The notes under the pieces are model-generated. The model had not been told where the DNA came from and ran no database searches. It saw only the letters and a list, made by a program, of their open reading frames with translations. The translations under genes were made by a program, and so were the position numbers. DNA of 64,000 bases from Lysinibacillus contaminans (lineage in GTDB: Bacteria > Bacillota > Bacilli > Bacillales_A > Planococcaceae): assembly GCF_001278945.1 (NCBI RefSeq), contig NZ_LGRV01000003.1:620001-684000 (forward strand), read 5' to 3'. Of the stretch, positions 1 to 64,000 are shown piece after piece; within the stretch, counting starts at the first letter, position 1; each line of letters starts with the position of its first letter.

Positions 1-38
1 AAATATAAAAGAGTGCAGGCAAAAAAAATAAGGTTCAT

Positions 39-73
39 AAACATCTCCGTTTCACATTGAAACGGGGATGTTT
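39..73. terminator. Hairpin terminator
   Basis: A stem of about 12 bp (AACATCTCCGTTT against AAACGGGGATGTT) is flanked by A/T-rich sequence. It probably ends a transcript from a gene lying left of the window. Confidence 0.5.
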
Positions 74-135
74 AATTGGGTAAATAAGAAAGGGAAAAAA
101 GTATGAAACAACTTTGGAATTGAATAAGTGACTCG

Positions 136-279
136 ATGAATGAAAACCCAATCGTCTTTGCCTTGCTAGTATCAGAAGATGATCTTTGTGAAGAGTTTAT
201 TATTCCAACAACCACATTTACGCGGCTAAACAATGCCCGTTTATTTATATTCGACAATCATGGTATGATAGTTACGTAA
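136..279 (+). CDS. Possible small protein or remnant of a larger gene (47 aa)
   Basis: An ATG-initiated frame of 47 codons has a protein-like composition (NPIVFALLVSEDD near the start, FIIPTTTF in the middle, then LFIFDNHGMIV). The ribosome site is weak and a stop lies four codons upstream in the same frame, so this may be the surviving end of a decayed gene. No family is recognised. It ends 30 bp before the next gene on the same strand. Confidence is low because the case rests only on composition and the intact frame. Confidence 0.25.
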   Translation: MNENPIVFALLVSEDDLCEEFIIPTTTFTRLNNARLFIFDNHGMIVT

Positions 280-308
280 CGATTTGTTGAGATAAAGGAC
301 GGGTTTTT

Positions 309-869
309 ATGATGGCACAAGAAGTAGCAAATAAATTTATTGAAAAAGTATGTAATCACTTAGTACGTAATATGAATATTACAAAAGTAGAACAGCATTT
401 GAAGGAAACCATTGCGATACAGCGTGAATCGGCAACGTCACAAACAGCATTTTGGGATATGTTAATGATAAATATGCTATATTTCACTGAAAACGAGCAG
501 GCTTGGGAACGAGAATTTGCGAAAATGCTTGAGCAAAAAGAATGGTTGAAGGCGGAAAAGCTTGAAGAAGAGTTACTGATGCAACAAATGCGTGTACGTC
601 AGCAAGTAGCAGAGCAAATGGATGATGCAACAGAACTTTTTCACAAGCAGTATGAAACAGAAAATTTAACCGAAGAAGATATTATTTATGATTATGCCTA
701 TAGCTCAGCTGGACATTCGATGCGTATGGATTTATTGACGGTACTTGTGTCAACACCAGAGCAGTCAAAGGTTTTATTTGATGCCGACCCGCAGGAAACA
801 ATTCGTATTGTTAATGGGTATATTGCGTATCATACAGATGGCCTTATAAATAAAACAAGATTAATATAA
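309..869 (+). CDS. Hypothetical cytosolic helical protein, 186 aa
   Basis: The product is unrecognised. It is acidic and glutamine/glutamate rich with a predicted helical centre (roughly residues 60-115, many E, K, Q and M), no signal peptide and no membrane segment. The start is ATGATG behind AAGGAC; either Met could be used. It is followed by a weak hairpin and stands alone between a repeat-bearing intergenic region and an upstream fragment, so context gives no functional clue. The length and codon use are those of an ordinary gene. Confidence 0.7.
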   Translation: MMAQEVANKFIEKVCNHLVRNMNITKVEQHLKETIAIQRESATSQTAFWDMLMINMLYFTENEQAWEREFAKMLEQKEWLKAEKLEEELLMQQMRVRQQVAEQMDDATELFHKQYETENLTEEDIIYDYAYSSAGHSMRMDLLTVLVSTPEQSKVLFDADPQETIRIVNGYIAYHTDGLINKTRLI

Positions 870-993
870 TGGTAAAGAGACTCTCTTCTTAGATAGCGGA
901 GTCTTATTTATTTGAAAAGCGTTTTCTTGTAAGGAATTAATGGGTCATTATCAAAACATGTCCTTACTATAAAAGAAAGTCTACTTTTTTATA

Positions 994-1054
994 AGCACAT
1001 GGAACGGAAAGCGTCCGCCTGTAGTGTAATGTGCTATCAAGTGCAGATTTTGGT
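994..1054. repeat. Short copy of a dispersed intergenic repeat
   Basis: The segment GCACATGGAACGGAAAGCGTCCGCCTG-type sequence followed by a GCAGATTTTGG-like end matches the two outer ends of the longer copy near 9547-9689 (in reverse orientation) with the middle missing. It sits in non-coding DNA between two genes. It looks like an internally deleted member of an imperfect palindromic repeat family. Confidence 0.6.
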
Positions 1055-1144
1055 GTAGAGCCAAATTAATAATACAACATTTGTGCAGGATAATTGTTTA
1101 ATATGATAAGATTGAAGTAAGTTCAATTGAAAGGAATTTTGTCC

Positions 1145-1798
1145 ATGAATTCACCATTTACATTTATACATACACAACCGTCTAATTTAGACCCCAATAA
1201 AAAATATCCAGCTATCTTTTTACTTCACGGAATGGGAAGTAATGAGGAAGATCTTCCTCAGCTAGTGCAAGATTTTAAAGAGCAGTGTCATATTATTAGT
1301 TTAAGAGGGCCCATTACACAAAAACCAGGATATGCATTCTTCACGATTCAAGAAATCGGTATGCCTGATCGTGCCATTTTTGATAAAGTGTTAGTCGCAT
1401 TACAACGTTTTATGTTAGAGGCCATTGACGAATATCAAATTGACCCAAATAAGGTGTATGTACTCGGCTTTAGCCAAGGTGCTATTTTGGCGCAGTCACT
1501 AGCATTTTCTATGGGTAATTTAATACGCGGAGTAGTGGCTCTTAGTGGTTACACACCCAAATTTGTTACAGAAGAATATGCTATTCGCCCAGTGGATCAC
1601 CTGGAAATCTTCATCTCGCATGGTGATTATGATTACGTCATCCCACCACAATGGGGCGTTGAAAGTAAAGAAACTTTTGAGCGATTCGGAGCAAATGTCA
1701 CATTTAAACAATATCCAGATGGACATGGTGTAACACCGGAAAATATGCGCGATATCGTCGCGTTTTTAGCCGAGGGATTACAAGAGAATATGCAGTAA
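1145..1798 (+). CDS. Alpha/beta-hydrolase, phospholipase/carboxylesterase family
   Basis: This 217-residue protein belongs to the small cytosolic esterase family (Abhydrolase_2; MhqD/YpfH-like in other bacteria) that hydrolyses carboxylic or thioester bonds. Visible features are the oxyanion-hole region FLLHGMGSNEED, the nucleophile elbow GFSQGA, an Asp-bearing SHGDYDYVIP segment and the catalytic His in DGHGV. I chose the ATG at 1145 because AAAGGA lies 11 bases upstream; a TTG six codons earlier overlaps that site. It is monocistronic and ends at a strong terminator. The substrate cannot be told from the sequence. Confidence 0.85.
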   Translation: MNSPFTFIHTQPSNLDPNKKYPAIFLLHGMGSNEEDLPQLVQDFKEQCHIISLRGPITQKPGYAFFTIQEIGMPDRAIFDKVLVALQRFMLEAIDEYQIDPNKVYVLGFSQGAILAQSLAFSMGNLIRGVVALSGYTPKFVTEEYAIRPVDHLEIFISHGDYDYVIPPQWGVESKETFERFGANVTFKQYPDGHGVTPENMRDIVAFLAEGLQENMQ

Positions 1799-1810
1799 TG
1801 GATAGTTGAA

Positions 1811-1850
1811 AAGCCGAGACGATCATCACAATCGTCTCGGCTTCTTTTTA
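1811..1850. terminator. Bidirectional terminator between esterase and proC
   Basis: A 13-bp perfect stem AAGCCGAGACGAT/ATCGTCTCGGCTT, with a T-run on the plus side and A-rich sequence on the other, lies between convergent genes. Confidence 0.85.
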
Positions 1851-1853
1851 CAC

Positions 1854-2654
1854 TTATTTAGATAAGTTACGGTCTTTATTTGTAACGGCTGCCACTGCAT
1901 CGTGGATCGTTGTTTCAAAATGATTACTTTGTAACGAAGACACACCTTGAATAGTTGTCCCACCTGGTGAGCAAACTCGGTCGACAAGTTCCCATGGGTG
2001 TTCTTGTGACTGTAAGATCATTTTTGCACTGCCGAGTACTGCATTTGCAGCAATATCTAAGGCCATATTTTTTGGCATGCCTTCACGCACAGCTGCCCGT
2101 GCTAATGCATCGATGTACATATACGTAAATGCTGGGGAAGAGCCACCAATCGTTGTGAAAATCGAAAATAAATTCTCAGGTACTTCAATAATAGTACCAA
2201 CCGTTTCAAACAAGGATGTCACTAATTGTAGTTGTGCATCTGTTACTTGCTCACTTGCTGTATAGCAGCTTGTTGAAGCACCAACTATTGCATTAATATT
2301 TGGCATTACACGGATAATAGGCGTCGTTGCTGACAAGTTTTCTTGGAAGTAAGAAATGTTTTTGCCTGCTGCAATAGATACAATAATATGTCGATCTAGT
2401 AAGTGTTTCTTCACTTCAGGTAAAACATCTGGTAACATTTGTGGTTTTACGCTTAGAATAATGACGTCACAATTTGCCATTAACTCTTCAATAGAATTAT
2501 TTGCGTGAATACCATAAGTGGTAGCTAAAGTAGTTGCTTTGGCAATTGTACGATTAAAGCCATGAATAGAAGATGATTCGAAATCTTCGCTCTTACACAT
2601 GCCTTTTATAATTGCTGTGGCCATGTTACCGAGGCCGATAAATCCGTATTTCAC
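1854..2654 (-). CDS. proC: Pyrroline-5-carboxylate reductase
   Basis: The 266-residue protein catalyses the last step of proline synthesis, NAD(P)H-dependent reduction of 1-pyrroline-5-carboxylate. The N-terminal Rossmann motif is GFIGLGNMA; the conserved VSIAAGK, RVMPN and SPGGTTIQGV blocks of the family are all present. Length matches the family (about 265-280). The gene is monocistronic and convergent with the esterase. Several ProC-like paralogues exist in Bacilli (proI, proG, comER), so which branch it represents is uncertain, but the motifs are those of a functional enzyme. Confidence 0.93.
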   Translation of the reverse strand: MKYGFIGLGNMATAIIKGMCKSEDFESSSIHGFNRTIAKATTLATTYGIHANNSIEELMANCDVIILSVKPQMLPDVLPEVKKHLLDRHIIVSIAAGKNISYFQENLSATTPIIRVMPNINAIVGASTSCYTASEQVTDAQLQLVTSLFETVGTIIEVPENLFSIFTTIGGSSPAFTYMYIDALARAAVREGMPKNMALDIAANAVLGSAKMILQSQEHPWELVDRVCSPGGTTIQGVSSLQSNHFETTIHDAVAAVTNKDRNLSK

Positions 2655-2953
2655 GTGCTGTACACTCCTTTATCTTTAAAGAACATCCCTACTAGTATAG
2701 AACAGAATATTATTCTTGAATAGCAATGTGTAAGAATCGAGGCAATACTGTTCAAATTCATGTCGGTCGATGGTATCATAGAGTGAGTCATGTCTTTTCA
2801 CTAGTATGAAATCATGTACTTTATGTGAACATAGAGACATACCTGCTCTAAAAGGGGTAGAATGATAATTTAATATGTATTATGCGAAAATTGTCGCTTT
2901 CTATCGGGGGAAGAATGCGGCTAGAAATTTATAGAGAAAAGGAATTAAATTGA

Positions 2954-3904
2954 ATGGAACAAAATCTGAAAACAGAGCGTAATCCACAATCTGCAGAAAT
3001 CACTGTAGTGAAGCAATCACGCTCAAATATTTTAGCACAGACAGTTAAGACGGGGATTATTAAATCCAATTTAATTCCAATGTGGGCTGGTTTGGCGCTG
3101 GGGATGTATAAAAATCAAATGTCGTTGAAGGAGAATATTCCTGAAATACTATTTGCGACTATTGGTTCAGCACTTGTTATTGGGGCAGCAGGAGCTTTTA
3201 ATAACGTGTATGACCGCGATATTGATGCAATTATGCCTCGAACAAAAAATCGACCAACTGTAACTGGAGAAATGACTGCCAAAGCAACATTGTTTTTAGC
3301 AATTGTAATGCTTGTTGCAGGTATAGGTGTTTTAGCATTAGCTTCACCATTGGCCGCATTATTCGGTTTCCTAGGCGTCTTTTTATACGTTGTGCCATAC
3401 ACAATGTGGACAAAGCGTCATACGATATATAATACCGAAGTGGGTAGTATCTCGGGTGCTGTACCACCTTTAATTGGTTGGGCTGCTGTTTCTTCGGACG
3501 TTACACATCCAGCGTTATTCGGTCTCTTTTTTGTGATGGTTATTTGGCAAATGCCGCACTTTTATGCAATTGCCATTCGTAAGCGTGCTGATTATGAAGC
3601 TGCGAGTGTACCAATGCTACCAGTGGTTAAAGGAATGCGTCGTACTTACTATCAAACGAATTTTTATTTAATTCTACTTATTTTATCGAGCTTCTTATTT
3701 GGCTCGATAAGTATCGGAATTATGTTAGTGGCATTACTACTAAGTGTGGCATGGTTGATCATGAGTATTTACGGCTATCATAGCAATAAAGATCAGGTGA
3801 AATGGGCAACAAAGATGTTTGTGTTCTCCTTAATACACATGACGATTTTATTCACAACAGTTATTGTCTATTCTCTAGTAGGGGTCATTTTTAAACTGTA
3901 TTAA
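2954..3904 (+). CDS. ctaB: Protoheme IX farnesyltransferase (heme O synthase)
   Basis: This 316-residue polytopic UbiA-family prenyltransferase adds farnesyl to heme B to make heme O, needed for aa3/bo-type terminal oxidases. The Asp-rich substrate motif appears as NNVYDRDIDAIMPRTKNRP near residue 85, and the later loop IWQMPHFYAIAIRKRADY is typical of CtaB/CyoE. About nine hydrophobic segments follow a 35-residue soluble N-terminus. Start ATG at 2954 follows AAAGGAAT. The usual partners ctaA and ctaCDEF are not adjacent here. It ends at a strong bidirectional terminator. Confidence 0.93.
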   Translation: MEQNLKTERNPQSAEITVVKQSRSNILAQTVKTGIIKSNLIPMWAGLALGMYKNQMSLKENIPEILFATIGSALVIGAAGAFNNVYDRDIDAIMPRTKNRPTVTGEMTAKATLFLAIVMLVAGIGVLALASPLAALFGFLGVFLYVVPYTMWTKRHTIYNTEVGSISGAVPPLIGWAAVSSDVTHPALFGLFFVMVIWQMPHFYAIAIRKRADYEAASVPMLPVVKGMRRTYYQTNFYLILLILSSFLFGSISIGIMLVALLLSVAWLIMSIYGYHSNKDQVKWATKMFVFSLIHMTILFTTVIVYSLVGVIFKLY

Positions 3905-3910
3905 ATATAT

Positions 3911-3949
3911 AAAAGCCAACAAGCACTTATTCTGTGCTTGTTGGCTTTT
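3911..3949. terminator. Bidirectional terminator after ctaB
   Basis: A perfect stem AAAAGCCAACAAGCAC/GTGCTTGTTGGCTTTT separates two convergent genes. Confidence 0.9.
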
Positions 3950-4661
3950 CACTTGTAACAGAGGTGATGTGACGACTTGGCCATTCAATTGCATGAAGTT
4001 GACCGCCAAATACAGCACCACCATCAATGCCAATAATATTATTTTCTCCCAAGTATACGCTATAATTTGTAGCATCTTGGTACAGTTTATAGGTCGGTGT
4101 ATGACCAAAGATCACTGTTTTTTCACCTCGATAGCCTGCATGAAATTCTTCTCGAATCCATAAAAGCTGATTTCTCTCTGTATCTTTTGGCGCCATATCG
4201 GGTACAACGCCACCATGTACAAAAATAGCATCCTCTAATTCAATATACGTTTCAAATGTTTCGATAAGTTGTAAATGTTCTTCAAGCTTCGGTAAAGTAC
4301 GAATAAAAGCGGGTAAAGCATTTGCTTTAATGGCCTCTTCGAAATCTTGTGCCTGATAGCCATAACTTGTAAGGGTCTCTACGCCACCACAGACAGTAAT
4401 CCAGTGCATCCAAGGCTTAGGGTGACCAGAACGACAGGCGGCTAGCATAATGGCCTCGTGATTGCCCATTAATACACGCGCACCATTTGCTTTTAATTCC
4501 GCTACTAAATTTAAAACTCCACTTGAAGCAGGACCTCGATCTATATAATCGCCAAGTAAAAATAATTGGTCTTGTGTCGCATTATAATTTACTTTCACTA
4601 ATAGTTGTTGAAAAAGCCCTAGTTCACCATGAATATCACTAATGGCCAGTATCCGTGTCAT
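3927..4661 (-). CDS. PPP-type metallophosphoesterase (Ser/Thr phosphatase or ApaH/PrpE-like)
   Basis: The 244-residue protein carries the dinuclear-metal signature of the phosphoprotein-phosphatase superfamily: SDIHGE at the N-terminus, GDYIDRGP, GNHEAIM, and later FVHGG and FGHTPT. This motif set is shared by bacterial PrpE-type phosphatases and diadenosine tetraphosphatases, so phosphoprotein versus Ap4A substrate is open. The start is the ATG at 4661, preceded by GGAAGGGATG; an upstream extension of eight codons has no ribosome site. The C-terminus overlaps the shared terminator with ctaB. Confidence 0.85.
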   Translation of the reverse strand: MTRILAISDIHGELGLFQQLLVKVNYNATQDQLFLLGDYIDRGPASSGVLNLVAELKANGARVLMGNHEAIMLAACRSGHPKPWMHWITVCGGVETLTSYGYQAQDFEEAIKANALPAFIRTLPKLEEHLQLIETFETYIELEDAIFVHGGVVPDMAPKDTERNQLLWIREEFHAGYRGEKTVIFGHTPTYKLYQDATNYSVYLGENNIIGIDGGAVFGGQLHAIEWPSRHITSVTSEKPTSTE

Positions 4662-4844
4662 AAAATAGCATCCCTTCCAGTACATGAGCAGTTATTATTT
4701 AGTATAAAGAATATTTTTGCAAAATTCGACTTTTTTACTTTTATTTAATGATAGGGTGATTCTTTTCATTATTTAGTCATCTATAGCGTTGTAAAGGGGT
4801 GGAGAGCTGCTTTTATCGTGTAATATTGGTTATATTAGAGGTGT

Positions 4845-4888
4845 AAAAAATGCGTGGAAGTCTAATGAAAGGCTTCCACGCATTTTTT
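4845..4888. terminator. Bidirectional terminator
   Basis: AAAAAATGCGTGGAAG pairs with CTTCCACGCATTTTTT across a 12-nt loop. It ends the XRE-regulator transcript on the minus strand. Confidence 0.9.
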
Positions 4889-5342
4889 ATGGGTTCTGTA
4901 GGGTTTTTGCCCAAGCTTCTTTCGCTATTTCTTCGTCAAAGCTTGATAGAAGACGGTAGTTGTTCGTATCTAAAATACGATAGTGATTGCTAATAGCGTT
5001 TTGCTGTAGACGGTAGCCACTGTGTTCTGAGATGTTTTTCCACCATATATATCCACCCATTGTTTTTTCTTTTGGCTGTAATGTACCATGATTGGCGATT
5101 AAATCGACGACTTCAAGCGGATCTCCACCAAGTTCATGCTGCAAAATGGAACTTTCACGAAAGAGAGCACAAGTAGTAACAGTTGTGGTCCAACCAGCTT
5201 GAATGCGACCTTTTTCAATTTGGACGAGCGTTTTTTTTGAGAGACCGAGTAAATCACTCATTTGATCTTGAGTAAATTGCTTTTCGGTACGAATTAGTTT
5301 TAGTTTATCAGAGATGAGTGCAATAAGTTGGTCGCGATGCAT
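4887..5342 (-). CDS. XRE-family HTH transcriptional regulator with a C-terminal extension
   Basis: This 151-residue protein begins with a Cro/C1-type helix-turn-helix (residues about 8-65; FTQDQMSDLLGLSKKTLVQIEKG covers the two HTH helices, split here for reading as FTQDQMSDLLG and SKKTLVQIEKG). The remaining 85 residues contain tryptophans and tyrosines (YIWWKN) and may be a small sensing domain, not recognised. Start ATG follows AAGGGG. It has its own terminator and no obvious target next door. Confidence 0.8.
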   Translation of the reverse strand: MHRDQLIALISDKLKLIRTEKQFTQDQMSDLLGLSKKTLVQIEKGRIQAGWTTTVTTCALFRESSILQHELGGDPLEVVDLIANHGTLQPKEKTMGGYIWWKNISEHSGYRLQQNAISNHYRILDTNNYRLLSSFDEEIAKEAWAKTLQNP

Positions 5343-5480
5343 AAAAATACCCCTTCTTTTAGGTTGTTATCATTCAGTATACACGAAAAAATGAAAAAGC
5401 AGTTATCCTGCTTCATTGTAATATACCGTTTAAGACAGAAAAAACTCACTAACTAGTAAGAAGATAGTGAGAGGATGTCA

Positions 5481-5885
5481 TTAATATTCATATTTTTTTG
5501 TGTCAGAAATAACACGAAAGTGAATTCCCTTTATTTGTGCACTTACTTTATGTCGTAGTGTATCGATGTCTACAAGCTCATCTTTGTCGTTTACACAATC
5601 TGCAATTTCATCTAGTAACTTTGTAAAAGCTTCCTTGAAAAGCTTGCGCATATTATCAAAGTCTAGACTACGGAAACTACCGTCAATATCAAAAGCTTCT
5701 ACAGAATTTAGCTGTTTCGAAGCACCAGCGAAACGGTCATCATATACAGTATAGTTTTCGTCGGTCACAACAATGATGTATAAAGCTTCGCCTGTAATCG
5801 TTTTTAATTCAATATTTGTTTTGTGTTTTTTTACATCTGTAATAATGTGAATTCCATCTGAATGATAAAGTTTGAATAATTTCAT
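5481..5885 (-). CDS. Hypothetical protein, 134 aa
   Basis: No family is recognised. The sequence is a soluble, mixed alpha/beta protein: the first 60 residues are strand-rich (KLFKLYHSDGIHIITDV), followed by a helical segment NMRKLFKEAFTKLLDEIADC near residue 80 and a strand-like end. There is no signal peptide or membrane segment. The ATG follows a GGGGG-type ribosome site (TCAGGGGGCATAGTT). It is monocistronic, 140 bp from the XRE regulator on the same strand, so a regulatory link is possible but unproven. Confidence 0.65.
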   Translation of the reverse strand: MKLFKLYHSDGIHIITDVKKHKTNIELKTITGEALYIIVVTDENYTVYDDRFAGASKQLNSVEAFDIDGSFRSLDFDNMRKLFKEAFTKLLDEIADCVNDKDELVDIDTLRHKVSAQIKGIHFRVISDTKKYEY

Positions 5886-6066
5886 AACTATGCCCCCTGA
5901 AAAAAAGATACTATCAATACCTTTAATTATATAGTGTTATGTATAAAAAAGGAACAGTATGAAATTTTTAGACGGAATAGCGCTCTAATAATGGACTATT
6001 GATAGCAATTTGTAGTCTGAATAGCTTTGGTTTTCTATTTAGACTACAAATAAACTATCATTAATA

Positions 6067-7395
6067 TTAGTTTGTTTCAGAAGTTGTAGGCATCGTTTTT
6101 TGTAAAGGACGGACCTCAATGTAATGTAATTGATGTCCTTCTTGCTCGTATATACTAAAGATATAGGATTCTAACTCAATATTTTCTGCAGTTTTATTGC
6201 CGTTATTAGCGGTTAAGAACCAACCACCTAGCGTCTCGACATCCTCTGCATCTAGTGTTACATTTAGTAAATTTTCAACATCCTCTACAAGCATTTTTGC
6301 ATTTAAAATATAATGATTGTCGCTTATTTTTCGAATATCAGCAATTTCGTCGTCATCAAATTCATCACGAATCTCACCAACGATTTCCTCTAAAATATCT
6401 TCAACGGTTACAAGACCAGACGTGCCACCGTATTCATCCATTAAAATAGCCATATGGATTCGTTCTTTTTGCATGCGTACTAATAATTCCTGAATTGGAA
6501 TCGTCTCAATGACATGAATAACTGGGTTGATAAAATCATCTAGTACAAGTGTTTCGTCAGTAATTTTGTCGATTAAACCGTGCGCGAATAACTCTTTGGC
6601 ATTAATAAAACCTAAAATGTTATCACGATCGCCGTCATAAATCGGGTAGCGCGTATATTTCTCTGAGGCAATAAAGTGAATCATATTCGTGTAAGTGTCA
6701 TTTTTTTCAATCCCAATAATTTCTGTACGTGGCACCATAATTTCACGCGCAATACGTTCATCAAATTCAAAGACGTTGTTTACGTACTTTAACTCGGATT
6801 TATTGATTTCACCGCTTTTAAAGCTTTCAGAAAGTAGTAAACGTAATTCTTCTTCAGTATGTGATAGTTCGTGTTCAGAAGCGGGCTTCATGCCGAAGAG
6901 ACCAACAAGTACTCGAGCAGAGCCGTTTAAGAACCAAATGAACGGATACATTATTTTGTAGAAGGTCATAATTGGTTTAGCAAAGAGTAATGTAATGGTT
7001 TCAGCCTTTTGAATTGCGGCAGTTTTTGGTGCTAATTCACCTACAACTACATGTAGGAACGTTGCAATGGCAAATGCCGAACCAATCGTGAATATACTCA
7101 TGTATTTATCTGATATCCCAATCATATCGAATAGGGGATGCAGCATAAATTCGAATGTTTTTTCTCCGACCATCCCGATACCAAGGGCAGTTACCGTAAT
7201 ACCTAGCTGACAGGCAGATAAGTATTCATCTAGGTGGTCAACAACATGCTTTGCAGGGATTGCTTTCTTATTGCCCTCAGCAATAAGCTGGTCAAGTCTT
7301 GATGTTCGTACTTTGACAATGGCAAATTCCGTCGCAACGAAAAATGCTGTTAATGCTAATAAAATAATGAAAATTGATAAGTTAAGTATGGTCAA
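6067..7395 (-). CDS. CNNM/CBS/CorC-domain membrane protein, MpfA (YhdP)-like magnesium exporter
   Basis: The 442-residue protein has an N-terminal DUF21/CNNM membrane domain (three to four segments in residues 1-140, with ATEFAIVKVR and the ACQLGITVTALGIGMVGEK block), a CBS pair (about 210-345; IMVPRTEIIG, KYTRYPIYDGDRDNILGFI) and a C-terminal CorC/HlyC transporter-associated domain (about 350-430). Such proteins export Mg2+ in Bacillus and Staphylococcus. It is the second gene of an operon with a MerR regulator, the same pairing as yhdQ-yhdP in B. subtilis. The only canonical start near the family N-terminus is TTG at 7395, whose ribosome site lies 35 bases upstream beyond a perfect hairpin (see findings). 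Confidence 0.88.
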   Translation of the reverse strand: MTILNLSIFIILLALTAFFVATEFAIVKVRTSRLDQLIAEGNKKAIPAKHVVDHLDEYLSACQLGITVTALGIGMVGEKTFEFMLHPLFDMIGISDKYMSIFTIGSAFAIATFLHVVVGELAPKTAAIQKAETITLLFAKPIMTFYKIMYPFIWFLNGSARVLVGLFGMKPASEHELSHTEEELRLLLSESFKSGEINKSELKYVNNVFEFDERIAREIMVPRTEIIGIEKNDTYTNMIHFIASEKYTRYPIYDGDRDNILGFINAKELFAHGLIDKITDETLVLDDFINPVIHVIETIPIQELLVRMQKERIHMAILMDEYGGTSGLVTVEDILEEIVGEIRDEFDDDEIADIRKISDNHYILNAKMLVEDVENLLNVTLDAEDVETLGGWFLTANNGNKTAENIELESYIFSIYEQEGHQLHYIEVRPLQKTMPTTSETN

Positions 7396-7400
7396 ATAGT

Positions 7401-7438
7401 CGTTCTGTTTCTACAAAAAAAAACAGAACGTCACCTCC
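7401..7438 (-). promoter_or_regulatory. Shine-Dalgarno plus bridging hairpin before the CNNM gene
   Basis: On the minus strand GGAGGTGA (7438-7431), an ideal match to the 16S tail, is followed immediately by a perfect 10-bp inverted repeat CGTTCTGTTT / AAACAGAACG (7430-7421 and 7410-7401) with a 10-nt loop, then ACTAT and the TTG start. Skipping the folded hairpin leaves 8 nt between GGAGG and TTG, the optimal spacing. No U-run follows the stem, so it is not a terminator. Confidence 0.6.
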
Positions 7439-7839
7439 TAATTAATAAGTAGTAGTAAAGATTGCATGAGCGCAATACTTTCTGTTGAAACATTTTTTTT
7501 AATCGATTGAATATTTTTTTGATCTTGATTGTCAAAATGAGCGAGCAGAGATGCTACATCGTGCTCTAAGTTTTGCATTTTTAAGCGAATCGTTTGCACA
7601 TCGATTTCTTCGTAAGGTGTGATCTGTAATTCAGCCTGGATTTCTTCAAGCGATAAACCGTCATGTTTACGTTGTTCAATATATTGGAGACGGTCAATCA
7701 TTGATGATTCATAATAACGATAGTTGGATGCGGAACGTTCTGCTTCTAACAAGCCAATATTAGTATAATAATCAATTGTTCTTTTTGTGATACCTGTCTT
7801 TTCAGCAAGTTCACCAATTTTTAATTTTTCTGTCCCAAT
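7438..7839 (-). CDS. MerR-family transcriptional regulator (YhdQ-like), apparent ATT start
   Basis: This 133-residue regulator has an N-terminal winged HTH (LKIGELAEKTGITKRTIDYY, then SASNYRYYESS) and a dimerisation helix (about 75-115). It contains no cysteine, so it is not a CueR-type thiolate metal sensor. It is the first gene of an operon with the MpfA-like transporter and abuts its ribosome site (stop TAG overlaps GGAGG). The frame can be extended to a TTG at 7902, but that codon is inside the likely -35 box. The only well-placed start is ATT at 7839, seven bases after GGAGG. I infer ATT initiation, as in infC. Confidence 0.75.
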   Translation of the reverse strand: MGTEKLKIGELAEKTGITKRTIDYYTNIGLLEAERSASNYRYYESSMIDRLQYIEQRKHDGLSLEEIQAELQITPYEEIDVQTIRLKMQNLEHDVASLLAHFDNQDQKNIQSIKKNVSTESIALMQSLLLLIN

Positions 7840-7856
7840 ATGAACACCTCCAAACC

Positions 7857-7902
7857 ATAACGTGATGCTTTGATTATAACGTGATGATTTTATACTATAC
7901 AA
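7857..7902 (-). promoter_or_regulatory. Promoter and direct-repeat operator of the MerR-mpfA operon
   Basis: Minus-strand -35 TTGTAT (7902-7897) and -10 TATAAT (7878-7873) are 18 bp apart. Two exact copies of CATCACGTTAT (7886-7876 and 7867-7857), 19 bp apart, overlap the -10 and the start of transcription. They are good candidates for an autoregulatory site. Confidence 0.5.
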
Positions 7903-7940
7903 ATAATAAGTAACGACATTTCAAATTTGTAAGATTGAAC

Positions 7941-7973
7941 AAAAAAATACACTATGCGATAAACGCATAGTGT
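7941..7973 (-). terminator. Terminator (minus strand)
   Basis: A 10-bp stem ACACTATGCG/CGCATAGTGT is followed on the minus strand by ATTTTTTTG. It would stop transcripts running on from the MFS gene towards the MerR operon. Confidence 0.75.
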
Positions 7974-8101
7974 ACTCATAGTGTTGAAAAAATTGTCAAT
8001 GAGCAAAAATGTAAAATTACGAAAAATCCCGGCATGAAAAATGAGATTTTCATATGGAAGCTTTTTTTGAAATAAGATATTCGTAAAAAAGGCTCTAAAT
8101 T

Positions 8102-8220
8102 AAAATCTGTACTTGCCATGTGGGGTTGATTTCCGTTCCGGCTGTACGCTTTCCGGGGGAGGGGGTGTCCGATGAGTCGCTTCACTCGCTATATACGCCC
8201 CGCGGAAAGCTTCGGAAAAC
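8102..8220. repeat. Dispersed intergenic repeat, diverged copy
   Basis: It begins AAAATCTGTAC and contains CCGTTCCGGCTGTACGCTTT, then a G-rich block and CGCGGAAAGC, matching the arrangement (AAAATCTGTAC ... CGTTCC ... CGCTTTCC) of the copy at 9547-9689. It is more GC-rich than its surroundings. Frames crossing it give FPGEGVS-type peptides that are not real proteins. The 400-bp gap 7903-8304 otherwise holds only the promoter of the MerR operon and a terminator. Confidence 0.65.
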
Positions 8221-8304
8221 AACAAGGAGTTACAGTGTAATATGCCTTGGTAATGTTCCCCTAAAGACAGAAATGTTTTGTTCTTTTAGTGTACTCCATC
8301 AATT

Positions 8305-9495
8305 TTATGTTTCAATTGTGGTCACGGTATTACTGTTCTCAGCACGTAACTGTGTTTTAATATGCCCAATTAACATAACGATGAGAGCAGCAAAAACCAT
8401 TACACCTGCAAATAATAAGGCAGCTTTATAACTATCGAAATATGCTGCTAACTTGCCCGCGACAATCGGTCCAATAATTTGTCCAAGTGCATAAAATGTT
8501 GTTAAAACGGAAACGACTGCGTTACTTTGTGTGGGAAATAGCTGTCTTGCATAAGACGTAGTCAATGTTACAATCCCAACAAATGTCAAGCCGAATAAAA
8601 ACGACGACAGTAATACACTTGGTGCGGTTTGCGAAAAGACCGGTAGTAAAATCCCAATCACCTGCATGATATACGCAACCGTTAAAATATGTACCGGTGA
8701 ATATTTTGATAACAGTACGATCCATACCGGGGCAGAGGGTACTGCAGCGAGTCCGACTACAACCCAACTATAGGAAGAATAGGATGAAAGGGAAGGGATA
8801 TTATGTATAATATCGACTAAAAATGTCCCTGTAATGATATAACCAAGCCCTTCTAACCCGTAGGAAGCAATGAGCCATGGCATAAACCCTGCTGTCATTT
8901 TGCCATTAGATGCCTTAACTTTCTTGACACCATCCTGAATCGTTAAATTGCGCCACGTGACAAGTGTTACGCAGAAGAATGCAAGGGAAAGCAACCCAAG
9001 TCCAAGCCATGCACCTTTCCATGTGTAAGCTAATTCTAAATAAGGTACGAATAGTCCTGAAATAGCAATACCAAGACCAATTCCACTAAATAAATAGCCA
9101 GACCATTTCGTAAGTACTTCCTGTGCTAAATAATCCATAATGATACTCGAAGTTAACACGAAAATGAATCCACTTGTGATGCCAGCAATTAGTCGTAACA
9201 ACAGCCAAAGTGTGAATATTTCAGTTAAGCCCATCCAAATAACAGACGCAACATTTAATAATACATTCACGAGTAAAATCATTTTTTTGCGGCGGAATAA
9301 AAACCCAGCCCATAATGCTCCTATAAAATAGCCAACATAATTGCTTGACGCCAAGTAACCTGCTGTTTCAAGTGTGAATCCCGTGTCTCTTCGCATAAAC
9401 GGTAATATTGGTGTAAATGCAAAGCGACTTATACCCATTGCAAGAACTAGCAATAGGATTCCCCCTAGTAAAACCCCTGCATGTTTTCTATTCAT
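8305..9495 (-). CDS. MFS transporter, YbfB/YjiJ-like
   Basis: The 396-residue protein has about twelve hydrophobic segments with short loops, starting LLGGILLLVLAMGISRFAFT. The early Arg-Phe-Ala motif followed by PILPFMRRDTGFTLETAGYL is characteristic of the YbfB/YjiJ branch of the major facilitator superfamily, whose substrates are mostly unknown. The start is the ATG at 9495 behind AGAGGGGTTTTG. It is monocistronic and bracketed on both sides by copies of the same intergenic repeat, which could indicate past mobilisation, though composition is like the rest of the window. Confidence 0.8.
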   Translation of the reverse strand: MNRKHAGVLLGGILLLVLAMGISRFAFTPILPFMRRDTGFTLETAGYLASSNYVGYFIGALWAGFLFRRKKMILLVNVLLNVASVIWMGLTEIFTLWLLLRLIAGITSGFIFVLTSSIIMDYLAQEVLTKWSGYLFSGIGLGIAISGLFVPYLELAYTWKGAWLGLGLLSLAFFCVTLVTWRNLTIQDGVKKVKASNGKMTAGFMPWLIASYGLEGLGYIITGTFLVDIIHNIPSLSSYSSYSWVVVGLAAVPSAPVWIVLLSKYSPVHILTVAYIMQVIGILLPVFSQTAPSVLLSSFLFGLTFVGIVTLTTSYARQLFPTQSNAVVSVLTTFYALGQIIGPIVAGKLAAYFDSYKAALLFAGVMVFAALIVMLIGHIKTQLRAENSNTVTTIET

Positions 9496-9546
9496 AGCAA
9501 AACCCCTCTGTGAAAAAATATATATCTATTATGTTGGCTCAACACC

Positions 9547-9689
9547 AAAATCTGTACAGGACAGCACGTTCCACTACAGGCGGACGCTTTCCAGGAGGCG
9601 AGCCTTTAGCCGCTTCGTCGCTTGGCTCCTGCAGGGTCTCAAGTTGCTCGCTGATTCCCTAGGAGTCGCCGCCTTCCGTTCCATGTGCT
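9547..9689. repeat. Dispersed intergenic repeat, long copy (~143 bp)
   Basis: The copy runs from AAAATCTGTACAGGACAGCA through CACTACAGGCGGACGCTTTC to GCCGCCTTCCGTTCCATGTG. Its two ends are partly complementary and inner palindromes are present (GAGCCTTTAGCC, GCGACGAAGC reversed). The ends match the short copy at 994-1054, and the left part matches 8102-8220 and 61166-61215. The 350-bp gap 9496-9845 otherwise contains only the terminator at its end. Confidence 0.75.
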
Positions 9690-9797
9690 CACCTATAATG
9701 GGTTTATTTTCAGTAAAGTACATGTTTTGGTAATGACCTATTATTTTAGTATATAATAGTTTGACTAGAAAGAATATTGAGATCTTTCACGCGAGCA

Positions 9798-9848
9798 TAA
9801 AAAATAGCTCTTCTGAACGGAAATTCCGTTAGAAAAGCTGTTTTTTTA
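9798..9848. terminator. Bidirectional terminator
   Basis: AAAAATAGCTCTTCTGAACGGAA pairs imperfectly with TTCCGTTAGAAAAGCTGTTTTT. It ends the lipoprotein gene on the minus strand. Confidence 0.8.
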
Positions 9849-10340
9849 TTTTTGTAAATAGGTCTCATATAGATGGTAAAGGGCATCTTCCCCCGTCATC
9901 TGAAGGATAGTCTCCTCATCGAATACGAGTTTTACATCTGTGAAAGCGCTATTAATTTGGCCATCTTGAATACTACATGTCACCGTGATTTCTCCGGTTT
10001 CCGCTAATTGTTTTTTATAGACGTCATCCCATTGTTGATCGGAGAATAGTGGGTCAATCCATGTCCCCTTAATATGAATCTTTCCTTCGTGTGCGTCATA
10101 TTCCCAACGTGTATCACGTAATATAGTTTTAAATAAATCATTTATCGTGAAAGTTTCATCGTTGTAAGAAATTGTAATTTCCCTTACAGAGTGGACATCT
10201 TGGCCTAGCGCACTTGCTGCTGAATTTGCTGTTGCATTTATGCCAGATGCAGCATCCTTAATTTCTGAGAGTCTATCTCCGCAGCCCGTCAAAAGAACAC
10301 TAAGGCAAATGATAAAAACTATATTTTTAATCAATTTCAC
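9846..10340 (-). CDS. Hypothetical lipoprotein, 164 aa
   Basis: A clear lipoprotein signal peptide ends in the lipobox LLTGC (Cys about residue 21), so the mature protein should be lipid-anchored on the outside of the membrane. The rest is a small soluble domain, acidic and strand-rich, with no family I recognise; it contains a helix SEIKDAASGINATANSAAS just after the anchor. It is monocistronic. The ATG is preceded by GGAGGGTACTTGTGAA. Function is unknown. Confidence 0.75.
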   Translation of the reverse strand: MKLIKNIVFIICLSVLLTGCGDRLSEIKDAASGINATANSAASALGQDVHSVREITISYNDETFTINDLFKTILRDTRWEYDAHEGKIHIKGTWIDPLFSDQQWDDVYKKQLAETGEITVTCSIQDGQINSAFTDVKLVFDEETILQMTGEDALYHLYETYLQK

Positions 10341-10575
10341 AAGTACCCTCCTATTTTACAAGTTGTTACCTTTATCTTAACGAAAAAAAATTTGGAAAAA
10401 AGGGCATGTAGGTAGAAGATTGTGACATTTTAGCAACGACTAAGCTGATAAGTAGAAGAGTTACATAACTTACTGGATTCAGGGAAAGAGTTGCTTCAGA
10501 TTAAGTGCAATAGGTGTATTTACTTTTTTTCAACTTTTAGGTGTGACTTTTTAAATAATTTCCCTTATTAAGGAG

Positions 10576-10713
10576 GTGGCCTATATAAAAATTAATGATG
10601 AGTTACTTAATAGATTAGGTGTGTATTTCGTATATCATAATGTATATGAAAATTATGGAATTACGTTCGAGGTTTTTGTGGAACGCTGGTTACGGGGGAT
10701 AGTAGAAATCTGA
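10576..10713 (+). CDS. Possible small protein, about 42-45 aa
   Basis: A frame reading KINDELLNRLGVYFVYHN, then a tail ending ERWLRGIVEI, is protein-like and follows a perfect AAGGAGGTGG ribosome site. Start choice is odd: a GTG at 10576 lies inside the ribosome site, while the codon at ideal spacing (10585) is ATA. It is followed immediately by a bidirectional terminator. Small proteins of this kind (FEVFVERWL-like end) are common but uncharacterised in Bacilli. It is the only candidate gene in the 426-bp gap. Confidence 0.45.
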   Translation: MAYIKINDELLNRLGVYFVYHNVYENYGITFEVFVERWLRGIVEI

Positions 10714-10725
10714 AATAGTAAATAG

Positions 10726-10767
10726 AAAATGAGTCGTGTCAACAAGATGTTGAACACGACTCATTTT
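10726..10767. terminator. Bidirectional terminator
   Basis: A 14-bp stem AAAATGAGTCGTGT/ACACGACTCATTTT serves the small plus-strand frame and the nucleotidase-ispG transcripts. Confidence 0.85.
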
Positions 10768-11339
10768 CATTTAAAATAGTTTGTAATATATTGATTCGCT
10801 TCTTGCCAGTTATAGACACGTACAACGTTGTCAGGCACGGCAAGGCGATTATAAGGTGTATCGAATAAAACGACAGGTATCTTTAATTCTTCAGCGAGCA
10901 TTACGGCATTATCATGTTTGTCCTCGAAGAATGCTTGGACGCCATGTTTTTTAGCAACAGCTAGTTTGTCATGGCTACCAATTAGCTCGATATGATCGTA
11001 AGGAATTTCTTGCGATTTGAACCAATTTACTGTGATATCTGATACGTTTTCACCGCGAGCAGAAATATAATACAGCTCGTAGTTATTTCGCCAAGTATTT
11101 AAAATGTACTTAGCATCTTTTGCTGCTTCTGATACTTCATACATAAACGGTTCGTTTTCCTTAAACCATGTTTGAAAAGCTGCGCGATCCACCGGATGAG
11201 GGAACGCGGATAAAAAATCATATTCACAGACATCATCAAGTGTGATGTTGACATTATACTGTTTGTTAATATGCGGAATGAGTGTGCCTGGACACGTTAC
11301 TGTTCCGTCAATATCAATACCAAAACGAGGCTTTGTCAT
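10767..11339 (-). CDS. yqfW: HAD-superfamily 5'(3')-deoxyribonucleotidase-like protein (YqfW/NT5C family)
   Basis: The 190-residue protein starts with the HAD nucleophile motif FGIDIDGTVT and has the later EDKHDNAVMLAEEL acidic motif of the NT5C/YqfW nucleotidase family (Pfam NT5C). Members dephosphorylate nucleoside monophosphates or act as general phosphatases; the substrate here is not known. It lies 12 bp downstream of ispG on the same strand, the arrangement seen in B. subtilis where yqfW neighbours yqfY (ispG), so it is probably cotranscribed. Confidence 0.82.
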   Translation of the reverse strand: MTKPRFGIDIDGTVTCPGTLIPHINKQYNVNITLDDVCEYDFLSAFPHPVDRAAFQTWFKENEPFMYEVSEAAKDAKYILNTWRNNYELYYISARGENVSDITVNWFKSQEIPYDHIELIGSHDKLAVAKKHGVQAFFEDKHDNAVMLAEELKIPVVLFDTPYNRLAVPDNVVRVYNWQEANQYITNYFK

Positions 11340-11351
11340 GCTTGCACCACC

Positions 11352-12467
11352 TTAGACTTTTGTGTTTGCTGCTTCTTCTGCTTCACGTTTTTCTAACATT
11401 TCTGCAGCTAATTTATCGATTTCTTTTTTCAATTCTTCTACCATTGTTGCTTCAGGTACTTTGCGGACTGTTTTGCCTTTCATGAATAACAGACCTTCAC
11501 CTCGTGCACCAGCGATCCCGATATCAGCTTCACGTGCTTCACCAGGACCATTCACTGCGCAACCAAGAACCGCTACTTTTAAAGGTACACTTAGTTTAGA
11601 AATGTATTCTTCTACTTCATTTGCAATAGAGATTAGATCTATTTCAATACGACCGCAAGTCGGGCAAGAGATAAGTGTTGCCATATTAGATGCTAGGCCG
11701 AATGATTTCAATAATTCTCGTGCTACTTTAATTTCTTCTACAGGGTCAGCCGATAAAGAAATACGTAAAGTATTCCCAATGCCTTTCGATAAAATTGCAC
11801 CAAGACCAGCAGCTGATTTCACAGTACCCGCGAATAGTGTGCCTGATTCTGTAATCCCTAAGTGAAGAGGGTAGTCAAATGCTTTAGATGCCTTTTCATA
11901 TGCCTCAATCGCAAGGTTTACATCAGAAGCTTTCATCGACACAATAATATCGTGGAAGTCTAAGTCTTCAAGAATTTTAATATGGTGTAGCGCAGACTCT
12001 ACCATACCATCAGCAGTAGGATATCCGTATTTTTCTAGAATGTGACGCTCTAAAGAACCAGCGTTTACCCCAATACGAATTGGAATACCTTTTGCTTTTG
12101 CTGCGTTTACAACCGCTTCTACTTTTTCTTTACGCCCAATATTACCTGGGTTAATACGTACTTTATCAATACCATTTTCAATCGCTTTTAACGCTAATTT
12201 ATAGTCAAAATGAATATCAGCTACTAATGGAATATGAATTTGTTTTTTTATGTCGGCGATTGCATCGGCCGCGCGTTCATCTGGCACCGCTACACGAACA
12301 AGCTGACAGCCCGCTTCCTCTAAACGTAGAATTTCGGCTACTGTTGCCTCGACATCATGTGTTTTAGTAGTACACATACTTTGAATGAATAATTCATTAC
12401 TACCACCAATTGTTAAATTACCGACACGTACTGGACGTGTTTTTGTACGGTGACAAATTTCACTCAT
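11352..12467 (-). CDS. ispG: 4-hydroxy-3-methylbut-2-en-1-yl diphosphate synthase (GcpE)
   Basis: The 371-residue iron-sulfur enzyme converts MEcPP to HMBPP in the MEP isoprenoid pathway. The N-terminal TIM barrel carries [13 protein letters not shown] and DIHFDYKLA; the C-terminal [4Fe-4S] ligands appear as SCPTCGR and [11 protein letters not shown]. Length is typical for the short bacterial type. Start ATG follows GGAGAGAAAGTTA. It heads a probable two-gene unit with yqfW. Cells using this pathway need a flavodoxin or ferredoxin donor, not encoded here. The precursor product feeds farnesyl used by ctaB. Confidence 0.95.
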
Positions 12468-12563
12468 TAACTTTCTCTCCTTTTCGGGCCGCTACTTTTG
12501 GCCGTCACTGACATTTATTTTAGCAGTGTAGGAAAATAAGAACAAGGAAGAAACGTTAACTTT

Positions 12564-12905
12564 TCATTTTCCGCATAAGTTTTCGAGTTCATATGAGAGT
12601 GGAAGTTTAATATTTTCACCAGGGACAAGTTCCTGTAATTGTAAATGTGGATTTAATTGGTAAAAGAGCTGTAAGCGTTCTGGGAAGGTCATGGGTACTT
12701 TTGCGGGTTGAATGGCAAATAGACTGTGAATGGTGTCACCTTGAATTACTTGTACACTGATGTAGATAGGTTCACGTTGATCTTCACAAAGCTCTTCCGT
12801 TTCTTTTGGATAAAAGGATGCTAGTGGCAATGTGCCTTCAGTTAAATCTATTTTCACTATGAATGCAACAAGCACAATAATTGCCGTTAATAGTAATGCA
12901 CGCAA
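12564..12905 (-). CDS. yqfZ: YqfZ-like LysM-type membrane-anchored protein
   Basis: The 113-residue protein has one N-terminal membrane segment (ALLLTAIIVLVAFIV) and an outside domain whose second half resembles LysM: VQVIQGDTIHSLF, then LNPHLQ and LVPGENIKLPL. LysM domains bind peptidoglycan; this copy is degenerate. The position next to ispG corresponds to yqfZ in B. subtilis. The start is a TTG at 12905 with GGAGG seven bases upstream, and that ribosome site is part of a hairpin with a U-run that looks like a terminator (see findings). Confidence 0.7.
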   Translation of the reverse strand: MRALLLTAIIVLVAFIVKIDLTEGTLPLASFYPKETEELCEDQREPIYISVQVIQGDTIHSLFAIQPAKVPMTFPERLQLFYQLNPHLQLQELVPGENIKLPLSYELENLCGK

Positions 12906-12946
12906 AAAACCCCCTCCTTTCCTACACTATATTGAGAAAAGGGGGG
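12903..12946 (-). terminator. Terminator-like hairpin overlapping the yqfZ ribosome site
   Basis: On the minus strand CCCCCTTTTC pairs with GGAAAGGAGGGGG and is followed at once by TTTTTTG, where the last TTG is the yqfZ start. The same arm that makes the stem supplies the GGAGG ribosome site, so the element could both end the yqgB transcript and hide the yqfZ start. Confidence 0.6.
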
Positions 12947-12957
12947 AATCATGCACG

Positions 12958-13467
12958 TTATTTTGTTATTGGTTGAATTGGGTACTTTGTAAAGGAAATT
13001 ATTAATAGAGTTAGTGTTAATAATAATGAGAAAACAGAAGTCACTGTTTCACTAATTGGTAGATAAGCAGCTAGTAAACTTATCAATGTTGTCCATGTAA
13101 TCGCAAAGGTTGTCGTGCGCCATACATTACGGTATTCTCCCCGGCGTTTCATGACCTTCAAAAAGAATAAACCAGCAAATGCATAGAGAGCAATTTGAGC
13201 AAAAATAAGCATAGTCGTGAAGATAAAAAGCATTAGAAATGTTGCAGGATATAACAACCATTTAATTTCTTCTATGTATGCTGTTAAGCCACTAATGTCA
13301 AAATTATCAACGTTTACCCCAGCAGTAAATCTTCCGAATGAAAAGACTGTGACAAGTAAAATTAATAAAAATGTATATTGAATGACTTTACCAATTGGTA
13401 ATAACCGATAGGCTGCTAGTTTTTTTGGATGAATCAGGCTATCGATAAATAGTTGTGAGTGTTTCAT
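12958..13467 (-). CDS. yqgB: DUF1189 membrane protein (YqgB-like)
   Basis: This 169-residue integral membrane protein starts with the signature SLIHPKKLAAYRLLPIGKVI of DUF1189, followed by four to five hydrophobic segments. No enzymatic motif is seen. The ATG at 13467 sits after GGAGGAGATATTTTTC; a Met six codons upstream overlaps that ribosome site and is rejected. Position between yqfZ and yqgC-sodA fits yqgB of B. subtilis. Function is unknown. Confidence 0.75.
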   Translation of the reverse strand: MKHSQLFIDSLIHPKKLAAYRLLPIGKVIQYTFLLILLVTVFSFGRFTAGVNVDNFDISGLTAYIEEIKWLLYPATFLMLFIFTTMLIFAQIALYAFAGLFFLKVMKRRGEYRNVWRTTTFAITWTTLISLLAAYLPISETVTSVFSLLLTLTLLIISFTKYPIQPITK

Positions 13468-13662
13468 GAAAAATATCTCCTCCATTCGCTATTCTAACAT
13501 GTTGAAGCGTTACAATAAAAGAAACGTGCATGTAGTGGGATAAGGTTGTGGCAAATTGTTAACATTTTGTAAAGATGTTGAATGATTTCTTTACTTTTTA
13601 TAGTTTATCTATTAATCATTAGGGTTAGACAAGTAGAGATATGGGAATTGGAGCGGACACAA

Positions 13663-15294
13663 TTGACGATAGATTGGCAGAGTATGCTATTTCAGTTTTT
13701 AGGTGGATTAGGTGTATTTTTATTTTCCATTAAATTAATGGGCGAAGGTTTACAGAAATCTGCAGATGATAGATTACGAGAGTGGTTGAACCGTTTTACG
13801 ACAAATCCGCTAATAGGTGTGTTAGTCGGGATAGTGGTAACGGTTTGTATTCAGTCGAGCTCGGCAACGACCGTTATTACAGTCGGACTTGTTAGTGCGG
13901 GCTTTTTAACGTTACGGCAAGCAATAGGTGTCATTATGGGGGCTAATATTGGAACAACCGTGACGGCATTTATAATTGGTATTAATCTTGGTATGTATTT
14001 TTATCCATTATTGGCGATTGGTGCAGCACTCATCTTTTTCTTCAAAAAAGCAAGTTATCATCATGTCGGGCAGATTGTCTTTGGTTTTGGGGGCTTATTT
14101 TTAGGGCTTGAACTAATGGGAGGAAGCATGCAGGTCCTTCATAATTTAACTACTTTTGCTGAGCTAACCGTACATATTAGTGACCAGCCTATTTTGGGCG
14201 TTATAGTGGGAACGGTTTTTACATTAATCGTGCAAAGTTCGACAGCAACGGTTGGCGTATTGCAAGGCTTATTTGCTGAGCAATTGATTGGGCTAGATGG
14301 AGCTCTACCAGTATTATTTGGTGAAAATATCGGTACAACCATAACAGCTGTATTAGCTTCGGTAGGTGCCTCAATTTACGCAAAAAGAGCAGCCGCGGCA
14401 CATGTTTTATTTAATGTCATTGGCTCGATTATTTTTATTATTTTCTTAACGCCATTTTTGCACTATATTGAATGGATCAGTAAAATGTTTCACTTGGAAC
14501 CACGCATGCAAATCGCTGTGGCCCATGGTTCATTTAATATATTCAACACAATGCTTCAACTACCATTTATAGCGGTATTAGCGACAATCGTAACAAAAAT
14601 TATGCCAGGGACAGGTGGCGATATTGACTTTACAGCAAAGCATTTGGATCCTTCGTTTATCGACTCTTCTCCGTCCATTGCACTGGGGCAGGCGAAAGAG
14701 GAAGTTCTTCGAATGGGCGACCATGCACTAAGAGGTTTAGAGGAAACGTTCCACTATATGAAAACAGGTGATGAAGAACATATTCCTACTGTTTTACAGC
14801 TTGAAGCGGTGTTAAATAATCTAGATAAAGAAATAACGAACTATTTAGTCATGGTATCCAAGCAATCGTTATCGCGTGCTGATTCTGTGCGCCATCATAT
14901 GCTGTTAACAAATGTACGTGATATTGAGCGTATTGGTGACCATTTTGAAAATATTTTGGAATTACTGCAATATAAAGAGCATCATCAGGTGATCCTAAGT
15001 AAATCAGCAAGACAGGATCTGATTGGCATGTTTAGTTTGGCAATTGAAGCGGTGCGTAAAAGCATGGAGGCGCTAGATACAGCTAGTCTGAGTCTTGCGC
15101 AGGAAGTAACGGAACTAGAAAGCTTGATTGACGACATGGAAGATAAGTTGCGTCAAAAGCATATTGCGCGCTTAAATACCAACGAATGTAATGGAACTGC
15201 TGGGATTGTTTTTACGGATATAGTCAGTAATTTAGAGCGTATTGGCGATCATGCGGTGAATATTGCGGATTCTATTTTAGGTATTCGACATTGA
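13663..15294 (+). CDS. Na+/phosphate cotransporter, NptA/YjbB family with C-terminal PhoU domain
   Basis: The roughly 543-residue protein has two homologous Na/Pi-cotransporter domains, each with the diagnostic glutamine-serine motif (QSSSATTV near residue 65 and QSSTATVG near 195), about nine membrane segments, and a C-terminal cytosolic PhoU-like helical pair (from about 360; DIERIGDHFENILELL and NLERIGDHAVNIADS). It imports or exports phosphate coupled to Na+. A longer frame starts at 13582, but TTG at 13663 has GGAG nine bases upstream and gives the family N-terminus LTIDWQSMLFQFLGGLG. It complements the pst system 8 kb away. Confidence 0.88.
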   Translation: MTIDWQSMLFQFLGGLGVFLFSIKLMGEGLQKSADDRLREWLNRFTTNPLIGVLVGIVVTVCIQSSSATTVITVGLVSAGFLTLRQAIGVIMGANIGTTVTAFIIGINLGMYFYPLLAIGAALIFFFKKASYHHVGQIVFGFGGLFLGLELMGGSMQVLHNLTTFAELTVHISDQPILGVIVGTVFTLIVQSSTATVGVLQGLFAEQLIGLDGALPVLFGENIGTTITAVLASVGASIYAKRAAAAHVLFNVIGSIIFIIFLTPFLHYIEWISKMFHLEPRMQIAVAHGSFNIFNTMLQLPFIAVLATIVTKIMPGTGGDIDFTAKHLDPSFIDSSPSIALGQAKEEVLRMGDHALRGLEETFHYMKTGDEEHIPTVLQLEAVLNNLDKEITNYLVMVSKQSLSRADSVRHHMLLTNVRDIERIGDHFENILELLQYKEHHQVILSKSARQDLIGMFSLAIEAVRKSMEALDTASLSLAQEVTELESLIDDMEDKLRQKHIARLNTNECNGTAGIVFTDIVSNLERIGDHAVNIADSILGIRH

Positions 15295-15359
15295 TGATTT
15301 GAAACTTTTTTTGTCGTAGCACGTATAGTAGGCAATGTGTGTCAGAAGGAGAATAAGAT

Positions 15360-15839
15360 ATGGAAATAGTTGGATGGATATTAGTGATTGCCTGTTTCAT
15401 CGTGTCATTTGTCGGGTTAGTATATCCTATTATACCGGGCGTGATATTTTTAATTGGAGGATTTTTATTATACGGGGCGTTTTTCTCGTTTGCGGAGCTT
15501 AGCTGGTGGTTCTGGATCATTGAAATATTATTTGTTGTGTTATTGTTTGGCGCAGATACTGTTGCGAATGCATTTGGCATTAAAAAGTTTGGTGGCTCGA
15601 ATGCCGGCATGTGGGGTAGTACAATTGGTTTGTTAATTGGTCCATTTGTAATTCCTTTTGCTGGGATATTAATCGGTCCATTTTTAGGCGCTGTCATCGC
15701 GGAACTTGTTGTAGAACGTCGCGCAGTAGGAGAAGCTGTAAAAAGTGGCGTAGGCTCACTTGTTGGTTTTTTAACATCTACTGTGGCGAAAGCGGTTATT
15801 CAAGTAGCTATGATTGTTGTGTTTTTTATCGCAATTTAA
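15360..15839 (+). CDS. yqgC: DUF456 membrane protein (YqgC-like)
   Basis: The 159-residue protein is almost entirely hydrophobic with glycine-rich segments (IPGVIFLIGGFLLYG, GLLIGPFVIPFAGILIGPFL), as in the DUF456 family of small membrane proteins. The ATG follows AGAAGGAGAATAAG. It lies upstream of sodA, the same order as yqgC-sodA in B. subtilis, but with 256 bp of non-coding sequence between them. Function is unknown. Confidence 0.8.
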   Translation: MEIVGWILVIACFIVSFVGLVYPIIPGVIFLIGGFLLYGAFFSFAELSWWFWIIEILFVVLLFGADTVANAFGIKKFGGSNAGMWGSTIGLLIGPFVIPFAGILIGPFLGAVIAELVVERRAVGEAVKSGVGSLVGFLTSTVAKAVIQVAMIVVFFIAI

Positions 15840-16095
15840 CTTTACTAAGCAGAAAAGTTTACTATCTAATAAGGATTTATAGATTTCATAGGGATCATCA
15901 TCAAAATTCCGGTGAGTCATAATTGTTTTAATAGGTTTAGATAATTTGAATCATGGGAAGTAAGTATTCTGATTGGTTTTTCAGTCAAAAGGCTGAAATC
16001 TATGATTTGAGGTAATTTTCATTGAATGGTTTGACCAATTTTGATAATCTAAGGATGTACTAATTATTTCTTTAATTATAGGGAGGAACACAAAC

Positions 16096-16701
16096 ATGGC
16101 TTTCGAATTACCACAATTAACTTACGCTTATGACGCATTAGAACCACATATTGATGCAAAAACAATGGAGATTCACCACACTAAACACCACAATACTTAT
16201 GTTGCAGGCTTAAACGCAGCGGTAGAAGGTACTGAATTTGCAGGGAAAGATCTTAACGAATTAATCGCTAACATCGATGCACTTCCAGCTGACAAACAAA
16301 CACCAGTACGTAACCACGGTGGCGGTCACTCAAACCACTCATTATTCTGGGAAGTAATCGCTCCAGGCGGTTCTAATACACCAGTTGGCGAAGTAGCAAA
16401 AGCAATCGATGCTAAATTCGGTTCTTTTGATGCTTTCAAAGAAGAATTTGCTAAAGCTGCAACAACTCGTTTCGGCTCAGGCTGGGCTTGGTTAATCGTT
16501 GATGGCGACTCAGTTGCTGTAACTTCAACTCCAAACCAAGACTCTCCAATTATGGAAGGTAAAACGCCAATCCTTGGCTTAGACGTTTGGGAACATGCTT
16601 ACTACCTAAACTACCAAAACCGTCGTCCAGACTACATTGGTGCTTTCTGGAACGTAGTAAACTGGGATGTAGTAGAAGCTAAATTCCAAGCTGCTAAATA
16701 A
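16096..16701 (+). CDS. sodA: Manganese/iron superoxide dismutase
   Basis: The 201-residue enzyme disproportionates superoxide. Metal ligands are visible in [10 protein letters not shown] (His), NHSLFWE (His) and [10 protein letters not shown] (Asp and His). The segment [11 protein letters not shown] and the [15 protein letters not shown] block are typical of Mn-type enzymes. Start ATG follows GGGAGGAACACAAAC. It is monocistronic with a strong terminator. Codon choice is heavily optimised compared with neighbours, consistent with high expression. Confidence 0.96.
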
Positions 16702-16757
16702 TCAATTTATAAAGAAAAATAGGTTGTTTCTGCAGAGTAGAATATAGAGGTAAAATT

Positions 16758-16795
16758 AAAAAGGGTGTCTCGATAATTTTCGAGACACCCTTTTT
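16758..16795. terminator. Bidirectional terminator after sodA
   Basis: A 15-bp perfect stem AAAAAGGGTGTCTCG/CGAGACACCCTTTTT lies between convergent genes. Confidence 0.92.
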
Positions 16796-16826
16796 GTATG
16801 GAAACGAAATTGCTGTAGTTAATCTA

Positions 16827-18722
16827 TCATTTAGTAGTTTCTTGTAATCTTAAATAATCTCCTATAATGTATACAGCTTGGTCATGTAATGTATCGGATG
16901 CGATTTTATACCATCCATTTTCCTCGCCATATACTAATACTGGTAGGTTGAAGCGTTTATAGCTGTATAACTTTTTAAAAGTTTCAGACGGACCTGTGCG
17001 AACATTTAGATACGGATAGTCTGGATCGATAGTAAAACCGATTTTGTAATTTTGTTTAGCATCTCTAAAGCCCAACGCTTTATCAAGTGCATAATAGTGA
17101 GCTGTAGCTTTAGCCCCCCAGTTTGCATCTGCGGCATATTTCACATTCATGCCAACTGCTTTTGATCCGAGTACCGCACCATATCCGTAGGTCTCAATAT
17201 CACCACTTGGTGCAATAAAGTCCTTGTTTACAATTATAGCAAATGCCGAAAGTCCTTCTTCAGCAGTAGCATACACATTACCGACTACTGCACTGGATGT
17301 TTTACCGATACCGAAGAAGTTATTATTATTTTGTGCGCCGTTGCTCATGCCATAGTTACTCTCGTTCATTGCAACTGCTAATATCAAAATGGCGTTAATT
17401 TGATATTGCTCTTCGAGTTTTTTTAAAGTGACTCCTGCATTGAGAAGTTTGCTTTTTTTAGTAGCATCTACATAACTACTTGAGCCTTTTGCTTCACGAT
17501 TTTTCAACTCTTGTACAATATACGCATCAATTTCTTTTGCTGTGTAAGCAGTTTTTGTGCGCATCGGCAAAAATTGATAGTAATTATAGGCATCACCTAC
17601 ATGCTTACCATCTTCGTTTGTAAAGGAAATGCCGTCTGTGCTGTAGTAGCGAGTTCCTGCTTTCATAAAGTTAGGGGCAACACCAATCACATTATCGCCC
17701 TCTTTACGCTTATTGTTATGAGAATAGATTTTAAACACTAACTCACCATTCACTACTTCATAATAAGATCGATCTAATGCCGGATGTGCGGGTACTAGGG
17801 TAATATCATCTATTGATAATGTACCTGTGCGACCACCAATTGTAACTGTTACCTTGTTACCGTCACTCTTAACATAACCAAGTTCTGTATTAGTTGCGAG
17901 AGGCATTTTATCTGTACGGGTAATGTCATAAGCGACTTCTTTGTTTAATACAGCAATTCCTGCTGACATTGAGATGACTTTACCCTGCTTCAGTACGACT
18001 CCGTTTGCAGGCATCGCTTGAATGGCTTCACTTGAAGTGTCGAACTTCTGTACAGTTGCATATTGGCCATCTTTTTGAATAGTAGCCGTACTAAAGGGTT
18101 GCGTGTCAACTACTTGTGTCGCTATATAATTGTTAAGACGGTAAATAAATGTTGCGGATTGTGCAATCGTCGCGTTTTCTTGTGGACCAAAAGTGTTGTT
18201 TTCTAAACCTTTTATAATGGATAATGCAACACCAGTTGCTACAGCATCACGATAATCTACAGCGATTTTTGATGTATCTGTAAACGTTAGCTTTGTAGTT
18301 TTTTTCGGTACTTGTGAATAATCTAATGTACGATTAATCATGACCGCCATTTGTTGGCGACTAATCAATTCGTTTGGCTTAAATTCATTGGTTTTTGTAT
18401 AACCAGTGACGATGCCTGCTTTCGCTGCGCTTTGAATGCCGGAAATATAGCGGTTGGTAGTAGGAACGTCTTTAAAAGAAGTACCCGTTGCAGTAGGTAG
18501 GTCGAACGTTTTAGCAAGGGAAAATGCAAATTCAGCTCGTGTGACTTTTCGGTACGGATAGTATTTACCATCACTTTCAGGTAATAATGCATTTTTTTCA
18601 CTTAAAAGATTTAACCCCGGACCATGGGTAGGATCATCAAATGTTTGTGCGTTACCCTTAGGTATACTGAGGGAACTTACTACTAAGATAATGAGGATAC
18701 AGCTTAGGACATATTTTTTCAC
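16827..18722 (-). CDS. S-layer-homology domain endo-beta-N-acetylglucosaminidase
   Basis: The 631-residue secreted wall hydrolase has a signal peptide (1-25), three SLH units (about 35-200; YRKVTRAEFAFSLAKTF, SRQQMAVMINRTLDY, IAQSATFIYRLNNY) that bind secondary cell-wall polymer, a linker, a glucosaminidase domain (about 390-550; LILAVAMNESNYGMSNGAQ with the catalytic Glu, then NNNFFGIGK) and a C-terminal SH3b domain (about 560-625; YLNVRTGPSETF, GWYKIAS). It probably cleaves glycan strands during growth or separation. In B. subtilis the slot between sodA and pbpA holds yqgE, a transporter, so this is a lineage-specific occupant. Confidence 0.88.
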   Translation of the reverse strand: MKKYVLSCILIILVVSSLSIPKGNAQTFDDPTHGPGLNLLSEKNALLPESDGKYYPYRKVTRAEFAFSLAKTFDLPTATGTSFKDVPTTNRYISGIQSAAKAGIVTGYTKTNEFKPNELISRQQMAVMINRTLDYSQVPKKTTKLTFTDTSKIAVDYRDAVATGVALSIIKGLENNTFGPQENATIAQSATFIYRLNNYIATQVVDTQPFSTATIQKDGQYATVQKFDTSSEAIQAMPANGVVLKQGKVISMSAGIAVLNKEVAYDITRTDKMPLATNTELGYVKSDGNKVTVTIGGRTGTLSIDDITLVPAHPALDRSYYEVVNGELVFKIYSHNNKRKEGDNVIGVAPNFMKAGTRYYSTDGISFTNEDGKHVGDAYNYYQFLPMRTKTAYTAKEIDAYIVQELKNREAKGSSSYVDATKKSKLLNAGVTLKKLEEQYQINAILILAVAMNESNYGMSNGAQNNNNFFGIGKTSSAVVGNVYATAEEGLSAFAIIVNKDFIAPSGDIETYGYGAVLGSKAVGMNVKYAADANWGAKATAHYYALDKALGFRDAKQNYKIGFTIDPDYPYLNVRTGPSETFKKLYSYKRFNLPVLVYGEENGWYKIASDTLHDQAVYIIGDYLRLQETTK

Positions 18723-19123
18723 AAAACCAACCTTCCTTTAACTTGTATTATAGGGAATTTAATCCTCGTTATATAGTAATCTAGTTAAAGAACGTTGTCG
18801 AACAATATAGTGCATTATGAAATATACTTTGATAAAACCAGCAAATACATGAAACTTATCTTAAATGAAGTCCGTCTATTAGATGCGTACTTCTTTGCAT
18901 ATTTTTGTGGGTGCAGAAACAACAAATGAATAAAAGTAAAGTTTTAACGATGATTAAGGATTTTGAAAGGGAGCTTATTGAGTAAGTACAATTTAATTAA
19001 AGGCCAAATGAAGTAATTAAGGCTAATGCTCGCTAGTGAAAGACCATGCTTTTCTGCTGTGGCTTTGGGTGGTATACTTAGTATCGTGTATTTGAGCAGA
19101 CATGTATGAAGGAGGGGATCTAT

Positions 19124-21328
19124 ATGCGCAAAACGCAAGGAAAGAGTCGCGCGTCGAGTGTTAAAGCAAAGCATCACTCCAATTTAACATTTCGTATGAA
19201 TGTCCTTTTCTTTTCTATATTTATCGTATTTTCAATGTTGATTTTTAGACTTGGTTATATGCAAATTGTAAAAGGTGAAGATTATGTGCGAATTCTAGAG
19301 CGTACAGAGGAAGTGCCTGTGAATACAAGTGTACCGAGGGGCCGTATGTATGACCGTTACGGACGAATCTTAGTCGATAATCAGCCTGAAAATGCGATTA
19401 CGTATACGAAAATGCAAACGACCAAATCGGAAGACATGTTAAAAATTGCAGAGGAATTAGCCGCTTTAATCGAGCAACCAACGAATCGTGTGACGATGCG
19501 TGATAGATATGATTTTTGGATTTTGAAAAATCATGAAGAAGCCTATGCAAAAGTAACAGATGAAGAAATAACAGAAATTAATAGCCGAGAAAATATTACC
19601 ACAAGTGAAGCGAACGCTGCGGTTGATAAACTTGTTCGTGAACGTATTACTGACGAGGAATTAGCGCAACTAACAGAGGCTGATTTAGAAGTGCTAGCGA
19701 TCTACCGAGAAATGGCGTCGGGCTACAACTTATCACCGCAAATTATTAAAAGTGAAAACGTAACAGATGAAGAATTTGCACGTGTATCAGAACGTCTAAC
19801 AGAATTACCAGGAGTGAATACAACAACGGATTGGAAGCGTGTAAAACTGTCAACACTGTCTGTTTTAGGTCGTACTACACTTCCTGCTAAAGGGATTCCA
19901 AACGAAAAGCTTGATTACTACTTAGCGCGTGATTATTCGCGAAATGACCGAGTGGGTGAAAGTTATATCGAAGCGCAGTATGAAGAGTTGCTACAAGGTC
20001 AAAAAACAGTTGTCAAAAATATTACGAATAAAAAAGGGCAAGTTGTTGATACGATTACAACGTACGAGGGTGAGCCAGGTAAGGATTTAGTACTAACGTT
20101 CGATAGTGAACTGCTCGCGGAAACGGAGAAAATTGTAGAAGAAGAGTTACTCGCTTTGAAAGCTATGGGTAGTTCATACTTATTAGACCGCGCCTTTTTA
20201 GTGATGATGGATCCAAATACAGGCGATGTTTTATCGATGGTAGGTAAGAAAATCGAGAAGGATCCGGATACAGGGAAAAATGTAATAGTGGATTATGCTT
20301 ATGGTTCGTTTACAACGGCCTATGAAGCAGGCTCTGTCGTTAAAGCAGCAACGGTATTAACTGGTTATAACCAAGGTGTTATTTCTATGGGTACTACATT
20401 AGGAGATGAACCAATTCACTTAGCAGGTACGCCAGTAAAGAGTTCCATTTTTAATCGTAGTGGTTATATCTCAATGAATGATTTAACGGCGCTTGAACGT
20501 TCGTCTAACGTATATATGTTTAAAATTGCGATGCTAATTAACGGGACGCCATATAGCTACAATATGCCGTTACGTTTGAACGACGATACTTTCTCGAAAA
20601 TGCGTAATAATTATGCGCAATTTGGTTTAGGGATCAAAACAGGTATCGATTTACCAAATGAAGTTAGTGGTGTGATGGGTCCATCTGGTCCAACGTATGG
20701 TGGTAAAACACTCGATTTAGCAATTGGGCAGTACGATACGTATACTCCGTTGCAATTAGTGCAGTATATTTCAACGGTGGCAAATGGTGGCTATCGAATT
20801 CAACCGCATGTAGTGAAGGAAGTACGTGGGCCTTCAAAAGATGGACAACAACTTGGTCCATTGGAAACAGAAATTGGACCAACGATTTTAAACCGCATTG
20901 ATAATCCAACAGAAGAGATTGACTATGTGAAAGAAGGCCTTCGTCGTGTATATGCTGGTTCGCAAGGTTCTGCTCGGGGACAATTTGCGAATGCGCCATA
21001 CACAGCAGCAGGTAAAACAGGGACAGCTGAGGTAGTATATTACGGACCATTAACAGATTATTACGGTACGAATACAGTTAACCTAACGCATGTTGGCTTT
21101 GCACCGCTTGAAAACCCTGAAATTGCCTATGCAGTCGTTATTCCATGGGCAACAACTAACTTTAATATTTATTTGCCTCATGCGAACGTCATTGCTAAAC
21201 GTTCACTCGATAAGTATTACGAGCTAAAGGAAAAATATGAATCGACTAAAGTTTCTGAAAGTAATGTGGAACAACCAATTCTTCCAGCAATCACAGAAGA
21301 TAAAATTGGTGAAGATGAGCAAGAATAA
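19124..21328 (+). CDS. pbpA: Class B penicillin-binding protein 2 (PBP2A-like transpeptidase)
   Basis: The 734-residue membrane-anchored D,D-transpeptidase crosslinks peptidoglycan during elongation. One N-terminal membrane segment (about 23-42) precedes the PBP dimer domain (PRGRMYDRYGRILVDN) and a transpeptidase domain with GSVVK (SxxK), RSSNVYM (SxN) and AGKTGTAEV (KTG). The start ATG at 19124 follows GGAGGGGATCTAT. Position between sodA and pst matches pbpA/yqgF of B. subtilis. The 400-bp divergent region upstream (18723-19123) holds no gene; a TATACT box is present near 19074 without a convincing -35. Confidence 0.93.
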   Translation: MRKTQGKSRASSVKAKHHSNLTFRMNVLFFSIFIVFSMLIFRLGYMQIVKGEDYVRILERTEEVPVNTSVPRGRMYDRYGRILVDNQPENAITYTKMQTTKSEDMLKIAEELAALIEQPTNRVTMRDRYDFWILKNHEEAYAKVTDEEITEINSRENITTSEANAAVDKLVRERITDEELAQLTEADLEVLAIYREMASGYNLSPQIIKSENVTDEEFARVSERLTELPGVNTTTDWKRVKLSTLSVLGRTTLPAKGIPNEKLDYYLARDYSRNDRVGESYIEAQYEELLQGQKTVVKNITNKKGQVVDTITTYEGEPGKDLVLTFDSELLAETEKIVEEELLALKAMGSSYLLDRAFLVMMDPNTGDVLSMVGKKIEKDPDTGKNVIVDYAYGSFTTAYEAGSVVKAATVLTGYNQGVISMGTTLGDEPIHLAGTPVKSSIFNRSGYISMNDLTALERSSNVYMFKIAMLINGTPYSYNMPLRLNDDTFSKMRNNYAQFGLGIKTGIDLPNEVSGVMGPSGPTYGGKTLDLAIGQYDTYTPLQLVQYISTVANGGYRIQPHVVKEVRGPSKDGQQLGPLETEIGPTILNRIDNPTEEIDYVKEGLRRVYAGSQGSARGQFANAPYTAAGKTGTAEVVYYGPLTDYYGTNTVNLTHVGFAPLENPEIAYAVVIPWATTNFNIYLPHANVIAKRSLDKYYELKEKYESTKVSESNVEQPILPAITEDKIGEDEQE

Positions 21329-21336
21329 GAAAAATC

Positions 21337-21369
21337 GCTGAGGCTATTTATAGCCCAGCTTTTTTTTTA
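21337..21369 (+). terminator. Terminator after pbpA
   Basis: Stem GCTGAGGCT/AGCCCAGC followed by nine T. Confidence 0.85.
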
Positions 21370-21405
21370 TTTGTGAATGCTGAAAAATTCAAATGAACAC
21401 TGAAG

Positions 21406-21446
21406 ACAAGCTACTTTCTTAAATACAGAAAGTAGCTTGTTTTTTA
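21406..21446. terminator. Terminator of the small minus-strand gene
   Basis: Perfect 14-bp stem ACAAGCTACTTTCT/AGAAAGTAGCTTGT with T-rich tail; works in both directions. Confidence 0.85.
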
Positions 21447-21638
21447 TGCAGATAATTGTTGTATAGCTAGTTCAAATTGTTGCTTTGATTGCACGCCATA
21501 AAGTTCTACGTTATTACTGAAGTAAGACTGTATCATAAAATCTACTGCTTCCTGTAAAGAAAGTTCTCGATGATCCATTACTAGTGTTAAATACGTTTTG
21601 AAGTAGTCGGCATTTTGTAGATTTGAATGTTTTTTCAC
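21444..21638 (-). CDS. Small hypothetical protein, 64 aa
   Basis: This short soluble protein is unrecognised. A GTG start at 21638 has AAGGAG nine bases upstream and the gene has its own terminator, which supports reality. The sequence is aromatic- and Gln-rich (YFKTYLTLVMDHRELS, AVDFMIQSYFSNN) and predicted helical. It is convergent with pbpA and divergent from pstS, whose PhoP-type boxes begin 150 bp away. Confidence 0.6.
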   Translation of the reverse strand: MKKHSNLQNADYFKTYLTLVMDHRELSLQEAVDFMIQSYFSNNVELYGVQSKQQFELAIQQLSA

Positions 21639-21786
21639 AATGTCAAACTCCTTATTGTTTATTAGTGTCTAGGCTAGCAGGATAGCCGCTTAAATTCCCT
21701 TAGGCTCTTATTTGTCACTGTTAACACAATTGTTCATTATAGCCTTATTTAAAATAGAAGCAATTTATTTCATTTGTAAACCTACA

Positions 21787-21844
21787 TTTACAATGGTTTA
21801 CAAAACATTACATTCCTTTACGTCTCTTTTACGAATGGTTTATA
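21787..21844 (+). promoter_or_regulatory. Array of PhoP-box-like direct repeats upstream of pstS
   Basis: Six TTTACA-like hexamers (TTTACA 21787, TTTACA 21797, ATTACA 21807, TTTACG 21817, TTTACG 21828, TTTATA 21839) recur every 10-11 bp. B. subtilis PhoP~P binds TT(A/T/C)ACA-type hexamers in tandem with this period, so phosphate-starvation induction of the pst operon is expected. Confidence 0.75.
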
Positions 21845-21923
21845 CGACTTCAACAATCAGCCTTTATAGTAAAGAATGTAAGGAAAACAACTATAAAAAA
21901 CGTTAGTGACGGAGGCAAATGAG

Positions 21924-22892
21924 ATGAAAAAGTGGAAGTACTTAACGATGACAGCGGTAATGGGTTCAGCATTAATGCTAGGTGCATGTGGCAGTGATAA
22001 CTCAGGTAACAATGCAGAAACAAATTCGGCGGCAAATTCTGGACAAGAAGCAGATGACAAAAAACTGCAAGGATCCGTAGCTGGGGACGGTTCATCTACA
22101 GTAGCGCCAATTATTGAAGCGGTTGTAGAAGAGTATGCAGGTGCACAGCCGGATGTCAAAGTATCGGTAGGTGTTTCGGGAACTGGTGGTGGTTTTGAAA
22201 AATTCATCGCAGGGGAAACAGACTTTGCAAATGCATCTCGTTATATAAAAGATGAAGAGAAAGCTAAACTTGATGAGGCAGGTATTGCCTATACTGAATT
22301 AGCGCTAGCTAATGATGGTTTATCAGTAGTCGTAAATCCTGAAAATGATTGGGCAAAGGATTTAACAGTAGAACAGTTAAAACAAATTTGGACAGAAGAT
22401 GGTAAAGTGAAAAAATGGTCGGATTTAGATCCTTCTTGGCCAGCTGAAGAAATTATCTTCTATTCACCAGGTACTGACTCTGGTACGTATGATTATTTCG
22501 ATGAAGTTATTTTAGACGGTGCAGATTTAGTAAGCGCTGCGACATTATCAGAAGATGATAATATGCTCGTACAAGGTGTAGCAGGCGATAAAAACGCAAT
22601 CGGCTTCTTCGGCTTCGCGTACTATCTTGAAAATAAAGATAAATTAAACATTGTTAAAATAAACGGTGTAGAACCAACACATGACACAATTGAAACGGGT
22701 GACTACTTACCACTTTCACGTCCACTATTCACATACGTAAAAAATGATTCTATCAAAGATAACGAAGCGGCATATGATTTCTTGAAATATACGCTTGAAA
22801 ATGCAGGAGATATGGCGGAAGCGGTAGGTTATGTTCGTCTTCCAGATGAACAGTATGCTGAAGGTTTAACAACTTTAGAAGGCTTAAAATAA
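21924..22892 (+). CDS. pstS: Phosphate-binding lipoprotein PstS
   Basis: The 322-residue substrate-binding lipoprotein captures phosphate outside the membrane for the Pst ABC importer. Signal peptide with lipobox LGAC (Cys about 21); a Ser/Gly/Asp/Asn linker; [10 protein letters not shown] and [11 protein letters not shown] are phosphate-site motifs, and [14 protein letters not shown] is typical of PstS. ATG at 21924 follows GGAGG by eight bases. First gene of pstSCAB-phoU. Confidence 0.95.
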
Positions 22893-22953
22893 GTAGCTAT
22901 GCTTGAAGGGGGAGAGTATACTCTTTCCCTTACTTGCTTGAAAGGAGCACCCC

Positions 22954-23901
22954 ATGGTTTCTCAAAAAGAAAATAAGTCATCATCTGTGCAGCAATTAAT
23001 TGCGAACTCACGCAATCATAAAACAAAGAAAATAGTGGAAAAAGCCATGCCAGCTCTATTATTTTCTGCAGCGCTCATTTCTATTTTGACGACATTTGGC
23101 ATTGTTTTCACCCTTATTTTTGAAACGTTTGAATTTTTCAAGCGTGTGTCGATTACGGATTTCCTATTTGGTACACAGTGGCTACCGTTTTCAGGAAAGG
23201 AACCGTTGTTTGGGATTTTACCTCTAATTGCGGGAACGTTGAAGGTAACGCTTATCGCTGTTATCGTAGCAGTGCCATTTGGTATAGGTTCAGCGATTTA
23301 TTTAAGTGAGTATGCGAGTGAGAAAGCAAGACGTACGATAAAGCCAATATTAGAAGTGCTAGCTGGTGTGCCAACGATTGTTTACGGTTTTTTTGCCTTA
23401 ACATTTGTCACACCGATTTTACAAGAATTAATTCCAGGTCTTAAAATCTTCAATGCACTTAGTCCTGGGATTGTCGTAGGTGTCATGATTTTACCGATGA
23501 TTACGTCATTATCTGAAGATGCGATGTCCAGTGTGCCAAATAGTATGCGCGAAGGAGCATTAGCAGTTGGTGCAACGAAGTTTGAAGTTGCGATAAAAGT
23601 AGTGTTACCAGCTGCACTGTCTGGGATTATCGCCTCAGTTGTACTTGCTATTTCCCGGGCAATAGGTGAAACGATGATTGTTTCTTTGGCAGGAGGATCA
23701 ACGCCGAAGTTTGATCTAAATGTTACGGATTCAATTCAAACAATGACTGCCTATATCGTACAAGTATCCACAGGTGACGCAGGGTATGGCACAACCATTT
23801 ATTATTCGATCTATTCAGTTGGTTTCACATTATTCATTTTCACATTAGTGATGAATTTACTAGCTCACTATATTTCGAAACGCTTCCGGGAGGTATACTA
23901 G
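22954..23901 (+). CDS. pstC: Phosphate ABC transporter permease PstC
   Basis: The 315-residue inner-membrane permease has six hydrophobic segments and the EAA-type cytoplasmic loop SMREGALAVGATKFEVAIKV that contacts PstB. LAGVPTIVYGFFAL is a conserved PstC/PstA signature. Start ATG behind AAAGGAGCACCCC. It lies 61 bp after pstS and one base before pstA, in a single operon. Confidence 0.94.
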   Translation: MVSQKENKSSSVQQLIANSRNHKTKKIVEKAMPALLFSAALISILTTFGIVFTLIFETFEFFKRVSITDFLFGTQWLPFSGKEPLFGILPLIAGTLKVTLIAVIVAVPFGIGSAIYLSEYASEKARRTIKPILEVLAGVPTIVYGFFALTFVTPILQELIPGLKIFNALSPGIVVGVMILPMITSLSEDAMSSVPNSMREGALAVGATKFEVAIKVVLPAALSGIIASVVLAISRAIGETMIVSLAGGSTPKFDLNVTDSIQTMTAYIVQVSTGDAGYGTTIYYSIYSVGFTLFIFTLVMNLLAHYISKRFREVY

Positions 23902-23902
23902 C

Positions 23903-24781
23903 ATGCGCTATATAGATGAGACGGCCGTCATGAAACGAATGACGAAGCGTATTACATTCAATAAAGTTTGGAAGGCGTTGTTTTTCTTAGCAACAATTTT
24001 CGCGCTTATAACGCTCGCTATTTTGTTATTTCGTATTGTGACGCAAGGAATTGGCTATTTAAATATAGACTTCTTAACAAATTTCGCTTCACGGTTTGCA
24101 GATAAAGCTGGCATTAAGGCAGCGCTAGTTGGTTCCTTGTGGCTAATGGGTGTTGTAGCACCTGTGTCCATTATCCTTGGTGTAGGGACGGCGCTTTATT
24201 TAGAGGAATATGCAAAGAAAAATAGGATAAATGATTTTATTCGTATGAATATCTCAAATTTAGCAGGTGTACCTTCCATTGTATTTGGTCTACTTGGGTT
24301 AACAATTTTCGTTCGTATGATGGAACTTGGGAAAAGTATTTTAGCAGCAGGCTTCACGATGAGTTTACTCATTTTGCCGGTCATCATTGTAGCGGCACAG
24401 GAAGCTATTCGAGCAGTACCAAGTGAACAGCGCGAAGCATCCTATGGTATGGGCGCAACAAAATGGCAAACGATTCTTCGGGTGGTGCTACCAGCCGCTA
24501 TTCCTGGGATATTAACAGGGAGTATTTTAGCCTTATCACGTGCGATTGGTGAAACAGCTCCGCTTGTTGTACTTGGGATTCCGGTTATTCTACAGTTTTT
24601 ACCGGATGGTTTATTGAGTCAATTTACGGCTTTGCCAATGCAAATTTACGATTGGGCAAAACGTCCACAAGAAGCATTCCAATACGTTGCTTCAGCAGGT
24701 ATTTTAGTGTTGATGACGGTGCTATTGCTGATGAACTCTATAGCCATTTTTATTCGAAATAAATTTCAAAAACGTTATTAA
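23903..24781 (+). CDS. pstA: Phosphate ABC transporter permease PstA
   Basis: The 292-residue partner permease has six hydrophobic segments, NLAGVPSIVFGLLGL and the EAA loop SEQREASYGMGATKWQTILR. It pairs with PstC to form the channel. Start ATG at 23903 follows GGGAGGTATACTAGC, the site lying in the end of pstC, indicating translational coupling. pstB starts 12 bp downstream. Confidence 0.94.
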   Translation: MRYIDETAVMKRMTKRITFNKVWKALFFLATIFALITLAILLFRIVTQGIGYLNIDFLTNFASRFADKAGIKAALVGSLWLMGVVAPVSIILGVGTALYLEEYAKKNRINDFIRMNISNLAGVPSIVFGLLGLTIFVRMMELGKSILAAGFTMSLLILPVIIVAAQEAIRAVPSEQREASYGMGATKWQTILRVVLPAAIPGILTGSILALSRAIGETAPLVVLGIPVILQFLPDGLLSQFTALPMQIYDWAKRPQEAFQYVASAGILVLMTVLLLMNSIAIFIRNKFQKRY

Positions 24782-24793
24782 TGAGGTGACCAA

Positions 24794-25627
24794 ATGGTAC
24801 TGAAAATCCAAGAAGAAAAAACATTTGTCAAAAAGATTCAAACGGGTGCAAAGCCAGTAACGGAAGTGGCGGGTAATATTGTGTATGATACGAGAAATTT
24901 AAATTTATGGTACGGCGATCACCACGGCTTGAAGGACGTTAATTTAGGTATTTATGAAAATGAAGTAACGGCAATTATTGGCCCTTCTGGTTGTGGGAAG
25001 TCTACCTATTTAAAAACGTTAAATCGGATGGTAGAGCTTGTGCCGATTGTTAGAACATCTGGTGAAATTTTATACCGTGAGCGAAATATTTTAGATAAGG
25101 ATTATACAGTGGAAGAGCTGCGTACGAGAGTGGGGATGGTGTTCCAAAAACCAAATCCGTTCCCAAAATCTATATACGATAACATTGCCTATGGTCCACG
25201 TATTCATGGCATTAAAAACAAAAAAATACTGGATGAAATTGTTGAAAAGTCACTGCGAGGTGCCGCTATTTGGGATGAAGTGAAAGATCGATTAAACCAA
25301 AATGCATATGGTCTTTCGGGTGGTCAGCAACAACGTATTTGTATCGCACGTTGTTTAGCTGTTGAGCCAGATGTTATTTTAATGGACGAACCAACATCTG
25401 CACTTGACCCAATCTCGACGTTAAAAGTAGAAGAGCTTGTACAAGAGCTGAAAAAAGATTATTCCATTGTCATCGTGACACATAATATGCAACAAGCTGC
25501 ACGTATTTCAGACCGAACAGCCTTTTTCTTAAGTGGTGAAGTGATTGAATACGATAAAACGGATGTCATCTTCCAAACACCGGCAGATCAACGTACAGAA
25601 GATTATATTTCGGGACGCTTCGGCTAA
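24794..25627 (+). CDS. pstB: Phosphate ABC transporter ATP-binding protein PstB
   Basis: The 277-residue ATPase powers phosphate import. Walker [11 protein letters not shown]-loop [12 protein letters not shown], signature [16 protein letters not shown], Walker [14 protein letters not shown] and switch His in IVTHNMQQA are all present. About 30 extra N-terminal residues precede the ABC fold. Start ATG follows GAGGTGACCAA. B. subtilis has two pstB genes; only one is here. Confidence 0.95.
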
Positions 25628-25640
25628 GGAGGAAGATTAG

Positions 25641-26300
25641 ATGATTGTACGCGAACGCTTTGAGCAAGAAATGCAAGAGGTACAAAAGCAATTTGTAGAA
25701 ATTGCTACTAGTAGTATCCATGCATTAAAAACTGCCTTTGATGCATTATTAGAACAAGATTTAGAAAAGTCTTTAAAAATATTAGAAGATGATTTAGTCA
25801 TTAATCGTCTAGAAGAAGAAATTAATGACCGTGTTATTTTACTCATTGCTAAACAGCAGCCAGTGGCGACAGATTTACGCCGTCTGATGGTGCTTGTAAA
25901 GGCGGCATCGGATATGGAAAGAGTGGGAGATTATGCTGTGAATATTGCAAAAGAAACGATTCGCATTGGCAAAGATCCTCTTATATTCCCGACGAACAAT
26001 CTGCAAACGATGTGCAATAAAACAGTGGAAATGCTAGAGAATATTATTACAGCATTTACAGAAGAAGATACAGTAAGGGCAAAGGAAATTGCTGAGCTAG
26101 ACGATTATGTCGATGATTTATATGGTGCAACTGTGACCTTACTACTTCGTGCTGGTGCTGAAAATCCTGCACATATACACCAAATTACACATTTGACGTT
26201 TATTTGCCGCTATTTAGAACGCTCAGCGGATCATGCCACAAATATTGCTGAACATTTATTTTACTTAATCAAAGGCAAACATTATGAATTGAATAACTAA
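25641..26300 (+). CDS. phoU: Phosphate-signalling protein PhoU
   Basis: The 219-residue protein is made of two three-helix PhoU repeats; the metal-binding Glu/Asp motifs DMERVGDYAVNIA and YLERSADHATNIAEHLF are visible. PhoU links Pst transport to the PhoR/PhoP kinase system and damps phosphate uptake. It is the last gene of the pst operon, 13 bp after pstB, and is followed by a terminator. B. subtilis lacks PhoU in this operon, so this is a difference from that model. Confidence 0.93.
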   Translation: MIVRERFEQEMQEVQKQFVEIATSSIHALKTAFDALLEQDLEKSLKILEDDLVINRLEEEINDRVILLIAKQQPVATDLRRLMVLVKAASDMERVGDYAVNIAKETIRIGKDPLIFPTNNLQTMCNKTVEMLENIITAFTEEDTVRAKEIAELDDYVDDLYGATVTLLLRAGAENPAHIHQITHLTFICRYLERSADHATNIAEHLFYLIKGKHYELNN

Positions 26301-26307
26301 TGGGAAA

Positions 26308-26341
26308 GAGAATGGCGAGTTAGAAGCCGTTCTCTTTTTTT
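26308..26341 (+). terminator. pst operon terminator
   Basis: Stem GAGAATGGC/GCCGTTCTC followed by seven T. Confidence 0.85.
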
Positions 26342-26462
26342 GTAGATACTAAGCGAAAGTTTAATAATAGATTGAGGTAACTGATGGAATGAACATTATT
26401 CATGCATTTTTCAGGTCCCTTACAACGATGAAGCAGAAAGATAAAGCAGATTTTGCAACGTT

Positions 26463-26500
26463 ACACACCACAATCTCGTTATATACTGTGGTGTGTATTT
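26463..26500. other. Unexplained 10-bp perfect hairpin
   Basis: ACACACCACA (26463-26472) pairs with TGTGGTGTGT (26487-26496), then ATTTTGTTG. It could be a weak second terminator or part of the leader of the next gene. No gene is seen between phoU and 26573. Confidence 0.4.
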
Positions 26501-26572
26501 TGTTGTCAAAAAACGAAAATGGATATACTATAGAAAAGATTTTAAAAAAGTTTATATTGGAGGTGCTGTTTC

Positions 26573-27445
26573 GTGGAGCATAATGTAGAAACATTCGTAG
26601 AAAAACTAGACAGAACTTTAACAGATGAGCAACGCGAATTGCTGCTCTTTTTATATAAAAATTTACACGTAGATGAGTTAAGTGAAGAAGAACAATCTTT
26701 TTTTGTTGAATATTTTTTCAATAGTGAAACGTTACGAAATATGGCAGTATTTGCAATAGCTTTAGTGGAAATCATTCATGAAATCGAAGGGAATATACCT
26801 GCTATTGAATTGGAAGAACGTTTAGCGAATAGCGAGGAGCAACGGTTGTATTATGAACGTAAATGGAATGATGCGAAACTAAATGATCTAAAGCATCAAA
26901 CAACGAAACAGGGCAATGTTTTTCATGTCCCGTTCGCCAAGTATAAAAAAGAGCCAGGTCCAATTATAATTTGCTTAGAACAAACTAAAGGAATGGCGAA
27001 GTATACTGAAATTTGTAAAAGCATGGTTTTACCATTGTTCGTCACTGCACATCGTGAGCACCGTGATTTATATATTGTACCGTATAATAATCTTGTTCAT
27101 GGGCATTATCGATTTGAAAAAGGAAGGTTAAATTTATCTTACTTTACTGATTTTATTGAATGTGATGTTGCCAGTGAAGCAGCCATCATACCTGTTTTAC
27201 AGTTTGTCGAAGGGTTGCTACAAAAAAAACAACAGTGTACAGATGCGGATATCATTATATTCACAGAAGGTGTGCCAATTGATGGGCGACGTTTAGTAGA
27301 GCCGAGTGTGAAAACAATGATGCAAGAAATGATTCATAAATATCACATAGATGTCTCAGTCATAGCCATGCAAGAAAATAATTTTAAAGAGCAATATTTT
27401 TGGTTTGCCGATAAAGTATTTTTTGCAGAGGATGCGATTTTTTAG
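26573..27445 (+). CDS. Uncharacterised protein with a degenerate VWA/ViaA-like C-terminal domain
   Basis: This 290-residue cytosolic protein has a helical, acidic N-terminal half and a C-terminal half that resembles the von Willebrand A domain of CoxE/ViaA proteins: GPIIICLEQTKGM aligns with the usual GPxxxCLDTSGSM, and ADIIIFTEG with the later ADxxVIsDg strand. The MIDAS Asp-x-Ser-x-Ser is replaced by Glu-Gln-Thr-Lys-Gly, so metal binding is probably lost. GTG start, nine bases after GGAGG. ViaA normally works with a MoxR ATPase (RavA), which is absent here. The assignment is from motif reading only. Confidence 0.55.
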   Translation: MEHNVETFVEKLDRTLTDEQRELLLFLYKNLHVDELSEEEQSFFVEYFFNSETLRNMAVFAIALVEIIHEIEGNIPAIELEERLANSEEQRLYYERKWNDAKLNDLKHQTTKQGNVFHVPFAKYKKEPGPIIICLEQTKGMAKYTEICKSMVLPLFVTAHREHRDLYIVPYNNLVHGHYRFEKGRLNLSYFTDFIECDVASEAAIIPVLQFVEGLLQKKQQCTDADIIIFTEGVPIDGRRLVEPSVKTMMQEMIHKYHIDVSVIAMQENNFKEQYFWFADKVFFAEDAIF

Positions 27446-27517
27446 TGAATTCACGCTCCTTTCGAAGGTGAAAAGAGCAATTTATTTTGTAAACGTACAT
27501 ATATAAAGGAGAATGAA

Positions 27518-28588
27518 ATGGATTCATTGAAATGGAAATGGTTACAAACGGATATTGCAATGCCAGTGTGGATAGATGTCCTCATTGTAATTGGGGTTTG
27601 TGCTGTAGGCTGGTTGTTTCAGCATTATATTTTAAAAAGAATTATTACAAGATGTGTAGCGGTTTTGAAGAAGCGTTCACAGCTGTTTTATGCGACTGTA
27701 CTTGCTCAGTTTAGTAAAGCAATTCGCTATGCGTTTATGTCAGCGATCATAGTGTTTAGCTTGGCGCGATTGTTCGAAAGGTCATTTTTTTCACCTGATT
27801 CGACGAAGAGTTTTGTAATGTCGTTAATAGTATTTTTTGCCTTTAAAGGTGTGTACGATGTATTGCATTATTATACAAGAGAACCTGTCCCTCTTAGTAT
27901 TAAGGATGAGCAAAATGTACTCATGCCATTTTTCTTGCGCATTGCGAAAGTACTCATCATGGTTTTAGCCATGTTTACTATTGCTTCTCTTTGGAATTTT
28001 AACTTAAATGGCTTTTTAACTGGGATTGGCTTGACTGGTGTGGCGATTGCTTTTGGTATACGTGATACACTGGCGCATGTCTTTGGTGGAATGTCAGTTG
28101 CACTTGATAATCCATTTCAAATTGGTGATTGGATTGCAACAGAAGATCAAAAAATTGAAGGGACGATTGAAGATATTAATCTTCGGAGTACGCTCATCCA
28201 AACAGGTGATAAAGGGCTTGTCTATGTGCCAAACTCCTACTTGGTAAATCGTCCTCTTTATAATTTGAGCAAACGTGAAAAACGTAAATGCGAACAGTTT
28301 CTTTATGTATCGGCTGAAAATGAAGAAGCAAATTTGCGCAATGCGTTAAGCACGATTCACCAACAAATTTATCTGCATGCGAAAACGGAGAAAGAAATAA
28401 TTCATGTATTTATAGATGAATTTTATCCAACCTCTTATCGTGTCCTTATTCGATTTTTTGTGGTGACGAATGATACAGCAGATACGCTTGCTGTGCGACA
28501 GGATATTTTATTTGCAATTCGCCAAATTTTCGAAGAGCAACAGATTGCCCTTGCTGAGCCAATTGGAGAATATGGGTTGCATAAATAA
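27518..28588 (+). CDS. MscS-family mechanosensitive ion channel
   Basis: The 356-residue membrane protein has four or five hydrophobic segments; the pore helix and beta-domain signature GLTGVAIAFGIRDTLAHVFGG-type region (about 170-190) and NPFQIGDWIATED follow, as in YnaI/YbdG-like MscS paralogues. It should open under membrane tension and release solutes on hypo-osmotic shock. ATG follows AAGGAGAATGAA. It stands between the VWA-like gene and the trp T-box on the same strand and is probably a separate transcript. Confidence 0.85.
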   Translation: MDSLKWKWLQTDIAMPVWIDVLIVIGVCAVGWLFQHYILKRIITRCVAVLKKRSQLFYATVLAQFSKAIRYAFMSAIIVFSLARLFERSFFSPDSTKSFVMSLIVFFAFKGVYDVLHYYTREPVPLSIKDEQNVLMPFFLRIAKVLIMVLAMFTIASLWNFNLNGFLTGIGLTGVAIAFGIRDTLAHVFGGMSVALDNPFQIGDWIATEDQKIEGTIEDINLRSTLIQTGDKGLVYVPNSYLVNRPLYNLSKREKRKCEQFLYVSAENEEANLRNALSTIHQQIYLHAKTEKEIIHVFIDEFYPTSYRVLIRFFVVTNDTADTLAVRQDILFAIRQIFEEQQIALAEPIGEYGLHK

Positions 28589-28595
28589 ATATAAA

Positions 28596-28624
28596 TTGAA
28601 TTGTTAGACTTTTTCTTTTACAAT
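28596..28624 (+). promoter_or_regulatory. SigA-type promoter of the trpE leader
   Basis: TTGAAT (28596-28601) and TACAAT (28619-28624) with a 17-bp spacer, immediately upstream of the T-box. Confidence 0.6.
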
Positions 28625-28629
28625 AGAAA

Positions 28630-28905
28630 TTAGTAATCAGCCTTGATGAAGAGTAGTAGCTATTTGAATTGTTAGAGAGAGCTAGCGGTTGGTGGAAGCT
28701 AGTACAAAGCGATTAGTGAATGGACTTCGGAGCTCTAGCCCTGAACCTAGCGAAAATGGCCTTGGCGTTTAAACGTTAAAGAGCATTGGAAAGTAGGGGT
28801 TAGCGTAAGCCTACGTTACAGGGTATAGTTGAGTGGGTCTTGTATAGACCAATGAAGGTGGCACCACGGCTTTTCCGTCCTTTTTTGATGGAAAGGCCTT
28901 TTTAT
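28630..28905 (+). ncRNA. Tryptophan T-box leader (tRNA-sensing riboswitch)
   Basis: The leader has the conserved T-box core GAAGGTGGCACCACGG (28856-28871) and a following terminator, GGCTTTTCC ... GGAAAGGCC with a T-run (to about 28905). In stem I the sequence AGTGAATGGACTTCGG places UGG at 28721-28723 in the specifier position, the tryptophan codon. The T-box bulge UGGC would pair with an acceptor end GCCA, matching the G73 discriminator of bacterial tRNA-Trp. Uncharged tRNA-Trp should stabilise the antiterminator and turn on trpE-trpG. Confidence 0.9.
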
Positions 28906-28950
28906 ATGCATTATTGGGTGTAGCAGAGCAGAGCGAAGGAGAGAATGAGT

Positions 28951-30333
28951 ATGACAGTTGAGCTTAGAAATTTTGCCATGAAGGCATTGCAAGGGGATAT
29001 GATGACGCCAATTTCGGTCTATCAATCACTTGTAGGAAAACATAAAATGCTATTTGAATCATCCGCAAAGCATGAGGAGAGTGGTCGGTATTCATTCATC
29101 GCCGTTAATCCGATTGCGGAACTTGTTGGAGATAAAGATGGCTATACATTCGCCAAGAATGAAAATATTGTGAACTCGAGCGGTGACGTACTAGCAAAGT
29201 TAAAGCAAGTAATGCCATTTCATGAAGCAGATTATCCATTTGGTTTTTTCGGTGGAGCAATTGGCCTTTTTGGTTACGAGACAGCATTTTACGCAGAAAA
29301 AATCGGCGAATACTTGCAAGATGATTTAGATATGCCAGATGTTCACGTATTTTTCTATGATACGTTTATCGTGTTCGATCATTTAAAGCAAGAAATTACG
29401 TTAGCCGCGATTGATTTATTTGGTGAGGGGCGTTCAATTAAAGAAATGGATGCAGCAATTGCTGAAATGGAAACACAACTACATGCAGGTACAACGTATG
29501 GTGTGATGGATTTGGGAGAATTAGATTTTCATCCGATGATTCCAAAAGAAGAATTTGTTGCCATGGTGGAACGTGCAAAATCACATATTGTGAAGGGCGA
29601 TATTTTTCAAATAGTATTATCGCAACGTTTTACATCACCATTTTCGGGTAATCCATTTGCTTTATACCGTCAGCTAAGAACGTCGAATCCGTCGCCATAT
29701 ATGTTTTATATGGATTACGGTGCGTATACGATTTTAGGGACGTCACCGGAAAGCTTAGTGAAAGTAAAGGACCGCAAAGTGACGACGAACCCGATTGCTG
29801 GTACGAAACCACGCGGGAAGACTCCAGAGCAGGATACAGCCATTGCGGAAGGCCTACTAAATGATGAAAAAGAAATTGCAGAGCATCGCATGCTTGTAGA
29901 TCTTGGACGCAATGATATCGGTCGCATTTCAAAAATTGGTACGGTAAAGTTAGTAAAATATATGAATATTGAGCGTTATAAGCACGTGATGCATATTGTG
30001 TCGGAGGTTATGGGTGATTTGCGTGATGAGGTGCATGTATTAGATGTACTCAGTGCTTGCTTACCAGCTGGTACTGTATCTGGCGCACCGAAAATTCGCG
30101 CGATGCAGCTTATTAATGAAATGGAACCTGTGAAACGTGGTGTGTATGCGGGTGCGGTTGGTTATATTTCTTCTACAGGGGATATGGATTTAGCACTTGC
30201 CATTCGTACGATGGTTGTCAAAGATGGCCGTGCGCACGTTCAGGCTGGGGCTGGTGTTGTGTATGATTCTGTGCCGGTATCTGAATACGAGGAAACATTA
30301 AATAAAGCCCGCGCGCTACTGGAGGTAAAATAA
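28951..30333 (+). CDS. trpE: Anthranilate synthase component I
   Basis: The 460-residue protein converts chorismate to anthranilate with glutamine-derived ammonia from TrpG. The N-terminal domain has ESGRYSFIAVNP; the chorismate-binding domain (about 195-455) includes TNPIAGTKPRG, LVDLGRNDIGR, PAGTVSGAPKIRAMQ and AGAGVVYDSVP. It could be mistaken for PabB, but the Trp T-box upstream settles the role. Start ATG 28951 is nine bases after GGAG; a Met two codons upstream is too close. It overlaps trpG by one base. Confidence 0.9.
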   Translation: MTVELRNFAMKALQGDMMTPISVYQSLVGKHKMLFESSAKHEESGRYSFIAVNPIAELVGDKDGYTFAKNENIVNSSGDVLAKLKQVMPFHEADYPFGFFGGAIGLFGYETAFYAEKIGEYLQDDLDMPDVHVFFYDTFIVFDHLKQEITLAAIDLFGEGRSIKEMDAAIAEMETQLHAGTTYGVMDLGELDFHPMIPKEEFVAMVERAKSHIVKGDIFQIVLSQRFTSPFSGNPFALYRQLRTSNPSPYMFYMDYGAYTILGTSPESLVKVKDRKVTTNPIAGTKPRGKTPEQDTAIAEGLLNDEKEIAEHRMLVDLGRNDIGRISKIGTVKLVKYMNIERYKHVMHIVSEVMGDLRDEVHVLDVLSACLPAGTVSGAPKIRAMQLINEMEPVKRGVYAGAVGYISSTGDMDLALAIRTMVVKDGRAHVQAGAGVVYDSVPVSEYEETLNKARALLEVK

Positions 30334-30911
30334 TGATTCTATTAATCGATAATTATGATTCATTCACATATAACTTATATCAGCAAGTAAGCATGCTTGG
30401 TAAGGACGTGAAAGTAGTGCGAAACGATGAACTGACAATTGCGGAGATAGAGGCATTACAGCCAGAGGCAATTATTTTGTCTCCAGGGCCGGGAACTCCT
30501 GATGAAGCGGGTGTTACGGTAGATGTTGTGAAAGAACTCTACACAAAATTTCCGATTTTAGGCATTTGTCTTGGTCATCAATCGATAGGGCAAGCATTTG
30601 GTAGTACTATTGCTCAGGCAAAAAACATAATGCACGGTAAACTATCGACATTAAATTATGAGCGCACTGGCTTGTTTGCTCATTTAGACAATGACGTTGA
30701 AGTAATGCGTTATCATTCGCTCAGTATTGAGCCGAGTACACTACACGAGGATTTCATCGTGACGGCTACTTCGAGTGATGACGGTGAAATAATGGCAATC
30801 CAACATAAACACTATCCGGTATTTGGTCTTCAATTTCATCCTGAATCAATCGGTACAAAGGAGGGCAGTCAAATGGTGTTAGCCTTCATTGAACAATTTC
30901 AAACGATCTAA
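30333..30911 (+). CDS. trpG: Anthranilate synthase component II (glutamine amidotransferase)
   Basis: The 192-residue class I amidotransferase has the catalytic Cys in LGICLGHQSIGQAFG and the His-Glu pair in LQFHPESIGT; LSPGPGTPDEAG is conserved. It delivers ammonia to TrpE. Bacilli often use one subunit for both anthranilate and p-aminobenzoate synthesis (amphibolic PabA/TrpG); whether this copy does so is unknown. Start ATG overlaps the trpE stop (TAATG). A terminator follows and no other trp gene is nearby. Confidence 0.88.
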   Translation: MILLIDNYDSFTYNLYQQVSMLGKDVKVVRNDELTIAEIEALQPEAIILSPGPGTPDEAGVTVDVVKELYTKFPILGICLGHQSIGQAFGSTIAQAKNIMHGKLSTLNYERTGLFAHLDNDVEVMRYHSLSIEPSTLHEDFIVTATSSDDGEIMAIQHKHYPVFGLQFHPESIGTKEGSQMVLAFIEQFQTI

Positions 30912-30942
30912 AAAAATCCCCTAACTGCGAGGTTAGGGGATT
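30911..30942. terminator. Terminator between trpG and the MltG-like gene
   Basis: AATCCCCTAAC/GTTAGGGGATT; the T-run is on the minus strand, so it mainly ends the minus-strand pair, but it lies 1 bp after trpG. Confidence 0.75.
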
Positions 30943-30949
30943 ACTCATA

Positions 30950-31456
30950 TCATTTTTTTCCTGTAATGAGCTTGGCAATTTCTTCGTTAGACATCGAAGA
31001 ATTTACTTCAAACGAGCCAATTTGTAGACTACGTGAATATTTCGCATTGGCAAGTAAGAGTTCCATTTCAACACTATTCGAAATAATGCCACCGTCTTCA
31101 AGCTTTTGCGCCACGACATATGGAGTGATGCCACTATAGATTTGTAGCGTCATCGTTTTAGCGTCTTTAGGCTTTGAAGATGCATTTGTTTTTTCATCAC
31201 CGTCAGATGCACGATCATTTACCACTCCATCTGCTGATTCTGATTTGACAGTCGCCTTTTTCGGTAGTTGCTCTTTCAATGAAGTAATCTCTTTATTAGC
31301 AGCATCCAACTTTTTCTGTAGACTGGTAACTTCTTTATCAGAAGATGAAGTACTTGTAGCTAAACCGATATTGACATCAAATCGTTCAGCTAGTGCGAGC
31401 ATGGCTCCGACTAGAAAAATTGCCATACCAAAAGCACGAATAGAAGATGTATTCAT
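30950..31456 (-). CDS. MltG-like (YceG) membrane protein lacking the catalytic domain
   Basis: The 168-residue protein has one N-terminal membrane segment (AFGMAIFLVGAMLALAE), a coiled-coil (about 40-65), a low-complexity Ser/Asp/Lys linker, and a C-terminal 60-residue domain reading LQIYSGITPYVVAQKLED, then GIISNSVEMELLL. This resembles the LysM-like subdomain before the catalytic domain of the lytic transglycosylase MltG, but the catalytic region itself is absent. Start ATG behind GGAGGTCGTTAACA. It lies 2 bp after the next minus-strand gene and is probably cotranscribed with it. Confidence 0.65.
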   Translation of the reverse strand: MNTSSIRAFGMAIFLVGAMLALAERFDVNIGLATSTSSSDKEVTSLQKKLDAANKEITSLKEQLPKKATVKSESADGVVNDRASDGDEKTNASSKPKDAKTMTLQIYSGITPYVVAQKLEDGGIISNSVEMELLLANAKYSRSLQIGSFEVNSSMSNEEIAKLITGKK

Positions 31457-31458
31457 TG

Positions 31459-31893
31459 TTAACGACCTCCGTTAGCGAGGACTTGTCGAACTTGCTCTTC
31501 TGTTAAGTTAGAGCGCATGCTAATATCAGGAATCGCTAATCCTTGCTTATTTAATTCGAGTACTTGACTAACAATAATTTGGTGAATAGGCTTGGCACTT
31601 TGTGTTGTTTGCACAGGTTTGATGGAAGATTGGCTTGCAGCTTGTTGAACAGCTTGCATCACCTGTTGAACCTTTTGATTCTGAGCTTTTGGTGATTTCA
31701 CTTGAAACTCTGGTTCTAGTAGAAGCTCCTCTTCGACCATTTTTAGGCGACGTTTTAAATTATTTGTTTCTTGGAAAATAGAGATGGATAGTTCTTCTAC
31801 ATCTTGCTCAATTTTCTTTGTGGAACTTTTCATAAAGAATGAAAAGAGTATAAGAACGATTCCAAAAATCATAAGTATGATGGATAAATCCAT
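31459..31893 (-). CDS. Membrane-anchored coiled-coil protein with HTH-like tail, 144 aa
   Basis: A single N-terminal membrane segment (IILMIFGIVLILFSFFM) is followed by a charged coiled-coil (about 25-60), a Gln-rich linker and a C-terminal 35-residue segment (LELNKQGLAIPDISMRSNLT, then EEQVRQVL) that looks like a helix-turn-helix of the kind found in DUF6115-type proteins. I chose ATG 31893 because GAGGTG lies seven bases upstream. It heads a two-gene unit with the MltG-like gene. Function is unknown. Confidence 0.6.
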   Translation of the reverse strand: MDLSIILMIFGIVLILFSFFMKSSTKKIEQDVEELSISIFQETNNLKRRLKMVEEELLLEPEFQVKSPKAQNQKVQQVMQAVQQAASQSSIKPVQTTQSAKPIHQIIVSQVLELNKQGLAIPDISMRSNLTEEQVRQVLANGGR

Positions 31894-32052
31894 TTTATTC
31901 ACCTCGTTAAAATATGTAATTACTAGTAATTTTAACACAAGCAAACCTAATTTGAAATGAAGGTAGATTTTTTTTCGATTTGTGTTATAATGGATTAGTC
32001 GTATAAATCATGCTCAAATTTTTATTCTTGATATAGAGTGGGAGGGTTAATA

Positions 32053-32202
32053 ATGCGCGTAAATATTACTTTAGCTTGCACAGATTGCGGCGAACGTAAC
32101 TACATTTCTAAAAAGAACAAGCGTAACAATCCAGAGCGTCTTGAACTTAAAAAATATTGCTCTCGTGAGAAGAAATACACTACTCACCGTGAAACAAAGT
32201 AA
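32053..32202 (+). CDS. rpmG: Ribosomal protein bL33 (type 1)
   Basis: The 49-residue protein [20 protein letters not shown]-type matches bL33 of Bacilli, with KYCSREKK and the ending HRETK. It has Cys9, Cys12 and a third Cys near residue 36; the fourth zinc Cys of full C+ forms is replaced by an Arg-Glu pair, as in the B. subtilis RpmGA sequence. ATG follows GGGAGGGTTAATA. It is too short for typical gene-length cut-offs but unmistakable. It precedes yqgN behind a terminator. Confidence 0.95.
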
Positions 32203-32212
32203 TTGCTCATTT

Positions 32213-32243
32213 AGCCAAAACCACGTGTGGTTTTGGCTTTTTA
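32213..32243 (+). terminator. Terminator between rpmG and yqgN
   Basis: AGCCAAAACCAC/GTGGTTTTGGCT then TTTTTA. It limits read-through into yqgN-yqgQ. Confidence 0.8.
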
Positions 32244-32266
32244 CTTTCTAACTGGAGGAAACGCGC

Positions 32267-32860
32267 ATGAAAAAAACAAATCTTCGTAACGAGGTGCGAG
32301 AGTCACTTGCCGACATGTCAGCGGCTCTATACCGTGATCAGTCTTTTTTGGTGGCGAAAAAAGTGTTGCAAGAGTCTTCTATTATAGAAGCAAAAACCAT
32401 TGGACTGACGATTTCTAATAAGCCAGAAGTCGATACAATCCATCTAATTGAGGCACTATGGCAACTTGGGAAAATAGTAGCAGTGCCAAAATGTAATCCA
32501 AAGACTAGAACAATGGAGTTTTATGTGATTGACTCTTTTGCACAGTTGGAAACGGTCTACATGCATTTGCGTGAGCCAATTACTGATAGATGTGAATTTG
32601 TTGACGCAAATGAGATAGATGTATTGCTCGTTCCAGGAGTTGTTTTTGACAAAAGTGGCTACCGAATAGGGTACGGTGGTGGCTATTATGATCGCTATGT
32701 ATTAAACTATAGCGGTAAGGTTCTATCGCTTATTTTTGATGAGCAATTACGTGAGGAAGTACCTAGAGAAGCGCATGACTGTCCGGTTGATGTCCTACTC
32801 ACACCGACAAAGCGTATCGACTGTGTAGCGCAAAGAGAGGAGTACAGCGTAAATGGATAA
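32267..32860 (+). CDS. yqgN: 5-formyltetrahydrofolate cyclo-ligase
   Basis: The 197-residue enzyme uses ATP to convert 5-formyl-THF to 5,10-methenyl-THF. Family motifs are LRNEVRESL at the start, LLVPGVVFDKSGYRIGYGGG with the Mg/ATP-binding GYGGGYYDRY, and a C-terminal PREAHDCPVDVLLTP block. ATG behind GGAGGAAACGCGC. Its last eight bases overlap yqgQ. Folate recycling links functionally to the glycine cleavage operon 10 kb away, which generates 5,10-methylene-THF. Confidence 0.92.
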   Translation: MKKTNLRNEVRESLADMSAALYRDQSFLVAKKVLQESSIIEAKTIGLTISNKPEVDTIHLIEALWQLGKIVAVPKCNPKTRTMEFYVIDSFAQLETVYMHLREPITDRCEFVDANEIDVLLVPGVVFDKSGYRIGYGGGYYDRYVLNYSGKVLSLIFDEQLREEVPREAHDCPVDVLLTPTKRIDCVAQREEYSVNG

Positions 32861-33059
32861 GATGATGGATATTTATGACTTACTAAAAAAATATGGCACA
32901 TATATATATACGCTAGATCGTTTTGGTGATTTAGCACTAATGGAAGATGAAATTCGAGAATTATATAAAGCGAATGTACTCGATATAAAAGACTATCAAA
33001 TGGCATTGTTATTACTTCGACAAGAAGCGACAAGATTACAAGTAGAGCAAAATAAATAA
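32853..33059 (+). CDS. yqgQ: YqgQ-family small protein (DUF910)
   Basis: The 68-residue protein contains IYDLLKKYGTYIYTLDRFGD and LYKANVLDIKDYQMALLLLR, characteristic of YqgQ, a small three-helix protein of unknown role. It overlaps yqgN by 8 bp, with GAGAGGAGTACAGCGTAA as the ribosome site. In B. subtilis yqgO and the rhomboid yqgP lie between these two and glcK follows; both are missing here. Confidence 0.88.
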   Translation: MDKMMDIYDLLKKYGTYIYTLDRFGDLALMEDEIRELYKANVLDIKDYQMALLLLRQEATRLQVEQNK

Positions 33060-33122
33060 GATCGATTTCTCTCTATAAATAAGGGTACAAGAATTAGATA
33101 AAAGACGTTTGAATTGTATGAA

Positions 33123-33146
33123 AACAGTGGTTGTCCACTGTTTTTA
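33123..33146 (+). terminator. Terminator after yqgQ
   Basis: ACAGTGG/CCACTGT with a TTGT loop, then TTTTTATG. Confidence 0.7.
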
Positions 33147-33344
33147 TGTTTTTGATGAAACTTTTCTTTTGAAAAAACGTATATATTAAAGATAGTGCAC
33201 AAAACAAGCATTTTAGGAGAAAATGAATCATAAAATATATCTGTTGCGTATCTTTTAAAAATGGATTAAGATATATTTTGTTTCTATAAAGAGTTGTTGT
33301 TAGTGCATAACTTTAACTTAAGAGAAATAGGGAGGATGTTAGGA

Positions 33345-35240
33345 ATGAAATCAATTAAGTGGCCTAAACATTCATTTATGATACTAGCAATTGTAGCAAC
33401 TTGGATAAAAACGGTCATTGTATACCACACAAGTTTTGATATGAAATTAGAGAATGCTATGCAGCATTTTATTTTGTTTATAAACCCTCTAAGCTTTTTA
33501 TTATTTGTGTATGGTTTATCGTTATTCTTTAAATCACCGAAAGCAAGAAATAGATATATAATTTCTATTAGTGTGATTTTGTCAATCGTCTTATATGGTA
33601 ATGTTGGGTTCTATCGTTTCTATGATGACTTTATTACGTTACCGGTATTATTCCAGACAAGTAACTTTGGTGATTTAGGATCATCAGCAGCATCTATCAT
33701 TAACTTTTGGGATATATTATTTTTTGCTGATGTGATTATTTTAGTATTAGCAAATAAATATTTACCAATAATGAAGCAAGCTATTAAAGTGAATGTACAA
33801 TTCCGTCGTGCGTTCTTTGTATTAGCAGTAGCTGTTACATTCTTAAACTTAGGTTTAGCAGAAACAGAACGACCACAATTATTAACTCGTAGTTTCGACC
33901 GTGAATTACTTGTGAAAAACATTGGTACGTATAATTATCATTTGTATGATATTTACATTCAAACGAAATCTTCTGCACAACGCGCATTAGCTGATGGCAG
34001 TGAATTAGTAGAAGTGAATAACTATGTTCGTTCAAACCAAGCGGCTGTGAACGAAGACTTATTTGGTAAGTATAAAGACCGCAACGTAATTGCTGTATCT
34101 TTGGAGTCTTTACAAAACTTTGTCATTAACAATGAAATGAACGGACATGAGATTACACCGTTCTTAAACGAATTAACTAAAGATCCAGATACGTATTACT
34201 TCAGTAATTTCTATCACCAAACAGGTCTTGGAAAAACATCTGATTCAGAGTTTATTGTAGAAAACTCATTATTTGGTCTTGGCCGAGGTGCTGTATTCTT
34301 CACACATGGTGGGAACACATATAACTCAATGGCTGAACGACTTGGTGAAAATGGTTACTATACTAGTGTGATGCACCCGAACAACAAATCGTTCTGGAAT
34401 CGTGACATGATGTACCAATCATTAAAAATCGATAAATTTTATGATGTAGATTCGTATACAGTTGAAGAAGGGCAAGAAGTAAACTGGGGTATGAAAGACA
34501 TTCCATTCTTTGAGCAATCGGCAGCATTAATGAAAGAAATGCCTCAGCCTTTCTATTCACGTTTAATTACTTTAACAAACCACTATCCATTTACATTGGA
34601 TGAAGAGGACATAATGATTCCTGAATATACTTCAAACTCAGGTACATTGAACCGTTACTTCCAAACAGTTCGTTATATGGATGAAGCTGTGAAGGACTTC
34701 TTCCAAGATTTAAAAGATCAAGGGATTTATGAAAATTCAATTATCGTAATGTACGGCGACCACTATGGTATTTCTGAAAATCATAACAAGGCAATGGCGC
34801 AGTACTTAGGCAAAGAAGAACTAACACCTTACGATAATGCAATGTTGCAAGAAGTGCCTTTATTCATCCATATTCCTGGCTCTGGTGAAGGACAAGAAAT
34901 GACAGAAGTATCTGGTCAAATAGATATTCGTCCAACGATTTTACACTTGCTAGGTATTGAAACATCGAAAGATATGCAGATGGGGGCAGATTTATTCTCT
35001 CCTGAGCATGAAGATTTCGTTATCTTCCGTGACGGACGTTTCGTTACTGACAAATATGTATATGCAGGTGAAGCTTGCTACGATAAGGCAACAGGCGAAC
35101 AAATTGATGGCGAGCCGTGTAAATCATATGCAGACCGTGCAACAATGGAATTAGAAAACTCTGATGCAATCATCAACGGAGACTTACTTCGATTCTATGA
35201 TGAAAAGACGGGTAACTTGAAACAAGATGCAGTGAAATAA
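33345..35240 (+). CDS. ltaS: Lipoteichoic acid synthase
   Basis: The roughly 631-residue membrane enzyme polymerises glycerol phosphate from phosphatidylglycerol. Five N-terminal membrane segments are followed by an extracellular sulfatase-like domain (from about 220) with SLESLQNF (metal Glu), GKTSDSEF (nucleophile Thr), and YGDHYGISE (metal Asp-His). ATG 33345 has GGAGG nine bases upstream. It corresponds to yqgS. No AXA cleavage motif was assessed. The terminator and transcription unit are single-gene. Confidence 0.93.
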   Translation: MKSIKWPKHSFMILAIVATWIKTVIVYHTSFDMKLENAMQHFILFINPLSFLLFVYGLSLFFKSPKARNRYIISISVILSIVLYGNVGFYRFYDDFITLPVLFQTSNFGDLGSSAASIINFWDILFFADVIILVLANKYLPIMKQAIKVNVQFRRAFFVLAVAVTFLNLGLAETERPQLLTRSFDRELLVKNIGTYNYHLYDIYIQTKSSAQRALADGSELVEVNNYVRSNQAAVNEDLFGKYKDRNVIAVSLESLQNFVINNEMNGHEITPFLNELTKDPDTYYFSNFYHQTGLGKTSDSEFIVENSLFGLGRGAVFFTHGGNTYNSMAERLGENGYYTSVMHPNNKSFWNRDMMYQSLKIDKFYDVDSYTVEEGQEVNWGMKDIPFFEQSAALMKEMPQPFYSRLITLTNHYPFTLDEEDIMIPEYTSNSGTLNRYFQTVRYMDEAVKDFFQDLKDQGIYENSIIVMYGDHYGISENHNKAMAQYLGKEELTPYDNAMLQEVPLFIHIPGSGEGQEMTEVSGQIDIRPTILHLLGIETSKDMQMGADLFSPEHEDFVIFRDGRFVTDKYVYAGEACYDKATGEQIDGEPCKSYADRATMELENSDAIINGDLLRFYDEKTGNLKQDAVK

Positions 35241-35248
35241 CAATAGAA

Positions 35249-35286
35249 GGGGATGTCTCTAATAATTGAGATATCCCTTTTTTGTT
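35249..35286 (+). terminator. ltaS terminator
   Basis: GGGGATGTCTC/GAGATATCCC with TTTTTTG. Confidence 0.85.
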
Positions 35287-35355
35287 TTAATGTGGGACTT
35301 AGGTGAGATAGAAGGGGTGAGATGCTAAGAGAAGCTACCTCTAAATTTGGGCATT

Positions 35356-35393
35356 GAAAAAGAGCAATCTCTATATAGAGATTGCTCTTTTTT
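35356..35393. terminator. Terminator of yqgW (minus) and ltaS read-through
   Basis: AAAAAGAGCAATCTCTA/TAGAGATTGCTCTTTTTT, perfect palindrome active in both directions. Confidence 0.85.
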
Positions 35394-35402
35394 GTCTGAA
35401 TC

Positions 35403-35582
35403 TTAGTGTAATGTTGGTGGGTATCCGCTGTGGATAACTGTCATGATTGTGAACCAACCAAATACAGCTGCACTTAATAAGTTGAAAACAACGCTTAAAA
35501 GGTTCTTTTCTTTAATTGCTTGGAATGTACCAACGACAGCTAAGATCGCTACTAGACCAAAAATAACCATTAATAAGTTCAT
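35403..35582 (-). CDS. yqgW: YqgW-like small membrane protein (DUF2759)
   Basis: This 59-residue protein begins MNLLMVIFGLVAILAVVGTF and ends VIHSGYPPTLH; it has two membrane segments separated by QAIKEKNLL. The sequence and the position between ltaS (yqgS) and yqgX match YqgW/DUF2759. ATG 35582 is preceded by AAAGGAG about eleven bases upstream. It has its own terminator. Role is unknown. Confidence 0.8.
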   Translation of the reverse strand: MNLLMVIFGLVAILAVVGTFQAIKEKNLLSVVFNLLSAAVFGWFTIMTVIHSGYPPTLH

Positions 35583-35748
35583 TAAAAAGACACTCCTTTC
35601 GACATCAGAAAATGAATGTCGTTAACAATATTCCTACTTAATTGTAAACGTTATCCTTCTTTTTGTCGAGAACAATAATAGAGAAAAGTATGAACTTTTA
35701 TCGTCAAATTGTGGCAATGAATGTATAATAGTTAATTGAGGTGATTAG

Positions 35749-36393
35749 ATGATGAATGTACGTAGCTATTCACTTGGTCCAATCCAAACGAATTGTTATA
35801 TCGTATCAAATAAAGAAAAAGAATGTTTGATTTTTGATCCAGGTGAAGAAGCAGGGCGCATTATTAAAGTGATAAGAAGTAATGGCCTAAAGCCTTTAGG
35901 CATTTTTTTAACACATGCGCATTTCGACCATATCGGCGCTGTTGATGCGGTGAGAGAAGCATTTGGCCTTCCTGTCTGGATTCATGAAAAAGAAGTGAGT
36001 TGGCTAGATGACCCATCGAAGAATGGTTCTAGTAAATATGCAGCGCTACCAGATTATGTTGTAACAAAACCAGCTGAAGAAAATATCATCAAAGCGGAGC
36101 AAGTGTTTGAAATCAGTAATTTTGTTTTCAAGGCAATTTTCACTCCGGGGCATTCACCAGGAAGTATTTCGTATGTTTTCAATCAAGATGGTTTTGCGCT
36201 TGTTGGGGACACACTATTTGAGCAGGGGGTAGGACGTACAGACTTACTTGGCGGCTCGACGAAAGTTTTACTAGCTTCTATTCATAATAAGTTGTTAACA
36301 CTGCCTGAGGATACAATTGTTTACCCGGGGCACGGAAATTACACAACAATCGGCGCGGAGATGGAAACAAATCCATTTTTAAATGGTTTTTAA
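35749..36393 (+). CDS. yqgX: Metallo-beta-lactamase-fold hydrolase YqgX (glyoxalase II-like)
   Basis: The 214-residue protein carries the zinc-binding THAHFDHIGA motif, FTPGHSPGS and YPGHGNYTTIG, with VGDTLFEQGVGRTDL as in the YqgX/YcbL group related to glyoxalase II. Likely a thioester or related hydrolase; the physiological substrate is unsettled. ATG at 35749 (or the next codon) follows GAGGTGATTAG. Monocistronic. Confidence 0.88.
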   Translation: MMNVRSYSLGPIQTNCYIVSNKEKECLIFDPGEEAGRIIKVIRSNGLKPLGIFLTHAHFDHIGAVDAVREAFGLPVWIHEKEVSWLDDPSKNGSSKYAALPDYVVTKPAEENIIKAEQVFEISNFVFKAIFTPGHSPGSISYVFNQDGFALVGDTLFEQGVGRTDLLGGSTKVLLASIHNKLLTLPEDTIVYPGHGNYTTIGAEMETNPFLNGF

Positions 36394-36473
36394 TATTATC
36401 GGTTAGAATGCCGGTGGAAGTAAAATCAACAGAAATGTTAAAGTAGACTGAATTATCTGAATGTAAAAAAATC

Positions 36474-36543
36474 CCCTTATATTTCGACTAGGATTGATCG
36501 CCTTATTCAAGTCTCGGTCTAATAGGATGTAGAGGGGATTTTC
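36474..36543. other. Structured element with long loop, possible minus-strand terminator
   Basis: AATCCCCTT and AGAGGGGATT at the two ends form an 8-9 bp stem enclosing about 52 nt; the minus strand ends in TTTTTTT. Within the loop CTAGGATTGA and CTAATAGGATG are an imperfect direct repeat. It is the only structure in the 250-bp gap apart from the terminator of yqgY. Confidence 0.4.
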
Positions 36544-36603
36544 CTTTAGTATTTAGCGGTCGTTTAAGACAAGAAACATGAATAAAAAATATATTTCATT
36601 GAA

Positions 36604-36637
36604 AAAGCACGTCTCAAATACTTATGAGACGTGCTTT
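36604..36637. terminator. yqgY terminator
   Basis: AAAGCACGTCTCA/TGAGACGTGCTTT, stem of 13 bp, bidirectional. Confidence 0.85.
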
Positions 36638-36644
36638 ACTTGTA

Positions 36645-36887
36645 TTAATGTCCCGCACCAGGTACGTGAATGAATGTTGTATAGTACGTGAAGCCTGCGA
36701 AGAATACTGTTAAATACGCTCCGAAAATGTACATGTACATGCGTTCTGAAAGGTTTAAGAAGCCTAATAATAAGAATAAACCTGTATTACCTACGAATAA
36801 TAGCGATACCTCGTTCATACCACCAAGGTAGAACATAACTGCGAATATACCTGTCCAGAAAGCCATAACTTTATACATATTATCCAT
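36645..36887 (-). CDS. yqgY: YqgY-like membrane protein (DUF2626)
   Basis: The 80-residue protein reads MDNMYKVMAFWTGIFAVMFY at the start, with three membrane segments and a Tyr-rich FGAYLTVFFAGFTYYTTF end. It belongs to DUF2626, found next to yqgX in Bacilli. ATG 36887 follows GAAGGAGGGGAAATCTTC; upstream codons in frame have no ribosome site. Function unknown. Confidence 0.82.
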   Translation of the reverse strand: MDNMYKVMAFWTGIFAVMFYLGGMNEVSLLFVGNTGLFLLLGFLNLSERMYMYIFGAYLTVFFAGFTYYTTFIHVPGAGH

Positions 36888-37005
36888 GAAGATTTCCCCT
36901 CCTTCTGCCCACGACACAATAATCTCATACCCATTATAAATGATATGAAAGGTATCTGTAAACTGGAATTTATGCTTGATTGTGACAAACAAATGGATTT
37001 TTGAA

Positions 37006-37716
37006 TTAACCTTCGTTTTCTGTCACGTTAATTTCATATTTACATAAATCACAATCATGTACCATACTTGATATTTGTACAAATTCATTGTTTGAGAATA
37101 ATGCATCTAGTTGCCCTTTTAAGTAGGATTCATGTAGCTTACAAACAACTTCAGAATGCGCGTTTAATTGTGATTGGAAGGGACAGTTAAAAATAGAGAA
37201 AATCATTTTTTTGCCCTGCGCAGTTTGTTGTACTTGCGGAATATACCCTACTAATGCTGCATTTTCCGTTAAAAAATGAAGCTTTTGTTCAAAGCTAATC
37301 GAACTGTTTAATTTTAATTCTGCAGTTAAATAACCTTTCATTTGTTGGTAGCCATCTTGATAACTAATCCCTTGGCATTTTACGATGGCAGTAGGTCCCA
37401 ATTCCTGAATGAGCTGAATTGTCCATTTTAATAAACGATCATCATCACGTCTAGGAAAACTAAGTGATACACCTTTTTCGGCAGCTTTATAAACGCGACC
37501 AGGTCGACCACCTTTACCTGTTTTCGCAAAATCAGAAGAAATAATATTAATCTCAGATAGTTTAGTTAAATGCAAGCGCGCAACGTTAGGATGAATACCG
37601 AATACATCTGCAATATTTTGAACAGTCACGGTTTTTTTCTCTTTTAAAATGTATTCATAAATAGAGTAACGAGTTTCATCAGCTAATGTACTCGTAATTT
37701 TTAATGGATGGATCAT
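37006..37716 (-). CDS. ArsR/SufR-like winged-helix regulator with C-terminal cysteine cluster
   Basis: The 236-residue protein has an N-terminal winged HTH (about 5-75; LADETRYSIYEYIL, IHPNVARLHLTKLSE, RPGRVYKA) of the COG2345/SufR type and a C-terminal sensor with C178-X13-C192 and C222-X2-C225. In SufR, cysteines in similar places bind an iron-sulfur cluster. ATG 37716 follows GAGGTGAAGCAT. It lies divergent from comGA and 118 bp upstream of yqgY on the same strand. Fe-S binding and targets are inferred, not shown. Confidence 0.72.
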   Translation of the reverse strand: MIHPLKITSTLADETRYSIYEYILKEKKTVTVQNIADVFGIHPNVARLHLTKLSEINIISSDFAKTGKGGRPGRVYKAAEKGVSLSFPRRDDDRLLKWTIQLIQELGPTAIVKCQGISYQDGYQQMKGYLTAELKLNSSISFEQKLHFLTENAALVGYIPQVQQTAQGKKMIFSIFNCPFQSQLNAHSEVVCKLHESYLKGQLDALFSNNEFVQISSMVHDCDLCKYEINVTENEG

Positions 37717-37890
37717 ATGCTTCACCTCAATTTCTTTTTTGAAAACATACAGATGGAAAATAATAATGATAATTCTATTATATTGTATTATTGAAAAAGT
37801 TACAGTCGATTTTGATGAAAATATTGGACATTTTACGGAAAATAAACAATTATCGACAAGATGTTTAGGAGATATCCACATTATAGCTTT

Positions 37891-37951
37891 AAAATTCATA
37901 TTTGGTAGGATAATATTCTAACAAATTTTTATTTTGTGAAAAGGTCTTTTC
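37891..37951 (+). promoter_or_regulatory. Possible ComK boxes upstream of comGA
   Basis: AT-box-like sequences AAAATTCATATTT (37891-37903), AAATTTTTATTTT (37923-37935) and AAAAGGTCTTTTC (37939-37951) resemble AAAAN5TTTT. The first two are about 18-19 bp apart, one of the spacings used by ComK. The region is A/T-rich, so chance matches are likely. The 313-bp gap holds no gene. Confidence 0.35.
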
Positions 37952-38029
37952 TCATAATGAGTTTCTCACTATACTATGGGTAACGAATAGGGCGGTCATA
38001 TTCGAACGAACCAGAAGAGAGGTGCATTG

Positions 38030-39049
38030 ATGCAAAACTTTGAATCGGTTGTCGAACAAAAATGTGAGCAACTACTACTAAAGGCCTATCATTTCGGTGC
38101 TTCTGATTTATTATTAGTCCCGGAAGACGGTATGTATTTAATTTATTTTCGGAAATATGACAAGTTACTACAAGCTGGAGAGCTTCCCTATGATTTAGCA
38201 GAACGGATTATCTCCTATTATAAATTTTTATCCGCATTAGATATTAGTGAACGGCGAAAACCTCAAAGCGGCTCTTTCCAAAAAACGCTTGAACAAGAGC
38301 AATTTGCTTTCCGCGTCTCCACACTTCCTTCCGCATTTTTAAAAGAAAGCTTAATCATTAGGCTTCTTTTACAAAATCATGCATTCCCACTTACTTCCCT
38401 AAGTTATTCAAAACAATCAGCAAAAAAACTATTAGAGCTTGTCGAACAAACACAGGGCATTGTCTTATTTAGTGGTGCAACTGGTTCTGGTAAGACAACT
38501 TCTTTATATTCTCTGATCCATCATTGTTCTACAAATTTACACCGTCATGTTATTTCCTTAGAAGATCCTGTTGAAAATACGCAAGCGCATGTACTGCAAA
38601 TTCAAGTAAATGAGCGGGCAGGGGTTACCTATGCAACTGGCTTGAAAGCAATATTGCGACACTCACCAGATGTCATCATGATTGGTGAAATTCGTGATAA
38701 AGAAACAGCGAAAATTGCGATTGAAGCGGCATTAACCGGGCACTTAGTCCTGTCGACTATACATGCAAAAGATTCTGTAAATGCTTTATACCGTTTGCTA
38801 GATTTAGGTGTGTCGATTGAAGAACTTAGACAAACAGTAGTAGGAATTGTCGGTCAAGTTTTAATACAAACACATAATAAGCGGGATGAGCGTAGTGCAC
38901 TATATGAAATACTTAGTGATAATTATCTGAGCGAAGCGATTGCCGCTATTATGCGTAAAGAGACTTATGAATTGCCAAGGATGGTAACAATCGCAGGGCA
39001 AAAAGAATTACTAGAGGTGCAGCTAGATGAATGTAAACTCGTTTACTGA
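38030..39049 (+). CDS. comGA: Competence pilus ATPase ComGA
   Basis: The 339-residue GspE/PilB-type ATPase powers assembly of the transformation pilus. Walker A GATGSGKTTSLYS, Asp box ISLEDPVE, Walker B SPDVIMIGEIRD and His box TGHLVLSTIHAKD are present. It lacks the long N-terminal domain of GspE, as usual for ComGA. ATG 38030 has GAGG seven bases upstream. First gene of comGABCDEFG; overlaps comGB by 23 bp. Confidence 0.95.
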   Translation: MQNFESVVEQKCEQLLLKAYHFGASDLLLVPEDGMYLIYFRKYDKLLQAGELPYDLAERIISYYKFLSALDISERRKPQSGSFQKTLEQEQFAFRVSTLPSAFLKESLIIRLLLQNHAFPLTSLSYSKQSAKKLLELVEQTQGIVLFSGATGSGKTTSLYSLIHHCSTNLHRHVISLEDPVENTQAHVLQIQVNERAGVTYATGLKAILRHSPDVIMIGEIRDKETAKIAIEAALTGHLVLSTIHAKDSVNALYRLLDLGVSIEELRQTVVGIVGQVLIQTHNKRDERSALYEILSDNYLSEAIAAIMRKETYELPRMVTIAGQKELLEVQLDECKLVY

Positions 39050-40100
39050 CAGGTTGTATGTTCATTATATAAATGCTACAAAGCGAAAAGTGAAAGAAGA
39101 AGCTGAGTTTTTCAGTCGTCTAAGTAACCTCATGCAAGAAGGCTATCTATTTGCGGATTCTATTTCCATATTATTACCGCATCATGTAGAGGCGTATGAG
39201 GATGTACAGCAATTAGTCGATGACAAGCTTAGACAAGGAGCTGGTGTAACAGGAGTACTCGAGGCTCTCCAGTTGTCGAGTCCATATTTAGTGGCAATTT
39301 CGATTGCAGAAAAGAATGGGCATATGATTGAAGCGCTACAGGGTGTAGCAAAGCAAATGGCTCTGGCAGAAGCAACTAAAAAGAAAATACAAAAATTACT
39401 TGTTTATCCGGTCGCGCTAATCATTTTTTTACTGATCCTATTTTTAGTTTTTCGGACATTTTTCTTTCCAAATATTGAAAATATGGTTATTAGCCGCGGC
39501 AATGGAGGCGGGGAATCTAGTTTAGCATTATCAAATGGACTATTACATGTTCCAGATGCGTTAGTCATTTCAGGAATTATGATAATTTGCATTGTCGTAT
39601 TTTTTAAGTTTTTTGTCAAACGCCAGCCTGTCTCAAAGCAGTTAAACATTTTGTTAAAAATACCTCTACTTCGAGGTTATACAAAATTATCAATGACAAA
39701 GGATTTTTCTAAACATTTAGGAAGCTTATTGCAAAGTGGCTTTTCATTGCAGGCAAGTTTACAAATATTAGAGGAACAACAATTACAACCATTTGTACAG
39801 TATTTTTCAATTCTAGTGAAGGAAAGAGTTATTTACGGTGACACCTTAGCACAAGCAATTTCTTGGATGTCGATTTGGCAAAAGGATTTCCCGACGTTTG
39901 TAGAGCATGGTGAGAGAAGTGGCTATTTGGGGAAAGAGCTTATGCTATACAGCGAGCTATTAGATGAAAAACAAGAGCAATTACTACAAAGAATGATTGC
40001 TCTTTTACAACCAACATTTTTTATTGTTATTGCGTTATGTATTGTAGCGGCGTACTTAAGTTTGTTATTACCAATCTATAAAATGATTGATTTAGTATAA
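39027..40100 (+). CDS. comGB: Competence pilus membrane platform protein ComGB
   Basis: The 357-residue GspF/PilC-family protein has two helical repeat domains (about 20-140 and 230-330) and three membrane segments (LVYPVALIIFLLILFLVF near 135, one near 185, one at the C-terminus). ATG at 39027 uses GAGGTG inside comGA, so the two are probably translationally coupled. comGC follows after 12 bp. Confidence 0.93.
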   Translation: MNVNSFTDRLYVHYINATKRKVKEEAEFFSRLSNLMQEGYLFADSISILLPHHVEAYEDVQQLVDDKLRQGAGVTGVLEALQLSSPYLVAISIAEKNGHMIEALQGVAKQMALAEATKKKIQKLLVYPVALIIFLLILFLVFRTFFFPNIENMVISRGNGGGESSLALSNGLLHVPDALVISGIMIICIVVFFKFFVKRQPVSKQLNILLKIPLLRGYTKLSMTKDFSKHLGSLLQSGFSLQASLQILEEQQLQPFVQYFSILVKERVIYGDTLAQAISWMSIWQKDFPTFVEHGERSGYLGKELMLYSELLDEKQEQLLQRMIALLQPTFFIVIALCIVAAYLSLLLPIYKMIDLV

Positions 40101-40112
40101 GGGGGCGAAAAA

Positions 40113-40469
40113 ATGAGGCGATTAAAACAACAAAATGGTTTCACACTGATTGAAATGCTAATTGTTCTACTCATTATATCTATACTGATTTTAATAACTG
40201 TACCTAATATTTCCAAACACTTCGCAACGATTGATAAAAAGGGATGCGATGCGTATGTAAGTATGGTACAAGGTCAAGTAGAGGCTTACCGGGTAGATTT
40301 AATGGATTATCCGACATTACAAGATTTAGTGGATAAGGGATATTTAAAAGCGAATGAAACAACATGTCCAAATAAAGAAGAAATTGTGATTACAAATGAG
40401 GGTGAAGTGAAATTATTGAACGCACCCGCCCAGTCATCAACGGCAGGGACAGGCGATAGTGACGGATGA
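40113..40469 (+). CDS. comGC: Major competence pseudopilin ComGC
   Basis: The 118-residue type IV prepilin-like protein has the prepilin peptidase site and hydrophobic helix GFTLIEMLIVLLIISILIL; cleavage occurs before Phe. Two cysteines (about 42 and 87) could form the known intramolecular disulfide. Its C-terminus ends in a short Ser/Thr/Gly-rich tail. The last four bases overlap comGD. A ComC prepilin peptidase is needed and is not in the window. Confidence 0.93.
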   Translation: MRRLKQQNGFTLIEMLIVLLIISILILITVPNISKHFATIDKKGCDAYVSMVQGQVEAYRVDLMDYPTLQDLVDKGYLKANETTCPNKEEIVITNEGEVKLLNAPAQSSTAGTGDSDG

Positions 40470-40909
40470 AACGTTTAAAAAATGAACAGGGCTTTACGCT
40501 CTTAGAAATGTTATTCGTGCTGTTTATCGTGATGTGCTTAACAGGGATTGTGACAAGAATTTCAATGAAAGTAACTGAAGCAAAGGAAATTGAACATTTC
40601 TATACACAGCTACAATTAGATATTCAATTTATACAGATGTCTAGTGTAGAACAACGAGAACATTTTTCGATTAAATTTTCAGCACCAACCAATAGCTATA
40701 GTATAAATAAAACTTTATATAATATAACTGTCTACCAAAGGCCTTTTCCTAAAAATGTAGAATTTCTGTCTGGTCCAAGTTCGTTTGTCACGATTAGGTA
40801 TAAAGCTAATGGCAATGTAAGTCAATCAGGCACATTATACTTTAAAACACCCATTGGCGATAAAAAAGTTGTCATTACTTTAGGGGCAGGACGGGTGCGG
40901 GTAGAATGA
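40466..40909 (+). CDS. comGD: Minor competence pseudopilin ComGD
   Basis: The 147-residue prepilin-like protein has the processing site GFTLLEMLFVLFIV and a C-terminal beta-rich domain with a Gly-rich ending. It overlaps comGC and comGE by four bases (ATGA-type junctions), indicating coupled translation. Length is close to B. subtilis ComGD (143). Confidence 0.88.
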   Translation: MKRLKNEQGFTLLEMLFVLFIVMCLTGIVTRISMKVTEAKEIEHFYTQLQLDIQFIQMSSVEQREHFSIKFSAPTNSYSINKTLYNITVYQRPFPKNVEFLSGPSSFVTIRYKANGNVSQSGTLYFKTPIGDKKVVITLGAGRVRVE

Positions 40910-41220
40910 ATGAAAACGGTTATTCTTTTGTTGAAACGATTTTATCTGTCGTTATTATCATGTTGCTTTGCGGTACACTGATACCGATTAGCTACACGAT
41001 GAAGACAAATCTACATCATAAAAAGCTTGAGGTTTTTGCTGCAGAGACAGCCTATGAGGGTGTAAAGATAAGTCACTATCAGGGTATAAACGAAGGGACA
41101 AAAATGATTGAGGGGGTTGCGTACCATTGGAGTTTCGATGGGCAACAAATTTGTGTAACTTTCCAAAATACGAAGGGAAATCGAACAAAGTGTATTAACG
41201 CCAATGGGGAAGTGCTATGA
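40906..41220 (+). CDS. comGE: Minor competence pseudopilin ComGE
   Basis: The 104-residue protein starts NENGYSFVETILSVVIIMLL, a prepilin-type segment with the conserved Glu at +5. It is followed by a small soluble domain with two cysteines (about 85 and 97). Overlaps both neighbours by four bases. The assignment relies mainly on position and the prepilin motif. Confidence 0.85.
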   Translation: MNENGYSFVETILSVVIIMLLCGTLIPISYTMKTNLHHKKLEVFAAETAYEGVKISHYQGINEGTKMIEGVAYHWSFDGQQICVTFQNTKGNRTKCINANGEVL

Positions 41221-41645
41221 ATGAAAAGGGCTATACGCTGTTAGAAGCGTTATTTCAAGTAGTTGTTTTTATGATTTTTTCACATATTTTTGTACTTATT
41301 ATGCTGTGGGTTACAGAAATGAAGTCAACTGTAATGGCTATTGAACAAACGAAGTGGGAACTTTTCGTTTATGATGTGAATATGTATTTTGTGGATGTCA
41401 CATCATTTGAAGTAAATGAAGTAAATTCTAAAATTACTTTTCAAACCCCAAATGGTTTGTATTCAATGGAGCGTTATCAAAATATTATTCGAAAAAAAGT
41501 GGATAATCTTGGGCATGAACCGTTGCTGATTGGAATAAAAACCTGTCAGTTTTACTATGAAGATGAAGAACTGACGATTGTAGTGGAATTTCCGAACGGC
41601 ATTAAAAAGGAGCGAACCTATTATGTTCCGATTATCGAAAAATGA
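41217..41645 (+). CDS. comGF: Minor competence pseudopilin ComGF
   Basis: The 142-residue protein starts NEKGYTLLEALFQVVVFMIF and is related to ComGF (about 127 in B. subtilis), with a beta-rich C-terminal half and a DELTIVVEFPNGIKKER end region. It overlaps comGE by four bases and comGG by 23. Confidence 0.85.
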   Translation: MNEKGYTLLEALFQVVVFMIFSHIFVLIMLWVTEMKSTVMAIEQTKWELFVYDVNMYFVDVTSFEVNEVNSKITFQTPNGLYSMERYQNIIRKKVDNLGHEPLLIGIKTCQFYYEDEELTIVVEFPNGIKKERTYYVPIIEK

Positions 41646-41823
41646 AAAAGGGACTATTTTTCCTATCGCAATTGCTTTATTATTTTTTGTAACTACATTT
41701 GTCCTTACGTATTGTATGTCATATGAAATGCATTTTCGAACATATAATGCGCTCGAAAATGTCAATGTTCGTGCTACAATAAATTTATTAGGACAAATTT
41801 TGTCTGACAGTGTAGAATCGTAG
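41623..41823 (+). CDS. comGG: ComGG-position small membrane protein, 66 aa
   Basis: This short frame starts NEKGTIFPIAIALLFFVTTF after a basic start and has one membrane segment, then a 25-residue tail. It occupies the comGG position but is about half the length of B. subtilis ComGG (124 aa), lacking most of the soluble domain. No frameshift explanation was found: the frame ends at TAG just before the aroK ribosome site. It may be a truncated but functional minor pilin. Confidence 0.65.
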   Translation: MFRLSKNEKGTIFPIAIALLFFVTTFVLTYCMSYEMHFRTYNALENVNVRATINLLGQILSDSVES

Positions 41824-41842
41824 TTATAAGAAGGTGATTCGA

Positions 41843-42358
41843 ATGCGAAAAATATATTTAGTTGGTTTTATGGGATGCGGAAAAAGTGCTCTTGGGAGGC
41901 GCTTGAGCTACTTGTTGAAGCTCCCCTACTATGATATGGATCATGAAATTGTAAGACAACAGGGAATGACGATTCCGGAAATTTTCGAAAAATACGGAGA
42001 AACGCGTTTTCGAGAAATGGAAACGGAGTTTTTAGAAAACTTTCGAGATGAAGCCTGTATTATCTCCACTGGTGGTGGAGTTGCAGTCAAAGAAGAGAAT
42101 CGCAAAATTATGAGACGTAGTGGACTTGTTTTCTTTTTAGATGCGTCATTCACTGATATTTACAAACGAATTCAGCATGATCCTAGACGGCCAATTGTTC
42201 AAAGTTCGACAAAAGAAGAATTAGAAGAACTGTATCACTACAGAAGAAAGTTTTATCGTGAGGCAGGGCATATACAAGTACTGACTGAAGGTAGAACAAT
42301 ACGCCAAATTCTTGAGTATTTAGTATTCCAAGTGAAAAGACTGAAAGGCGAACGATGA
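41843..42358 (+). CDS. aroK: Shikimate kinase
   Basis: The 171-residue enzyme phosphorylates shikimate in aromatic amino acid synthesis. Walker A GFMGCGKSALG, shikimate-binding DMDHEIV and FREMETEFL, and the STGGGVA block are present. ATG 41843 follows AAGGTGATTCGA. It closes the comG operon transcriptionally, the same order as in B. subtilis (comG then aroK then gcvT). Product flows towards chorismate, the TrpE substrate. Confidence 0.92.
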   Translation: MRKIYLVGFMGCGKSALGRRLSYLLKLPYYDMDHEIVRQQGMTIPEIFEKYGETRFREMETEFLENFRDEACIISTGGGVAVKEENRKIMRRSGLVFFLDASFTDIYKRIQHDPRRPIVQSSTKEELEELYHYRRKFYREAGHIQVLTEGRTIRQILEYLVFQVKRLKGER

Positions 42359-42508
42359 TGTCTGTTTTCTGCAAAACGTTCGTTCTTTGAGTCGGTTTAA
42401 AAAATGATTGCCTTTTCACTATGATCAATGTTAGGATATAGACTAATAAGGACATTTCATTTTAAGTACATTGAATACTAAATAGTACCAAGATATTTCT
42501 TGGGCGGA

Positions 42509-42720
42509 TGATTGTGCGGGGAGAGAGCGTGTAGACGCCACCGAAGGAGCAAGTAGCAAAGGGCTATGAATCTCTCAGGTAAAAGGACTCGTACAAGACG
42601 CAACTCTGGAGAGTGCTGTGTTATAACAGCCACCAAAGGGGAAAGCCTGCTTATTGGCATATGGGTCAACATATGCGAGTAAGTGCGGTGTAACTTTCAG
42701 GTGCAAGGACAGAGAATCCT
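42509..42720 (+). ncRNA. Tandem glycine riboswitch (gcvT)
   Basis: Two aptamers are recognisable: GGAGAGAGCG ... GCCACCGAAGGAGCAA ... TCTCAGGTAAAAGGAC (about 42518-42598), and CTGGAGAGTG ... GCCACCAAAGGGGAAAGCC ... TTTCAGGTGCAAGGACAGAG (about 42606-42716). Glycine binding to the pair normally lets transcription continue into the glycine cleavage operon. Confidence 0.93.
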
Positions 42721-42767
42721 CAAAAGGGGTTCGTCTGTCTTTTTTTGTGTCTAAAAACAGACGAACT
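42709..42767 (+). terminator. Riboswitch expression platform: terminator and rival hairpin
   Basis: Terminator arms GACAGAGAATCC (42709-42720) and GGGTTCGTCTGTC (42728-42740) are followed by seven T. The 5' arm overlaps the end of the second aptamer, so glycine binding should block it. The 3' arm can alternatively pair perfectly with ACAGACGAAC (42758-42767) downstream. Confidence 0.75.
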
Positions 42768-42813
42768 GCTAAAAGTTGAAATGAAACCCAAAAAAATTAA
42801 GGGGGCAATAAAA

Positions 42814-43917
42814 ATGACGAATGAACTAAAACGGACACCTTTATTCGATGAATATGCAAAATATGGTGGCAAAACGATTGATTTCGGTGGTTGGGAATTA
42901 CCTGTGCAGTTCTCTTCGATTAAAGAGGAGCACGATGCGGTTCGTAACCGTGCAGGTTTATTTGATGTATCACATATGGGTGAAATTCTCGTGACAGGTC
43001 CAGAGGCACTTGAGTTCCTACAAAATTTATTGTCAAACGACATATCAAAAATTGCAATAGGTCAAGCGCAATACAATGCGATGTGTTACGAAGACGGTGG
43101 CGTTGTGGATGATTTATTAACATATAAATTAGCTGATAATCATTATCTACTATGCGTTAATGCATCAAACATTGAAAAAGATTACCATTGGATGATGGAA
43201 AATCAACATCAATTTGATGTAACAATTGATAACCAATCAGATGCTTATGCACAAATTGCTCTGCAAGGACCATTAGCAGAAGAAGTACTGCAATCTTTAA
43301 CAACGACTGATTTAAGCGCTATTAAATATTTCCGCTTCCAAGAGGATGTTGAAATTGCGGGACATAAAGCATTAGTATCACGCAGTGGCTATACAGGTGA
43401 AGATGGCTTTGAGCTGTACGGTACACCTTCTGATATTAAAGCACTGTGGGGCAAAATTTTAGAAGCAGGTAAAGATAAAGGTGTTGTTGCAGCAGGACTT
43501 GGTTGCCGTGATACACTTCGCTTTGAAGCGGGTCTACCACTTTATGGTCAAGAGTTATCACCGACGATTTCACCTCTTGAAGCAGGTATTGGCTTTGCAG
43601 TGAAATTAAATAAAGATGATTTCCTTGGTCATGATGCACTTGTGGCACAAAAGGAAAACGGTCTACCCCGTAAGATTGTTGGAATTGAAATGATTGACAA
43701 AGGCATTCCGCGTCATGGCTACAAAGTGTTTAAAGATGGTCAAGAAATTGGGGAAGTAACAACCGGTACTCAGTTGCCTTCAACAAAACGTAACGTTGGT
43801 AACGCATTAATTGACAGCCAATTCGCAATAATCGGAACGGAACTGGAAATAGAGATCCGTGGGAAGTATTTAAAAGTAGTTACTGTAGAAACACCGTTTT
43901 ACAAGCGTTCAAAATAA
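42814..43917 (+). CDS. gcvT: Aminomethyltransferase (glycine cleavage T protein)
   Basis: The 367-residue THF-dependent enzyme takes the aminomethyl group from lipoyl-GcvH to give 5,10-methylene-THF and ammonia. Start [20 protein letters not shown], catalytic-region SDGYA-type [12 protein letters not shown] and [15 protein letters not shown] are typical. ATG 42814 follows AAGGGGGCAATAAAA; the frame extends 23 codons upstream through the riboswitch terminator, which is not translated. First gene of gcvT-gcvPA-gcvPB. Confidence 0.95.
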
Positions 43918-43942
43918 AATTTGAAAAGAGGGACCTACACTT

Positions 43943-45289
43943 ATGAAACATCGTTATTTACCAATGACGGAACAAGATCAAAAAGAAATGTTAGACGTAG
44001 TTGGTGTATCATCAGTTGATGAGTTATTTGAGGATATTCCAGAAAAAGTGCGTTTCAAAGGCCTTTATAACATTAAAGAAGCAAAATCAGAATCGGCTTT
44101 ACTTAAAGAACTAACAGCACTTGCAGCGAAAAATAAAGATACAAATGCTAACGTATCCTTCCTTGGTGCAGGGGTTTACAACCACTATAAACCAATTATC
44201 GTAGACCATGTAATTTCTCGTTCAGAGTTTTATACGGCGTATACACCATATCAACCGGAAATCTCTCAAGGTGAATTGCAAGCTATTTTTGAATTTCAAA
44301 CAATGATTGCAGAACTTACAGGCATGGACCTTGCAAACTCATCTATGTATGATGGTGGAACAGCTTTAGCTGAAGCAGGTATGCTTGCTGCTGGTCATAC
44401 ACGCCGTAAAAAGATTCTTGTGTCTGAAACGGTTCACCCAGAGTACCGTGATGTTGTCGCTACATATGCATACGGTCAATCAATTGAAATCGTAACAATT
44501 CCACATAAAGATGGTGTGACAGACGTTGAAGCACTGAAAAACTTGATTGATGACAATACAGCTGCTGTAATTGCTCAATATCCAAACTTCTTCGGTCAAG
44601 TTGAAGACTTACAAGTGATTGGTGATATCGCGCACGAAGCAAAAAGCTTATTCGTAGTATCTTCAAACCCTCTTGCATTAGGAATTTTAACACCTCCTGG
44701 AAAACTAGGAGCTGATATTTGTGTTGGGGATGCCCAAGTCTTTGGTATTGCAGAAGCATTCGGTGGTCCGCACTGTGGTTTCTTTGCCGTAACTACTAAA
44801 TTAATGCGTAAAGTTCCTGGTCGTCTTGTTGGAGAAACAGTGGACGGTGAAGGACGCCGTGGATATGTATTAACGTTACAAGCACGTGAACAACATATCC
44901 GTCGTGATAAAGCGACTTCTAATATTTGCTCGAACCAAGCACTTCTTGCGCTTGCAGCTGCAGTTGCCATGACGGCTCTTGGTAAGCAAGGTGTTCGTGA
45001 AATGGCAACACAAAATATTGCGAAAACACGCTATGCGAAAAATGCCTTTGAAGCAGCCGGTTTCACAGTAGCATTCCAAGGCGCACACTTTAATGAAATC
45101 GTTGTAAAAACGGATAAATGTGTGAAGGAAATTAATAAAGGCTTAATCGAAAAAGGCATTATTGGTGGTTACCCATTAGGGAAAGATTACGAATCATTAA
45201 AGCATCATGTGTTAATAGCGGTAACTGAATTACGCACGAAGGAAGAAATTGATGCACTTGTTGCAGAAATGGGGGCTCTCAATGCATAA
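43943..45289 (+). CDS. gcvPA: Glycine dehydrogenase (decarboxylating) subunit 1
   Basis: The 448-residue N-terminal P-protein subunit forms the PLP decarboxylase with Gcv[28 protein letters not shown] and [11 protein letters not shown] are family signatures. ATG behind GAGGGACCTACACTT. It overlaps gcvPB by eight bases. No gcvH in the window. Confidence 0.95.
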
Positions 45290-46745
45290 CGAAAATCAAT
45301 CACTCATTTTTGAAATTACAAAAGAAGGTCGTGTAGGCTACAACTTAGAAGCACTTGATGTGCCAGATGTTGATCTTGCTGACTTACTCCCAACTAATCT
45401 AATTCGCGAAGAAGCGGCTGAACTACCTGAAGTATCAGAGCTTGATATTATGCGACACTATACAGCACTTTCTCGTCGTAACCACGGTGTAGATTCAGGC
45501 TTCTATCCACTAGGTTCTTGTACGATGAAATACAATCCGAAAATCAATGAATCTGTTGCGCGTTTTTCTGGCTTTGCCAATGTCCATCCATTACAAGATG
45601 AGTCAACTGTACAAGGCGCAATGGAACTTCTATATGAACTACAAACTTCTTTAGTAGAAATTACTGGGATGGATGAAGTGACATTACAACCAGCAGCAGG
45701 TGCACATGGTGAATGGACTGCATTAATGATGATTCGTGCCTTCCATGAAGCAAATGGTGAAGGTCATCGTAACAAAGTGATCGTGCCGGACTCAGCGCAC
45801 GGTACGAACCCGGCTTCTGCAACAGTAGCGGGCTTTGAAACAATCACGGTACAATCTGACGAAAACGGTCTTGTAGACTTAGAAGATTTACGTCGTGTTG
45901 TTGGTGAAGATACGGCAGCTCTTATGTTAACTAATCCAAATACACTTGGCTTATTTGAAGAAAATATTCTTGAAATGGCTGAATTGATTCACAGCGTTGG
46001 TGGTAAAGTTTACTATGACGGCGCAAACTTAAATGCCGTTATGAGTAAAGCACGTCCTGGTGATATGGGCTTTGACTGTGTTCACTTAAACTTACACAAA
46101 ACATTTACAGGTCCACACGGTGGCGGTGGTCCAGGTTCAGGTCCAGTCGGGGTTAAAGCTGACTTAATTCCATTCTTACCTAAACCAGTACTAGTGAAAA
46201 CAGAAGAGGGCACATTCCACTTCGATTACGACCGTCCACAATCTATCGGTCGCGTAAAACCATATTACGGCAACTTTGGTATTAACGTTCGTGCGTACAC
46301 ATACATCCGTTCTATGGGTCCAGATGGTTTAAAAGCAGTTACAGAATACGCTGTACTAAACGCAAACTATATGATGCGTCGCCTAGAGCCGTTCTTCGAC
46401 TTACCGTATAACCGTCATTGTAAGCATGAATTCGTGTTATCAGGTCGTCGTCAAAAGAAATTGGGCGTACGTACACTAGATATCGCAAAACGTCTGTTAG
46501 ACTTTGGCTACCATCCACCAACAACGTACTTCCCATTAAATGTGGAAGAAGCGTTAATGATTGAGCCAACAGAAACAGAATCAAAAGAAACGTTAGATGC
46601 CTTCTGCGACATCCTGATTCAAATCGCGAAAGAAGCAGAAGAAAATCCATCCATCGTGCAAGAAGCGCCGCACACAACAGTAATATCTCGTCTAGACGAA
46701 ACACGCGCTGCACGTACACCAGTGCTTCGTTATCAAAAAGCATAA
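45282..46745 (+). CDS. gcvPB: Glycine dehydrogenase (decarboxylating) subunit 2
   Basis: The 487-residue PLP-bearing subunit has [16 protein letters not shown] near residue 75, AHGTNPAS, and the PLP-lysine region [23 protein letters not shown] at 45282 overlaps the gcvPA stop (ATGCATAA). The longer frame upstream lies within gcvPA and is rejected. Followed by a strong terminator; in B. subtilis yqhL would come next, but here an 8.9-kb insert intervenes. Confidence 0.95.
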
Positions 46746-46761
46746 TTAGATTGAAATAAAT

Positions 46762-46806
46762 AAAAATGCACGCTATTCAGTATCAAACGAATAGCGTGCA
46801 TTTTTT
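46762..46806. terminator. gcv operon terminator
   Basis: AAAAATGCACGCTATTC/GAATAGCGTGCATTTTTT, 17-bp stem. Confidence 0.92.
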
Positions 46807-46958
46807 ATTTTTTAAACAAGTAGTGATTAATTTATCCTCTAGGAATTTGTGAAGTTGAAAAATTGAATTCAATTATACTTTCGATTACCCATTTATTGAA
46901 AGTAGAGGTAATTTGATGGTATTATGGTACTAATACATATGGAAGAAGAGGATATATT

Positions 46959-49934
46959 ATGAATAAATCTAAATTAGTAATTTTAGCTACAATACCTGCA
47001 GCTGTGTTAATCCCAACAACCGTTTTAGCTGCTTCAACTTCAGATATTTTTATTGAGTCAAATGATAATAGGGGAAATGTTATAAATAGTGTGTTAAACG
47101 CTAATGTTTCAAAATTATCGGACAACACAATTATTTCTTCATATCAATGGTATTATGTAGATGGCTTAAAGGAATCAGAAATAATTGGAGCTAAAAGTTC
47201 AAACTTCACTGTTCCTATGGAAGCATCGGGAAAGCAAGTTAAGGTAGTGGCGACAGATTTCGACGGAATAAAAAAATATGAATCTACTGAAGTGAGCATT
47301 TTTCCGTTAGAACTTGCTTTCCAAGAGAAATTTGCTCTTATTGTTGGTGGATCTGATGTTATAAATGAATCAGGTGATTCAATTTTCTTTACATTACCTG
47401 GAGACACACTTTCAGTTACTGATATTGATGTAAAAGATATTGGCAAAGCAGAATATAATATACCAAAAGAAAAAGTGAGTTATACATATCAATGGATGTA
47501 TAAAGTGCAGAGTCATGATGGCGGATGGGTTTACTCTGAAATACCTGGAGCGACAGGTAGTACGTACGTAGTTCCCGAAGATGCATTACAAAAAAACATG
47601 AAAGAAATAATTGTAAAAGTAACAGCGAAAGCTTTGGATCAAACAATTTCAATAAGTACAAAAAACGTAACCGTAACTACAGATGTCATAGCTTCACTTA
47701 TAGATAAAATTGATAAGATAATTGATAAGTCAAAAACGAAAAATGAATATGTTCCTATGGATGCAATTCAAGAATTAGATGAGATTTATCAATCATTTAC
47801 ACAAGCTGCAAAAATGAAAGTTTCAAATTATGACGTTTTACAAAAGGCATTAGACGATATAGCTTTAGTTAATAAAGTGGTTGAAATGATCGGGAAATTA
47901 GAATCTAATGCAAATGAAAGTACTGTAAATACAGCTCGCCAAGCGGTTGATAATTTAAATCTATTACAATCTTCACTATTAGGTGATGCCATTTTGCAAC
48001 TTACTGAGGCAGAAGCATTGTTAAATAACAATAGCCAGTTAAAAACTGCGACAAATATCATAAAAAATCACATTGTTACATTACGCTCGATTGATGGATT
48101 AGTTTCTTCCATGCCAATTTATACTACAACAGGTGGAATAGAAGATTTGGTAGTTAAAGTAGATGCGATTAAAGAAATGGTTAAGACAGAACACTTATCA
48201 AAAGAATATGCTTCTCTCGTACTAAATCATACTATTTTAAAAGAAGCGGAACTTGATGTGAAAGCTGTTTCAGGATTTATAGCAAAAGTAGATAAAATTG
48301 TAGCAACGACCATTCCTCAGAAAAAGAAGACACTTGCACAAACAGCAGATAAAGCTCATAAAGCGCTATCATTACGCCAACAATTATTAGTGACATCGGA
48401 AACAATGGAGATAATTGAAGAAGGAAAAAAAGGACTAGTTCCTGGTTCGTCACCAGTCGATCCTACAACAGGATTAGCTGAAAAGATTATGGCATTACTT
48501 GGTTCTGTAGCAGATAAGAGTGGTGTTGATGCAATCTTCAAAGATGATCCAAGATTGGACAAATTAGCGCAAGAAGTTAAAAAGCTTATTTCAGAATATA
48601 ATAAGTCTTCAAAGGAAGAAAAACTAACTGTTAATAATATCAATATCCTGAAAAGTCTTGAAACTGATATCCGTGCTGCTCAAAAGGTGATTATAAATAT
48701 TACTAAACTAGATGAAATGGAAAGTACTGAAGGTACTACACTTAAGTACAATTCATTATTCAGAACCACTTCTTCTGCCTTCCAAAAATTAACACCAGAC
48801 CAACAATTATTAGTTGGAAATGCAGATGTTTTACTAGGTGGCAATCTTAAAGATGATGATAAACTTAATGATGACGAAGCTGAAGCTGCTACATCAGATT
48901 TAGTAGCTAGCATTGCGTCATTACCTACTTTAGACAAATATAATGAATATAAGACAGAGGTAACGGAATCTACACTTCAATATAAAAAAATTGATAGCAA
49001 ATATAAAAAATATGTGACTAATTATTACGTGTTAACAGATGCAACTAAACATGTGAAAAGTATAGACGCATTTTTGAAAAAAATGAACGAAGCAATGCTT
49101 GAGAAAAGTGATGAGCGCTTTTTAACAAAAGCTAAAACGATTGAGTCAAGTTATTTAAAGTTACCAGCGTTTCAACAACAACTTATTTTTGGGGATTCGG
49201 AAGTAGGTTATCTAGCATTTAAAGAAAGACTTACTAATACCTCAAGTGATTTTAGTACTAAAGTACAAGAAGTTGAAAGTGATATTCAAGATTTAATTGT
49301 TGGCGGTGAATATGTAAAGAGTTTTGAAGATATTCGAAATCTAGAAATTGTTTATAAACGACTTTCTACAACAGAAAGAAAAGAAATACTAAGTGGAAAA
49401 ATATTAACTACTGCTATTTCAGATATGAAAAAAGTACAACAATTTGCCACTAACGCTCAAAAAAATATCCTTAAGAAGCCTTTGACGGTTGTAAATGATT
49501 TTAAAAAATTGAATAATCTTCAATTATCAATGTTGAATAAAGAATTTAACGATTTGTATCTTGCAATTAGTAATATTTTTAGTGATGTAGAAAACCAACA
49601 GGGAAGTGCGCTTACGCTAGTTGAGAGCATTAATAATCTATTTGATGGAGGGGATTATAAAGAAAATCCCAATTTCGAAGGAGAAGTTAATGATTTACTA
49701 TCTTTGTACGATAGTTTAGATGCGACTAATAAAAAGTATGTGAAAAATATTTCAAAATTAAATAGTGCGAAAAAAGATTTGGATAAAGTGTATGAAGTGC
49801 GAATGCAAGAAGAGGCGATTGTTAATTCCCCTGATAGTGAACTTGCTAGAGAAGAGTTTAAACGTGCTTATAATAAGCTAAACAATAAGCTAGCTAAGCT
49901 GTATAATCAGTTATTTGATGAGCCTTCATTATAG
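46959..49934 (+). CDS. Giant secreted helical-repeat protein with Ig-like N-terminus (copy 1, 991 aa)
   Basis: A signal peptide (1-25, ending TTVLAAS) is followed by two Ig-like units (about 30-240; SSYQWYYVDG ... IIGAKSSNFTVP and YTYQWMYKVQ ... IPGATGSTYVVP) and then about 720 residues of helical repeats. These alternate Y-x2-L-x5-K-x2-V-x-N-Y-x2-L-x2-A-x2-D (e.g. KKYVTNYYVLTDATKHVKS) with QQLLV-type units. No LPxTG, SLH, LysM, CW-binding or membrane tail is seen; it ends LYNQLFDEPSL. It is 40-ish percent similar in layout to copy 2 and more A/T-rich. Likely surface or matrix protein of unknown role. Confidence 0.72.
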   Translation: MNKSKLVILATIPAAVLIPTTVLAASTSDIFIESNDNRGNVINSVLNANVSKLSDNTIISSYQWYYVDGLKESEIIGAKSSNFTVPMEASGKQVKVVATDFDGIKKYESTEVSIFPLELAFQEKFALIVGGSDVINESGDSIFFTLPGDTLSVTDIDVKDIGKAEYNIPKEKVSYTYQWMYKVQSHDGGWVYSEIPGATGSTYVVPEDALQKNMKEIIVKVTAKALDQTISISTKNVTVTTDVIASLIDKIDKIIDKSKTKNEYVPMDAIQELDEIYQSFTQAAKMKVSNYDVLQKALDDIALVNKVVEMIGKLESNANESTVNTARQAVDNLNLLQSSLLGDAILQLTEAEALLNNNSQLKTATNIIKNHIVTLRSIDGLVSSMPIYTTTGGIEDLVVKVDAIKEMVKTEHLSKEYASLVLNHTILKEAELDVKAVSGFIAKVDKIVATTIPQKKKTLAQTADKAHKALSLRQQLLVTSETMEIIEEGKKGLVPGSSPVDPTTGLAEKIMALLGSVADKSGVDAIFKDDPRLDKLAQEVKKLISEYNKSSKEEKLTVNNINILKSLETDIRAAQKVIINITKLDEMESTEGTTLKYNSLFRTTSSAFQKLTPDQQLLVGNADVLLGGNLKDDDKLNDDEAEAATSDLVASIASLPTLDKYNEYKTEVTESTLQYKKIDSKYKKYVTNYYVLTDATKHVKSIDAFLKKMNEAMLEKSDERFLTKAKTIESSYLKLPAFQQQLIFGDSEVGYLAFKERLTNTSSDFSTKVQEVESDIQDLIVGGEYVKSFEDIRNLEIVYKRLSTTERKEILSGKILTTAISDMKKVQQFATNAQKNILKKPLTVVNDFKKLNNLQLSMLNKEFNDLYLAISNIFSDVENQQGSALTLVESINNLFDGGDYKENPNFEGEVNDLLSLYDSLDATNKKYVKNISKLNSAKKDLDKVYEVRMQEEAIVNSPDSELAREEFKRAYNKLNNKLAKLYNQLFDEPSL

Positions 49935-50147
49935 GCAGAAAAGACTTAGTTAGCGTTCGCTACTTCTTGTTGAGTCATAAAATTCCAATATGAATTTCTT
50001 CTTAATGTAAGTCATTAGACAGCTATTGTTATTCTTTATAGAAGAATCTAATGTTTTTTTCGTAAAAAGAGCTGGCGTTCAATAAGGGATGGACCCCTGT
50101 ATATATGACAGAGGTCAAAAAGTATCTACCATCCAGTTATCGGTATT
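49935..50147. other. Left flank of the IS3 remnant
   Basis: This stretch contains AAGGGATGGACCCCTGTATA followed by GACAGAGGTCAAAAAGTA near 50084-50122, which looks like one end of an IS3/IS150-type element. The rest (49935-50080) has no frame or structure I can support. Confidence 0.4.
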
Positions 50148-50522
50148 GTACCGGTGACTGGTTGTTTAGTTTCGCCTATATTCGTATATAATTAAAATAT
50201 TTTATATAGTCTTTGACAGTTTGTTCTACGATTGCCTTCGTAGTATTTCTTAAGCTGTTTAAGTAGAATGTTTCAGACTTTAATGGATTAGATGGGGCAT
50301 TATCAGAGGGCGTACCTTTACGGGACTCGCTCATGATAACGCCTTTGCCGTTGATATTGATAAGACGTTGTACACCGAACCGTGGTCCCTATGCAGCTTA
50401 CAGCCCTCAGGTAAAGTACCTAGTTGGGATAAGGTAGTCAATAGGAAATCAGTATCTTAGCCAGCACCAATTAAATAGGCGATAATCTCGCTATTATATA
50501 AACCTTGAATACTTGAAAGAAA
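50148..50522 (-). pseudogene. IS3-family transposase OrfB, C-terminal remnant
   Basis: On the minus strand one frame reads LYNSEIIAYLIGAG-stop and LPEGCKLHRDHGSVYNVLS; after a frameshift near 50335 the next reads SESRKGTPSDNAPSNPLKSE, FYLNSLRNTTKAIVEQTVKD and YIKYFNYIRI-stop-AKLNNQSPVQYR. This is the DDE catalytic end of IS3/IS150 OrfB (SMSRKG..DNAPIESFH..LKSE in intact copies), with stops, a frameshift and a short deletion after DNAP. It is dead and lacks its first half. Confidence 0.8.
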
Positions 50523-50717
50523 CATATGATATGCGGAATAAGTGTGCTCAAAAATCATTTGAATGCGGCTAGGCTAAACCTACGCTCAAGATACTTGAAT
50601 TGAACCAAATATCCAGTAGAAAACACCTCATTTTATGTAGATTGTGTGAAACAAATAAAGTTCCACGGAATGTGACCGATATAGGTTTTAGAAGGATAGA
50701 GGAGGACTGAACAAATA

Positions 50718-53594
50718 TTGAATAAAAAATTACTTTTTGCAGTAGCGGCTATCCCAGTGATCTTTGTGGCACCAACAGTAACGGGAGCAGAAAATTTATC
50801 AGGTATTACAATTACAGGGACTGCTAGTGTCAATGGTACACTGACAGCGTCAATTTCTAACTTGCCGGTAGGTACGACTATCAAAGGTTATCAATGGTAT
50901 TATATTGAAGAAAAATCAGGTGATGGTGGGTCAACGACGAGAAAGCCAATTTCCGGTGCAACGCAAGCTACCTTTAAGTTGCCAGCAGAAGCTGCAGGTA
51001 AAACGATTACTGTAGAAGCTACAGATACGAATAGCAATAAATACGAAGGTGATTCTCGTGTAGTAAAGGAACTAGCTCTTGCTATTACGGCTCCAACTTT
51101 TGAAGGGCATTCAGCTTCAAGCTTTGTAGCACCAGGTGAAACAGTAAAAATAACTGGGGCGGACGTAACAGATAAAGCGGGTGCCGAGTTAGAAAGTAGT
51201 CAAATTACATATAGCTATCAATGGTTTTATAAAGTGGGGGAACAATTTACAATTATCAGCGGTGCGACTGATCGTACGTATAAAGTTCCAGCAGATGCAT
51301 TAGACAAAAAAATGATTAATATTATTGTCAAGGCAACAGCGAAGGTAGGAACATCTGTAGTGGTGTCAGATTTTTCGCATATGCTGACGGTGTCCAACGA
51401 GGCATCAAACACAATGATTGAGGATATTGGAAAGTTACGTGTAAGCGACAGCAAATATAACTTTACAGATTTAGCAGTATTTACAGCAGAAGTAAAGGCA
51501 CTAGAAAGTAAGTATCAAGCCTTGGCAGATGCTGCAAAGGCAAATGTGACAAATTATGTTGTACTTAAGCGAGCACTTGCTGATGTAGAAGCTATCAATG
51601 CCTTAAATGAAAAAGTGAATAAGGTCGACGTTAGTGATAAAGACCTGCCCAAACATTTAAAAGACATTGAAGAGGCCTATGACAAGCTTGATTTATTGCA
51701 GCGTAGCTTAGATGTTGGGGATATTTTATATAATAATATTAGAGCTATGATGAAAGAACCAACAGATATCGTAGACATTGCCCAAGTGAGAATACTGAGT
51801 CAAGCGATTGTTGACTTATTAAACTATGATAATAATGTTATTAAATACGTACCTACTAGTGTGGAGTCATTACAAGCGGCCGTTGAGAAGATTGAAGCCG
51901 ACATTGCGAAGCTTTCAAAAAGCTACCAAACAACGGTACAAAATCAAGCGATTTTAAATGAAGCGAAGCAAGATATCAAAAAGATAGCACAATTTATTAA
52001 ACTCTTTGAAAAATTGTCAGGAAATATTGCACCAGACAAGCAAGTGACGACTGCAAAATCCATTCGTACCGCATATGAAAAGTTAACTTACAAACAGCTA
52101 CAGTTAGTGCCAGATACTTATGTAACGAAATTACTAGAAGCAGAAAATGCAGAAGAAACTCAAATTGCTACTATAAATACAGAGATAGATAGCTATATTG
52201 GAGATGATATCTATCCAATAAATCCGACAGCGGAAACATGGCAGGCTCATGTGAGCAATGTAAACCGAATTATCGCTTCGTATAAAAATTTAACGACAAA
52301 TTCAGAGGCTAAAGTCATAGGTTATGCAGCCATCGTGACGTTACAAAAAGACTTAAAGACAGCTGAAAAAATTATTAAGCAAATAGAGGAATATAATGCG
52401 CTCACAGCCATAAATGGTGTGAAAGAAAGTAAACTAGAATCGAGTTATAACAGTGCTTTAAAGGCTTATAATAAGCTGACGAGTTTGCAACAATCTCTTG
52501 TCTATAATGAAGATAAGCTATTAAATAATCCACCGAATATGACGGTTGATAATAACGGGAAAGAGCCAGCAGATAAAGCAGCAGCTGAAGTGCTAAAAGC
52601 TGATATCGCAAAGTTTGCTGACCTAACAAAATATTCGTTCACACAACTAGAAACAGCAGTAAATACAGCAACAACTACTTACAAAAATCTTTCATCTGCT
52701 GCGCGTAAGTATGTCACGAATTATTATTTATTAACAGCAGCAAGTAAAGATGTTAAGGCCGTAGTGTCCTTCCATAAAAAAGTACAAGCCGCTCGTGAAG
52801 AAACGGATGTTGCCAAGCAAGCGAAAAAAATTGAGTCTGTAGAAAAGGCTTATGCAAAATTACCTGCAAATCAGCAGCATTTAGCAAAAGAGCAATATCA
52901 ATTACTACTAGATAAACGTCCTGCAGATGGCAATGCATCAGATATTGTCACGTTAAATACTGATATCGGAAAAATGGTTTCCAACGGTTTATATACTGTG
53001 ACTATAGAAGGAATTCAACAGCTTTCTGCACAATATAAAAAACTTAGTACAAGCGATAAAAAGCTTATAACGAACGCCTCTATTTTAAAAACTGCTGAAG
53101 CTGATGTGAAAAAAGTGGAGTCGTTTATGAAGCAGTACGATAAATCATTCGAAAAATCGCCAGCAACGGTCGTTAAAGCTTTCGCTAAGCTTACAGCAAA
53201 GCAAATGAATCTAGTGAGTGAAAATGTTCGCCAAAAGATTATTGAAGCGGAAAAGGGACAACAAGGGGCGAATGAAACGGCATTTGGCTTAGTGGAGTCC
53301 ATCAATACACTTCTTCAAAATGGTGTATACAAGGCTAACTTGCAAGCTGATGTGACGATCATTCGAACGGCATATGACAAGCTGAGTGCTTCTGAAAAAA
53401 GTGTCGTGAAAAACTATTCGAAGCTAACACAAGCTGAGGCGGATTTAAAAAAGGTAGCAGAGGTGCATACCCTATATGAAGCAATCACAGCAGAAAATAG
53501 TGATACTGCCCGTAAAGCTTGGGAAACAGCCTTTGCAAAACTGTCAAAAAAATTAGAACTTCTATATACGGATATGTATAAGGGTGATAAATAA
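50718..53594 (+). CDS. Giant secreted helical-repeat protein with Ig-like N-terminus (copy 2, 958 aa)
   Basis: Paralogue of the 991-residue protein upstream. Signal peptide (1-24, ending VTGAEN), two Ig-like units (about 25-235; KGYQWYYIEE ... ISGATQATFKLP and YSYQWFYKVG ... ISGATDRTYKVP) and about 720 residues of the same alternating helical repeats (AKANVTNYVVLKRALADVEA, RKYVTNYYLLTAASKDVKAV, SLVYNEDKLL). It ends LYTDMYKGDK with no recognisable anchor. TTG start, about 12 bases after GGAGGA. A terminator follows. Codon use is less A/T-biased than copy 1, so one copy may be newer or differently expressed. Confidence 0.74.
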   Translation: MNKKLLFAVAAIPVIFVAPTVTGAENLSGITITGTASVNGTLTASISNLPVGTTIKGYQWYYIEEKSGDGGSTTRKPISGATQATFKLPAEAAGKTITVEATDTNSNKYEGDSRVVKELALAITAPTFEGHSASSFVAPGETVKITGADVTDKAGAELESSQITYSYQWFYKVGEQFTIISGATDRTYKVPADALDKKMINIIVKATAKVGTSVVVSDFSHMLTVSNEASNTMIEDIGKLRVSDSKYNFTDLAVFTAEVKALESKYQALADAAKANVTNYVVLKRALADVEAINALNEKVNKVDVSDKDLPKHLKDIEEAYDKLDLLQRSLDVGDILYNNIRAMMKEPTDIVDIAQVRILSQAIVDLLNYDNNVIKYVPTSVESLQAAVEKIEADIAKLSKSYQTTVQNQAILNEAKQDIKKIAQFIKLFEKLSGNIAPDKQVTTAKSIRTAYEKLTYKQLQLVPDTYVTKLLEAENAEETQIATINTEIDSYIGDDIYPINPTAETWQAHVSNVNRIIASYKNLTTNSEAKVIGYAAIVTLQKDLKTAEKIIKQIEEYNALTAINGVKESKLESSYNSALKAYNKLTSLQQSLVYNEDKLLNNPPNMTVDNNGKEPADKAAAEVLKADIAKFADLTKYSFTQLETAVNTATTTYKNLSSAARKYVTNYYLLTAASKDVKAVVSFHKKVQAAREETDVAKQAKKIESVEKAYAKLPANQQHLAKEQYQLLLDKRPADGNASDIVTLNTDIGKMVSNGLYTVTIEGIQQLSAQYKKLSTSDKKLITNASILKTAEADVKKVESFMKQYDKSFEKSPATVVKAFAKLTAKQMNLVSENVRQKIIEAEKGQQGANETAFGLVESINTLLQNGVYKANLQADVTIIRTAYDKLSASEKSVVKNYSKLTQAEADLKKVAEVHTLYEAITAENSDTARKAWETAFAKLSKKLELLYTDMYKGDK

Positions 53595-53609
53595 GATTGT
53601 AATAAAAAT

Positions 53610-53639
53610 AGCTAGCATCCTCCAGTTAGGATGCTAGCT
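53610..53639. terminator. Terminator after copy 2
   Basis: AGCTAGCATCCT/AGGATGCTAGCT, 12-bp perfect stem; the T-run lies on the minus side. Confidence 0.8.
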
Positions 53640-53644
53640 TTAGA

Positions 53645-53688
53645 CTGTAGATAAACTCATTTAGAATGGGGTTATCTACAGTTTTTTT
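53645..53688 (+). terminator. Second terminator before the permease end
   Basis: CTGTAGATAA/TTATCTACAG followed by seven T on the plus strand. Confidence 0.8.
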
Positions 53689-55027
53689 AGTTCTTCCTTT
53701 TAACTTTATAAATTACAAACATCATGATAAACCATACAGGCGTTAGGAGCAGTGCTGTACGTGTTGCCTCAGAGAAGAACATAATGATTAATAAAAACAC
53801 AAAGAAGCCTAATACTACGTAGTTAATGAATGGTGTTAGTGGTGCTTTGAAAATAGATGCTTCATGCAATGCACGGTTTTTACGCTTGTAAATGATATGT
53901 GAGATTAGGATAATACTCCAAACCCATATGAAACAGATAGCGCTTATCGTAGTTACTACACTAAAGGCATTCTCTGGCATCAGTTTACTTAATAATGCAC
54001 CAACTGACACGACAATTGTAGACACGATCAGTGCGTTACTAGGTACGCTGTTTTTGTTTAATTTAGCAAATGCTGGTGAAGCTTGTTTGTTGCTTCCTAG
54101 GCTATACAGCATACGGCTTGTTGAGAATAGGCCACTGTTCCCTGCAGAGGCAGCCGATGTTAGTACAACAAAATTAATGATTCCGGCTGCAATTGGAATA
54201 CCCGCTAATGTAAATACCTGTACGAACGGACTACTTTCAGCGGACATTTCATTCCAAGGGTTAATGCATAAGATAACGAATAATGCACCTACGTAAAACA
54301 GTAAAATACGTAGTGGGATTTTGTTAATTGCAGATGGAATGTTTTTTTGCGGATTCGCTGTTTCGGCAGCGGAAACGCCGACTAACTCCACACCGACAAA
54401 GGCAAATACAACCATTTGGAAGGCCATTAAAAAGCCAGTGACGCCGTTCGGGAACAATCCTCCATGTGCCCATAGGTTTTCAATTGAAACAGTACCTGAA
54501 CTTGTTTGAAACCCTGTTATAAGCATAAATACACCAATAATTATAAGTGCAACAATCGTAATGATTTTTATTAGAGCAAACCAAAATTCAAGTTCGCCAA
54601 AGAGTTTTACCGTTAATAAATTTAAAATTAATAATAATACTAAGCAACCAATTGCTGGTACCCATTGTGGTATATCAAACCAATAATTTGTATAGACTCC
54701 AACAGCAATAATATCTGCCATGGCAGTCATAATCCAACAGAACCAGTATGTCCAGCCTGTGACATAGCCTGCCCATGGACCAATGTATTCAGTTGCAAAA
54801 TCAGTGAATGATGTGTAGCCAGCATTCGATAATAGTAATTCACCGAGTGCACGCATGACGAAAAATAGTGCGGTACCGACAATTAAGTAGGCTAGGATGA
54901 TGGAAGGTCCTGCTAAAGCAATTGCTTTACCTGAGCCAAGAAATAAGCCTGTACCGATCGTACCACCAATGGCAATTAATTGAACATGGCGATTTTTTAA
55001 TTCACGTTTTAACTGTTGTTGCTCCAA
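53687..55027 (-). CDS. APC amino-acid permease, CycA-like, probable glycine/alanine/serine transporter
   Basis: The 446-residue, 12-segment transporter starts RELKNRHVQLIAIGGTIGTG with LFLGSGKAIALAGPS, the signature of the AAT branch (CycA, GabP, RocE). The riboswitch 200 bp upstream responds to glycine, so glycine is the likely substrate. The start is a TTG at 55027 with GGAGGGG five bases upstream; the upstream extension has no ribosome site. It is convergent with the giant-protein gene and separated from yqhL, its usual-side neighbour in this order. Confidence 0.85.
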   Translation of the reverse strand: MEQQQLKRELKNRHVQLIAIGGTIGTGLFLGSGKAIALAGPSIILAYLIVGTALFFVMRALGELLLSNAGYTSFTDFATEYIGPWAGYVTGWTYWFCWIMTAMADIIAVGVYTNYWFDIPQWVPAIGCLVLLLILNLLTVKLFGELEFWFALIKIITIVALIIIGVFMLITGFQTSSGTVSIENLWAHGGLFPNGVTGFLMAFQMVVFAFVGVELVGVSAAETANPQKNIPSAINKIPLRILLFYVGALFVILCINPWNEMSAESSPFVQVFTLAGIPIAAGIINFVVLTSAASAGNSGLFSTSRMLYSLGSNKQASPAFAKLNKNSVPSNALIVSTIVVSVGALLSKLMPENAFSVVTTISAICFIWVWSIILISHIIYKRKNRALHEASIFKAPLTPFINYVVLGFFVFLLIIMFFSEATRTALLLTPVWFIMMFVIYKVKRKN

Positions 55028-55078
55028 GATGACCCCTCCAAGATGATGTAAGCATTGAAAATAACACAAGCAACAAAA

Positions 55079-55107
55079 AAGAGACTAGTGGCTACACTAG
55101 TCTCTTA
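55079..55107 (-). terminator. Leader terminator of the permease
   Basis: Minus strand AAGAGACTAGTG/CACTAGTCTCTT followed by TTTTTT, about 50 bases before the TTG start. It is the probable on/off point for the riboswitch. Confidence 0.85.
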
Positions 55108-55189
55108 AACAGTAGAATAACAAATACCATATGCATATCATAAATATTAGTTTTACAGAAAAAATATTTATTGGTAAACATTTAATTGG

Positions 55190-55219
55190 TACAACTTTCT
55201 TTTTATCAAGAAAGTTTGT
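55190..55219 (-). other. Hairpin between aptamer and terminator
   Basis: ACAAACTTTCTT and AAGAAAGTTGT pair around a 7-nt loop directly after the aptamer; no U-run. It may be part of the switching mechanism. Confidence 0.45.
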
Positions 55220-55224
55220 CTTTA

Positions 55225-55310
55225 TTACTCATCTGTCCTTTTGCCTGAGATAGTGAACCCTTCGGCGACGCGATATGCGCTCTCTCCAGAAATTGCTCCT
55301 GCTATAGTTT
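55225..55310 (-). ncRNA. Single-aptamer glycine riboswitch
   Basis: On the minus strand TTTCTGGAGAGAGCGCATAT, CGTCGCCGAAGGGTTCACTA and TCTCAGGCAAAAGGACAGAT are the conserved blocks of one glycine aptamer. It is on the same strand and 200 bases upstream of the permease. The remaining gap up to yqhL (55311-55680) shows no gene, only A/T-rich sequence. Confidence 0.88.
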
Positions 55311-55684
55311 AATCCATAGCATTCATTGCATATTTGGTTGATAACAATGATATCAACATGTGTTTGTATTATTCTAAGATACTATTAATCGTAACAGTGA
55401 AATCTACTTAATTCAAGAAGTAAATATTTTTTCTATTTTGAAATAAGAAGAATGTTGTGATTACATGGTATTTTAAAACGATAAAGAGCAGATGTTTGCT
55501 TGTTTTTGTTTCTTTACTATTTTTTCTATGTAGTGTTGAAATTTAAAAATAGTAAACCCTTATATTACAACATGCTGATACGTATTTTTTATCCAATACA
55601 TGATAAAAGACTTAATGAAGCAGAAATGATGAGCTAATTATTAGACAATGACATTATAATAGAAGAAACTCGTTTTTTTTCCAT

Positions 55685-55724
55685 AAAAAGAGCTTGCATC
55701 CAATGTAGATGCAAGCTCTTTTTT
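55685..55724. terminator. yqhL terminator
   Basis: AAAAAGAGCTTGCATC/GATGCAAGCTCTTTTTT, 16-bp stem. Confidence 0.9.
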
Positions 55725-55725
55725 G

Positions 55726-56109
55726 TTATTTTTTTGTTTTTACTTTACCAGTCCAAGTGCGGAATCCGCCTTCAAGTTGGTAAATTTGGTTGTAGCCACG
55801 TTTTTTTAGAAATAATGCAGCACGAGCGCTACGGCCTGTATTTTGACAGTATAAATATACTGGTAAATCTGGGCGGATTTCTTTATGGCGTTGACGTAGT
55901 GTAGTAGAAGGAATATTACGAGCCCCAAGGATGTGACCAGCATCGAATTCCTTTTGTTCGCGCACATCGATTAATTGTGCTTTGCGATAGCCTTCAATAA
56001 ATTGTTCTTGTGTTAAATTGGTAACTGCTTTTTTTAGGCGCATCGCATTAATCCCGATATATGCTATCAAAACCAGTAAAATAACACCAATTGTAATAAG
56101 TATTTGCAA
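55726..56109 (-). CDS. yqhL: Membrane-anchored rhodanese-domain protein (YqhL)
   Basis: The 127-residue protein has one N-terminal membrane segment (ITIGVILLVLIAYIGIN) and a rhodanese fold (about 35-120; IDVREQKEFDAGHILGARN and YCQNTGRSARAA with the catalytic Cys). It may transfer sulfur or act as a sulfane carrier. Position next to lipM, after the gcv region, matches B. subtilis yqhL. ATG behind AAAGGGGTAAGAACATC. Confidence 0.88.
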   Translation of the reverse strand: MQILITIGVILLVLIAYIGINAMRLKKAVTNLTQEQFIEGYRKAQLIDVREQKEFDAGHILGARNIPSTTLRQRHKEIRPDLPVYLYCQNTGRSARAALFLKKRGYNQIYQLEGGFRTWTGKVKTKK

Positions 56110-56391
56110 GATGTTCTTACCCCTTTCTATCTTCTTAACTATTATAAAAGATGCGGTGGCGATAGTCCAATGAGTTTGATAAAATTAACTACATTATGCT
56201 TAAACATTTTTTAGCAGGTAATTTAGTTCTTGCTGAATAATATCAAAGTCCTTTGCGAATAGTAGCCGACATTACCTCTCATCTATGTGATAATGACTAA
56301 TTGAGACGTCTAATACAGGTCTAAGCAAAGGAGCAAAGTTGTAAAAGATAATTTGATTATATTATACATATATAGTGTAGGAGCTGATGAT

Positions 56392-57222
56392 ATGACAACA
56401 TGGTATTTTCTAAATTCAGGGAAATGTAGTCCTTCTTTTAATATGGCCTTAGATGAGGCGTTGTTAGATTGGCATAGTGAGGGACTGATTCCTCCAGTTA
56501 TTCGTTTTTATGAATGGGAGCCAGCAACACTCTCTATCGGTTATTTTCAGCAGGCGTCAAAAGATATTAATCTAGAGGCTGTTCGGGCACAAGGGCTTGG
56601 CTTTGTACGCCGTCCAACTGGTGGGAGAGCCGTTTTACACGAGCATGAGCTCACATATAGCATCATTGTAACGGAAAGCTATCCAAACATGCCAGAGACA
56701 GTGACAGAGGCTTATCGTGTACTAAGTGAAGGGATTTTACAAGGCTTTCATAATTTAGGGATGGATGCATATTTCAGTGTGCCAGCTACGGAAGAACAAA
56801 TGGCTGATTTGAAAAAGCCAAAAAGTGCAGTGTGTTTCGATGCCCCGAGTTGGTATGAACTTGTCGTTGAAGGGAAAAAAGTAGCGGGGAGTGCACAAAC
56901 ACGTCAAAAAGGTGTTATTTTACAGCATGGTGCGATTTTACTTGACTTAGATGAAGAAAAATTATTGTCGGTGTTTAATTTTGACAGCGAAGAAGCCAAG
57001 GAACGTATGCGCAAAAAGTTACCAGAGAAAGCAGTATCCATTAATAGTCTTGTCAATGAGCCGATTTCAATCGAGCAGTGTGTGGAAGCTTTCCGGGATG
57101 GTTTTGCAAAAACGTTGCAAATTGAGTTAAAACCATTTACACTTTCTGAGGGGCAATTGAAATATGTACAAGCACTTGAAGATAAAAAGTATGCGCATGA
57201 CGATTGGAACTTTAAAAAGTAA
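56392..57222 (+). CDS. lipM: Octanoyltransferase LipM
   Basis: The 276-residue enzyme moves octanoyl groups from acyl carrier protein to GcvH, the first step in making lipoyl cofactor. It has [11 protein letters not shown] at the N-terminus, [18 protein letters not shown], the nucleophile Cys in [12 protein letters not shown] and the Lys in [13 protein letters not shown] 56392 follows GGAG by eight bases. Its product is needed by the glycine cleavage system, so it belongs functionally with gcvT-gcvPB. The 280-bp region upstream holds no supported gene, only a remnant-like frame near 56210-56275. Confidence 0.93.
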
Positions 57223-57348
57223 AAAAAGTAGCTTATTAAAAATTTTTTTTAGTGTGCAAACCGTGTCATGCCAAGTAGTTATTAAAATGGCCTGAATTGC
57301 AAGAGTTGAATTAAAAAACTATATATAGTATCTTTTTAAATGAGCAAT

Positions 57349-57386
57349 ACACAATATGTAGTGTTTAATCACACATGATATTGTGT
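57349..57386 (+). promoter_or_regulatory. Two NrdR boxes upstream of nrdJ
   Basis: ACACAATATGTAGTGT (57349-57364) and ACACATGATATTGTGT (57371-57386) each match the NrdR box ACACWATATATWGTGT closely. Their centres are 22 bp apart, about two helical turns, the usual paired arrangement. dATP-loaded NrdR should repress nrdJ here. Confidence 0.85.
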
Positions 57387-57422
57387 ATTTATTATTGTAA
57401 GGTATAGAATAAGGGAGGCTAA

Positions 57423-59996
57423 ATGATGGTAATCACTAATCATCAACCCGAAGTAAACAAACAAATAGAACAATTAAATAAGGACATTGAGCAATTCCCA
57501 CAAGTTCATCCGGTAACACCAGACATGCACATAACGCATAAAGGTGTATCGAGACTTGTCATGATTGATCGTTATTCTTTTAAAGATACGGAAAAGAAAA
57601 CGCTAAAAGCTGGTGATTTCGTCGTATTAACGGTGAAGGCAGATCCAAAATTTCCTGCACGTGGTTTAGGGACAATCCAAAAAATAGATTGGTCTGCAAA
57701 AACAGCAGATATTTTAGTTGAGGAAGATTATCGTAGCGTTTTAGATGATCCAATAGAGCAAGAAACGGGTGTGATTACGCGCTCAATCGAAGTGCTAGAA
57801 AAGCCTCTTGAAATTTTTTATGAGCAAATTGCAAAACGAAATGCAACTGGACTTGCTTCTGTAGAAAAAACAGCTGAGAAACGTCAAGAATGGTTTGAGA
57901 AGTTTTACGAGCAATTAGTATCACTAAAGTTCATTCCAGCTGGCCGTGTTCTTTACGGAGCAGGCTCTGAAACAGATGTAACATTCTTTAACTGTTACGT
58001 TATGCCATTTGTGGCGGATTCACGTGAAGGTATCAGTGACCATCGTAAGCAAGTAATGGAAATTATGAGTCGTGGTGGCGGTGTTGGGACAAACGGTTCT
58101 ACACTTCGTCCACGTAACACATTAGCTCGTGGTGTTAACGGTAAATCTTCAGGATCTGTATCATGGCTAGATGACATCGCTAAGCTGACTCACCTTGTTG
58201 AGCAAGGTGGTTCAAGACGTGGTGCACAAATGATTATGCTAGCAGACTGGCATCCAGATATTGTGGAATTCATTATTTCGAAAATGCAAAATCCGCGTAT
58301 TTTACGTTACTTAATCGAAAATACGACTGATGAATCGATTATTCGATTAGCAAAAGAAAAATTAAACTTTAAGCCTTTATCTCAACAAGATGAAGCGATG
58401 TATCAAGGAATTGTTAACTATAAATCAATCCCAGGATACGGTGGATTCGATGAGGCAATTATCCGTGAAGCAGAAAATAAATTACGTGACGGTGGTACTT
58501 ACACTGTTCATAACTCAGAGTTTTTAACTGGGGCAAACATTTCTGTTACATTAACAAAAGACTTTATGGACGCTGTTGAAAAAGACGAAGATTTCGAGCT
58601 TCGTTTCCCAGCAGTTGAAGAATATACAAAAGAAGAAATGGCTATTTATAATAGTGAATGGCATAAAGTTGGAGACGTTCGTGAGTGGGAGAAGATGGGC
58701 TATAAAGTACGTACATACCGTACGATTAAAGCAAAAGAGTTGTGGAATTTAATTAATATTTGTGCAACTTATTCTGCAGAGCCAGGTATCTTCTTCATCG
58801 ATAATGCGAATGAAATGACTAACGCAAAAGCTTATGGTCAACAAGTAGTAGCAACAAACCCTTGTGGGGAACAACCACTTGCACCCTATTCTGTGTGTAA
58901 CTTAGCAGCTGTGAACTTAGCGCAGTTTGCGATTAAAGAAAATCAAACAGTCGATTATGAAGCATTACGTGAGACAGTACGTGTCGGGGTACGTATGCAA
59001 GACAACGTAATTGACGCAACGCCTTACTTCTTAGAAGAAAACCGTGTACAAGCTCTTGGTGAGCGCCGTGTTGGTTTAGGTGTAATGGGCTTAGCAGACT
59101 TACTTATTTATTGTGAGAAAGAGTACGGGTCAGAAGCTGGTAATGAACTGGTTGATGAAATCTTCAAGACAATTGCGGAAACAGCGTATGAGGCATCGAC
59201 AGAGCTTGCGAAAGAGCGTGGAAGCTTCCCATTCCTAGTAGGGGCAACCGACGAAGAAACAGCTCGTCTACGTAAAGCATTTACAGAAACTGGATTCATG
59301 CAAAACATGCCTGCACATGTAAAAGAGCAAATTCTAGCAACTGGTATTCGTAACTCTCATCTTCTAACGGTAGCGCCAACAGGATCTACAGGAACGATGG
59401 TCGGCGTAGCAACTGGGCTCGAGCCATACTTCTCATTTACGTATTACCGTTCAGGTCGCTTAGGTAAATTTATTGAAGTGAAAGCCGAAATCGTCCAAGA
59501 ATATTTAGATCGTCATCCAGAAGCAAAAGAAGACGAATTACCAGAATGGTTTGTGACAGCGATGGCATTAAAACCAGAAGCGCATGCAGACGTACAATGT
59601 ATTATTCAAAAATGGATTGATTCTTCTATTTCTAAAACAGTAAACGCGCCAAAAGGCTATACAGTTGGACAAGTAGAAAAAGTATACGAGCGTCTATATA
59701 AAGGTGGCGCTAAAGGTGGTACGGTTTACGTTGATGGAAGCCGTGATTCACAAGTATTAACACTAAAAGCCGAAGAAAATGATATGGACCAGCTATCATT
59801 TGGCGAAGATTTAGTGGAAGAACAAATAGCGCGTCCAGTCGTATTAGTTGATACGATTCAAGCACTTACATCTACATCAGTAATTGGTTCAGATGTTGGG
59901 AATACATGCCCTGTTTGTCGTAAAGGAACAGTCGAAGAAATGGGCGGCTGTAACACATGTACAAATTGTGGTGCACAGCTGAAATGTGGACTTTAA
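57423..59996 (+). CDS. nrdJ: Adenosylcobalamin-dependent (class II) ribonucleotide reductase
   Basis: The 857-residue enzyme reduces ribonucleotides to deoxyribonucleotides with B12 and needs no oxygen. Catalytic region: FFNCYVMPF (first redox Cys), NPCGEQPLAPYSVCNL (thiyl-radical Cys, Glu) and VAPTGSTGTMVG. The C-terminus is a zinc-ribbon-like CPVCRKGTVEE with CNTCTNCGAQLKCG, the form typical of NrdJ-Z. ATG behind GGGAGGCTAA (next Met is also possible). No B12 riboswitch was seen upstream; two NrdR boxes are present. The operon ends at a terminator. Confidence 0.93.
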   Translation: MMVITNHQPEVNKQIEQLNKDIEQFPQVHPVTPDMHITHKGVSRLVMIDRYSFKDTEKKTLKAGDFVVLTVKADPKFPARGLGTIQKIDWSAKTADILVEEDYRSVLDDPIEQETGVITRSIEVLEKPLEIFYEQIAKRNATGLASVEKTAEKRQEWFEKFYEQLVSLKFIPAGRVLYGAGSETDVTFFNCYVMPFVADSREGISDHRKQVMEIMSRGGGVGTNGSTLRPRNTLARGVNGKSSGSVSWLDDIAKLTHLVEQGGSRRGAQMIMLADWHPDIVEFIISKMQNPRILRYLIENTTDESIIRLAKEKLNFKPLSQQDEAMYQGIVNYKSIPGYGGFDEAIIREAENKLRDGGTYTVHNSEFLTGANISVTLTKDFMDAVEKDEDFELRFPAVEEYTKEEMAIYNSEWHKVGDVREWEKMGYKVRTYRTIKAKELWNLINICATYSAEPGIFFIDNANEMTNAKAYGQQVVATNPCGEQPLAPYSVCNLAAVNLAQFAIKENQTVDYEALRETVRVGVRMQDNVIDATPYFLEENRVQALGERRVGLGVMGLADLLIYCEKEYGSEAGNELVDEIFKTIAETAYEASTELAKERGSFPFLVGATDEETARLRKAFTETGFMQNMPAHVKEQILATGIRNSHLLTVAPTGSTGTMVGVATGLEPYFSFTYYRSGRLGKFIEVKAEIVQEYLDRHPEAKEDELPEWFVTAMALKPEAHADVQCIIQKWIDSSISKTVNAPKGYTVGQVEKVYERLYKGGAKGGTVYVDGSRDSQVLTLKAEENDMDQLSFGEDLVEEQIARPVVLVDTIQALTSTSVIGSDVGNTCPVCRKGTVEEMGGCNTCTNCGAQLKCGL

Positions 59997-60008
59997 AATA
60001 ATTAAAAG

Positions 60009-60048
60009 GTGTCTATCCAGTCAAATTTGACGGATAGGCACTTTTTTT
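60009..60048 (+). terminator. nrdJ terminator
   Basis: GTGTCTATCC/GGATAGGCAC then seven T. Confidence 0.85.
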
Positions 60049-60134
60049 ATGAAGAAAATATATAAATAAAGTAGGATATTTTGATTTTAAACAGAATATT
60101 TAGAATATAAGTTGTTTGATAAGGGGGATGGAGT

Positions 60135-61037
60135 ATGTCAAAGTTACCAATTATTGTTGCGCCGATGTTTTTAGTATCAAATCCTGCGATGGTGATAGAA
60201 GCAAGCAAGGCAGGTCTTATCGGATCATTTCCATTACTAAACGCTAGGCCAGTAGAAACATGCGCCCACTGGTTAATAGAAATCAAAGATGCATTGCCAA
60301 CCGAGCCATGGGCAGTGAATTTTATTTGTCATCCTATTGCCAATCCACGATTCGAGGATGATTTACAATTGATTGAGACCTATCAACCACCGATCGTTAT
60401 TACGTCACTTGGCAACCCAAAGCGTGTTATTGAAATTGTGCACAGCTATGGTGGCAAAGTATATGCCGATGTCGCCAATGTGAAGCATGCCGAGAAATCT
60501 GCAGCAACAGGTGTGGATGGCCTGATTTTGGTTTGTGCAGGAGCAGGTGGACACGGAGGGCAACTCAGTCCATTTGGCTTTGTCTCCGCTGTTAAAAAAT
60601 TTTATAAAGGAACGATTATTTTGTCAGGTTCTATTTCAACAGGTGAAGAAGTGCTAGCTACGCAAATTATTGGGGCAGATTACGCATATATGGGTACACG
60701 TTTTCTTGCATGCAATGAGGGGAATGCACCAGAAGCTTACAAAGAAATGCTCATTGAAAGTACGACCGATGATATTCTATATACAGACTCCTTTAGTGGT
60801 GTGCATGTAAATGTACTAATTCCATCGCTTCTAAAGGAAGGGATTGACCCTGCAACACTAAAGCCGAGAGAGGATATTGACCTGACGCATCTTGTTAATG
60901 TGAAAGCATGGAAAGATATTTGGTCTGCAGGGCACGGCGTGACGAATATAGACAAAAAGGAATCTATAGCAGAAATAGTGGCTACTTTACAGAAGGAATA
61001 TGAGCTTGCTAAAGAAAAAGTCGCCTTAGTAAGATGA
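60135..61037 (+). CDS. Nitronate monooxygenase-like FMN enzyme
   Basis: The 300-residue TIM-barrel flavoenzyme has LPIIVAPMFLVSNPAMVIEA at the N-terminus, ADVANVKHAEK, LICAGAGGHGGQ-type phosphate-binding AGAGGHGGQLS and GADYAYMGTRFLA. The family oxidises propionate 3-nitronate and other nitronates; class I/II status is not decided. ATG follows GGGGGATGGAGT. It is monocistronic with an independent promoter region. Confidence 0.85.
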   Translation: MSKLPIIVAPMFLVSNPAMVIEASKAGLIGSFPLLNARPVETCAHWLIEIKDALPTEPWAVNFICHPIANPRFEDDLQLIETYQPPIVITSLGNPKRVIEIVHSYGGKVYADVANVKHAEKSAATGVDGLILVCAGAGGHGGQLSPFGFVSAVKKFYKGTIILSGSISTGEEVLATQIIGADYAYMGTRFLACNEGNAPEAYKEMLIESTTDDILYTDSFSGVHVNVLIPSLLKEGIDPATLKPREDIDLTHLVNVKAWKDIWSAGHGVTNIDKKESIAEIVATLQKEYELAKEKVALVR

Positions 61038-61165
61038 CGTTTCATGTCCTAAAAGAAGTTATTAACTGCAGGATGATGTGATCGGAAAGCTAAAACCGAT
61101 AAAGAATGATATGATAATTGAGTCAATTTCATAAATAGATTTTCTAGGAAAAATTACGAATATTT

Positions 61166-61215
61166 CAGTGGAGCGGAAAGCGTCCTCCTGTAGCGAAACG
61201 ATGCGAACGATCATG
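61166..61215. repeat. Dispersed intergenic repeat, short copy
   Basis: CAGTGGAGCGGAAAGCGTCC then TCCTGTAGCGAAACGATGCG matches the outer end of the repeat family (GGAACGGAAAGCGTCCGCCTGTAG) at 994-1054. The 309-bp gap 61038-61346 otherwise holds a terminator only. Confidence 0.55.
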
Positions 61216-61301
61216 TTTTTTTATCTTTGCAATGTTCGTATTTATTGACGGAAATAGGAATTATGAAATTGATTCAATTGAATATAAATATTACAAAAAA
61301 A

Positions 61302-61342
61302 TAGCTTGTCTTTGCCGAGAAATCGACAGAGACAAGCTTTTT
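61302..61342. terminator. Terminator between NMO and MFS genes
   Basis: TAGCTTGTCTTTG/CAGAGACAAGCT with T-runs on both sides; bidirectional. Confidence 0.85.
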
Positions 61343-61346
61343 GTAG

Positions 61347-62765
61347 TTAATTGTGATTCACATTTCTTTTTAATTTTACTGCAAGGAATAGCATGATGAT
61401 ACTTCCCACCATAATGACAAAGAATGCTGCATGTATACCAGAGAGCTGTGCTTGCATGTTTGCGTCAGGCAGATGCTGTACTTTTTCATAGGAGCGAGCA
61501 CTTACTGTTGATAAAATAGTAGTTAATAGTGCTGTCCCAATGGAACCCGCTAGCATACGTGTAGTATTTGTCACTGCAGCGCCGTGTCGGCTAAGTGCAG
61601 GTGACAATTGATTGACACTAAATGTTGTCATGGTCATCATCATAATCGATATGCCGAATAAGAATAATGTATAAATGATAGAAATGACTATCGCATTAGT
61701 GTCTAATGTAATGCGCGTGTAGCCTAAAGCGGTCATGAAAACAACTGTTAAGCCGACTAAAACTAGCGGTCGAATACCACGTTTATCTAGTATAGATCCA
61801 GCAATTGGTGACATAATCCCCATAATAATGGCCCCTGGCAATAGTAAAAGCCCTGTTTGAAGTGTAGATTTCTGCATTATCTGCTGTAGTAGCACAGGTG
61901 TTAGTAGTTCCACGCTATACATTGCTAATGCAATGAATGCACCGATGAGTGTAGCGTATAAATACTGCTTATGCGTGAAAACACGAAGATTTAGCATTGG
62001 ATGCTCAGTTGTTAATTGACGCCAAATAAAGAGTGTGATAAATAATAAACCGACACCAATAATGACTTGAATCGTTGTAGAGCCAAAGCCTAGTGTACCT
62101 GCCATTGAAAAACCGTAAAGTAATGAACCAAAGCCGATAGTAGATGCTAATACACCGAAAATATCAAAGCGTGGTGATGTCGTCTCTGTTACATTCTTTA
62201 AAAAGAAATAGCACAGTATAATATTCAGTAATGTAAATGGTAATACTACGTAAAATAATGCTCTCCACGAGTAATGCTGTAGGAGCCAGCCCGACAATGT
62301 TGGTCCGAGCGCAGGGGCAAACGTCATGGCGATTCCAATCATCCCCATTGCCTTGCCACGTTCGTTCGGTGGAAATAGACTGAAAATAACAATATGCACT
62401 AAAGGCATCATTACGCCTCCAGCAACAGCTTGAATTAATCGTCCAGCTAATAACATGTAGAAGCTTGATGCCATGGCACTAATAAAAGTCCCAGTTGCAA
62501 AAATGAGTAATGCGCCAATAAATAATTGACGAGTTGTGAATTTACCAATTAAGTAGGCGCTCATTGGAATGACAATCCCGTTTATTAATAGGAATCCAGT
62601 CACTAGCCATTGTGCCGTGCTAAGCTCGATATTAAAAATAATACTGAATTTTGGGATAGCAACGTTCAGTAATGTTTGGTTGAGTAAAGAGGTGAAGGAG
62701 CCTAGAACTAAGAGGATAAGCATAATTGTTCGCTTCTTCGGCTCTAACTGAATTGTTTGTTGCAT
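61347..62765 (-). CDS. DHA2-family (EmrB/QacA) multidrug efflux transporter
   Basis: The 472-residue transporter has about fourteen hydrophobic segments. It starts FTSLLNQTLLNVAIP, contains ELSTAQWLVTGFLLINGIVI and GRLIQAVAGGVMMPL, and PALGPTLSGWLL (motif C of antiporters). Substrate is unknown; such pumps export dyes, quaternary ammonium compounds or lipophilic drugs by proton exchange. It diverges from the MarR gene, and palindromic operators lie between them. Confidence 0.88.
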   Translation of the reverse strand: MQQTIQLEPKKRTIMLILLVLGSFTSLLNQTLLNVAIPKFSIIFNIELSTAQWLVTGFLLINGIVIPMSAYLIGKFTTRQLFIGALLIFATGTFISAMASSFYMLLAGRLIQAVAGGVMMPLVHIVIFSLFPPNERGKAMGMIGIAMTFAPALGPTLSGWLLQHYSWRALFYVVLPFTLLNIILCYFFLKNVTETTSPRFDIFGVLASTIGFGSLLYGFSMAGTLGFGSTTIQVIIGVGLLFITLFIWRQLTTEHPMLNLRVFTHKQYLYATLIGAFIALAMYSVELLTPVLLQQIMQKSTLQTGLLLLPGAIIMGIMSPIAGSILDKRGIRPLVLVGLTVVFMTALGYTRITLDTNAIVISIIYTLFLFGISIMMMTMTTFSVNQLSPALSRHGAAVTNTTRMLAGSIGTALLTTILSTVSARSYEKVQHLPDANMQAQLSGIHAAFFVIMVGSIIMLFLAVKLKRNVNHN

Positions 62766-62781
62766 ATTAAATCCTTCTTTC

Positions 62782-62849
62782 TAGTTGCGTGTGCAACTAA
62801 TTTAGTTGGTACAAATATAATAAACGCTATTAGTTGCAAGCGCAACTAA
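62782..62849. promoter_or_regulatory. Two palindromic MarR-type operators
   Basis: TAGTTGCGTGTGCAACTA (62782-62799) and TTAGTTGCAAGCGCAACTAA (62830-62849) are near-identical palindromes 49 bp apart. A half site TTTAGTTGG sits between them at 62801. They probably bind the MarR regulator encoded alongside and repress both directions. Confidence 0.8.
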
Positions 62850-62884
62850 TATAACTTATTCTTATTTTGAAAGGAGTTAAAAGT

Positions 62885-63334
62885 ATGTTAAACCAATTAC
62901 CAGAATCAATCGGGCAATTAAACTCGATGTTATATCGATATGGAAATATTTATATGAATGAGCAATTAAAACCCTATCAGCTAAGTGCGGGGCAATATCA
63001 ATTTTTACTTGTGTTATTTTACCGAGAAGGAATTTCACAGGATGAAGTAGCTTCTATTCTTAAGATGGATAAAGGGACAACTGCACGCGCTGTTGCCAAG
63101 TTAGAAGCAGAAGACTATGTGAGACGAGAAGTAGATATGATGGACAAGCGTGCTAAAAAGCTGTATTTGACAGAGAGGGCACGTCAATTTGAAAAGCAAT
63201 TGAGGGCTATTTTAGATCAATGGAAAATGATCTTAACAAGTGACCTTACTGAGGAAGAGCAAGAACACGCCTTTGCATTACTGGGAAGGATTGCAAAAAA
63301 TGCGGAGCGTTATATAGAGAGAACAGAAGATTAA
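62885..63334 (+). CDS. MarR-family transcriptional regulator
   Basis: The 149-residue dimeric winged-helix repressor has YQFLLVLFYREGISQDEVAS with KMDKGTTARAVAKLEAEDYV (recognition helix) and MMDKRAKKLYLTERA (wing). ATG 62885 follows AAAGGAG by eight bases; a TTG six codons earlier overlaps that site. It is divergent from the DHA2 pump and the likely ligand-responsive repressor for it. Confidence 0.9.
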   Translation: MLNQLPESIGQLNSMLYRYGNIYMNEQLKPYQLSAGQYQFLLVLFYREGISQDEVASILKMDKGTTARAVAKLEAEDYVRREVDMMDKRAKKLYLTERARQFEKQLRAILDQWKMILTSDLTEEEQEHAFALLGRIAKNAERYIERTED

Positions 63335-63356
63335 TGACTGAGAAGGGGAATAAGGA

Positions 63357-63644
63357 ATGGTTTTTTCTTTTTTGAAAAAAACTTCGCAAGAACAAGTAAT
63401 TATGAATGATGATGGCTTTTTGCAGCCAGTAATGGTGTGTGTATCAAATATGTCTCTACACGGTGAAAATATATACGATGAGCTTCTAAATCGTGAAGAC
63501 ATCGAGTTAATCGAAGAGGGTTGCACATCAAATTGCCGAATTTGTGATCGAAGTTTATTTGTCATTGTGAACGGCAAACTTATTAAAGCGAGGAATGAAG
63601 ATTCGTTGCTCGAGAAAATGAATCAAACACTTAGGGGAAGATAG
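63357..63644 (+). CDS. DUF1450 (YuzB-like) protein, 95 aa
   Basis: The 95-residue protein has VMVCVSNMSLHGENIYDELL and the cysteine-rich GCTSNCRICDRSLFVIVNGK that aligns with YuzB/DUF1450 (GCLSYCGVC-type). The cysteines could hold an iron-sulfur cluster or metal. It is 22 bp downstream of marR with AAGGA before the ATG, so it may share that transcript. Role unknown. Confidence 0.75.
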   Translation: MVFSFLKKTSQEQVIMNDDGFLQPVMVCVSNMSLHGENIYDELLNREDIELIEEGCTSNCRICDRSLFVIVNGKLIKARNEDSLLEKMNQTLRGR

Positions 63645-63656
63645 ATAAATATAAAC

Positions 63657-63686
63657 AAACTGCTCGCAATGTTTGCGAGCAGTTTT
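63657..63686. terminator. Terminator between DUF1450 and yqhQ genes
   Basis: AAACTGCTCGCAA/TTTGCGAGCAGTTT, 13-bp stem, bidirectional. Confidence 0.88.
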
Positions 63687-63688
63687 GA

Positions 63689-64000
63689 TTAATCGTGATT
63701 TAATTCTAAAGCAATTTTTGGGTTTTTTTCTACTTCACGTAATTTATTGAAAGAAGTGATAGCGACTTCTACTTGATCGTCACTTGGTTCGCGTGTAGTT
63801 AATAATTGTAGCCATAAACCTGGATAACCAAGGAAACGTAATACTGGGATGTTACGACAAGCATTGGTAGCTTGTAATACTTCAAAAGAAATCCCAAGTA
63901 CAACCGGAATCAATAGAATGCGGTTGACGATACGTAACCATAATGGATCGGTGGGCACCAAGAAATACACGAACATCCCTACAATTACAGTGAATAATAT
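63689..64000 (-). CDS. yqhQ: DUF1385 membrane protein YqhQ, C-terminal part (runs off the window)
   Basis: The visible 103 codons end LNHD and contain NRILLIPVVLGISFEVLQAT, RFLGYPGLWLQLLTTREPSDDQVEVA-type end, typical of the DUF1385/YqhQ family. The frame is open to base 64000, so the N-terminal two thirds lie outside. The gene is on the minus strand, converging on the DUF1450 gene. yqhQ follows the yqhL-lipM area in B. subtilis, consistent with the synteny. Confidence 0.82.
   Translation of the reverse strand: MLFTVIVGMFVYFLVPTDPLWLRIVNRILLIPVVLGISFEVLQATNACRNIPVLRFLGYPGLWLQLLTTREPSDDQVEVAITSFNKLREVEKNPKIALELNHD

Follow-up and report, generated by a model that had tools for sequence, protein, structure and literature searches.

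A genus-core Ig-plus-helical-repeat protein of Lysinibacillus, probably a surface protein of swimming cells, and its optional paralog

In the 64,000-nucleotide stretch of Lysinibacillus DNA that was analysed (the window), gcvPB is followed by two long open reading frames, here called P1 and P2, and then by an amino-acid permease gene (Table 1). Both frames are genuine and their products are paralogs of each other, aligning over their whole length with 31% identity (1023 columns, BLASTP E 7e-111). A first-pass annotation of this DNA had described two large, secreted-looking paralogs with Ig-like and helical parts, and the reading frames, the BLASTP alignment, a repeat profile and a structural model of P2 all agree with that description. 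The dead transposase that it placed between the copies was likewise found, as a single short frame matching PF13333 (rve_2; E 1e-4, 22.8 bits against a cut-off of 22), which we take to be of IS3 type, following the naming in that annotation. What it called a permease is one, more exactly an amino-acid permease (PF00324). It also quoted the gene order of B. subtilis, where yqhL presumably lies directly after gcvPB. The terminator-like hairpin in the gap between gcvPB and P1 is near-symmetrical and therefore may act for either side.

Table 1. Positions of the features discussed, in the window unless a genome, contig or locus handle is given
Feature	Position	Strand	Description and evidence
Terminator-like hairpin, gcvPB/P1 gap	46762..46805	.	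18-pair stem; scan lists the - strand
P1 promoter-like site, sigma-A type	46896..46925	+	TTGAAA-18-TATTAT, TG before -10
P1, accessory paralog	46959..49934	+	991 aa, ATG start
P1 Ig-like domains, two	47037..47678 (limits approximate)	+	YQW units, NCBIfam sub-threshold match, homology to modelled P2 domains
P1 helical part, 12 repeat units	47688..49931	+	Profile matches
IS3-type (presumed) transposase remnant, P1/P2 gap	50176..50388	-	One short frame, PF13333 rve_2
Predicted sigma-D promoter of P2	50656..50682	+	TAAA-N15-ACCGATAT
P2, genus-core protein	50718..53594	+	958 aa, TTG start after AGAGGAGG
P2 Ig-like domains, two	50799..51395 (limits approximate)	+	AF2 model, Foldseek
P2 helical part, 12 units, alternating odd/even types	51402..53591	+	Grown profile, odd/even scores, AF2
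R3	G000:C2:380069-384031 (L045:12070-16032)		Repeat profile
Transglutaminase/SLH repeat protein	L084:1190-6475, G000:C5	-	1761 aa, transglutaminase-like domain, 12 units, three SLH
Interrupted nrd gene	L022:17165-20870; also L023, L024, L032, L015 (cut by locus end)		

Both N-termini look like signal peptides when read by eye, and each protein then carries two YQW units (at 62 and 177 in P1, at 58 and 167 in P2). The AF2 model of P2 consists of two beta-rich domains (~28-226) and then helices up to the C-terminus, with a mean pLDDT of 83.6 and a pTM of 0.48 for the full model and of 88.7 and 0.67 for the helical part modelled alone. Foldseek with the full model returned generic Ig/FnIII tandems (best E 2.3e-4). 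The one sub-threshold NCBIfam match common to P1 and P2, ZirU_fam (NF040485), falls on the Ig-like part with 32.5 and 28.8 bits respectively; these scores lie far under the curated cut-off of 100, and membership of the ZirU family was rejected.

Searches of P1 and P2 with Pfam and NCBIfam at E up to 1 gave no SLH, LysM, GW, sortase or other anchor. SLH (PF00395) is absent from both by Pfam in a genome whose search otherwise gives 85 SLH matches. Each C-terminus is the last helical unit, with no LPxTG-like sortase signal by eye and no Pfam anchor. No Pfam family is above cut-off in either protein, hence no known adhesive and stalk domain, and there was no PHROG match at E<=1e-3. Known enzyme or binding domains were sought in P1, P2, the R3 protein introduced below and six distant or P1-like relatives, and none was above cut-off. 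The earlier statement that the pair has no recognised anchor and no assigned family therefore stands as far as the Pfam and NCBIfam scans go.

Conservation is uneven along P2. Mean identity to our P2 among 17 orthologs is 46% in the first Ig domain, the least conserved part of the protein, 60% in the second, 63% in the helices and 83% at residues 691-720. This pattern, with the helices and residues 691-720 better kept than the first Ig domain, would suit a conserved contact in the rod combined with a variable tip; the first-pass annotation had suggested that the Ig-like part might bind wall polymer, and the variability of the first domain does not favour this part as a conserved anchor, nor does it exclude it. 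Three P1-like relatives (L047, L048, L049) apparently have an extra N-terminal Ig-like unit by eye, three instead of two, and tip length therefore appears to vary.

The helical part spans ~730 residues in both proteins and is made of a ~55-aa unit present in 12 copies in each. To describe this unit we used a profile started from R3, a third protein of the same genome, and grown to take in the P1 and P2 units. At i-E<0.01 the grown profile recognises 10 units in P1 and 12 in P2, the weakest two P1 units having i-E 0.34 and 0.76. The repeats exceed chance: the seed profile from R3 alone finds 9 units in P2 and 8 in P1 at i-E<0.01, and any such unit occurs in 2 of 50 shuffled controls for P2 and 1 of 50 for P1. 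Within P2, units of the same type are more alike (mean local score 45.6 among odd units, 47.8 among even ones) than an odd and an even unit are (30.4), which allows the rod to be read as six modules of two units each.

The unit itself has no match in Pfam or NCBIfam, and no solved structure matches the helical part at E<=0.001, whether compared by sequence or by fold; in the Foldseek search with the P2 helical part, where again nothing reached E<=0.001, the best 50 rows all had TM below 0.2. Several candidate relationships were taken as chance. Among solved relatives by sequence the best E was 0.11 both for profile A1 (JetA) and for R3. A likeness of repeat profile A2 to DnaJ (best E 0.006) covers 30 positions and was put down to chance or short-helix likeness. 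Pfam searches of 19 members of profile A1 returned nine mutually unrelated families, each in 1-4 members at E 0.0004-0.01.

The same unit occurs in other proteins. R3 (1320 aa) contains 21 units, 20 of them at i-E<0.01, and has no Pfam anchor; it was found in 32 of 32 genus genomes, and in a good part of them the alignment is split in two or the match is partial and to a shorter protein. By these searches R3 appears to be a second core protein with no recognised anchor. Over 299 genomes of the phylum, seven match the repeat profile at E<=1e-4, a strict cut for a unit as short as ~55 aa, and our own genome is among them. When five unit-bearing Bacillota proteins, the one of this genome included, were searched with Pfam, four had SLH; the fifth ends by eye in QTGDG followed by a membrane helix and a basic tail. 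Read in the same way, two further unit-bearing proteins end in SPQTGD or SPKTGD with a membrane helix and basic tail, two in SLH-like sequence, and in another two or three no anchor was recognised. One such SLH-anchored protein, the 1761-aa product at L084, shares with P1 and P2 twelve copies of the unit and a signal-peptide-like start and differs from them in having three SLH domains and a transglutaminase-like domain; it is possibly a cross-linking surface enzyme. The ~55-aa unit is thus a component of Bacillota surface proteins, most of which are equipped with an anchor of their own, and against this background P1, P2 and R3, with no recognised anchor, are unusual. The surface role suggested in the first-pass annotation gains from the presence of the unit in SLH proteins. 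The unit has no curated family, and naming it would aid the annotation of large exoproteins.

P2 is part of the genus core and the P1 type is optional. P2 was found nearly full length and with no internal stop in 32 of 32 Lysinibacillus genomes; in the 31 other than ours, identity is 57-71% and the alignment runs from residue 1 or 2 to 953-958. Five genomes of one related genus have P2 at 55-56% identity, and over the family 63 of 250 genomes match at E<=0.001, many only over part of the repeat region. A full-length P1-type second copy is present in seven of the 32 genus genomes, in all seven on the same strand as P2 and upstream of it, and the other 25 carry P2 with no P1-type copy detected (E<=1e-15). 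In 16 of 21 GenBank loci the 9 kb after P2 contain the same amino-acid permease and yqhL; gcvPB lies upstream in four of the 21, the flank compared being only 9 kb. The setting of P2 is not peculiar to this genome, as its position is common to much of the genus, and the variable element of the locus is P1. The content of intervening genes also varied among the seven loci compared. The proposal that P1 and P2 were inserted as a pair consequently fails, given these counts and the differing predicted promoters described below.

At the P2 loci of L. piscis, two Metasolibacillus and B. ndiopicus, the window-neighbour genes tested were not matched; P2 of L. piscis (L025) and of Metasolibacillus meyeri (L028) occupies another genomic position, downstream of a gene that looks like cutC by eye. 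Phage-like genes follow P2 in L016 (by eye). A phage or plasmid origin was considered, but searches of phage and of plasmid records gave nothing at E 1e-8, which counts against a mobile origin. A phylogenetic tree is consistent with a common origin of P1 and three P1-like copies (support 93/90), a join on long branches of the kind that the program warns may be false; a single old P1 lineage is compatible with this tree. At L038, in a genome assigned to another genus (G073), P2 has 66% identity, above many genus members, and TAAA-N15-ACCGATAT stands upstream; either P2 was transferred or the genus label is at odds.

The published sigma-D consensus is TAAA-N15-GCCGATAT (PMC5200910). Upstream of our P2, TAAA-N15-ACCGATAT agrees with this flagellar consensus at 11 of 12 bases, and its -10 at 7 of 8. 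We compared 31 P2 loci, from 30 of the 32 genus genomes and G073 (L109 counted from residue 2). CCGATA[T/C] stands at -38 to -44 from the start in 29 of them and GTCGATAT in the other two; as a rough background rate, 5 out of 1054 stretches, each of 120 bases, most of them coding and their strands mixed, contained [ACG]CCGATA[TC]. The -35 is less constant: TAAA-N14-16-NCCGATA is found in three of the 31, ours included, and most of the 28 that lack TAAA have an A-rich AAAGGAAATT-like block in its place. A properly spaced TAAA was counted in 3 of the 21 GenBank loci, and TAAA-N14-16-NCCGATA in all three loci of Metasolibacillus and B. ndiopicus (L028, L030, L033).

Flagellin genes of the genus offer a comparison. 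Upstream of the first flagellin, TAAA is accompanied by a -10 of CGATA type in 29 of 30 cases, and this -10 is nearly always TACGATAT or AACGATAT, not CCGATAT. For the second flagellin, read in 20 of the 32 genus genomes, CCGATAT is present upstream of 17 genes (13 times as ACCGATAT) and missing from three. In G074 the pattern RAAA-N13-RCCGATAT precedes both P2 and a flagellin gene. A genome-wide promoter search was rejected as stand-alone proof of sigma-D: TAAA-N14-16-CCGATA occurs 51 times in our genome against 68 for the reversed control and RAAA-N13-RCCGATAT 7 times against 7, neither in excess, which leaves position and conservation as the sole argument. With the -35 kept in so few loci (3 of 31), sigma-D control of P2 is likely at most.

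For P1, the sigma-A-type site TTGAAA-18-TATTAT is one of 24 matches at 10 of 12 bases where shuffles give 27.6 by chance, and the match is therefore weak taken alone. TG-N-TATAAT-like sites were seen by eye upstream of all three P1-like genes read, out of six relatives with a P1-like copy, and neither P1 nor these three have CGATA[T/C] within 300 bases. As predicted, then, the promoters of P1 and P2 differ.

Its presence in all genus genomes and its flagellar-like promoter make P2 a probable, so far uncharacterised rod on the surface of swimming cells. The fuller proposal, that P2 is a genus-core rod protein of motile cells held non-covalently and P1 an optional paralog under separate control, seems to us about evenly poised between right and wrong. 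Sigma-D would transcribe P2 alongside the flagella, and the protein would be exported by Sec in motile cells. Its 12-unit helical part would form an extended rod of six modules, with the N-terminal Ig-like pair as the working end. Non-covalent contact with wall polymer, the S-layer or SLH-anchored repeat proteins would keep it at the cell surface or in the matrix, where it may act in surface spreading, adhesion or cell spacing during the motile phase. P1, probably the older paralog, would be accessory and read from a sigma-A-type promoter; given the different predicted promoter types, cells probably make the two proteins in separate states rather than always together. Among the open-licence papers listed for Lysinibacillus surface proteins, exoproteomes and swarming, none, judged by its entry, describes P1 or P2 or offers data on their expression, localisation or phenotype.

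The main alternative, which appears rather doubtful, is that P2 is an accessory rod of the vegetative wall or S-layer, independent of motility, with CCGATAT belonging to a sigma-A -10 (GATATAAT) or being a regulator site whose likeness to sigma-D is accidental. In many P2 orthologs the element does read GATATAAT, with TATAAT inside it, and TAAA is missing from most; R3, which adjoins SLH genes and has a gene that resembles csaB by eye ~14 kb away, shows a related CTT(G/A)AAA-N-CCGATA upstream in 19 of the 20 loci read (of 30, start codons picked mechanically). However, our P2 has GATATAGG at this place, and GATATAGA or GATATAGT stands there in three related loci, so that CCGATA (29/31) and not TATAAT is what is kept, and the same CCGATAT -10 also precedes the second flagellin.

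It is unlikely that P2 is instead a freely secreted matrix or adhesin protein, whose rod would link cells or bind foreign surfaces through Ig-like tips. The missing anchor would fit, and in a survey of fibrillar-adhesin-like proteins (PMC8286594) nearly half of these have no known anchor; like P1 and P2, they are described there as having a long secreted multidomain stalk. They were, however, found there by Pfam adhesive and stalk domains, none of which reaches cut-off in P1 or P2, and the ~55-aa repeat is combined with SLH in other proteins. Finally, a heteromeric fibre with P1 and P2 as one functional unit would account for two adjacent, same-strand genes with the same domain plan but is very improbable, since 25 of 32 genus genomes manage with P2 and no detected P1-type copy and the predicted promoters differ.

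SbsC of G. stearothermophilus consists of helical bundles and was absent among the rows listed in our structure comparisons of P1/P2-type sequence and fold. SbsC is elongated with an N-terminal wall-polymer-binding domain (PMC12175726), and Slp1-3 of Viridibacillus arvi have a mature pI of 7.8-9.3 (PMC4902306); both are S-layer proteins kept on the surface without SLH and, like P2, have few or no Cys. Against the V. arvi values, the pI is 5.06 for our P1 and 6.56 for our P2, and in 21 P2 orthologs it ranges from 5.98 to 9.00; electrostatic wall binding through a high pI, as in V. arvi, is thus not a common feature and was set aside. SlhA of Paenibacillus alvei is an SLH surface protein needed for swarming and biofilm (PMC3776848). 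It shows that movement over surfaces can depend on a surface protein, the role proposed for P2; the two are likened by role alone, as SlhA is SLH-anchored and P1 and P2 lack SLH.

A bolder version of the motile-cell reading, and quite an unlikely one, would make P2 a coat of the motility phase: an anchorless rod of three-helix units, driven by sigma-D in every species and docked in a new way, which in some species is swapped for the sigma-A paralog when motility is off. Docking would be by repeat-to-repeat contact with the unit-bearing SLH-anchored proteins or by direct binding of wall polymer. At the least, a ~100-kDa protein with no named family or known attachment is intact in every one of the 32 genus genomes examined, and if sigma-D control is true, this would point to a surface component that belongs to motile Gram-positive cells in particular.

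The P2 loci also yielded an observation on a neighbouring gene. In five of them (L022, L023, L024, L032, L015) an insert of ~1.1-1.2 kb splits the nrd (ribonucleotide reductase) gene around residue 265; L022 and L023 have a second insert, of ~245 bases, around residue 482. These inserts are intron- or intein-like; the window's own nrd copy (57423-59996) is uninterrupted.
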